This document shows positions 1 through 31,049 of a stretch of 31,049 nt of DNA, one piece after another. Positions within the stretch are counted from its first letter, which is position 1; each line of letters starts with the position of its first letter. The DNA lies in IMG/VR virus record IMGVR_UViG_3300008050_000181, positions 1 through 31,049 of that record, one strand, 5' to 3'. A program made the position numbers and the translations under genes. The notes under the pieces are model-generated. The model saw only the letters and a list, made by a program, of their open reading frames with translations, was not told the origin of the DNA and searched no databases. The stretch is from a virus.

Positions 1-1903
1 ATGATTTCTCGGCGGGTTGCTGTCCCTGGATGATGCCCGCCGCCGTTAAATGGGTGCCCGTTTCGCGTATCTCTTCGGCTATGGATTCGGCTATTTTCCG
101 ATCCTGTATAGCGCCTAGATCCACGCTCACCAATACGCCCTTACCGTCGCGGCGCAGGTAGCGCATACGCCCATCACGGGGCGCGTAGCTGTTCTTTGTA
201 ATGAACGTCTGGCAGTAATGCACCGCTTCCTCGGCGGGAATTCCTTTGTCTTTCGCGTCATTTTCGTCTAGTGTCCGCATTGAAATACCCCACCGCGAGG
301 CGTTTCCCAGACTCGAAGCGCCGCGCGCGTTGTCCTGGGAATGCTCCCCGCTGCGGTTGCCCTGTTTATTAGTATGATGCAGTACCAGGACGGCACCGCC
401 CGACGCCTCTGCAAGCTCGATCAGCATACGCGCCGCGATCTGCATCCCTGCATTACTGTTCTCGTCTTCCAGGCCCGCCCATGAAATCAGCGGATCCACT
501 ATGATCAGTTTATATTGGTTTGTGTTGGTTTTCGTCTGTAATTCGCGGTATGCGGTTGTTAGTGTCATCGTTCCCGTAATGGGACACGGGGCAAGTAACG
601 GCTTACTACGTCCCGCTATCGTGGCTAAGCGCCCGTCCTGGAGACACTCCCGCGCCTCGCGCCACGGTACGCCTAGCCCTGCGGCGATGTCCCGAAGGCG
701 ACGACTAACGATCTGTCTATCGTCCTCCCCGAAGGCACAAAGCACCTTGCCCGCGCCGTCCGGTGTGAATCCCTCGACTAACTTACGCCCTAGCGCCACG
801 GATAACGCGATTTCCAGCGACAGAAACGACTTGCCCGTGCCGCCCGCCGCCGCCATAACGCCGAGGGTGCCAAGTTTTAGCCCCTCCTCGAAGACGTTAA
901 TAATCGGCATATCGATCACTTCGTCTACGTCTTGCCATGTGTCCAGGGGTAGCTCTTCGTCTGTATCTACGATCTCGCCCGTCAAGGGGTCTACACGCCC
1001 CGCTGTGCCCTCTTCGTCGCTGGATGGGGTGTCTATACGCCTCGACGGTTCGGGGCGCTCACGGGGCGCTGTAGTGCCTATTCGGTGTCCTGATCGGATG
1101 GTGCCGTGTATCTCGCCGTCATTACATCCCGCCGCCTGTGCTGCCGGTGTAAGATGCTCGGTTATCTGCTCGAGGGAGACACCGAGGCCCGCGAGACTGT
1201 ACGCTTCACGGTTTAGGGTGTCGTTCCTGGTGCCTTCGGGTGCCGTCGCAACGGCGTCCACCGCCCGACGTAGTGCGCCCGCAATATATGGATCGCTTAC
1301 GTTCGCCACGCTCCCAGAGGGGAGTGTAGCCCGTGGGGCGGTTTTCACCGGTTCTGTTAATGCGCCGAGGATCCAGTCTGGCACAGGGGCATAGGGCAGA
1401 TCGTCGGGTTCCTCGAAATCCACCCAGTTATACCGCTCGCCGGTATGGTGTACGCTGCCGGGTGCGACCACATAGCCGCCCGTGTAGCGTATATCGATCT
1501 CGGTTTCGCCGATCCGCACCTTGTTGGGGGCGTCAAGCTCGATCCCCTCCGGTACGCGGTAATAGCGGTGTTCCCCTTTGGCGGTTCTAACGGTAGGCGT
1601 CGGAGGTAGGTCTAGATCGGGCGGTACTTCGCCGTCTACGTCTACGACCATGATCCGCTTGTCGCCGCCACAGAGTATACCGAGGTTTCCGCCCTCCGCA
1701 TACCACGCCCGCGCCTCGTCGTAGTCAAGCCCGATCCAATCGCTCGCGGTGCCGTCCTTCAACCGGTGCGACGTTCGGCGGGCCGCGTCATCCCCTCGCC
1801 TGGAGAATGGGCGCTTACCACTCCCAGGATCGCCACGGCGGGCGGGTTGTAGCTTTAGTAGCTCGAAGCCCTGCGCCTCGGCTATGCTGATCGGGTCGCT
1901 CAT
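1..1903 (-). CDS. Bifunctional primase-polymerase / RepA-like helicase, C-terminus cut by window edge
   Basis: The frame is open from an ATG at 1903 to the window edge, so about 634 residues are visible and the C-terminus is missing. Residues about 5-165 look like a prim-pol domain: NLGILCGG followed by VVDVDG (acidic pair at 88-90), a KGEHRYYRVP segment near 109-118 and GGYVVAPGSVHH near 142-153. From about residue 340 there is a RecA-type ATPase with Walker A GGTGKS (near 353-360), a Walker B-like LIIVDPL near 467 and VLVLHHT plus RGASSLGNASRW further on, as in AAA_25/RepA-like replicative helicases. The family would prime and unwind phage DNA. The start is supported by a 4-base ATGA overlap with the upstream DUF1353 gene. 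The function is confident; whether more domains lie beyond the edge cannot be seen. Confidence 0.9.
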   Translation of the reverse strand, partial: MSDPISIAEAQGFELLKLQPARRGDPGSGKRPFSRRGDDAARRTSHRLKDGTASDWIGLDYDEARAWYAEGGNLGILCGGDKRIMVVDVDGEVPPDLDLPPTPTVRTAKGEHRYYRVPEGIELDAPNKVRIGETEIDIRYTGGYVVAPGSVHHTGERYNWVDFEEPDDLPYAPVPDWILGALTEPVKTAPRATLPSGSVANVSDPYIAGALRRAVDAVATAPEGTRNDTLNREAYSLAGLGVSLEQITEHLTPAAQAAGCNDGEIHGTIRSGHRIGTTAPRERPEPSRRIDTPSSDEEGTAGRVDPLTGEIVDTDEELPLDTWQDVDEVIDMPIINVFEEGLKLGTLGVMAAAGGTGKSFLSLEIALSVALGRKLVEGFTPDGAGKVLCAFGEDDRQIVSRRLRDIAAGLGVPWREARECLQDGRLATIAGRSKPLLAPCPITGTMTLTTAYRELQTKTNTNQYKLIIVDPLISWAGLEDENSNAGMQIAARMLIELAEASGGAVLVLHHTNKQGNRSGEHSQDNARGASSLGNASRWGISMRTLDENDAKDKGIPAEEAVHYCQTFITKNSYAPRDGRMRYLRRDGKGVLVSVDLGAIQDRKIAESIAEEIRETGTHLTAAGIIQGQQPAEKS

Positions 1904-2301
1904 ATCTCGATCACCTTCCGTTTGTTTTTGGGATCTGTTGCGGGTTGCCCGAAGCGGCGTAGCGCCCGGTAGTAGAGATTCGCGCGCCACCTGGGCGTGC
2001 CGTCTTCAATGCACAGGTCACGGAAGACTTGATCCGCCGCGTCTTTCGCGGTTGCCGGTAGTAGCTCTTCCCTAATCAACTGGTAGATCGCGTCGTGTAC
2101 CAGTGACGCCCGCATGGTGCGCCGGGTGTCTCTGACTGGCCCGCTCGCGCCGTTCCACGCGTAACCCTCACATATAGAGATCTTACTGGCGCTCAGAAAT
2201 ACGTAGCCGTTCGCGCTTAAGTCCGTACCGCGTTGGACGCCCACGCACGGCGCGATGTATGGCGCGGCGAGTTGATACTTGTAGCCGGTGCGGTACTTCA
2301 T
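1900..2301 (-). CDS. DUF1353-family phage protein
   Basis: This is a 133-residue protein starting at the ATG at 2301, which overlaps the stop of the nuclease gene by 4 bases (ATGA). The frame stays open upstream, but those residues are only the antisense of the nuclease gene, so the longer start is rejected. The core GYAWNGASGP (46-55) followed by SLVHDAIYQ (66-74) matches the DUF1353 pattern known from many phages. The His-Asp pair at 69-70 is the conserved feature. The biochemical function of the family is not established. Its position between a nuclease and the primase suggests a role linked to early DNA metabolism, but that is only context. Confidence 0.75.
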   Translation of the reverse strand: MKYRTGYKYQLAAPYIAPCVGVQRGTDLSANGYVFLSASKISICEGYAWNGASGPVRDTRRTMRASLVHDAIYQLIREELLPATAKDAADQVFRDLCIEDGTPRWRANLYYRALRRFGQPATDPKNKRKVIEI

Positions 2302-2633
2302 CCGGTTAGCCTCGCAATCTGGGCGTTTATCGCTAACGCGGCGTCTTCGCCCTCGCGCACTATGACGGCGATCCCGCCTGCCGCCTGGACGTTGCGCGCC
2401 CATATGGTTTGCTCGCGGGTTATGGGCGTCCGTGCCCCTTTGATTTCGACGGACGTGAACACGGCAAGATCACCGATCATGGTCCAGCCGATGAAATCGC
2501 CCGATCCCTCGTTTAGCCCGTAGCGAATGAAGCGCCCGCGATCCGTGCGACACGCCCCGACGTTATTACGGAAGAGGGTGCAACGGTCTGCAAGCGCGAG
2601 GCGGACGATATTGGTGTAGGTTGCTTCGCTCAT
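2298..2633 (-). CDS. VRR-NUC domain nuclease
   Basis: A 111-residue single-domain protein. The PD-(D/E)xK nuclease core of the VRR-NUC family is visible: RYGLNEGSGDFIGW with the metal-binding Asp at 46, then SVEIKG with Glu 63 and Lys 65, a downstream Gln at 75 and a QAAGG segment at 83-87. Stand-alone VRR-NUC proteins of this size are common in phages and can act on branched or flapped DNA; the exact substrate here is unknown. ATGA overlaps join it to both neighbours, so it is translated as part of the replication operon. Confidence 0.85.
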   Translation of the reverse strand: MSEATYTNIVRLALADRCTLFRNNVGACRTDRGRFIRYGLNEGSGDFIGWTMIGDLAVFTSVEIKGARTPITREQTIWARNVQAAGGIAVIVREGEDAALAINAQIARLTG

Positions 2634-3034
2634 GCGCCCCCCTCGCTTGGTTTGTGTACTTCATCCCAGATTTGCTTTATTACACATTGGGGCAAAACTC
2701 TCATCGCTGCATCTATGAAGTTGTTCTCATATTTTATTCGATTTGCTTCGCGCTCTTTCTTTCCCAATTCGCTGGATTTGCGATGTAGGCTTTCCCTTAT
2801 TGCTTGTATTTTTTCGCGGTTAGCCATTGATTGTGTAAACCACTCAAAAGGTGCGTATTTACCTGTTTCGTGCCTTTGTTTTTTTGCTTTACTTAGCTGC
2901 TTCTTTATTCTGCGGGTCAACTCATCGCACCGCGAGATCAATTCTGTACATCCTTCGCGGTCTGTTATTTCTTCAATGTTGATTTGTGTAAGATCTCCGA
3001 TCAGCTTATCCCCAAGTAGTTTATTTGTCTTCAT
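2630..3034 (-). CDS. Hypothetical charged helical protein, AT-rich gene
   Basis: A 134-residue protein read from the ATG at 3034, which overlaps the stop of the small upstream gene (ATGA). The longer in-frame start is rejected because it would cover that gene. The protein is rich in Lys, Glu and Arg and looks mostly helical: a probable coiled coil runs over residues 20-100 (KKQLSKAKKQRHETGKY, REKIQAIRESLHRKSSELGK), and a short tail ends in VLPQCVIKQIWDEVHKP. I do not recognise a family. The base composition is obviously more AT-rich than its neighbours (long T/A runs across 2650-3030), which suggests later acquisition than the rest of the operon. Confidence 0.7.
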   Translation of the reverse strand: MKTNKLLGDKLIGDLTQINIEEITDREGCTELISRCDELTRRIKKQLSKAKKQRHETGKYAPFEWFTQSMANREKIQAIRESLHRKSSELGKKEREANRIKYENNFIDAAMRVLPQCVIKQIWDEVHKPSEGGA

Positions 3035-3156
3035 TCCTGTACGCTTCCGAAGAGTAAGGCCCACGCGTAGCGGTCCGCGTCGGGCCGTGCTAATCCGCCG
3101 TCGAACTCCATGATCGCGGCGCGTTCCGTCCATGTGTCGTGATCGTCCTGTGTCAT
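3031..3156 (-). CDS. Small phage protein with ERAAIMEFDGGL motif
   Basis: A 41-residue ORF starting at the ATG at 3156 and stopping at 3031. It is linked by ATGA overlaps on both sides, which is strong evidence for a real gene. The sequence contains WTERAAIMEFDGGLARPDA, then DRYAWALLFG. Similar 'ERAAI-x-E-x-DGGL-x-R' strings occur, as far as I recall, in small phage and replication-associated proteins, but I know no function. The motif may be a peptide that docks onto a replication partner; this is inference from its place between replication genes. Confidence 0.65.
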   Translation of the reverse strand: MTQDDHDTWTERAAIMEFDGGLARPDADRYAWALLFGSVQE

Positions 3157-3515
3157 GCCTTAAACTCCACGCCGCAGGCCCGAAGCACCGCGCGCACTCC
3201 GTCGCGGTGCGATCCTGGTATCCACGCAGACATATATACTCTGTACGCCTCGTCTAGCATCGCGTCGGTGCCCTCGATCTTAACGGTGCGCCCCTTGAAG
3301 ACTTCGCGCAATAGCGACACGTCGGGATCGTCCTTCACTTCCTGCACCACGACGCCGAGTAGGTCCAAGATCGCCCGTGCCTGCGCGCGGTCTGCGTCGC
3401 GTTCTGATTCGCTTACGTCTTCCCAGCGCGCTCCTACGTCTGAACTTTCCCACGCCTCGAATCCTGCGCGGGCTAGCTGCTCGAACTGATCGGGGGTTAT
3501 CGTAAAAGTCATCAT
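3153..3515 (-). CDS. Hypothetical acidic protein
   Basis: A 120-residue protein with two adjacent ATGs at 3515 and 3512. The first is preferred because AGGAGG lies about 8 bases upstream, inside the last codons of the helicase gene. The protein is acidic in the middle (ARWEDVSESERDADRAQ, VQEVKDDPDV) and ends in a small basic/hydrophobic segment. No catalytic motif, membrane segment or zinc-binding cluster is visible and no family is recognised. It is the first gene after the helicase and is joined by ATGA to the 41-residue protein that follows. Confidence 0.65.
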   Translation of the reverse strand: MMTFTITPDQFEQLARAGFEAWESSDVGARWEDVSESERDADRAQARAILDLLGVVVQEVKDDPDVSLLREVFKGRTVKIEGTDAMLDEAYRVYMSAWIPGSHRDGVRAVLRACGVEFKA

Positions 3516-3519
3516 GCTG

Positions 3520-4890
3520 TTATGTCCTCCTGTAGCGCCCTCGCGCTTTGTGGATTTGGTGCGCCCATCCAGGGGCGTAGCCTCGCGCCTTACCTAGCGC
3601 GATCAGGTCCGTCAATGTCCGTGCTTGTTTTTGCTCTCGCCTGCGTATCTCCCTCCGTTGTTGCGCTGCTACCTTGTCAACGTCGATCCGCTCTAACTCG
3701 CCCTGTACCGTCTGAACTTCGCGGGCGTCGCTGGTATATTCATGTCCACAATTCGGGCAGCGTGGCGCGACGGGGTGAACATAGAAGCACTCGCCGCACG
3801 TCGTGATCGGCATGGGCGTTTCGCCCGCCTTACGCTTGGAACCTTCTAGCGTCCACTCCTGCGGCGATGTCGGTACGCCGTGGCGCTTGCAGTTCCCTGC
3901 ATGATCTAGGATCGTCGCGTGTGGCTTCCCTGGTGCAGTGCGAAGAACGCGCCCCATCTGCTGGAGTGCGAGCGCCTTGCTTTGCGTGGGCCGTAGCATA
4001 ATCCCGCAGGATACAACTGGAACATCTACGCCCTCGCTAATTAGCTCGCATGACGTTAGTACGTCCAGGCGTCCCGCGCCGAGGTCCGTGATCATCGCCG
4101 CGCGCTCCTCATCGGTGTGCCGTCCGTGGATTGCTGCGGCGTTGTATCCCACCCCCTTGAATTGCTCGGCAACGTGATCGGCGTGGCGAACGGAGACACA
4201 GAACGCTATCGCCGGTTGCCGGTTGCAGTGTTGGCGGTAGTGGTCTATCGCGTTCCCGGTTATCTGTGGCGTATCGCAAGCCTCGGTTAACGCCCCCTTA
4301 GCAAAATCGCCGCGCTCGGATTTAACGCCCTTTACGTCGATCTGGCATGGTGCGAAAACATGGGCGGGCGAGAGATACCCCACCGCCGTCAACTCTGCGG
4401 TAGTCGGTCCCTCGATCAATGTCTGGAATCCTGCCGTGTGTAACCCTGTGCCGTCCGTCCTGCACGGTGTAGCGGTTACACCTAGCACGCGCGCGGTGGG
4501 GTACGCCTCGACAATCTGCGCGTAGCTCGCCGCTGTGCAATGGTGCGCCTCGTCGAAGATTAGAAGATCTGGCTTGTACTGCTCGGTGCGGTTCGCGAGG
4601 GTGCCCACGCTCGCGATCTGTAGGCGTTGCGTCGGGTCGGGCTTCGTGCCCGCGCGTATGATGCCGTGCGGGGTACCGTCGAGCGCCGCCGATGTTTGGC
4701 GGATCAATTGGTGGCGGTGCATAATCATGATCACGGTTTTACCGAGTGCCGCCGCGCTCCTGGCTATGGAGCAAAATATCACCGTTTTACCGCCGCCCGT
4801 GGGGAGTACTGCTAACACTGATTTATGGCCCGCTGCGTATTCGGCGCGGGTGCCTTCGATCAATGCCGTCTGGTAATCGCGTAGGATCAC
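3520..4890 (-). CDS. SF2 DEAH-box helicase with C-terminal zinc finger
   Basis: A 456-residue superfamily 2 helicase. Starting at the GTG at 4890 gives MILRDYQ, a normal start for such helicases, and a 4-base GTGA overlap with the gene upstream. A GTG at 4905 is possible but would overlap 19 bases. Motifs in order: Walker A PTGGGKT (30-36), DEAH (113-116), motif III-like VTATP (138-142) and motif VI QQMGRVLR (310-317). A CGEC...CPNC zinc finger follows at about 365-381, then a basic helix. The layout resembles phage ATP-dependent helicases of the UvsW/RAD25-like class, which remodel forks and recombination intermediates. Assignment to SF2 is firm; the precise role is inferred. Confidence 0.92.
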   Translation of the reverse strand: MILRDYQTALIEGTRAEYAAGHKSVLAVLPTGGGKTVIFCSIARSAAALGKTVIMIMHRHQLIRQTSAALDGTPHGIIRAGTKPDPTQRLQIASVGTLANRTEQYKPDLLIFDEAHHCTAASYAQIVEAYPTARVLGVTATPCRTDGTGLHTAGFQTLIEGPTTAELTAVGYLSPAHVFAPCQIDVKGVKSERGDFAKGALTEACDTPQITGNAIDHYRQHCNRQPAIAFCVSVRHADHVAEQFKGVGYNAAAIHGRHTDEERAAMITDLGAGRLDVLTSCELISEGVDVPVVSCGIMLRPTQSKALALQQMGRVLRTAPGKPHATILDHAGNCKRHGVPTSPQEWTLEGSKRKAGETPMPITTCGECFYVHPVAPRCPNCGHEYTSDAREVQTVQGELERIDVDKVAAQQRREIRRREQKQARTLTDLIALGKARGYAPGWAHQIHKARGRYRRT

Positions 4891-5192
4891 CCGTATACCG
4901 TCCACACGCCGTTCGGGTAGGTGGACGCCGCGCGGTGCAGGAGTACAAGGGCGTGTCGCGCGTTGCCCTCGGTAGGCTTGTTGCCGTCGTCGGTTTCGTT
5001 GGTGCCGAGGGCGTTGATCGTGGCGTCCAGGGCCGCGAGGGTTGCGAGTCCGGTTTCGCCGTGCAAGGAGCGCAGCCCGTCACCCAGCCGCCCTTCGCCG
5101 AGGTAGTGCCGCTCGAATTGCTTGGGGATAAACGCGCCCATTGGCGGCGCTTCGGGGTCGTCGTCGCTGATCTTGATGCTGTATTCATTCAT
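4887..5192 (-). CDS. Hypothetical protein
   Basis: A 101-residue protein from the ATG at 5192, which overlaps the previous gene by 8 bases. The frame continues upstream but there it only mirrors neighbouring genes. It starts MNEYSIKISDDDPEAPPMG, has a basic FIPKQFERHYLGEGRL stretch and a helical middle (GLATLAALDATINAL). No known domain is recognised. It sits directly before the helicase, with a GTGA overlap, so the two are probably translationally coupled. Confidence 0.65.
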   Translation of the reverse strand: MNEYSIKISDDDPEAPPMGAFIPKQFERHYLGEGRLGDGLRSLHGETGLATLAALDATINALGTNETDDGNKPTEGNARHALVLLHRAASTYPNGVWTVYG

Positions 5193-5310
5193 TGGCGTTA
5201 GTCTCCATCTGTTGGCGTAGGGTTGCGAAACAAGCGCAGCACAGGTACGTATAGTGATCCCGCTCGTAGATGCCGTGTGTCGCGGGGTTATCGTCATTGG
5301 CGCATTTCAT
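5185..5310 (-). CDS. Small Cys-rich (zinc-finger-like) protein
   Basis: A 41-residue ORF from the ATG at 5310, joined to the HD gene by an ATGA overlap. A longer reading exists but its first 92 residues are antisense-frame shadow of the HD gene. It has a Cys near the N-terminus (MKCANDDNPATHGIY) and a CCAC cluster (TYLCCACFATLRQQ), which together with the His could bind zinc in a treble-clef-like way. Tiny Cys4/Cys3His proteins of this kind are common in phage early operons. The function is unknown. Confidence 0.6.
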   Translation of the reverse strand: MKCANDDNPATHGIYERDHYTYLCCACFATLRQQMETNANE

Positions 5311-5852
5311 ACCGTCACCCCCTGGCGCGAGTACTCGCGGAAACGGTCCAGGAACGCCCCGCCCGCTTCGGCGGGTTCCATCGTGTGCCCGAAGTACCCC
5401 GCGCCCCTTATGTAGCGGCGTTCCTCTTCCAGGCGCGCGATCTTGTCCGCTTCGTGTACCTCGCTGGGGATCCACTTGTAGCCGACGTGCAGGCGGGCGA
5501 AGATAACCGCTAGTAGCCGGTTTTCCGCCGCGGCGTAGCTCTCCGTCGTGACGCCTTCGGAGTCTGCCCGCCTGAACTGCATACACTGTTTGATAGGCGT
5601 AGGTATGTCGCCTAGATACGCCTCGGCGGCGTCGTGTAAGAGCGCGCAGAGTCTCAGGTTAGGGCTAACCCGCTCGGCGACGCGGATCGAATGCTCGGCG
5701 ACGCTGTAGAATGTCGAAGTAGCCCCGCCGAATCTGCACGTATTGGCTAGGGCGTGGGCTATGTCTTCGATCACTATGTCGGATTCGCGGGCGTTGAACG
5801 GGTCGATCACGCCGGTACGGGTATGGATCTTTGTAGAATTTGATGCTATCAT
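5307..5852 (-). CDS. HD-domain phosphohydrolase (5'-nucleotidase-like)
   Basis: A 181-residue protein. The ATG at 5852 is chosen over upstream codons because GGAGGACATAA lies just in front of it. The HD metal site is clear: His 54 in YSVAEHS, His-Asp 73-74 in ALLHDAAEAYLGDIPTP and Asp 136 in HEADKIARLEEERR. This pattern is that of YfbR-like HD hydrolases, which dephosphorylate deoxynucleoside monophosphates, and of phage proteins annotated as HD family hydrolases. The likely role is nucleotide-pool remodelling during replication. The family call is sound; the substrate is inferred. Confidence 0.85.
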   Translation of the reverse strand: MIASNSTKIHTRTGVIDPFNARESDIVIEDIAHALANTCRFGGATSTFYSVAEHSIRVAERVSPNLRLCALLHDAAEAYLGDIPTPIKQCMQFRRADSEGVTTESYAAAENRLLAVIFARLHVGYKWIPSEVHEADKIARLEEERRYIRGAGYFGHTMEPAEAGGAFLDRFREYSRQGVTV

Positions 5853-5930
5853 GTGCTTATGTCCTCCATGTGCCGCCCCCATCATGGCTTTGCAGAGCCG
5901 GGGGCGGCGTGTGGTTTTCTTGTTTCTACC

Positions 5931-6356
5931 CTAGAACGGAATGTCCTCCTGGGGGGCGGGTGCCGCTGCGGGTGCCGTTCGCGCTGCGGGTGCCTGCGCT
6001 GCGTCATCCTTCCAGGCGAGAGGCGCGACGCGTTGCGCGTTGATCTGGAGTTTGCTACGCTTCGCGCCGGTTGTCTTATCCTCCCAGCTATCCGATTTCA
6101 GCGCGCCTTCGATTAACACGGGATCCCCTTTGCTCAGGTTTTCGCCGCACCACTCGCCGGATTTATCCCAGACGGTTACATCGACGAAGGTTGTGTCCTC
6201 TACTTTCTCGCCCTGTGCGTTCTTGTAGTGCCGCGAGTTAGCGACCGAGAGATCACATACCGCCTTCCCGCTGGTGATATAGCGCACCACGGGGTTGCGG
6301 GTGAGTCGCCCCGCGATGATTGCCTTGTTAAGATCCGGTAGTCGTAGATCTGCCAT
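5931..6356 (-). CDS. ssb: Single-stranded DNA-binding protein
   Basis: A 141-residue SSB. The OB fold spans about residues 9-112 (LNKAIIAGRLTRNPVVRYI, VCDLSVANSR, TTFVDVTVWDKSGEWC, GDPVLIEGALKSDSW). A Pro/Ala linker follows (120-136), and the acidic tail ends EDIPF, the usual SSB docking peptide for partner proteins. An AGGAGAATACAAC leader precedes the ATG at 6356. It follows the Sak4-like ATPase with one small gene between. Sak4 recombinases are known to work with a cognate SSB, so the two are probably partners. Confidence 0.95.
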   Translation of the reverse strand: MADLRLPDLNKAIIAGRLTRNPVVRYITSGKAVCDLSVANSRHYKNAQGEKVEDTTFVDVTVWDKSGEWCGENLSKGDPVLIEGALKSDSWEDKTTGAKRSKLQINAQRVAPLAWKDDAAQAPAARTAPAAAPAPQEDIPF

Positions 6357-6374
6357 GTGTTGTATTCTCCTAAG

Positions 6375-6704
6375 TTAAACCGAGCCACCGGGCCACCCAA
6401 CGCAGGTAGCCTTAAATCGCCCATCTGATTCGTATATGGTGTAACCGAGAGCGCACGCCGCGCCTATGCTTATCTGGCGGCGCGGTTCGTACTCTATGCA
6501 GTCGTGGTTAACTGCGAAGTTGCGCGCCGAAATGTCGGGGCGCGGGTATAGCGTGTCGCGCTCTAGTTCCCTCGCCTCGTCTGCGGCGTCCTGGAGTTTG
6601 TCATACGTCGCGCGCCGCTTCTCCTCGCCGGGTTTGCATCGCCCTTCATACCACGCGGCGTAGGCGGCGGTTGCGGCGTCGTTTAGTTCGTGATAACCGC
6701 TCAC
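6375..6704 (-). CDS. Hypothetical protein between Sak4-like ATPase and SSB
   Basis: A 109-residue protein starting at the GTG at 6704, which overlaps the stop of the ATPase gene (GTGA) and has AAGGAG about 9 bases upstream. The ATG-started longer form only mirrors the ATPase gene. The N-terminal half is a charged helix (ELNDAATAAYAAWYEGRC, DKLQDAADEARELERD). The C-terminal half has RQISIGAACALGYTIYES and FKATCVGWPGGSV, a small beta-rich region. No family is recognised. Its position in a recombination pair suggests an accessory role. Confidence 0.65.
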   Translation of the reverse strand: MSGYHELNDAATAAYAAWYEGRCKPGEEKRRATYDKLQDAADEARELERDTLYPRPDISARNFAVNHDCIEYEPRRQISIGAACALGYTIYESDGRFKATCVGWPGGSV

Positions 6705-7612
6705 GCTGTGATCTCCTTCAACCGTGCCCAGATTTGGGAGTGCATAAGTACCCCGAAGTCTTTGGCCCCGTGGGCGGCGCAGAGATCGCGCGCCTCGATG
6801 CCGGGTTGCAATCCCCGCGAGGTGCATATTTCCGCCCATAGGGTTTTCATAGTGGCGTTATCGGCGGGCGGCGTGGCGGGTAGTTCGGGTAGTTCGGCGG
6901 GCGGCGGGGTAATCCTGCCTGCGGGTGCGGGTTTGTCGCCTAGCCAATCGCGCAGGAGTGCCGCTACTTCATCCCCTGGACGTTGGAACGCCTTACCGGC
7001 TAACGCAGGGCACCGCGATTTTGTGACAAGCATAGTGGCGGCGTCCATGTCCGCCACTACGTCAAACTCGTATTCCATCCCATCACGTTGAACTGGTGCC
7101 ATGCCCACCTTACGCGGCGTCGATTTTCCGCGCTCGTTTTTCTCTACCACGTACTCGGTTTTGCTCCGCATTGTGGCTATAATGTCAATGGGCGCTTGTA
7201 GTATCGCGTCGATCAGGCGGTTCTGTTGCGGCGTCACGTCGCGCCATGCGGCGTATGAATTTCCCTTCGCCCGCGCGCTAGCGTTGTCTACCTGCTCTAA
7301 CATCCCCCCTGTGCCGTTCCACGCGTGGGATAGGGAGTCGATCACAAGGCACGTATAGCCCGCCTGCGCCGCTGCTGCGATTGCGCGGGTATAGTTCTCC
7401 GCCTCGTAGCTTTGAAGCTCGATCACGTCGAACTCGAAGAGATCAGCGTATTTAGACGCGCTCCCCCGTTCCGTGTCTACGACGGCGATCCGTGCGTCGG
7501 GGCGTATAAGGCCCGCGAGTTGTAGGGCGGTGTATGTCTTACCGCTACCAGACACGCCGCAGAGTGCCGCGCGCAGGAACGATCCCGCCTTGGTTGCTTT
7601 CCTGAATTCCAT
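6701..7612 (-). CDS. RecA-fold AAA ATPase, probable Sak4-like recombinase
   Basis: A 303-residue protein. Walker A is GVSGSGKT (19-26), then AVVDTERGSA (43-52) and Walker B CLVIDS (88-93), with SLSHAWNGTGG after it and an AVQRDGMEYEFD-like (PVQRDGMEYEFDVVADMD) core strand. This matches phage AAA_24 ATPases, the group that includes Sak4 single-strand annealing/recombinase proteins. Residues about 225-255 form a Pro/Ala linker, followed by a small C-terminal helical domain (ATMKTLWAEICTSRGL). The ATG at 7612 is preceded by GGAGGACACAA. The ATPase class is certain; the Sak4 role rests on family resemblance and on the nearby SSB. Confidence 0.85.
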   Translation of the reverse strand: MEFRKATKAGSFLRAALCGVSGSGKTYTALQLAGLIRPDARIAVVDTERGSASKYADLFEFDVIELQSYEAENYTRAIAAAAQAGYTCLVIDSLSHAWNGTGGMLEQVDNASARAKGNSYAAWRDVTPQQNRLIDAILQAPIDIIATMRSKTEYVVEKNERGKSTPRKVGMAPVQRDGMEYEFDVVADMDAATMLVTKSRCPALAGKAFQRPGDEVAALLRDWLGDKPAPAGRITPPPAELPELPATPPADNATMKTLWAEICTSRGLQPGIEARDLCAAHGAKDFGVLMHSQIWARLKEITA

Positions 7613-7616
7613 TAGC

Positions 7617-7654
7617 TTGTGTCCTCCGTTGTGGTTGTGCGCCTTGCAGGGCGC
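7617..7654 (-). promoter_or_regulatory. Hairpin plus strong ribosome binding site before the Sak4-like gene
   Basis: A GCGCC/GGCGC inverted repeat (7639-7643 and 7650-7654) lies between the stop of the HTH gene and the ATPase start. It is followed by GGAGGACACAA (7617-7627). It is not followed by a T run, so it looks like a leader stem rather than a terminator. Confidence 0.4.
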
Positions 7655-7658
7655 GGGG

Positions 7659-7889
7659 TTATTGTTGGTGTCTCATATACTCGTCGAGGGCCGCCTGTGC
7701 GGTTTTGTGTGCATCGTCGATACTGCGGGTGCGTAGGGCGTCGCGTACCTCGGATAACAGGTACTTCGGGCGGCGGTGCGTCTCGAACCTGTAGCCCCGA
7801 AATCTGCCCCTGTGCGCCATCGTGGCGAGCGCGCGCCGTCCTATACCTAATGCGCGGGCGCAATACGTTAAACTAACAAAAGGTTCCAT
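7659..7889 (-). CDS. Small HTH protein, excisionase/MerR-like
   Basis: A 76-residue basic protein, first gene of the leftward operon. An N-terminal helix-turn-helix (LTYCARALGIGRRALATMAH, 7-26) is followed by a basic wing and PKYLLSEVRDAL (41-52), an arrangement seen in excisionase and MerR-type DNA-binding domains. An AAGGGG lies about 14 bases upstream of the ATG at 7889. It lies opposite the repressor and beside the operator, so it could be an excisionase, a Cro-type regulator or an early-operon regulator. The DNA-binding fold is fairly clear; the role is not. Confidence 0.7.
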   Translation of the reverse strand: MEPFVSLTYCARALGIGRRALATMAHRGRFRGYRFETHRRPKYLLSEVRDALRTRSIDDAHKTAQAALDEYMRHQQ

Positions 7890-7941
7890 ATTCGCGCTTT
7901 TCCCCTTGTGAATAGTGCTTATGGTGCGTTGCTTGGCTTAC

Positions 7942-7959
7942 GTGTCGCGTTAGCGACAC
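7942..7959. promoter_or_regulatory. Palindromic operator
   Basis: GTGTCGC, the 4-base centre GTTA and GCGACAC form a perfect inverted repeat with 7-base arms. It covers the expected start point of the leftward promoter, so a protein bound here would block that promoter. The likely binder is the HTH repressor encoded at 8054-8398 or the HTH protein at 7659-7889. Confidence 0.65.
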
Positions 7960-7961
7960 CT

Positions 7962-7990
7962 ACAATACACATATACCAATTCATTGTCAA
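7962..7990 (-). promoter_or_regulatory. Leftward early promoter
   Basis: On the minus strand there is a perfect -35 TTGACA (7990-7985), a 17-base spacer and TATTGT as -10 (7967-7962). Transcription would begin near 7955, inside the palindromic operator, and read into the HTH gene at 7889 and on through the replication operon. Confidence 0.7.
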
Positions 7991-8012
7991 GCAAAACAGT
8001 GCTTTATAAATT
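7984..8012 (+). promoter_or_regulatory. Rightward promoter for the repressor
   Basis: TTGTCA (7984-7989), a 17-base spacer and TAAATT (8007-8012) make a reasonable sigma-70 promoter reading towards the repressor. Its -35 box overlaps the -35 box of the leftward promoter on the other strand, so the two promoters probably compete for polymerase. Confidence 0.5.
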
Positions 8013-8053
8013 ATTTAGTTGCTAATCATCAAAATACGGGTTATTATTTGTGC

Positions 8054-8398
8054 ATGATAGACACAAAACTTATCGAAGCAATCAAGGCCCATGTAGGGCG
8101 CGAGGGGCACGGCGCGATCAAATCCTTAGCTGAGGCGGCGGGCGTGACGGCGGAAACGGTGCGAAACGTCAAGGCGGGGCGCGCGGCAAACTCAAACACG
8201 TTAGAAGCAATACGAACCGCGTTGCCTGATCCTATCCAGGAGCCGTTATCGTTGGACGGTGCGTTCGGTATCATCGCCGACGAAATGCGAGTGCTTGTTG
8301 CCGCTATTGATTCGCCTGATCTCGCGCCCGATCAGAAGGTGCGCCGCCTGCAATCGTTCATTGTGAACGCCTACCGCGATATGATCGATCCCGAATAG
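8054..8398 (+). CDS. CI-like HTH repressor without peptidase domain
   Basis: A 114-residue protein from the ATG at 8054; a TTG two codons earlier is possible but less likely. An N-terminal helix-turn-helix of the Cro/CI type is visible (AIKSLAEAAGVTAETVRNVKAG, about 21-42, followed by NTLEAIRTAL). Residues 65-114 form a short helical C-terminal part (FGIIADEMRVLVAAI, QKVRRLQSFIVNAYRDM) that could dimerise. There is no LexA/S24 peptidase, so SOS-driven self-cleavage is unlikely. Position opposite the early operon, with a palindrome between, makes it the best candidate for the lysogeny repressor. The Shine-Dalgarno is weak. Confidence 0.75.
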   Translation: MIDTKLIEAIKAHVGREGHGAIKSLAEAAGVTAETVRNVKAGRAANSNTLEAIRTALPDPIQEPLSLDGAFGIIADEMRVLVAAIDSPDLAPDQKVRRLQSFIVNAYRDMIDPE

Positions 8399-8514
8399 AC
8401 GATTAAGCAACCGCCACGCATTACACATATAATATTCCCTCACACATAATATACTCTGCGTTTCCAAAGCCAAATTAGCGTATACCAAAGTTAGGCAAAA
8501 CACAAGGGGCGATT
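8399..8514. other. AT-rich spacer between repressor and membrane protein
   Basis: A 116-base AT-rich gap. TATAAT occurs at 8428-8433 but without a good -35 box upstream, so a promoter here is only possible. No terminator hairpin is seen after the repressor; the repressor, membrane protein and integrase may share one transcript. Confidence 0.4.
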
Positions 8515-8670
8515 ATGGATACTCAGGAATTGCACGAAGCCAAAGCACTACGGCGCGCCGTCAATCGCCAAACTAATCAGCAGTCTTGCTGTTGTCTGGT
8601 TGTGTCGGTTATCCTCGCTTTTATCCTGCTGTATCCGATCTTTAGCGGGTTTCTGTTGGTGCTGGTGTAG
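8515..8670 (+). CDS. Small single-span membrane protein
   Basis: A 51-residue ORF from the ATG at 8515 with CACAAGGGGCGATT in front of it. Residues 1-24 are polar (MDTQELHEAKALRRAVNRQ). The rest is one hydrophobic segment starting SCCCLVVSVILAFILLYP. Its stop codon TAG shares its last base with the GTG start of the integrase, so the two are coupled. Small membrane proteins expressed from the lysogeny region often act in superinfection exclusion, but nothing in the sequence shows that here. Confidence 0.6.
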   Translation: MDTQELHEAKALRRAVNRQTNQQSCCCLVVSVILAFILLYPIFSGFLLVLV

Positions 8671-9713
8671 TGTCTGCGCTCCGGCAAAAAACCGACGGTC
8701 GCTACTATATAGATTACCGGTTGAACGGTAAACGGCACCGCGAAACGATCACCCATAACGGGCGCGCAGTCCGCGACCCCGCCGCCGCGCAGGTTTACTA
8801 TACGCAATGGTGCGCCGCGCAGGAATCCACACCTGTCACCCTCGACACCGCGCCGAGGATCGCCGAGGTTGTCACGTACTACCGCGACACATACTTGCAC
8901 GCCACCAACGCCGCGAAGGCGTCACACGCTGCCGCTGGCACCCATTGCGAGGCGTTTATGGAATGGTGCCGGGCGCAACGTATCGGAAACTGCCAACAGT
9001 TAAGCGCCGCCGTGTTGTCGCGCTGGTCCGCAGATCTGCAACGCACGAGGAACGCCCGCACCGCGCGCAATTACCTAACGACGATACGCACCGCGATCAA
9101 CGTGGCGATAAACGCGGGTATCTTGGAGTCTAACCCGATTCGGGGTAAATGGGTGCTGCCCAAAGTCGAAGACGTAGAGCGCCACCCGCTTACCCTCGAA
9201 GAGTTGCGCGAGGTAATGCGGATCTTTGAAGACGTGCCTATCGTGCTGTGGATCTGTCTTACAGGCAATCGCCCATCCGATGCCCGTACACTACGGTTTC
9301 GCGATGTCGATCTAGAGTCGCGCACGGTGGATCGTCTGTCTATCAAGGCGCGCGCGTTGCGTAATTACGAGATAAGTCACCGCGCCGCAAGGGTAATAGA
9401 GACACAGGCCCACCGCCCACACGCCGCCGAAGATGTCGTCTTCCTGTCATCCACCGGGCACCCATGGAGTGCGGATGGACTGTTAAACAGTTTCAAGGCT
9501 CGACTTCGCGCCGTGGAATACCCGCGCGCCTTAAACCTGCGCGATCTGCGTCACTCCTTCGGTACAATCCTGGCGGGCGAGATGGGCGTACCACTTCCCG
9601 AGCTACAGATCCTGATGGGGCACACTGACATTAAAACGACGATGCAGTATATTCGCCCCACTGGCGCGCGTGAATACCTCACCGCCTGGGATAGCGCGTT
9701 ACCCGAAGAGTAG
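8670..9713 (+). CDS. int: Tyrosine-family integrase
   Basis: A 347-residue site-specific recombinase starting at the GTG at 8670, coupled to the preceding small gene by a one-base stop/start overlap. The N-terminus has an arm-binding-like beta segment (KTDGRYYIDYRLNGKRHRE). A SAM-like core-binding region spans about 65-160, and the catalytic domain covers 170-335. Catalytic residues: Arg 201 in LTGNRPSDARTL, Arg 294 in LRDLRHSFGTIL, His 318 in LMGHTDIKTTMQY and the nucleophile Tyr 327. The usual first His of the HxxR box is Arg 291 here, a variant seen in some integrases. It would integrate the phage at an att site, probably next to this gene. Confidence 0.95.
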   Translation: MSALRQKTDGRYYIDYRLNGKRHRETITHNGRAVRDPAAAQVYYTQWCAAQESTPVTLDTAPRIAEVVTYYRDTYLHATNAAKASHAAAGTHCEAFMEWCRAQRIGNCQQLSAAVLSRWSADLQRTRNARTARNYLTTIRTAINVAINAGILESNPIRGKWVLPKVEDVERHPLTLEELREVMRIFEDVPIVLWICLTGNRPSDARTLRFRDVDLESRTVDRLSIKARALRNYEISHRAARVIETQAHRPHAAEDVVFLSSTGHPWSADGLLNSFKARLRAVEYPRALNLRDLRHSFGTILAGEMGVPLPELQILMGHTDIKTTMQYIRPTGAREYLTAWDSALPEE

Positions 9714-9722
9714 CTCCGATCA

Positions 9723-9956
9723 TGGGCACCCGTGGGCACCGCTACGCAGATCGCCCTGTAAACACAAGCCCAAATACGCCCGCCGAAGTGTCCCTCTCTC
9801 TCCGCCATAAATAACTAACCCGTTGATACTAAACGACTTACGTTTAACGTCAACGGGTTTTATTGTGTCTATTCGTAGTGTTTCGCCCTGGTAGTGCCCA
9901 CGATGGGCACCACGTATGGGCACCGATTCGGCGGGCAATCGGGTAGATTGGGCACC
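9723..9956. repeat. TGGGCACC repeat cluster
   Basis: Five exact direct copies (starts at 9723, 9733, 9904, 9917, 9949) and one inverted seven-base copy at 9894-9900, which makes a GTGCCCA-CGA-TGGGCAC palindrome with the copy at 9904. The spacing of the first pair is 10 bases, one helical turn. They could bind integrase arms or a regulator of the promoter at 9961. Confidence 0.7.
9817..9865. terminator. Hairpin after integrase, bidirectional terminator or att core
   Basis: AACCCGTTGA (9817-9826) pairs perfectly with TCAACGGGTT (9850-9859). Inside, AAACG (9831-9835) pairs with CGTTT (9841-9845) around a 5-base loop. TTTTATT follows on the plus strand and a T-rich run follows on the minus strand, so it can stop transcription both ways. 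It also lies centrally between the TGGGCACC repeats. Confidence 0.65.
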
Positions 9957-9960
9957 GGGG

Positions 9961-9989
9961 TTGACACAGTGCCATACATCGTGTATAGT
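9961..9989 (+). promoter_or_regulatory. Strong sigma-70-type promoter
   Basis: TTGACA (9961-9966), exactly 17 bases, then TATAGT (9984-9989). A TGGGCACC copy ends 4 bases before the -35 box, and a GTTGA/TCAAC inverted repeat (9999-10003, 10011-10015) lies just after the expected start. It drives the two-gene operon at 10040-10434. Confidence 0.8.
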
Positions 9990-10039
9990 AAGGGCACAGT
10001 TGAGACGCAATCAACGCCCACCGGGCAGGAGATAATACG

Positions 10040-10255
10040 ATGGAATTCCTAGCGCATGACTTCGGATTAAAAAACAACGAGCCGCGCCGCGATAACAGAA
10101 TGTGGGTCGGGACTATAGTATATAAGTGTAACCACATTACACCCTTCGCGCGCCCTATCGCCGATATGAACGGCGGCGACGGCGTGACAATTGGGAAGAT
10201 GCGCAAGATCATCCGCACCGAGCGCGGTATGTGCTGCCCTGAGTGCCGCAAATGA
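10040..10255 (+). CDS. Small Cys-containing protein, possible zinc binder
   Basis: A 71-residue protein with AGGAG about 10 bases before the ATG at 10040. A CNH near residue 30 (VYKCNHITPF) and a C-terminal CCPEC (65-69) could together hold a zinc ion. The remainder is unrecognised: MEFLAHDFGLKNNEPRRDNR at the start and VTIGKMRKIIRTERG before the Cys cluster. It leads a two-gene operon from a strong promoter and overlaps the Cro-like gene by ATGA, so it may be a regulator or a host-targeting early protein. Confidence 0.65.
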   Translation: MEFLAHDFGLKNNEPRRDNRMWVGTIVYKCNHITPFARPIADMNGGDGVTIGKMRKIIRTERGMCCPECRK

Positions 10256-10434
10256 CGCCCGCCACACTACGCGCGAAACGCGAGGCCCTACAGCTTACCC
10301 AGGAGCAATTGGGCGAGGCGTTAGGGCTAACCGCCACCTCGGTTTATAGGATGGAATCTGGCCGCCAAGCGATCACGCCACAGACTAAGAATATGATCGC
10401 CCTACTCGTCTACCGACGCGATCAACCAGTCTAA
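10252..10434 (+). CDS. Cro/XRE-type HTH protein
   Basis: A 60-residue protein made almost entirely of one Cro/CI-type helix-turn-helix: LRAKREALQLTQEQLGEALG, then TATSVYRMESGRQAITPQT. The start at 10252 overlaps the preceding stop (ATGA); an upstream GTG is rejected on that basis. It would act as a DNA-binding regulator, possibly a Cro-like antagonist or an autoregulator of the promoter at 9961. Its last 33 bases overlap the convergent DUF3310 gene. Confidence 0.8.
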   Translation: MTPATLRAKREALQLTQEQLGEALGLTATSVYRMESGRQAITPQTKNMIALLVYRRDQPV

Positions 10435-10728
10435 ATACTGGCGCGCTTTCCTCAAGTCTTCCACGCGGGTGCCCTTATAGGGTGCCCGCGTGACGTATTT
10501 TATAACATTGCCGGTGCAGAATCCTGCAAAGACTTCGGGGCCGAGCCCGCGTATGTAGTCTATAGGCTCGATCTCGGCTTGCTGATAATGCGGGGTGTCT
10601 GGTTTATCCATTGATCGCCCTGTCGCTGCTCGCGTTAGTTCCTGGTCTAGCGCCTTATCTATTTCCGCCTTGCTCTTCGCGTATTGTTTGCGCCGCGCCT
10701 CGTATTCGGGGGTGCCTACGTCATACAT
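10402..10728 (-). CDS. DUF3310 protein
   Basis: A 108-residue protein. The ATG at 10728 overlaps the metallophosphoesterase stop by 8 bases; upstream codons belong to that gene. The C-terminal half has HYQQAEIEPIDYIRGLG, then FAGFCTGNVIKYVTRA and DLRKARQYLDWLI, the DUF3310 signature common in phages and sometimes annotated as nucleotide kinase-like. The N-terminal half is a charged helix (YEARRKQYAKSKAEIDKALD). It is the last gene of the late operon and its 3' end overlaps the convergent Cro-like gene. Confidence 0.85.
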   Translation of the reverse strand: MYDVGTPEYEARRKQYAKSKAEIDKALDQELTRAATGRSMDKPDTPHYQQAEIEPIDYIRGLGPEVFAGFCTGNVIKYVTRAPYKGTRVEDLRKARQYLDWLIASVDE

Positions 10729-11734
10729 TCGCGCGCCCTCGGATCCAGGTAAGGTAATCGGCTGCAAGCTCTGGATCGTCGAATACCTGGACAATATTGC
10801 ACTCCATGGCGGCATGTGGATTGATTACGGTGACGGCACAGGGGGAGAACGCGTGATCGGCTAGCCCTAACTGCTCGGCGTATTTGTCGTGAACCTTGTA
10901 GGCGGCGATCTGGATACAATGCGAAATCACGCCCCCATCTATCCCGAGGGTAGGATCTTTACTCTTCACTTTATTATAGGCACTAACGTGGGTGTGCCCG
11001 TTAATCAAGATATGATCCGCGATCCCCATCTGCGCCGCCTTCGCTACGCCATGCGCCGGGTTCCATTGGCTGTTGCCCTTGAAGTTATGCGCCGCACTGA
11101 TCCGCACCTCGCGCCGGTTCGGAAACTTAAGGCGCAACCGTAGCCCGTGCGCCTGCATCACGCCGGGGTTGTCGCGCAAGATCCAGTCTAGCGGATCGCT
11201 CGCTCCGCTCCAGGCGTCATGATTGCCCTTGATCAAGTATAGCCAATCGACGGAGCGTAAGAAGTGCTCCGCTATGCGCCACCCGTCCGCCTCGCTTGTA
11301 GACTGCTCGGAATATATCCGCTTAAGCCCGCCCACCCAGTTGTTGGTAATGTCGCCAATGTTAGCGCCAAACATGCCTGGAGTATCCCGCACTATAGCGG
11401 CGTGGGCGAAGAGTGTCTCTAGATCGGTCCCGTCGTCGTCCACATGCGGATCACCGAAGTGCAAAACCCCTATGGGGGCGTCGTCGCGGATCTTAACGTC
11501 GATCATGCGTTGCGCCGTCTTCGCCGCGTGTAATTTGCCGTATCGCTCGATCCGGTGCTGGATTAGATCGGCAACGTCCAGGTGCTTAGACGGCGGGCGT
11601 TCCTCTATCTCGAAGCCCGTGGCGAGTCTACGCCGTACCGTCTGGCGGGAGCAACCGAGGATCGCCGCCGCCGCCGTCAAACTCCCTCCCTGTTCCACCG
11701 CTGCGTTGCAATCCTCGGTTGTGATGTCCGTCAT
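10721..11734 (-). CDS. Calcineurin-like metallophosphoesterase with N-terminal HTH
   Basis: A 337-residue protein. The metal-site motifs are in order: GDPH (94-97), GDITNNW (127-133), GNHD (170-173), His 216 in SAAHNFKG and GHTHV (246-250), as in calcineurin-type phosphoesterases. Residues 11-40 (AVEQGGSLTAAAAILG, CSRQTVRRRLA) form a helix-turn-helix, so the protein probably binds DNA as well. The ATG at 11734 lies one base after the previous stop. The function could be a nuclease or phosphatase; the HTH favours action on DNA. Confidence 0.85.
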   Translation of the reverse strand: MTDITTEDCNAAVEQGGSLTAAAAILGCSRQTVRRRLATGFEIEERPPSKHLDVADLIQHRIERYGKLHAAKTAQRMIDVKIRDDAPIGVLHFGDPHVDDDGTDLETLFAHAAIVRDTPGMFGANIGDITNNWVGGLKRIYSEQSTSEADGWRIAEHFLRSVDWLYLIKGNHDAWSGASDPLDWILRDNPGVMQAHGLRLRLKFPNRREVRISAAHNFKGNSQWNPAHGVAKAAQMGIADHILINGHTHVSAYNKVKSKDPTLGIDGGVISHCIQIAAYKVHDKYAEQLGLADHAFSPCAVTVINPHAAMECNIVQVFDDPELAADYLTWIRGRANV

Positions 11735-11737
11735 AGT

Positions 11738-12133
11738 CTATCGCCCGTCCTTTGTTGCTTTGGGGTCTTGTATGGCGATCTCTACGCCGTTGCTATGAAG
11801 ACTGCGTTCTAATGCGAACGCCCAGCGCCTCATGTCCTCAATAGTCCACGGATCGCCTTGCCCGAAAATAATGGGCGCGCGTTTCTCTAACTCGTCTTCG
11901 ATGGAGCGTAGCCGGTAATCTGTAGCTTGCTCCTTGATCTCGCTCGCCGCTATTAGTTCGATCCGAAACTCTTTGATCTCGGATTCTAACTGATTCATCT
12001 TTAGTAGCCCCGCCACCCCGACGCCCACTACTGAGGTGATGATCGTAACCAGTACACCCACCGCCCCCAATAACACGCGCACCGTGATCCCGGTGTCTGT
12101 ACTAATTCGGTTGACAGTGTTAGTTGGTGACAC
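11738..12133 (-). CDS. Membrane-anchored coiled-coil protein, i-spanin-like candidate
   Basis: A 131-residue protein starting at the GTG at 12133, overlapping the previous gene by 14 bases. One hydrophobic segment (RVLLGAVGVLVTIITSVVGV, about 19-38) is followed by a charged, helical stretch (NQLESEIKEFRIELIAASEI, then YRLRSIEDELEK) and a C-terminal part with GQGDPWTIEDMRRWAFALER. An N-terminal anchor with an outer coiled coil fits an inner-membrane spanin subunit, given the lipobox protein next door. No clear homology is recognised, so the spanin role is inference. Confidence 0.6.
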   Translation of the reverse strand: MSPTNTVNRISTDTGITVRVLLGAVGVLVTIITSVVGVGVAGLLKMNQLESEIKEFRIELIAASEIKEQATDYRLRSIEDELEKRAPIIFGQGDPWTIEDMRRWAFALERSLHSNGVEIAIQDPKATKDGR

Positions 12134-12635
12134 CGCGCCGCCGATCTATCTCCCGCTGTATCTCTTCCCATAGCCGCCGCGCTTCGCGTTCCATCTGGGC
12201 GCGTTCCTCTGCCGCCCGTACGTCGTCAACGGCATCATTCGCCCGCCGTCGATCTAGCTCGCTCTGTACTATCCGGTGTAGTTCCATAAGCACCACGGGA
12301 TCAACGCGGCGTATGCGCTCACCGTTGCCGCCCTCTGTCGTGATACAACCGGATAATATAGCGCCTTGTGCCGCAAGACACACGAACACGATCCACATAT
12401 AGCCGCTCGCGTTTTTAAACGGATCGCCGGGACCCCCGCGACGCCCGCCGTTTTTCCGCACGTTGTCATACGCCCGAAGCCCCGCGAGTAAGATCGCTAT
12501 CGCTGTACCTGGGATCGCCGCCTCGGATAGCGGGATATCAATCGTCGAAACGCCCGCCCCGAAAGCGCCGATAAACGTGATCCCCGTAACCAGTGCTTTC
12601 TGAATTGTTTTCTTCCATTTGAATTTCGTATTCAT
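12120..12635 (-). CDS. Holin-like N-terminus fused to a lipobox-bearing C-terminus
   Basis: A 171-residue protein. Residues 1-62 look like a small holin: a basic start (MNTKFKWKKTIQKA), a hydrophobic segment (ALVTGITFIGAFGAGV) and AAIPGTAIAILLAGLRAYDN followed by VRKNGG. After a Gly/Pro-rich joint, Met 79 begins MWIVFVCLAAQGAILSGC, a typical lipoprotein signal with lipobox LSGC, and then a charged helix (LHRIVQSELDRRRAND, EERAQMEREARRLWEE). An internal start at 12401 would give a separate 93-residue lipoprotein (o-spanin-like). Whether one or two products are made cannot be told from sequence. The ATG at 12635 has GGAG 10 bases upstream. Confidence 0.6.
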   Translation of the reverse strand: MNTKFKWKKTIQKALVTGITFIGAFGAGVSTIDIPLSEAAIPGTAIAILLAGLRAYDNVRKNGGRRGGPGDPFKNASGYMWIVFVCLAAQGAILSGCITTEGGNGERIRRVDPVVLMELHRIVQSELDRRRANDAVDDVRAAEERAQMEREARRLWEEIQREIDRRRGVTN

Positions 12636-12729
12636 AGTCTGTCGCTCCCATTCTGCCTATTAGCCACCCTAGCGCCATTACCGCCACCAATAACAACAAC
12701 TCAATAAATATCCCGCGCGCCATCTTCAT
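12538..12729 (-). CDS. Small membrane protein overlapping the holin-like gene
   Basis: A 63-residue protein from the ATG at 12729, joined by ATGA to the preceding tail gene. One hydrophobic segment (IFIELLLLVAVMALGWLIG, about 7-25) is followed by an acidic, then basic tail (EYEIQMEENNSES, YRRFRGGRFDD). Its last 98 bases overlap the start of the next gene in another frame, an unusually long overlap for this genome. It may be a holin, antiholin or other lysis protein. Confidence 0.6.
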   Translation of the reverse strand: MKMARGIFIELLLLVAVMALGWLIGRMGATDYEYEIQMEENNSESTGYGDHVYRRFRGGRFDD

Positions 12730-13277
12730 ATAGGCACGTTCGCAAACATGCCCCGCGCTAAGTCTTCGCCACTTGGCCCGCTAGGCGATGGGGTATAACT
12801 AACGTTGATCCATATTGCCTCGACGCGTATGTAGTCTGATCCGCGATCCTCGTCTTCAGCTTGGAACGCCACGCCAAAGCTAGATGCTGTAACGTCTGCG
12901 GGTGTCCAAGTAAGGCCCCATAAATCCGCAGGGCTTCCAAAGTCTACAGTCTGGTTACTGCTCGGGATTGTTGCTCCTGTGCTTTTATTGCTACCCGTTA
13001 CGGTGCCGCCCTTAATTAATCGGACGTTTGTTTGTGCGAACGCCGCCCCCTCAGATTTCCAGCGGATGCGCGCCTCAATACCGTCTATAGTTCCGGTCGG
13101 GTCGGTCCCGAAGGCGAAGTCAACGACCTTTAGCCGATCCGACTCCTCGCGCCCACCGCTTGTTGCTTCCGCATAACTAGTGTTATCCGTTTGCACGTTG
13201 ACGGCGTTAGACCAGGCGAAATCTGCGCCGCCGTTAGTCGTTGCCGTTGATCCTAGTGTCCAACCTGTCTCTGCCAT
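12726..13277 (-). CDS. Tail-tip/fibre-type beta-rich virion protein
   Basis: A 183-residue protein with a jelly-roll-like composition: GWTLGSTATTNGGADFAWSN near the start, DRLKVVDFAFGTDPTGTIDG, IEARIRWKSEGAAF and a C-terminal IRVEAIWINVSYTPSPSG. Phage proteins with this layout of W-N at the start, 'F-x-F ... G-I-x-x-I' in the middle and 'V-x-V-x-Y' at the end are found among tail fibre genes and are probably receptor- or sugar-binding. A leader with AAGGGGG precedes the ATG at 13277. The exact position in the virion is unknown. Confidence 0.65.
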   Translation of the reverse strand: MAETGWTLGSTATTNGGADFAWSNAVNVQTDNTSYAEATSGGREESDRLKVVDFAFGTDPTGTIDGIEARIRWKSEGAAFAQTNVRLIKGGTVTGSNKSTGATIPSSNQTVDFGSPADLWGLTWTPADVTASSFGVAFQAEDEDRGSDYIRVEAIWINVSYTPSPSGPSGEDLARGMFANVPI

Positions 13278-13286
13278 AGCGCCCCC

Positions 13287-14672
13287 TTAGTGCGTTGCGT
13301 GGCTGAGTAGCTGCCACTTAGACGCCTTGTATATCCACGCGTACCGATCAATGTCGCCGCTCGTGGTGCTAACTGCTGGTATCGTGTCGCTGAACGTGTC
13401 GCCCGCTACAAAGTCGGCGTGCCATGCGAGGGTGTAAGGCCCGGTTGCCTGCGTGATTTCATATAGTATACGCTGCCCGTCGAAGGGAGTACCACTGGTA
13501 GCCGCTATGGTAGTGTTTTCGCTAAGTGTATGACTAAACGTCATACCGTTGTCACTATTCCACGCTGCCGCGTTCGCGCTCGATGTAACACCTACGGGCG
13601 TCATCAATAGCGTCATTAATTGCAGGAGTGTAAGATCGGTTGCATCCCCGGTGCCTGCGCCCGCTGCGCGCCCCTTGATCGTGCCCTGCGTCATGTGGGC
13701 TAACTTGGCGTTAGTCGCCGCCTCGTCTGCAATGTTAGCCGTCGGGAGTGTCCCGGTAACGTCTGCGGCGAGGTCTACTTGTCCGCGCACAATGTCTTGT
13801 CCCGACAGCGTGATGTAGTTCGGGGTGCCCGACATAGTGATCGCGTCGTGGGTGCCACTCTCTAGCGAATCCAGGTTAACCGCCTGCGTCACGGTTATAT
13901 GTCCTAGCTTGGTTTCTTCCGCCGCCGTCTTGTAAAGATTCGCCGATCCCTCGGTTAGACTGTCCGTATTCGCGGGTATATCGGCGCTATAGGCCACGGT
14001 GCCGGTTCCCGCCTGGAACGTCGCAACGGTTGTGCCCGCCGTGGCGTCCGCCTTTAGCGTCGTTGTCCCCGACGTGCTACCGTTTAGGATTAGGGTGCTA
14101 TCGTCGAAGGATTTAGCGCCCGTGTTAGTCTGTACCGAGGCTAACACCATGTCGCCCGATCCGCTTGGGGCGCTCCATGTACCGTCACCGCGTAGGTATG
14201 TCGTACCGTCCGCCGTGCCCGTCGCGCTATGGTGCGCCGTATCTACCGCACCCGCGGCGAGGGTAAGCACCGTTGTGCCTGTTACGTCGCCCGTGTGTGT
14301 CGCGTTGCCCGTCTTCGCCGTGTTGGTGGCGATGTCCGCAAGATCAACATTGGTGTCTGGCATCGTGATCGTTCGCGTGGTGCCCGTGGTGATCCCGCTC
14401 GCCTGGAACGCGATCTCCTTCGTGGCGTCGCCGTCGTCCTGGATACGGAAAACGTCATCGGCGAATTCAACCGCGCCCGTTGCGTCGCCTAGCGTGGTAT
14501 CGGTGCCCGCGTCGTCGGTGAATATGAGGGTTGCGGGCGTCGTAGACTTTACCCAGATTTGCCCCTTACCCGCCGCAGGTGTCGCCGCGTGATCGGCGCG
14601 CTCGTCTATAATTATATCGCCGTCCAGCGATACATTACCCGTTACATTCGTGTCTGTGAATTCGTTTGCCAT
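13287..14672 (-). CDS. Tail fibre-like protein
   Basis: A 461-residue, Thr/Gly/Ala-rich protein with the low-complexity beta repeats usual in tail fibres: TNVTGNVSLDGDIIIDERA at the start, then GTTRTITMPDTNVDL, THTGDVTGTTVLTLAAGA, LRGDGTWSAPSGSG and NANAAAWNSDNG-type strings (SSANAAAWNSDNG). The C-terminus is a compact beta domain (YEITQATGPYTLAWHADF, YAWIYKASKWQLLSHATH), probably the receptor-binding or trimerisation tip. ATG at 14672 is preceded by AGGAAT. The next gene upstream ends 3 bases away. Confidence 0.8.
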   Translation of the reverse strand: MANEFTDTNVTGNVSLDGDIIIDERADHAATPAAGKGQIWVKSTTPATLIFTDDAGTDTTLGDATGAVEFADDVFRIQDDGDATKEIAFQASGITTGTTRTITMPDTNVDLADIATNTAKTGNATHTGDVTGTTVLTLAAGAVDTAHHSATGTADGTTYLRGDGTWSAPSGSGDMVLASVQTNTGAKSFDDSTLILNGSTSGTTTLKADATAGTTVATFQAGTGTVAYSADIPANTDSLTEGSANLYKTAAEETKLGHITVTQAVNLDSLESGTHDAITMSGTPNYITLSGQDIVRGQVDLAADVTGTLPTANIADEAATNAKLAHMTQGTIKGRAAGAGTGDATDLTLLQLMTLLMTPVGVTSSANAAAWNSDNGMTFSHTLSENTTIAATSGTPFDGQRILYEITQATGPYTLAWHADFVAGDTFSDTIPAVSTTSGDIDRYAWIYKASKWQLLSHATH

Positions 14673-14675
14673 GTC

Positions 14676-16505
14676 TTATTCCTGTGTGATCGCCCGTGTG
14701 GCGGTGAATACGCCGCTGCTATCTACCTTAATGATCGGCGTCCATCGCCCGGTTACGCCGTGGAATATCTGAATATAGGTTGCGGTGCTGGTCGTGTGCG
14801 TAGGCCCGATCACCGGTAGATCTATAGCCACTTCGGAAAATACGAACGTCGCCGCCTCGATGGTGCCGCCTGATAGGTCCACCTTCGCGCGCCGGGTGCC
14901 GTTTACGTTGATATAAAATTCCGTACCGCTTACAACTTCGATAGGTGTATTTGTCCCGCTCGCGCTGTGCGCCACGTTAGCGAAATCGATCCCCGTCCAG
15001 AGGTCCGCACCGCTACCGAGCCGCCCCCGTAATGCCGTAGACGTACCAAATAGCTCCGTATCTCCTGCCTGCGTCCGTAGGCCCACGGTGTTGGTCGGAT
15101 CGTTGTAGTATGTCGCCTTGTCTAGCGTGGGCCGCTTCACCCGCTTATGGGTGCCCCCCGTAACGCCCATCCAGTTAGCCGCGATAGGATCTTGCGTATC
15201 GACGGTGAGTGTTGACACGGTTGATCCGGTGCTTTCGTCGGCGAGGTCGCTACTGTACGCCCGCGCGATCACCTTGACTACGGTGTCGTAGTCGTAGGGT
15301 CCAATCGTGACGCGGTTCGTGAGGCTAGAATGTGCAAGCCCGATGATCTGCATACTGGTATCGGCGGGCGTATCGGTTGCCGGGTCTGGTGTAGTGCCGT
15401 CCGTCGTGATATACAGCCGCCATGTGTCCGCCGGTGTCGCGTCTTCCGCGCCGGGGTAGGTTAATACCAGATCGCACTCGCCGCCCGGTTGCGCCGTGAA
15501 TGAATCCACAGTAGGATCGGTTATAGCGTCGGTTTCGTCCGCACCGCCCGCGCCGATTTCCCGCACCTCGCACAGGGTGTTGAAGGATTCGAGATTAAAC
15601 TGATTCCGCCGCCTTACTGCGTAGTGGTGCGTATTGCTGGTGCTAAGTGCATAGGTAAACGGCAAACTCGCCGAGGTCGCCGCCGCTGTGGCGAAGTTAG
15701 GATCCGCGCCCGTCGCTGCGTGTATCTCATAGCGCGCTAACGTCGCATCACCGATCCGGTAGTTCCCAACCAATGGATCGCTGTAGTTCGTGCCGCTGTA
15801 GGTATACGCGCAGGTGATCGTAGTTGTCGCTTCGTCATTCACTGCCGTTGCCGCGCCGATGGTGCGGTGTATCCATAGCGCGCGGGATTCGCCCGGCTCC
15901 AGGGTTGCCACCGCCGCACTAGTCGCCCATGATAAGCCGGTAGGTGCCGTCGTGTCGTCTGCTATGGTCTGCACCGTGCCGCCGCTCGGAGCCTCTAACG
16001 CTACCAGGATCGGCGATGCCGTAGTAATCGAAATGCTTGTAATGTCCTCGCTGCTGTGGTTGTGCAGGTAGATCACCGCGTAGTGATTGGATGCCGTCTG
16101 CGTTGCGTTGTCCATCCCAATAGCGCCATTCATTGGAGCGACTAGATCCAGCGTCATCGTGCCGCCAAGATCATCGGCGCTGTATACGCTGTCCCGGTAT
16201 ACCCGCGCCGCCTTCGTCGCGGTGCCACTCTCTAATAGCGCGCTCGTATTCGCCGCCACCGTTACCGCTGCGCCCCATGTGTCGCCGGGTGCCTTGAAGC
16301 GAAGCGCCGTTGTACTCGTAGCTTCAATAGTTGCCGCGCCTTCACCGCATGAGGGCGTGACGTGCTGCACGACCACAGGCCCAATCGGCGCGGATATGAT
16401 TGGTTCCAGCGGGTTAATACCTATATCGGAACGCCCGCCGCCTAGATGGGGCGTAGTCGCTTGGTAGTAGCCTAGCGCGTCGCTGTTGGTGTAGGAAGTC
16501 GCCAT
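14676..16505 (-). CDS. Large virion structural protein, tail/baseplate
   Basis: A 609-residue beta-rich protein. The N-terminal part (NPLEPIISAPIGPVVVQHV) begins like other phage structural proteins. The middle contains FN3/Ig-like strings (LVLTYPGAEDATPADTWRLY, FTYALSTSNTHHYAVRRR). The C-terminus has EFYINVNGTRRAKVDLSGG and THTTSTATYIQIFHGVTG. It follows the previous stop directly. It probably forms part of the tail tip or a fibre adaptor, from its position between tape measure and fibre. No specific family is recognised. Confidence 0.65.
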   Translation of the reverse strand: MATSYTNSDALGYYQATTPHLGGGRSDIGINPLEPIISAPIGPVVVQHVTPSCGEGAATIEATSTTALRFKAPGDTWGAAVTVAANTSALLESGTATKAARVYRDSVYSADDLGGTMTLDLVAPMNGAIGMDNATQTASNHYAVIYLHNHSSEDITSISITTASPILVALEAPSGGTVQTIADDTTAPTGLSWATSAAVATLEPGESRALWIHRTIGAATAVNDEATTTITCAYTYSGTNYSDPLVGNYRIGDATLARYEIHAATGADPNFATAAATSASLPFTYALSTSNTHHYAVRRRNQFNLESFNTLCEVREIGAGGADETDAITDPTVDSFTAQPGGECDLVLTYPGAEDATPADTWRLYITTDGTTPDPATDTPADTSMQIIGLAHSSLTNRVTIGPYDYDTVVKVIARAYSSDLADESTGSTVSTLTVDTQDPIAANWMGVTGGTHKRVKRPTLDKATYYNDPTNTVGLRTQAGDTELFGTSTALRGRLGSGADLWTGIDFANVAHSASGTNTPIEVVSGTEFYINVNGTRRAKVDLSGGTIEAATFVFSEVAIDLPVIGPTHTTSTATYIQIFHGVTGRWTPIIKVDSSGVFTATRAITQE

Positions 16506-17030
16506 CTATGCCGCGCTCACAGTAAGATCACCCGTGCCTGCATCGTAGCTAAACGACACGGCGGGCGGTTCGGGGTTGCGTACTATGTAGCTCGTGAATG
16601 CTACCGGCTCGCCCTCGTACTTACGGGAATCCACGGGCACCACGCGCCATTGCGGCGATGTAGCGTCATCCTGCGCCACGGTTAGGAATGAGTAATAGCC
16701 CGCGCCGCTTTCCTTCGCGATCTGCTGCGTCACCCATTCGCCGCCTGTGTATAGCTGGATCTTGTATACGTCTGTGCCCGCTTGCCCGCGCCACTGTAGG
16801 CGCAGCTTGGGTGAGTACTTCACGCTATCCGGTAGCCCGCTGTCTGTCGCGTCCCGAACTTCGATTGCGTAGGGCACACTTACCCCTGGATACTGGATCA
16901 CCGTCGTCGTATCGCTCGTCTGATCAAGGTATAGATCGCCGTTGACATACACGTCATAGGGTGCCGTGCCGCTCCAGGTGTAACGCGTCGAATATGCACC
17001 AACGGTGTCTGCCGTGGGGACTAAACTCAT
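16506..17030 (-). CDS. Hypothetical tail protein with Ig/FN3-like strands
   Basis: A 174-residue protein joined to the lysozyme-like gene by ATGA. Beta-type strings are visible (TRYTWSGTAPYDVYVNGDLY, PKLRLQWRGQAGTDVYKIQL, SPQWRVVPVDSR, AVSFSYDAGTGDLTVSAA), resembling fibronectin-III or Ig modules frequent in phage tails. There is no enzymatic motif. Its neighbours are tail genes and its stop codon abuts the next start. Confidence 0.6.
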   Translation of the reverse strand: MSLVPTADTVGAYSTRYTWSGTAPYDVYVNGDLYLDQTSDTTTVIQYPGVSVPYAIEVRDATDSGLPDSVKYSPKLRLQWRGQAGTDVYKIQLYTGGEWVTQQIAKESGAGYYSFLTVAQDDATSPQWRVVPVDSRKYEGEPVAFTSYIVRNPEPPAVSFSYDAGTGDLTVSAA

Positions 17031-17569
17031 ACGCCCGCCCTCAATGCCGGGGCGATGAGTCGCTGGAAATCAGACATATACTTCGCCGGTGTCCCCTTGC
17101 CAAGGTAGGTGTTATAGTTCTTTTTCCAGTAGAGCGCCCGATCTGCGTCGTTGCATGGGATTGCGCCGGGTTGCCGTAGGTAGTGAACGCGCGCCATGAT
17201 CACCGCGAAACGATCCCACCCCGCGCACAACTTACACAACCCGAAGTTACCTACACTCAAGATCGCGCGGAAATCGCCCTGCTCCTGGTGCAGGAACGCC
17301 GCCGCCCGTGCTAATACGTCGGGGTGCCCGATCAGGTAACGCACGTTATCCCCCATCGGGAGTGATTCAGTCTGCCATAGTCCCCACGCGCCGCCGGGGT
17401 CGCTGATGGTGTAGCCTAGTTGCCTACGGTATTTTAGGTTTGATTCCGTTGCCGCCGTACCTGCTAACAGGAGCGCCACGCTTGCCGCGTATAGCCTCGA
17501 AGGATGGGCCGCGTATACATTGTGCGCCGCGTCGTGACATAACTCTATGATCCGCCGTGCTTCGATCAT
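17027..17569 (-). CDS. Lysozyme/transglycosylase-like protein
   Basis: A 180-residue protein. The ESNL box (Glu 42 in AGTAATESNLKYRRQLG) followed by DPGGAWGLWQTESLP (58-70) resembles the catalytic region of lysozyme-fold transglycosylases and of phage lysozyme-like proteins, with Glu 42 as the likely catalytic acid. No signal peptide or membrane anchor is seen. The gene lies inside the tail module, so it may be a tail-associated muralytic enzyme for DNA entry, or the endolysin of the lysis cassette further downstream. AAGGGGCACAGC precedes the ATG at 17569. Confidence 0.65.
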   Translation of the reverse strand: MIEARRIIELCHDAAHNVYAAHPSRLYAASVALLLAGTAATESNLKYRRQLGYTISDPGGAWGLWQTESLPMGDNVRYLIGHPDVLARAAAFLHQEQGDFRAILSVGNFGLCKLCAGWDRFAVIMARVHYLRQPGAIPCNDADRALYWKKNYNTYLGKGTPAKYMSDFQRLIAPALRAGV

Positions 17570-17579
17570 GCTGTGCCCC

Positions 17580-18536
17580 TTATGCTTGATCGGTTAATAT
17601 GGGCGATATGTCCATATCAATCTCAACTGTGCCTGAAATCTGAAACTCTGAAACGCCGTTGCCTGCGAACGGTACGCTACTCTCTAGCACGTCGAATCCA
17701 TACGCCACGCCCGCCGCCGTTGTCGTGTTACAGTCTGGTTGCTCCATCTCAATAGTAATAACCTGATCGGTGCCCTGTGGCGATGTCCCGGTAGAATGTC
17801 CTACCGCCGAGGTAATGGTGAGATCTATGTCTTTGTTACACTCGTTTTTCGCGTCCACGTAATAGCGCCCACCCGTAACGTCGATCCCGTTGTCGTAAAC
17901 CGTGCAGTCTATCGTCTGGCTCTTCGTTTGCTGCGTCCGTGTACCGTAGAAGGTTCCGAAGGTTTGCCCTGATACGTAGCGCACGGTTCGCGCGTCGGCG
18001 AGGTCCGATCCCGATCCTTGGCCCGTCATCGCGCCCCATGCTAGATCGCGGGTGATTCCTGTGCCGTGGAATCGTTCATAAGCCCCGCCGCCTGATAGGA
18101 ATGTAGGATCGGTTATAGTTGCGTATAGAAGTAGATCAAGCGCGTCCTGCATAGCCTGCAAAAACTCTGTATCGTTCGGCTTCGTTATGTCGGTTGATAG
18201 ACTTCCACCTATCGCCGCCTCTACGCTCGCCACGGTGTAGGGGGTGCCGCCTGCCGTCGTGAATTCCACCGAATCAACGGCGCTTATGAGTGACACGATC
18301 CCCGCCCGCAGGCGTCCCATGTTTGTACAATAGTGGGGCATATGCAGGTTTTGAAACTCAGAGAATGAAACATGATCGCCCTGTGTCTCGTCTGCCTTGA
18401 TAAACTTCGTAGTACTAACGCGTACTGCGCTCTGTCTCTCGTTTAGTGCCCGTGCTAACTCGAAGAGTGCAACGCGATAATTCGACGGTTGCCCCGTCAT
18501 GCGTAGCCCCTGATAAATTGCGTTAGTCCAGCCCAT
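17580..18536 (-). CDS. Virion protein, tail-associated
   Basis: A 318-residue protein of unknown family starting at the ATG at 18536, three bases after the previous stop. The first half is helical and polar (VALFELARALNERQSAVRVS, FLQAMQDALDLLLYATI). The second half is beta-rich (QTKSQTIDCTVYDNGIDVTG, DLTITSAVGHSTGTS, VITIEMEQPDCNT). It lies in the distal-tail gene block after the tape measure, hence the structural call. Confidence 0.6.
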   Translation of the reverse strand: MGWTNAIYQGLRMTGQPSNYRVALFELARALNERQSAVRVSTTKFIKADETQGDHVSFSEFQNLHMPHYCTNMGRLRAGIVSLISAVDSVEFTTAGGTPYTVASVEAAIGGSLSTDITKPNDTEFLQAMQDALDLLLYATITDPTFLSGGGAYERFHGTGITRDLAWGAMTGQGSGSDLADARTVRYVSGQTFGTFYGTRTQQTKSQTIDCTVYDNGIDVTGGRYYVDAKNECNKDIDLTITSAVGHSTGTSPQGTDQVITIEMEQPDCNTTTAAGVAYGFDVLESSVPFAGNGVSEFQISGTVEIDMDISPILTDQA

Positions 18537-18539
18537 TAA

Positions 18540-18893
18540 TTACTCACAGAAATTGATCGCGTCCCAGCCGTCTTTGTCGGGATTCACTACGCAGACCATG
18601 CCCGCGTTAGCCCCCGCCGTCACGCGTCCAAGCATCGTCTCCGCCACGGTTGACGCGTCGGTTAGGCCCGCTTTGGTCGTAGCTGTTACCCAGCCCAGCC
18701 CGCCGCCACTGCCGCCACCTTTCGCGCCACGGTCGATCAATTCAATCGTGATCTGGTCCGCCGCGCGGCGTATGAAGATTCCCTTGCCCGCCTTAATGCT
18801 GCCTACGATCTTCTCGGAAACTTGCCGCAGCATCCCCGCCGTGATCGCTTGCCCCTTGCCGGGCGTCGTCAATTTCTGGGTCGGGTCGTTCAT
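18540..18893 (-). CDS. Hypothetical tail-module protein
   Basis: A 117-residue protein joined by ATGA to the preceding gene. The N-terminus (NDPTQKLTTPGKGQAITAGM) and a Gly-rich hinge (RGAKGGGSGGGLGW) separate a helical half from a small C-terminal domain (TKAGLTDASTVAETMLGRV, VCVVNPDKDGWDAINFCE). Short proteins with a Gly-rich linker here are usually virion adaptors. No family is recognised. Confidence 0.6.
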   Translation of the reverse strand: MNDPTQKLTTPGKGQAITAGMLRQVSEKIVGSIKAGKGIFIRRAADQITIELIDRGAKGGGSGGGLGWVTATTKAGLTDASTVAETMLGRVTAGANAGMVCVVNPDKDGWDAINFCE

Positions 18894-19693
18894 GTGTTAG
18901 GGAACAATATGTTGAAATCGCTGGTGCCGTACCAATCGAACGTCTTAATCCCGGTACCCTCTACGAGGTCTGGGGCGGGTTCCCCTGTGCGGGGGTCCGT
19001 ATACCAGATCACTTCGTCCCATCCGTCTACCTTATGCTGAAACTCGAAGGTGAACGCCCATTGCTTCGTCTGTCCGTAGCCCGCCGCCATATTCTCGAAG
19101 TCGCACCGCGTACACATCCAGTACCCCGGCTCACTACCCGCCCAGTAGGTGTTATTGTAGGTGCCTACGTAACCCCGGCTAACCGCGTCGGGGTAATCTA
19201 CATTTAAGGTGCCGGTTGCCGTGAGTGTCGTGGACGGGATTAAAACGCTAGCATTCGCGCCCTGTACGAATGTCTGATCGGCGTAGTCGCTATCTGGGTC
19301 TGTATCAGGCCATGTATGCGAGCATGACAACTGATTGCCGTATATGTCTTTCTGGGTGACGGTCTGGCCTAATGACGTACCGCCGCTGAATATAAACGTA
19401 GACTTAGAGCGTGCGACAGGTATATAGGAACATGTAACGATAGCCTGCGTGTTGCTATCCGGTGCCATGCGCGCCTTACGCCCGACGCAAATCAGGTTCG
19501 TATTTCCTGGTGCTGCGTCACCTGCCACAGGAAGGCCCGACGTACTGAGTGCGACGGTTAACCGGCGCGTGTCGCTCGTCGCGCTACTAATGCCGGTTAC
19601 TAAGAACTTACGCTCCAGGGCGTCGTGTACGCCCTCTGTCTCGTTAAGCTCGATTTCTTCGGCTTTGATGTCTGTAACGCTAACGGTTGCCAT
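18890..19693 (-). CDS. Tail protein, probable distal tail component
   Basis: A 267-residue beta-rich protein. The N-terminus is ATVSVTDIKAEEIELNETEG, with strands such as TRRLTVALSTSGLPV and STFIFSGGTSLGQTVT. A Cys pair is seen in WMCTRCDFENM. The C-terminus includes EFQHKVDGWDEVIWYTDPRT and KTFDWYGTSDFNILFP. It follows the tape measure gene by three bases, where distal tail/baseplate hub genes usually lie. The precise role is inferred from order. Confidence 0.6.
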   Translation of the reverse strand: MATVSVTDIKAEEIELNETEGVHDALERKFLVTGISSATSDTRRLTVALSTSGLPVAGDAAPGNTNLICVGRKARMAPDSNTQAIVTCSYIPVARSKSTFIFSGGTSLGQTVTQKDIYGNQLSCSHTWPDTDPDSDYADQTFVQGANASVLIPSTTLTATGTLNVDYPDAVSRGYVGTYNNTYWAGSEPGYWMCTRCDFENMAAGYGQTKQWAFTFEFQHKVDGWDEVIWYTDPRTGEPAPDLVEGTGIKTFDWYGTSDFNILFPNT

Positions 19694-19696
19694 AGT

Positions 19697-21163
19697 CTAC
19701 CCCGCCACCGCTACCGGTGCGCCGTTCGTGTTGTTTGCTATCTGCCGCAAGTAATTGGTCTGCTGCGATTGCTGATCGCGCGCCTGGAACGTTGGCCCGT
19801 TAAACGCCGTCAACGCCGCGCTACCACTGCCCGCCTTTGTCGTGGCGTTCGCGTGAATTGCGCCTTGTTTCTTAACTTCCTCAGTTATTAATTTTTCGTC
19901 ATCAAGTCGCCGTTTGCCGCTATCCTCTGCGGCGCGATCTTTCATCACAAATGCTTTGAATCTATCGCCTAATCTGCCCTTCTCTTCGCGCTTTCTCTGA
20001 ATCTTATCTATAGCCGCCTGCGCTGCGTCCGCGTCTTGTTGGAATTCTTTACGTATCCGATCAGGGTTTATCGACTCATCCTGGAAACCGCCCCGCTCAT
20101 CCAGTAGCCGCTTAAACTCTGCGCGCCGGTGTTCTGGGATACCTGCGAGCCGCTTATCTTCGCGCGCCTTCTTCGCTATCGCCTTGTCTTTATCAGTCGC
20201 TAAAAAGTCTACAATCCCGCCCGCCGTCTTCGCTTTCTTCGCTTGTTGCTCTGCTAGAAACTTTCGGATCTTGTGGTAAGTTATCAATATATCTTCAAGT
20301 TTATTTAGGAATGTTCCAGCTTTGTTTGTTGCGAAGGAAAACGCCTTATCTACCGCTTCCCCGACGCCACCTATTGCCTCAATCCACTTGAAGAACTTAT
20401 CGCTTAATTCATTAACAATGGGCGCGATCTTCGCTATGCTCTGCGTAAATGTGCCACTGATAACCTTTCCAAGGTCGGAAAATTTATCATTCATCGCCTC
20501 CACTGGCCCCGATTGCGCCGCCGTGAGACTTAGCCCGAAGAGTTTAGCCTGTCGCGTGGCGTCTGCTATCGCCTTCGCGCCGCCTTTAAACAATAACGTC
20601 AACGCCCCGCCGCCTTTGCCAAAGATTTCACGCGAGGCCGCGATCCTGTCACCCACGTCACCGATCCCCGCTATACCGTCGGCGATCTTCTGTAGTCGCT
20701 TTTCGGGGGAGAGGCGCGCCAACTCTTCGCCCGTGGTGCCTACCGCCTTCAACGCGTCAACCGCTACCGGGTCGCCCGCCTTCGCGTCGCTGATGGTCTC
20801 TAGCATCTTCTCTAGGCCCTTGTCTAGCTCTGATACTTCTACGCCCGCGTGGCCCGCCGCGATCCGTAGTCCTGCAAGGGTCCCCGTTGCGCCACTATTC
20901 CCCAACAATTTACGCGAGGATTTAGCGAGGTTGTCTACGCCGTCCGCCGCTTTCTTTAACCCGAAGAGTAGCCCGCCCGCGAGTAATGCGCTAAACGCCG
21001 CCGCCCGCCTAAACATAGATTGCATAGATGACGCGACACTAGCCCCGAATGCCCGCATACGCTTGCGGAACTTATAGGTACGTCGCTGCGCCTTATTCAT
21101 CGCTTGCATAAACCGCGAGGCGTTAGCGGTTAGCATTACGTTTAATTTACCTACGTTAGCCAC
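19697..21163 (-). CDS. Tape measure protein
   Basis: A 488-residue protein, the longest helix-rich product after the tail chaperones. It begins VGKLNVMLTANASRFMQAMN, then KAQRRTYKFRKRMRAFGASV, a standard tape measure N-terminus. A hydrophobic segment (AAAFSALLAGGLLFGLKKAA, about 53-72) follows, and further on AIADGIAGIGDVGDRI-type and long charged helices up to residue 440. The length suggests a short tail, around 70 nm by the usual 1.5 angstrom per residue rule. The GTG start at 21163 overlaps the T frame by 8 bases. Confidence 0.9.
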   Translation of the reverse strand: MANVGKLNVMLTANASRFMQAMNKAQRRTYKFRKRMRAFGASVASSMQSMFRRAAAFSALLAGGLLFGLKKAADGVDNLAKSSRKLLGNSGATGTLAGLRIAAGHAGVEVSELDKGLEKMLETISDAKAGDPVAVDALKAVGTTGEELARLSPEKRLQKIADGIAGIGDVGDRIAASREIFGKGGGALTLLFKGGAKAIADATRQAKLFGLSLTAAQSGPVEAMNDKFSDLGKVISGTFTQSIAKIAPIVNELSDKFFKWIEAIGGVGEAVDKAFSFATNKAGTFLNKLEDILITYHKIRKFLAEQQAKKAKTAGGIVDFLATDKDKAIAKKAREDKRLAGIPEHRRAEFKRLLDERGGFQDESINPDRIRKEFQQDADAAQAAIDKIQRKREEKGRLGDRFKAFVMKDRAAEDSGKRRLDDEKLITEEVKKQGAIHANATTKAGSGSAALTAFNGPTFQARDQQSQQTNYLRQIANNTNGAPVAVAG

Positions 21164-21449
21164 TGAATTGTGCCCCTGTGCTTGCTAGTAAAATCGCTTG
21201 CATTTCTGCCACTGTCTGCGGTTCCTTCGGGGTGAAATCTGGCATAAAATCCGAAGACTTTAACGCCTTCGCGGTGCCGCGCTGCATGTTATAGACGGTA
21301 CTCGCAACGATGCCCGCCCGAAGATCGGCGCGTTTCTCGCCCCACGGATCAAGCTCATAGAACGCGATCCAGTTCATTAGCTCGCGGGCGGTGATCGTCG
21401 CTTTCAACTCTTCAACGGTGCGCCCTAGATGCGGCGCTAGTAAAAACAT
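21156..21449 (-). CDS. Tail assembly chaperone T frame, made by -1 frameshift from G
   Basis: The T reading frame is 97 residues from its first ATG, but that ATG has no good Shine-Dalgarno. In the same frame the DNA is open back to the frameshift site at 21476 (adding LTSRPLWRF), so the natural product is a G-T fusion of about 221 residues. The sequence LGRTVEELKATITARELMNW, then IAFYELDPWGEKRADLR, resembles the minor tail protein T family. The GT fusion acts with G as a chaperone for the tape measure in lambda-like phages. Confidence 0.85.
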   Translation of the reverse strand: MFLLAPHLGRTVEELKATITARELMNWIAFYELDPWGEKRADLRAGIVASTVYNMQRGTAKALKSSDFMPDFTPKEPQTVAEMQAILLASTGAQFSG

Positions 21450-21450
21450 A

Positions 21451-21482
21451 AACCGCCATAACGGGCGGCTAGTTAGTTTTTT
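21451..21482 (-). promoter_or_regulatory. Programmed -1 ribosomal frameshift signal
   Basis: The heptamer A AAA AAC (21482-21476) is in the correct phase of the G frame and is directly followed by the stop TAA (21475-21473). Five to seven bases further a hairpin CCGCC-CGTTAT-GGCGG (21468-21453, extendable by a G-T and an A-T pair) is found. The -1 frame runs without a stop from the heptamer into the T frame. Confidence 0.9.
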
Positions 21483-21820
21483 TCCAGATCCTCGGATTCG
21501 TCCAGGGCGTTAAACAGTTGCCCCGCATCGTATATCCGATCTATAGCCTTCGCGCCCATTGCGGACACCTTGGAGACTTCCGAATCTTTGAAGAGTCGCG
21601 CGCCTTCTTCGTCGCTCAGAAACGCCGCTACCCAGTTCGCGCGGATCTTGGTTTCGTCGGCCTTACTGTCTAGCGCGTTCTGTGTCATCACTTGAAGGCG
21701 ATCATATTCGCCCGCCGTAATTTCGCGGATCATCACCTCGCCGCCCCATTCAGGAACGGCGAGGGTCTGAACGTCGCGCGCTACCCCAATCTCTAATATC
21801 TCGTCGCGGGTTAAGATCAT
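21473..21820 (-). CDS. Tail assembly chaperone G
   Basis: A 115-residue protein joined by ATGA to the tail tube gene. It has VPEWGGEVMIREITAGEYDR, a pattern of phage tail assembly chaperones, followed by a helical region (NWVAAFLSDEEGARLFKDSE) and an acidic tail (ALDESEDLEKN). Its last codons GAA AAA AAC and the stop TAA carry the slippery heptamer that leads to the GT product. Position between tail tube and tape measure is the classic one. Confidence 0.88.
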   Translation of the reverse strand: MILTRDEILEIGVARDVQTLAVPEWGGEVMIREITAGEYDRLQVMTQNALDSKADETKIRANWVAAFLSDEEGARLFKDSEVSKVSAMGAKAIDRIYDAGQLFNALDESEDLEKN

Positions 21821-22197
21821 CCGAGGGTTATATCCCCAGAAACCTTAATGGTGATCGATGCCGTCATACGCTCGTTGATTTCTGCGCCCGCGTCGAAGCC
21901 TGTGACGATCCCAGAGAAGGCCCAAGTATTACCCGCCCCTGCCCAATTTATTGACACCGCTTCCGCGTCGCCTGTTAAAAGTGCCGGTATAGCTTGATTG
22001 CCCAGGAACGCGATCTCTGCGGAAACTTCGCCGTTATCCTGAATATCTGCCCCGACAAAGGTTTTTGCGGTAGTTGTCCCCATGTGGGAGGTTTCGATAA
22101 CATCACGCGCCGCGCCGCTTGCGCTGATGCTTAAAATGTCGGCGGTAAAACCGCCGCCGAATGAAATCGTTGATCCTGTGCCCTGATCTGCTGCCAT
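21817..22197 (-). CDS. Major tail tube protein
   Basis: A 126-residue beta-rich protein: GSTISFGGGFTADILSISAS, then IETSHMGTTTAKTF and GEVSAEIAFLGNQAIPALLT, and a C-terminal ERMTASITIKVSGDITLG. The IETSHMGT string is typical of tail tube proteins of siphoviruses, as is its place before the chaperone pair. An AAAGGACATACAGAC leader precedes the ATG at 22197. It should polymerise into the tail tube. Confidence 0.88.
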   Translation of the reverse strand: MAADQGTGSTISFGGGFTADILSISASGAARDVIETSHMGTTTAKTFVGADIQDNGEVSAEIAFLGNQAIPALLTGDAEAVSINWAGAGNTWAFSGIVTGFDAGAEINERMTASITIKVSGDITLG

Positions 22198-22236
22198 GTC
22201 TGTATGTCCTTTTGTTACCGGTTGCAGCCGGTGTGA
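22198..22236. repeat. Gap holding one copy of a 16-base repeat
   Basis: CCGGTTGCAGCCGGTG lies at 22218-22233 and again, exactly, at 30250-30265 in the gap before terL. The core CCGG-TTGCAG-CCGG is nearly palindromic and could form a small stem or bind a protein. Confidence 0.6.
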
Positions 22237-22665
22237 TTAGCTGTTCTGATATGCTACAAAGTAGGTTTGCATTATTTGATAAACGGCGCGCCCTGTGCCG
22301 TCCTGCTGCGCTAACATCTGATCTTGCTGGGATTCAAGGTGTAGGGTGTCGAACGTGATCGAATCTGCACCGATAGTCACCGTCATACGCCCGCCGTCTA
22401 GGAGCGCTTCTACGTCCTCGCCCATTGTGTAGAGCGTAGTCGGGTTGTCCCCGTACCAAGTGAACGTCGCGCGCGCGTATTTGAGCGTACTAACGCCGCC
22501 CATGTGGTGGTGGGGCGTAGTGGCGTCGCGCTCGAAGACGCCTAGCGGGTAGTCTGCGCCCTGCGGGGCCGCCCCTGGATATACGCGGGTTCCTAACGTC
22601 GCGCCTAGCGTGGCGTCGTCTACGATGAGTTTACGTATTGCTGTTTCTGGCCTAAGCGCCGCCAT
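22237..22665 (-). CDS. Tail completion / DUF3168-type protein
   Basis: A 142-residue protein with ETAIRKLIVDDATLGATLGT, RVYPGAAPQGADYPLGVFER and a C-terminal VYQIMQTYFVAYQNS, the layout of the DUF3168/gp17 family that caps the head-proximal tail end. The ATG at 22665 overlaps the preceding gene by 14 bases. It lies between the gp10-like and tail tube genes, as in HK97-like phages. Confidence 0.8.
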   Translation of the reverse strand: MAALRPETAIRKLIVDDATLGATLGTRVYPGAAPQGADYPLGVFERDATTPHHHMGGVSTLKYARATFTWYGDNPTTLYTMGEDVEALLDGGRMTVTIGADSITFDTLHLESQQDQMLAQQDGTGRAVYQIMQTYFVAYQNS

Positions 22666-23224
22666 GTTTCCTCAATTCTTCGCGCACCACTTGGGCGTAG
22701 GTGCTGATCGCCTTCGTTTCGTTTTGCTCTAATGCCGGTTCCATGAACGGTTGCGCGGGTGATCCTGGGTGTTGTACCTGTACCTTCCGCCCTGGTAGGT
22801 GCGTGACATGGGGCGCGGTGCCGCCCTCGATTAGGTGCGCTGTGTGGTAAGGGACGTGTTTTCGTATCGACGTTTTACCCGTCACAGGGTTTATTACCGT
22901 CTTGACGCCCGTTACCTTCGCATCGGTGCGAACGCCTACCGCTGCGATCTCTATCGCCCCGCGCTGGTAGCTCTTACGCTTAATTCCTAGCGCCTTCGCC
23001 ACCGTCTTCGATATGGGCCGCACCTTGGCGCGCGCTGTCTGTATCACGGGGCGTACCGCCTTAGCCATGCCCTTCTTTAGAATCCGCTTGCCGGTCTTCT
23101 TTTCCAGGCGCTCGAATTCTTTGATCAACTCTTCATCACCGAAGACGAAATCACGCCCACCAACTACACCGGATCGCCGCGTCGATGTTCTTAGGCGTCG
23201 CGGGTGCGCTCGGTTGATACTCAT
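22652..23224 (-). CDS. HK97 gp10-like head-tail protein
   Basis: A 190-residue basic protein. The ATG at 23224 overlaps the previous stop (ATGA), so it is preferred over one five codons upstream. The middle reads ELIKEFERLEKKTGKRILKK, then GMAKAVRPVIQTARAKVRPI, and the C-terminal third has YHTAHLIEGGTAPHVTH and PGSPAQPFMEPALEQNET, both hallmarks of the HK97 gp10 family. It acts at the head-tail joint. Confidence 0.9.
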   Translation of the reverse strand: MSINRAHPRRLRTSTRRSGVVGGRDFVFGDEELIKEFERLEKKTGKRILKKGMAKAVRPVIQTARAKVRPISKTVAKALGIKRKSYQRGAIEIAAVGVRTDAKVTGVKTVINPVTGKTSIRKHVPYHTAHLIEGGTAPHVTHLPGRKVQVQHPGSPAQPFMEPALEQNETKAISTYAQVVREELRKHGGA

Positions 23225-23538
23225 AACGCCTCTTCGCACTTGAGGATCATATTGATGTTTCGCTCGTGCGGGTTTATGATCTCTTTGATATAGAGATACC
23301 GCGCGCCGTACTTGATCCGCATATCAACCGTCACTGTTGACAGGTGCCGGATCTCTACGTCGTGCACCCGTGCCGCGTCGGGTACTGCCCCTTGCCACCC
23401 CTCACGCCCGCCCGTGGGTGATATACGCGCCTGGACCGTGGCGTGTGTACTCCACGACTCAAAGGGGAATCCACTAGCGTCCTGTGATTCGGTCTTGGAT
23501 TGGATTACAACCCTATGGCGAAGTGAGCCTGCTCTCAT
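23221..23538 (-). CDS. Head closure / head-tail adaptor
   Basis: A 105-residue protein that starts MRAGSLRHRVVIQSKTESQD and contains FPFESWSTHATVQARISPTG, the usual beginning of SPP1 gp16-like head-tail adaptors (Phage_H_T_join). DVEIRHLSTVTVDMRIKYG and RYLYIKEIINPHERNI complete the family pattern. Its ATG overlaps the end of the connector gene by 26 bases. Confidence 0.9.
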   Translation of the reverse strand: MRAGSLRHRVVIQSKTESQDASGFPFESWSTHATVQARISPTGGREGWQGAVPDAARVHDVEIRHLSTVTVDMRIKYGARYLYIKEIINPHERNINMILKCEEAL

Positions 23539-24124
23539 ATACGTTAAACTCTCCCCTAAACATAGTTAACCCGTCGATCCGCCGTATACCCACCGGAAGC
23601 TCCACGGGCGATGCGCCCATTACTACCGCTTCCCGTGCTTCGTACCAGTGCGCCACCTTCAACCGGATGCCGTGCCGTATCAGTTCCGGTATATCGCTCG
23701 CGTCGTCGCCGTAGCCCGCGACATAGACGATAGTGATCGCGTCGTTGTCGCTGCGCGCCGTGGGCCAAGACGCCCCATAATTGAGATACACGCGCCCCGG
23801 TTCGTTCTTCGGGTTGACGGTGTAATTACTCGTGCTGAATGTCTGCGTATTGCCGTTCGTGTCCACGTACTGTATGCTCGTGACGCTCTGTAGCGGCGGG
23901 CGCGGTAAGTCGATGTAGTCACTAGCAGGAAAGCGATCCAGCGTCAACGTGTACGTAGTCGTGATCAACGTCCGCCACGTTAGGCGCTCCGTATCGACGC
24001 GCGCCGCCAGGATCAACGCGTCAATGTACGTGTCGTCATCGGAGTGATCGACGCGTAGATGCGTCTTCGCCTCGGCGGTTGTTAGTGGCTCGGTTGTTGC
24101 CGCTGTTGTGACACTAACTGGCAT
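23513..24124 (-). CDS. Head-tail connector, gp6/phiE125 gp8-like
   Basis: A 203-residue protein. TTAEAKTHLRVDHSDDDTYI at 17-36, followed by a helical DALILAARVDTERLTWRTLI and QSVTSIQYVDTNG, is the standard pattern of gp6-type connectors that sit under the portal. VYVAGYGDDASDIPELIRHG and IRLKVAHWYEAREAV form the C-terminal part. It overlaps the upstream small gene by 11 bases. Confidence 0.88.
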   Translation of the reverse strand: MPVSVTTAATTEPLTTAEAKTHLRVDHSDDDTYIDALILAARVDTERLTWRTLITTTYTLTLDRFPASDYIDLPRPPLQSVTSIQYVDTNGNTQTFSTSNYTVNPKNEPGRVYLNYGASWPTARSDNDAITIVYVAGYGDDASDIPELIRHGIRLKVAHWYEAREAVVMGASPVELPVGIRRIDGLTMFRGEFNVYESRLTSP

Positions 24125-24335
24125 TCTTATTGCTCAATGTCGGTGTTTTCGCCTTCGGGCGCGCCTTCGGTTTCGGCTTCGGTGCCGGTGTCGCCGCAGC
24201 GATCCACTTCTCGGCGAGGGCGATAGCGATCAGATCTTCGCACTCGATCTGCACGGTTTCGCCCTTCACGAAATCGCGAACATGAATACCACGCGCCGCG
24301 CCTTTAAAGTCTTTTAGTACTTTGTACTGTGTCAT
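24114..24335 (-). CDS. Small protein with Lys/Pro/Ala tail
   Basis: A 73-residue protein from the ATG at 24335, which has AGGGGATTTC in front; earlier in-frame codons lie inside a hairpin. The N-terminal 50 residues are a small compact domain (VLKDFKGAARGIHVRDFVKG, ETVQIECEDLIAIALAEKWI). The tail is a repeat of APKPKPKARPKAKTP. Proteins of this kind often sit just after capsid genes; the function is unknown. Confidence 0.7.
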   Translation of the reverse strand: MTQYKVLKDFKGAARGIHVRDFVKGETVQIECEDLIAIALAEKWIAAATPAPKPKPKARPKAKTPTLSNKNAS

Positions 24336-24348
24336 GAAATCCCCTAAT

Positions 24349-24376
24349 CGCGGGCGTGACACATGCCACGCCCGCG
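24349..24376 (-). promoter_or_regulatory. Strong intercistronic hairpin after the capsid genes
   Basis: CGCGGGCGTG (24349-24358) pairs with CACGCCCGCG (24367-24376), giving a 10-base GC-rich stem and an 8-base loop between the capsid accessory gene and the next gene. No T run follows on the minus strand, so it is more likely an RNA stabiliser/processing stem or a partial attenuator than a full terminator. Confidence 0.6.
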
Positions 24377-24399
24377 AGGGTTAATTGGGGTTTACCGCC

Positions 24400-24852
24400 T
24401 TAGCTAGCAGGGCGGAAGCTGGGCGCGCCTTTGATAACCGCGACGCTTGCCGGGTTGCCATTGGTCAACGTGCCCGTAGGCGTGATCGTTACCTTGATGA
24501 AACGTTCGCCGCCGATATACGCCAACTGATAGATCGCATCATCTTCGGCGGCATCGTCAACCGTGACAACTACACCACTTGCAGCCGTAGCGCCTACGAT
24601 CTCGGTGCTGTCTACGTTGCTGTAGCTGCCCGCGCTGCCGGTGCCATCGTCGGCGGCGTGTTCAAGTTTCAGGGTGAAGTAGTTAGATCCGCTAAGGGTG
24701 TCGCCCCCATTGGCCCCGATGGCGAAGGAAATCAGAGCGCCGTCGAATCCCTGAAGATCCACATCACTCGATGCCACCGCACCGCCGCCACTCGTGACGG
24801 TCTGCGGGGTGATAGCGTTAACCGCCACCAATTTGCTGTCCATGTCTGTCAT
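24400..24852 (-). CDS. Capsid accessory protein, possible decoration protein
   Basis: A 150-residue beta-rich protein directly after the major capsid gene. VAVNAITPQTVTSGGGAVAS, DVDLQGFDGALISFAIGANG and GERFIKVTITPTGTLTNG make a jelly-roll-like pattern seen in phage proteins at this position. It may be a head decoration or fibre protein; no specific family is certain. The ATG at 24852 has GGAGATATATACA in front. Confidence 0.65.
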   Translation of the reverse strand: MTDMDSKLVAVNAITPQTVTSGGGAVASSDVDLQGFDGALISFAIGANGGDTLSGSNYFTLKLEHAADDGTGSAGSYSNVDSTEIVGATAASGVVVTVDDAAEDDAIYQLAYIGGERFIKVTITPTGTLTNGNPASVAVIKGAPSFRPAS

Positions 24853-24868
24853 TGTATATATCTCCGGT

Positions 24869-24890
24869 GGGGCGAGGTTTCCCCCGCCCC
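24869..24890 (-). promoter_or_regulatory. Hairpin between capsid and accessory gene
   Basis: GGGGCG (24869-24874) and CGCCCC (24885-24890) form a 6-base GC stem with a 10-base loop, just before the Shine-Dalgarno of the accessory gene. It could tune translation or transcript stability. Confidence 0.45.
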
Positions 24891-24905
24891 GTGTTGGGTT
24901 TAAAC

Positions 24906-26150
24906 TTAGCTAGAGGCGAACTTCATGACCTTAATCGCGTCATGGTTCGTAACGTCGCCGCCTACGCGGGAGGTCACGAACAACGTGATATACCCGCGAT
25001 TGGTGAACGGATCGCGCAGGACAGTAACGCCCTGGCGGTCCACAACGGTGTATCCGCTCATGAAATTACCGAAGGCAACCGAGAGCGAGTTAGCCGCGAC
25101 GGCGGGCATGTCTTCCGCCTCTACGATGCCGTACCCAAGGAGGGTAGACGGTTCGCCCGCCGCGAGGCCGGGTTGCCAAATGGTATTCCCGTCGCCGTCG
25201 ATGAACTTCATCACGTCCGCGACGCGATCCTTACTCATCATCCACTTAGCGCCCGCACGGTATGCAGCTTTCAAGCTGTACGCACAGGTGATCAGGGCAA
25301 GGTGAGGGTTAGTCGATCCCCAAGCGCCCGCCGCCCCCGTAGCCGTATACTCGATCTGCTCGGTTGTGGGCGAAGTTGCGGCGGTGTAGTCCAGGAATCC
25401 ACGCGGGCGATCTACGCCGTTGCCGGTGATAAACGCGGTGTTCTGCGCTACCGTCTGCTGTTCGGCGATGTCCGCGTTGAGCCAACCTTCAACGTCGAAG
25501 GCGGCGTCATCGAGCATCTTCGTAGTAGCCAACGCCTGCGCGTACTGCTCGTGCGTTTCGATCCGCTTCAAGCCAACCGTGGGGGTGCTGGTGTCGCTGG
25601 TGCTTTCCAACTCGGTACGCCATGCCGTCGAGGATACGCCGGTTTTGCGCGCCACTTCGTAGGCACTCGTAGACACGTTAACGACGCGGGCACACTGCCG
25701 CATGGGCGAGGTTTCCGTAACAAGATCAATGATGTCGGGATCCTGCGTCACGCTGTAAAACACGCCGCCATCACCGTCGTTAGACAAGTTAAGGCTTTTA
25801 ACCTGGGGGGCGTTGATCTCTTCAAGCGCCGCGCCGTCACCCTTACGGATATACAACTCGCGGGCCGCCTTCAACTTGTCGGCGTTGATCGATTTCCCGC
25901 TAAACGTCGGGGCGTTGATCTGCTCTTCCAGGTCGGCGATCTGCTCCTGTGCAGCCTTGGCGCTGGCTTCGGCGCTGTCCTTCGCGGTGCTAAGATCGGC
26001 GAGACTAGCCGCCATCTTGTCTACCTTCTCACCAAGGAGGGGATCGGCGTCGCCCTTCTTCTCGATCTGGTCCAGGCGTTCGGCGTTAGCCTTCTTGAAT
26101 TCGGCAAACTCCGATCCCAGTTTTGAAATTACGTCGCTTATCTCGCTCAT
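24906..26150 (-). CDS. Major capsid protein, HK97 fold
   Basis: A 414-residue protein. The first 90-100 residues are a charged coiled coil (FAEFKKANAERLDQIEKKGD, AASLADLSTAKDSAEASAKA), the delta (scaffold) domain removed by the protease in HK97-type heads. The body includes ELYIRKGDGAALEEINAPQV, CARVVNVSTSAYEVARKTG, WLNADIAEQQTVAQNTAFIT, GNGVDRPRGFLDY and a C-terminal RDPFTNRGYITLFVTSRVGG, all typical of the HK97 capsid family. It follows the protease stop at once. Confidence 0.95.
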   Translation of the reverse strand: MSEISDVISKLGSEFAEFKKANAERLDQIEKKGDADPLLGEKVDKMAASLADLSTAKDSAEASAKAAQEQIADLEEQINAPTFSGKSINADKLKAARELYIRKGDGAALEEINAPQVKSLNLSNDGDGGVFYSVTQDPDIIDLVTETSPMRQCARVVNVSTSAYEVARKTGVSSTAWRTELESTSDTSTPTVGLKRIETHEQYAQALATTKMLDDAAFDVEGWLNADIAEQQTVAQNTAFITGNGVDRPRGFLDYTAATSPTTEQIEYTATGAAGAWGSTNPHLALITCAYSLKAAYRAGAKWMMSKDRVADVMKFIDGDGNTIWQPGLAAGEPSTLLGYGIVEAEDMPAVAANSLSVAFGNFMSGYTVVDRQGVTVLRDPFTNRGYITLFVTSRVGGDVTNHDAIKVMKFASS

Positions 26151-26152
26151 TA

Positions 26153-26815
26153 TTAAAGTCCTTTTACCTCTTGCAGGAGGTTTTCTAGTTCGGTTAATGT
26201 TTCTTTACTTACTGCCGTATCCCCGCCCGCGTCACGCTGCGCCAATACGTTGTAGCCCTCGGCCAACAGAGCCTTAGACTGTTTATTGCTTAGCCCTGCG
26301 TCGCGTAGGGTTTTTTCTAATTCTCGTTTGGTGGGTATACGCCCATTCTTTACGGAGGTGAGACGCGCTTCGGTGTTCGCTGGAAATGGCACCAATGAGA
26401 CTTCCCACAGATCGATCTCTTTGATCCGGTTCGCGCCCGCTTTCTCGTCCCATTCCTGGCCGCCATCGGGTATCGTAAATCCGATGCTAAGCCCGTCGAG
26501 CGCCCCGCCCTTAGCAAGCTCGTATTGCTCGCGCCCTTCCTGCGTATTAAGCAGGTAATGCCCCTTTAGCCACAGCCCGTGATCGTCCTCGCGGATTTCG
26601 TCCCATACACCACATAGCCGCGTCATATCGTGAAACGCGAGCATCTTGGGCATTGCGCCGCGTTCCTGGTGCGCCTCGATGGTGTTGGTATATGCCCCTT
26701 TATCCACGATGTCGTAGTGATCGTCCAGTACGCCGAAGACTGATCCGTATCCCTCAACGGTGCCAGTATCATCATCGTGCGCCTTTACCTGGAACCCGGT
26801 ATTACATTTCCTCAT
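26153..26815 (-). CDS. Prohead protease, HK97 family
   Basis: A 220-residue protein. The start at 26815 overlaps the portal stop by 14 bases and has AGGAGGGG upstream; the longer frame upstream is antisense-type shadow of the portal. EGYGSVFGVLDDHYDIVDKG, then LAFHDMTRLCGVWDEI with catalytic His 62, GALDGLSIGF with catalytic Ser 110, and WEVSLVPFPAN (137-147) are the family motifs. It cleaves the capsid delta domain during head maturation. Confidence 0.93.
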   Translation of the reverse strand: MRKCNTGFQVKAHDDDTGTVEGYGSVFGVLDDHYDIVDKGAYTNTIEAHQERGAMPKMLAFHDMTRLCGVWDEIREDDHGLWLKGHYLLNTQEGREQYELAKGGALDGLSIGFTIPDGGQEWDEKAGANRIKEIDLWEVSLVPFPANTEARLTSVKNGRIPTKRELEKTLRDAGLSNKQSKALLAEGYNVLAQRDAGGDTAVSKETLTELENLLQEVKGL

Positions 26816-27998
26816 TCTGATCCCCTCCTGCGCCCGCCATATTGAGCGGTTGCAAGTAAACCTCGCCGCCGTCATACGGTGGGTAGTCTTCGCGGGCGCG
26901 TACTTCGTTGGGCGAGTGTATGCCATTTTGAATCGCCGTCGAATACGCCGCCATACGCGTGGCAAGATCGCCCCGTACAAGGGCGTCCAGGTTAAATTTG
27001 ATGTATACCCGCCCGCGATCCTTTTCTGGCACTACGTAGCGGTTGATCGCGCTCTCTACGCGTTTTGCAAGCGGTGCCATAGCATGCATATTGAACTCTA
27101 GAGACTGGTGTTCTATGTTGCTGAACGTCGCGTTATCCAGATCCCCGATCATGTGGGGGGGGACGCGGTAGATGCCCGCGATCTCGCTGCGCTGGTATTT
27201 CCGCGTGGCAAGGAACTGGACGTCCTCGTTCGTCATTGATATAGGCGTAAACTCTGCGCCCATCTCCAGGATCGCGGTTTTCCCGCTGTTCTCGCCGCTA
27301 TAGTTCTCGTTCCACTGCCGGGCTAACCGTTCGTAGTCGGAGTCTTCCAGGGCGTGGGGAATCTTCACCGCACCCGAAGGGCGGGCACCTTGCCGGAAGG
27401 TGTTCGCCCCGTGCCGTTCCGCCGCGAGTCCCAGCCCTATAGCCTCGCGCGCCTGCCTGATCGGTGATAGGCCCGTGACGCCGTCGCGTGACATCAACTT
27501 AATATGCAGGATCTGATCGCTGGTTAGAACGTCACCCCCTGGAACGCTAAGCCCTGGCACCGTGTATACGATCCGCTGCGCCGTGGCATCCCATTCCGCC
27601 GTCACGTCTTTAGCCGGTAGGGGAAGAAACGATGTAACCTCCCCGCGCCGCCGCTGCATAACCGCGTAATAGTTGCCGCCCATATCAAGATCAAGGCAAA
27701 TCTTCTCGAGAAACTCGAACGGCGTCTGGTGCCCCGATGGGCGATTACGGAATAACTCCGCGAGGTGGTGATCGCGTAGGATCGCGTTCGTGCCGTCTTC
27801 CTGCACTTCGCACACACTCACCGGTAGCTGGGCGAAGGATTCACTACGGACGCGCGCACAGGCGAAGACGGTCGCCATCTGTAGCGCGGTTGTCTCGTTA
27901 ACCGCAACGCCCGCCGTTGAGCCTGCCGCCGCCAAAAATAGCGCGTCTTTTAGCTCACCGGATGACGTGATAGATTTACGCTTTAACCAATCGAACAT
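26802..27998 (-). CDS. Portal protein, HK97 gp3-like
   Basis: A 398-residue protein starting MFDWLKRKSI. VNETTALQMATVFACARVRS near residue 40, ELFRNRPSGHQTPFEFLEKI, YYAVMQRRRGEVTSFLPLPA, ILHIKLMSRDGVTGLSPIRQ and YRVPPHMIGDLDNATFSNIE form the HK97 gp3 portal pattern in the right order. It forms the dodecameric DNA channel of the head. Its Shine-Dalgarno is weak (GAGA) and a hairpin lies 23 bases upstream. Confidence 0.94.
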   Translation of the reverse strand: MFDWLKRKSITSSGELKDALFLAAAGSTAGVAVNETTALQMATVFACARVRSESFAQLPVSVCEVQEDGTNAILRDHHLAELFRNRPSGHQTPFEFLEKICLDLDMGGNYYAVMQRRRGEVTSFLPLPAKDVTAEWDATAQRIVYTVPGLSVPGGDVLTSDQILHIKLMSRDGVTGLSPIRQAREAIGLGLAAERHGANTFRQGARPSGAVKIPHALEDSDYERLARQWNENYSGENSGKTAILEMGAEFTPISMTNEDVQFLATRKYQRSEIAGIYRVPPHMIGDLDNATFSNIEHQSLEFNMHAMAPLAKRVESAINRYVVPEKDRGRVYIKFNLDALVRGDLATRMAAYSTAIQNGIHSPNEVRAREDYPPYDGGEVYLQPLNMAGAGGDQNEEM

Positions 27999-28020
27999 TA
28001 AGATCTCGCGTTAAAAGATA

Positions 28021-28073
28021 AAAGCACCGCACGATCATGCGACGAACGTCACATATAGATCGGGCGGTGCTTT
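28021..28073 (-). terminator. Hairpin with T-rich tail before portal
   Basis: AAAGCACCGC (28021-28030) pairs with GCGGTGCTTT (28064-28073); CGATC (28032-28036) with GATCG (28058-28062) extends the stem. On the minus strand the stem is followed by TTTTATCTTTT, as in an intrinsic terminator. It separates the packaging genes from the portal, so late transcription must read through it or restart. Confidence 0.6.
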
Positions 28074-28112
28074 GGAAGGCGCACGGGCCGGTACTGTAAA
28101 ATGTAGGGGCGT

Positions 28113-28217
28113 CTACTTGCCCAGGATCGCCGTTAGTTCGGCGCGCGCCTTAGCTGCGCCGCGCTCATGGCGTCGGATTAATTCCTGTAGTTTACGTATA
28201 TGAGCCTGTTTTGTCAC
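28113..28217 (-). CDS. Possible 34-residue basic helical protein
   Basis: An ORF from a GTG at 28217 to a TAG at 28113. The peptide TKQAHIRKLQELIRRHERGA is followed by AKARAELTAILGK; it is basic and predicted fully helical. No clear Shine-Dalgarno is seen. It fills the gap between the zinc-ribbon gene and the portal hairpin, which is the main argument for it. Confidence 0.4.
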   Translation of the reverse strand: MTKQAHIRKLQELIRRHERGAAKARAELTAILGK

Positions 28218-28228
28218 AAGGTATTATC

Positions 28229-28411
28229 TCACGGATCCGCGTAATCGGGGGTATACCCCGGATTATGTGGCTCCCATTGCTCGTGGGTGTTGAACTTGTA
28301 CCCGCACCCATTACAACGGTAGTTGCGCCACGTATACGGCGCGGTATCCGACGCCACTACGTCACGCACGATCCGTGTCTCCGCTTTCTTACCGCATTCA
28401 GGGCATATCAT
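28229..28411 (-). CDS. Zinc-ribbon protein, NrdR-like finger
   Basis: A 60-residue protein with CPEC at 3-6 and CNGC at 33-36, a four-Cys zinc ribbon. The layout MICPECGKKAETRIVRDVVA, RNYRCNGCGYKFNTHEQ resembles the N-terminal ribbon of the NrdR regulator, but the ATP-cone is absent. It overlaps its neighbour by ATGA. It may be a small transcription-related late protein or help packaging; this is not shown. Confidence 0.7.
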   Translation of the reverse strand: MICPECGKKAETRIVRDVVASDTAPYTWRNYRCNGCGYKFNTHEQWEPHNPGYTPDYADP

Positions 28412-28602
28412 TCACCCGCCTTATGTGGTGTTGTTTTCCATTCCAGATCGCCCGTTTTACTGTCGTAATGGGCGCAACCCTGATCTATAGCCCTGTTTAT
28501 ATTCTGTTCTTCCTGCGCTGATCTGGTCATTACCGCCGCGATTAGTAGACTAATCATAGCGACTAATACCAGGATCGCCGCCCATTCGGTGCCGTCACTC
28601 AT
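28408..28602 (-). CDS. Small membrane protein between TerL and portal
   Basis: A 64-residue protein joined by ATGA to terL and to the zinc-ribbon gene. One hydrophobic span (WAAILVLVAMISLLIAAVMT, about 7-26) follows a short acidic start, and the rest is polar (RSAQEEQNINRAIDQGCAHY). It is a single-span membrane protein of unknown role. Confidence 0.65.
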   Translation of the reverse strand: MSDGTEWAAILVLVAMISLLIAAVMTRSAQEEQNINRAIDQGCAHYDSKTGDLEWKTTPHKAGE

Positions 28603-30128
28603 AAGAACCGGATCCCCTTCCCGCTGAACGGGCGTTGCTCCTCTTCTTTCGCCTGCATCGCCATCGCCAACGCCATCACCGCTGAAACGATGCCGTCTAT
28701 CTTCGCGCTGCTCTCCGCCTTGCCGGGTTTAAGGTTATCTTGGGCGTTCCTTATCAAGATTGCGTTGGACGCCTGCCACCGCATTACGTCTGAATCGCCG
28801 TGCCTGAACTCGCCACGGTTGACGAGGCGCAAGAATTCCGCCGTGGGTGCCGTCATGTTGAAGAAACTACACGCAAAGGAGGTTATATCCCAGCCGTCAC
28901 CCGCGAGGTTTTGACACAACTGCGCGCCCTGGAATAGCCGGTCAACCGCTAACGCCCCGTTTGCGTACTCCGCGCCGATCTCGTTTATGTGCGCCTGGAT
29001 CGTGTTGTAGTCGATCTCGTCGCCGGGTAGCACCGTGATCCACCCGTCCCGCTCCCATGCTTGATACGGGATTTGCCGCTTCCGTTCGTAGTCGCGCGCC
29101 GCCTTGCGCGGTATCCAATGCCACCATAACGCGTCGTAGCCGCCGCCCTCGCGATCATAGAGTAGGCACAGTGAACACATATCCGAAGTCGCGCCTACGT
29201 CAAGCGCCGCGCCCGCCACGTCGCGCCCCTTGTAGTCTTCCTTAACGAACGCGCCGTCATTAAGCGCCCATCTATCACTAGAGATCATACGTTCGTTGGT
29301 TTGTGTCCGTATGTTGAGATATAGCCGTTTAAACGTATTCTCATACGCGGGATCGTCCTGCGCGCGCTTACATTCGCGCTCCAGGAACTGCGTAGACACG
29401 CTTTTGCCTAGCATCGGGTTCGCTATAGCCCATGTTTCGGGGGATTTCCAGGCGTCGGGATCGTTGGTTTCGGGTGCCTGGTAGATAACAGGAAGGAAAT
29501 TGGGATCGCTTACGTCGCCGTCGCGTACCTTCTTGGCGTAGGCGAGGATCGTATTGCAGGCGGATTCGCGCTCGAAATCGCTCGTTGTGGCGTAGATCAT
29601 CAACGGATTTTGCCGCGCGCCCTGCGAAGTCTTCATCACGTCCAGCAATTCGCCGTTCGGGTAGGCGTGGATCTCGTCACCCAGAACCAAATGGGCGTTT
29701 AGTCCGTGTTTGGTGTTGGCGTCCGCCGTGAGTGCCCGGTAGATGCTCCCATCGGCTAGCAATTCGATGGCGCGATTCGTCTTGTATAGCTTCACCCGCT
29801 CGAGTAGCGCCGGGTTAGCCTCTACCTGCGCGTTAGCTATGTTCCGAATGATTGACGCCTGATCACGGTCCGCACCGAGGCTATAATTCTGCATTCGCGG
29901 TTCTGGGTCCACGAATAGCACCGCGTTCGCCACGGCGGCAAGGTAGGTACTCTTTGAATTCTTACGCGGTACGAAGTAGAGCGCCTCGTTATAGCGCCGG
30001 AAACCCGTGTCAACCGCGTACCACCCGAAGAGGTTGTAGGTAATCGCTAGCTCGTGCGGCTCCATGAGGTAGGGTTGGCCCGCTACCTTGCCCTCGATGT
30101 GGATTATGTGCTGTTGTATAAACTCCAC
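28599..30128 (-). CDS. terL: Terminase large subunit
   Basis: At least 509 residues from a GTG at 30128. The Walker A-like box is VPRKNSKST (53-61), with Ser where Gly is usual; Walker B is LVLGDEIHA (148-155); motif III is ATTS (180-183). A nuclease-domain start is seen at AGAALDVGATSDMCSLCLLY. FGWYAVDTGFRRYNEALYFV and KHGLNAHLVLGDE fit the TerL_1 family used by HK97-like phages. Upstream in frame the sequence still looks like TerL (ITILPGYDPHRDAEGYEF, DPERARPY) but no ATG/GTG/TTG is found before an in-frame TAG at 30411-30413. The true start is therefore uncertain. Confidence 0.92.
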   Translation of the reverse strand: MEFIQQHIIHIEGKVAGQPYLMEPHELAITYNLFGWYAVDTGFRRYNEALYFVPRKNSKSTYLAAVANAVLFVDPEPRMQNYSLGADRDQASIIRNIANAQVEANPALLERVKLYKTNRAIELLADGSIYRALTADANTKHGLNAHLVLGDEIHAYPNGELLDVMKTSQGARQNPLMIYATTSDFERESACNTILAYAKKVRDGDVSDPNFLPVIYQAPETNDPDAWKSPETWAIANPMLGKSVSTQFLERECKRAQDDPAYENTFKRLYLNIRTQTNERMISSDRWALNDGAFVKEDYKGRDVAGAALDVGATSDMCSLCLLYDREGGGYDALWWHWIPRKAARDYERKRQIPYQAWERDGWITVLPGDEIDYNTIQAHINEIGAEYANGALAVDRLFQGAQLCQNLAGDGWDITSFACSFFNMTAPTAEFLRLVNRGEFRHGDSDVMRWQASNAILIRNAQDNLKPGKAESSAKIDGIVSAVMALAMAMQAKEEEQRPFSGKGIRFL

Positions 30129-30271
30129 ATAAGGGCGCGCGCGCTCTGGATCGAACTCGTAACCCTCGGCGTCACGGTGCGGATCATACCCAGGCAGGAT
30201 CGTTATTAGCTCGGCGGGTGTAATGGTGGGGTGTGTCCCGTGTGGTTGCCCGGTTGCAGCCGGTGCTATAA

Positions 30272-30314
30272 ACCCCGCGCGGGGAACGGAGTCAAGGCGT
30301 CTCCCGCGCGGGGG
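30272..30314 (-). promoter_or_regulatory. GC-rich stem-loop upstream of terL
   Basis: On the minus strand CCCCGCGCGGG is followed by 18 bases, then CCCGCGCGGGG-type arm and GGTTTATA, giving an 11-base GC stem with a short T-rich stretch, terminator-like in form. It lies in the leader of terL. Confidence 0.5.
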
Positions 30315-30410
30315 GTGCGGTAACGATGGGCTACCGCTAGGAAATCTTAAGGGCGCGCCGGTGAAACGCCGATCCGACGCGCCCCGCAGGAGGTGAACAC
30401 TAACGACGGG

Positions 30411-30518
30411 CTAGCGTTCGATCTGTCTAATCGGTGTCTGGCGGGGTTTGCGCGCCCCCTGATCCTTAGGCTTACCGGGTGTACAACGTCCGCATCTACC
30501 CAGGAGTTTTCCAGACAT
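30411..30518 (-). CDS. Possible 35-residue protein ending in-frame with terL
   Basis: An ORF from the ATG at 30518, nine bases after the terS stop, to a TAG at 30411. The peptide begins MSGKLLGRCGRCTPGKPKDQ and ends in a basic RQTPIRQIER; the CGRC pair suggests metal binding. It is exactly in frame with the terL reading frame, which stays open after the TAG. It may be a separate small gene or the detached first exon/segment of terL. Confidence 0.35.
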   Translation of the reverse strand: MSGKLLGRCGRCTPGKPKDQGARKPRQTPIRQIER

Positions 30519-30525
30519 AATATTG

Positions 30526-30933
30526 TTATCCCTTGGCGAATAGCGCGACGTTCGCCGCCTTCTTCGTCTTCGGGGCTAGTTTCTCTTCTTTGGTGTCGGC
30601 CTTGATCTTGTCCAGGCGTAGCGCGTGACGGGCCGCGTATGTCATCCCGCATTCCTTCGCGTAGACTAGAAACTGTTTACGCGCTTCGTCGCGCAACTTA
30701 GCGTCGGGATTCGCGCCGGTGTAGTGTTCCTTGCTGATCGTGCTGCCGTCTTTGATTACCTTATTACGCAGGCGGCGATAGTCCGCGAGGGTGTCACACA
30801 AGACGCCGAAGGTTGCGTAGTCGGGGGCCTGTAATAGATCCTCCTGAAAGACGGCGGGGGCGAGCTCTTTCCAGATTTTGCGCCCCTCGGTTGATAGCCC
30901 CTTGATCGGTGCCGGTATGCCAATTTTGCTCAT
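30526..30933 (-). CDS. terS: Terminase small subunit, P27 family
   Basis: A 135-residue protein. GLSTEGRKIWKELAPAVFQE at 12-31, DYATFGVLCDTLADYRRLRN, KVIKDGSTISKEHYTGANPD and AKLRDEARKQFLVYAKECGM form the P27/Terminase_4 pattern of TerS from HK97-like phages. The C-terminus is Lys-rich (DTKEEKLAPKTKKAANVALF). AAGGGATC precedes the ATG at 30933. It recognises the packaging site and directs TerL. Confidence 0.88.
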   Translation of the reverse strand: MSKIGIPAPIKGLSTEGRKIWKELAPAVFQEDLLQAPDYATFGVLCDTLADYRRLRNKVIKDGSTISKEHYTGANPDAKLRDEARKQFLVYAKECGMTYAARHALRLDKIKADTKEEKLAPKTKKAANVALFAKG

Positions 30934-30959
30934 GTTGAGATCCCTTTAACGTGAGTGCT

Positions 30960-30989
30960 ATTATAACCGATCCGCTTTTCGGTTGTGAA
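30960..30989 (-). promoter_or_regulatory. Late promoter for the packaging/structural operon
   Basis: On the minus strand TTCACA (30989-30984), 18 bases and a perfect TATAAT (30965-30960) lie about 27 bases before the terS start. The spacer contains the inverted repeat ACCGA-N8-TCGGT, a possible operator. Confidence 0.7.
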
Positions 30990-31049
30990 GTGGTAGTTTG
31001 TTTAAAGCCCCTATGGTGCCACAGAACCACGGCAAAATTTTTGTACGTA
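30990..31049. other. Right end of the window, no gene seen
   Basis: The last 60 bases hold a T/A-rich stretch (AAAATTTTTG) and a weak TGCC/GGCA inverted repeat. No ORF with a ribosome binding site is visible. Confidence 0.4.

Follow-up and report, generated by a model that had tools for sequence, protein, structure and literature searches.

A candidate programmed -1 frameshift site linking the tail chaperone genes G and T of a lambda/HK97-like phage

Introduction

In bacteriophage lambda, the tail genes G and T are linked by a -1 ribosomal frameshift (Levin 1993; Xu 2004, 2013, 2014, as reviewed in PMC5009743). For lambda, that review puts the two products at about 30:1 and describes gpG and gpGT as binding the tape measure protein, with the T part recruiting the major tail protein (PMC5009743). 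In its account of synthetic constructs in E. coli, A_AAA_AAG is far shiftier than A_AAA_AAC (PMC5009743). For a cluster of tail assembly chaperones similar to that of HK97, reporter experiments gave about 7% frameshifting (PMC3711429).

The heptamer A AAA AAC has been proposed as a tail-chaperone slippery site in several other phages. Extracts of the respective papers place it against the stop codon in Acinetobacter phage Loki (the motif recurs unchanged in IME_AB3; PMC5313236), and give it as the slippery site of phiCbK-like Caulobacter phages (PMC3556154) and of the haloarchaeal virus HCTV-2 (PMC5009743). As described in these extracts, all of the sites were, like the one reported here, proposed from sequence.

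Here we examine the G-T junction in a virus record of 31,049 bases (IMGVR_UViG_3300008050_000181), analysed over its whole length and called the window below. An earlier note on this DNA had proposed a frameshift at the junction and took G/GT frameshifting to be established for lambda-type tails, which the description of the lambda G-T mechanism in PMC5009743 bears out. Judging from the sequence comparisons reported here, the site is almost certainly a programmed -1 ribosomal frameshift of the lambda/HK97-type tail-chaperone cassette. We infer that the slip occurs in this phage and at what rate, that the hairpin stimulates it, and what G and GT do. The site is a clear further example of a well-known arrangement and not a new kind of thing, and a stop-abutting A AAA AAC is not new, having already been published for other phages.

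Results

On its minus strand the window has the genes for head and tail of a temperate, lambda/HK97-like phage (terminase, portal, protease, capsid, head completion, tail terminator, major tail protein, G, T and tape measure), and an integrase gene lies on the plus strand. The tail cassette, all on the minus strand, runs from the major tail protein gene (22197-21817) through G (21820-21473) and T (to 21156) to the tape measure gene (21163-19697). G and T thus sit downstream of the major tail protein gene and upstream of the tape measure gene, where this pair is expected. The gene directly upstream of G was identified as that of the major tail (tube) protein by matches to Pfam Phage_TTP_12 (E=1e-5, slightly under the cut-off) and phrog_158 (E=5e-8). 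Downstream of T, the 488-residue tape measure protein, whose GTG start overlaps the end of T, matches phrog_9483, tail length tape measure protein (E=1.8e-41).

G was assigned by a profile search to phrog_344, tail assembly chaperone (E=2e-18), and 29 of 68 G homologues match Pfam Phage_TAC_1. An AlphaFold2 model, built from the window protein and the loci of its relatives with two phage-collection loci left out, reached a pLDDT of 90.8. When this model was compared with the PDB by Foldseek, the sole significant match was the HK97 tail assembly chaperone 2OB9 (E=2.3e-4, probability 1.00, TM about 0.6). The same structure was the only PDB profile hit of G (E 0.09); sequence identity to it is about 20%. 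No sequence likeness between the window G and lambda gpG was found. By its modelled fold, G has its nearest counterparts in the HK97-type chaperones and not in lambda gpG as such. For T, the profile matches are PF06223, Minor tail protein T, above the curated cut-off (E=9e-19), and phrog_337 (E=1.8e-23). Searches of Rfam gave no match at the frameshift site, and NCBIfam held nothing relevant.

Across the junction the minus strand reads GAT CTG GAA AAA AAC TAA CTAGCCGCCCGTTATGGCGGTTTATG... (the earlier note gave no strand). The short product of G (21473..21820) has 115 residues and ends in ...LEKN, encoded by the final codons CTG GAA AAA AAC before TAA at 21475-21473. The slippery heptamer A AAA AAC lies at 21482-21476, phased as GAA|AAA|AAC in G and abutting the stop, as the earlier note had it. 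From the last base of the heptamer, the -1 frame reads LTSRPLWRFMFLLAPHLGRT... and stays open for 106 residues as far as the T stop at 21158-21156, so that the T domain spans 21156..21476 on the minus strand. The proposed fusion of about 221 residues is therefore borne out by computation (115 + 106 = 221).

The arrangement resembles that of lambda in its gene order (major tail protein, G, T, tape measure), in the -1 shift near the end of G, in a T without its own start, and in a T domain that falls in the family named after lambda T (PF06223). Unlike lambda, where the slippery heptamer is G GGA AAG, the window has A AAA AAC, which abuts the G stop and is followed by a predicted hairpin.

As a bare word AAAAAAC is not special in the window, where both strands together hold five copies against 2.2 expected; its phase, place and conservation are. 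Across 33 window genes with 7,884 codon positions in all, 13 heptamers of the form X_XXY_YYZ are in phase (0.165%); the A AAA AAC of G is the only one of the 13 that touches its stop.

Conservation was assessed in related loci. Two smaller alignments, used as queries against viral contigs and bacterial genomes, returned 240 loci. Earlier queries of viral contigs had returned one locus when T alone was the query and two when G alone was, and a nine-sequence T alignment was too diverse to serve as a query. From the 240 loci, the earlier loci and the window, 237 loci carry both G and T by profile; dereplication left 145 representatives, which fall into 46 clusters at 50% T identity. A check for homologues with an independently started T and no conserved heptamer showed the reverse: all 237 loci have T in the -1 frame relative to G, and an in-phase X XXY YYZ heptamer stands at the junction in 225 of them (AAAAAAC in 146, GGGAAAC in 37, others in the rest). 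Elsewhere in G such heptamers are found in phase 41 times per 20,917 codon positions, or about 0.2%. AAAAAAC is the majority heptamer in 31 of the 46 clusters. In the related set, the deposited annotations of two Streptomyces phages, phiSASD1 (35/35.1) and Dubu (13/14), already join the pair into one CDS.

A strict X XXY YYZ heptamer is absent from twelve relatives, most of which have other candidates at the junction; L007, L011, L049, L104, L227, L232 and L250 are among the loci concerned. A non-strict candidate, gagga|TTTC, was seen in several loci, actinobacterial ones among them. In Cronobacter phage ENT39118 the junction candidate is GTGGAAAAG.

A separate T protein could in principle be made without any frameshift, by re-initiation at an ATG after termination of G. 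The first ATG of the T frame lies at 21449, 23 nt past the G stop, and the Pfam T domain begins beyond it, at residue 20 of the ORF that it would initiate. However, this ATG is preceded by TAGCCGCCCGTTATGGCGGTTT, in which we found no clear Shine-Dalgarno sequence. The conserved T domain opens upstream of it, at the first shifted codon (LxxRPxRRF), and the residues between the slip site and the ATG belong to the conserved domain (RPxRRF). In most relatives the residue at the position of the ATG is Y, L or some other. In the T frame, up to and including its first 12 codons, 131 of the 145 representatives have no ATG, and 100 of 145 have no ATG, GTG or TTG. Re-initiation would also leave the conservation of the heptamer without a reason. 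Independent initiation of T was rejected on this comparative evidence and is, in our estimate, very improbable; the earlier statement that T has no good start of its own agrees with these observations.

The fusion might also arise at the level of transcription, if RNA polymerase slipped on the A-run and an extra or missing A joined G and T with no ribosomal slip. With the GAA codon before it included, the site forms a run of eight A (GGAAAAAAAACT region), of a kind on which polymerase can slip. In relatives, however, heptamers that are not homopolymers, GGGAAAC and GGGTTTC among them, occupy this place in the same phase, which fits tandem tRNA slippage and not a polymerase that needs a homopolymer. 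Transcriptional slippage was likewise rejected on comparative evidence, and we rate it a shade less probable even than re-initiation.

Downstream of the heptamer, the window has a predicted hairpin at 21451..21470 on the minus strand, with a 7-bp stem (AGCCGCC/GGCGGTT) and a 6-nt loop (CGTTAT). The spacer after the heptamer is 5, 6 or 7 nt long, depending on whether the stem is counted from its A-U pair, its G.U pair or its first G-C pair, in line with the 5-7 bases given earlier. Against dinucleotide shuffles the hairpin scores z = -1.55, with 14 of 200 shuffles as good; against a synonymous-codon null, z is about -2.1 to -2.4 (p = 0.03-0.05). Taken by itself, at p 0.03-0.07 over the two nulls, the window hairpin is marginally to moderately beyond chance.

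The comparison of heptamer and hairpin among relatives that the earlier note had suggested was also run, with structure nulls that preserve the T protein and codon usage; beside the near-universal heptamer, it showed an excess of structure only in members whose stop is adjacent to the heptamer. In the 72 loci with the G stop at most 3 nt from the heptamer, there is more RNA structure downstream (mean z -1.07, p 6e-8), and the result holds for the means of 28 clusters of such relatives (p 6e-4). Stems of at least 6 bp number 22 in this group against 9.5 expected, and its downstream structure exceeds that of control segments taken from those genes (paired p 4e-4). Among the 73 relatives in which G runs on, typically by 36 nt, no excess of structure was found (mean z 0.02). 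Stems fall in differing registers in L006, L008, L014, L097, L147 and the window. On well-supported branches of the tree, the position of the G stop shifts at least 10 times. An independent-pairs tree test of hairpin against stop adjacency, which was underpowered, had 10 supported pairs (mean 3.6 for, 2.1 against) and was not significant, so the association is carried by the cluster means only. The hairpin is a probable stimulator of the frameshift, although not every cassette of this type needs a downstream structure.

Examples from the 145 representatives compared for hairpin and stop position are L006:768-800, L008:768-795, L147 and L018. In the run-on relatives, the stop is typically a TAG inside a CTAGC that codes for a conserved Leu-Ala of T.

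Discussion

By the proposed ribosomal frameshift, most ribosomes would end at the G stop and release the 115-residue chaperone, while a minority, with the hairpin ahead of them, would slip back one base at A AAA AAC. The tRNAs on AAA AAC would re-pair with AAA AAA, the G stop would be skipped, and the slipped ribosomes would go on in the -1 frame into T, making the 221-residue GT fusion. The slip rate is expected to be a few percent. Because A_AAA_AAC is weakly shifty in the E. coli constructs, a low rate would be expected, as GT needs; in the host of the phage, the rate on this heptamer could even be very low, although about 1 in 30 is enough for lambda. If lambda is a guide, the tape measure protein may be coated by G and the major tail protein recruited through the T portion of GT, with the G:GT ratio mattering for assembly and neither product remaining in the virion.

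The structure results in relatives also invite a broader and more tentative reading, which we consider unlikely on balance. The family may switch between two encodings, one with a stop-adjacent heptamer and a hairpin, and the other with G running on (typically 36 nt) and without a hairpin. If so, the stop in the next A site and the hairpin would act together in the first encoding, the second would arrive at the required balance of G and GT by some other route, and A AAA AAC, which ends in an Asn codon, would be the default -1 site of the family in bacteria.

Recognition of the frameshift puts right the annotation of two genes that automatic callers treat as separate, and the G/GT family gains a distant phage. 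The window is without close relatives, the best one being 45% identical. The comparative set indicates that frame and heptamer are kept almost universally, that hairpins accompany stop-adjacent sites, and that the commonest heptamer is A AAA AAC, a weak site in the E. coli constructs. The accepted picture of tail assembly is unchanged.

Two further features of the window concern regions outside the G-T junction. On the 3' side of the tape measure gene, the minus strand encodes three large proteins of 609, 318 and 267 residues (14676-16505, 17580-18536 and 18890-19693, respectively). None of the three has a PHROG match at E 0.001, and they probably represent an undescribed type of tail tip or fibre protein. 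Another heptamer, G GGG GGC, stands in phase one codon ahead of the stop of the minus-strand gene at 2630-3133. This gene shares an ATGA overlap with the next gene (2298-2633), and because the latter has its own ATG, we read the heptamer as probably a chance occurrence in GC-rich DNA.
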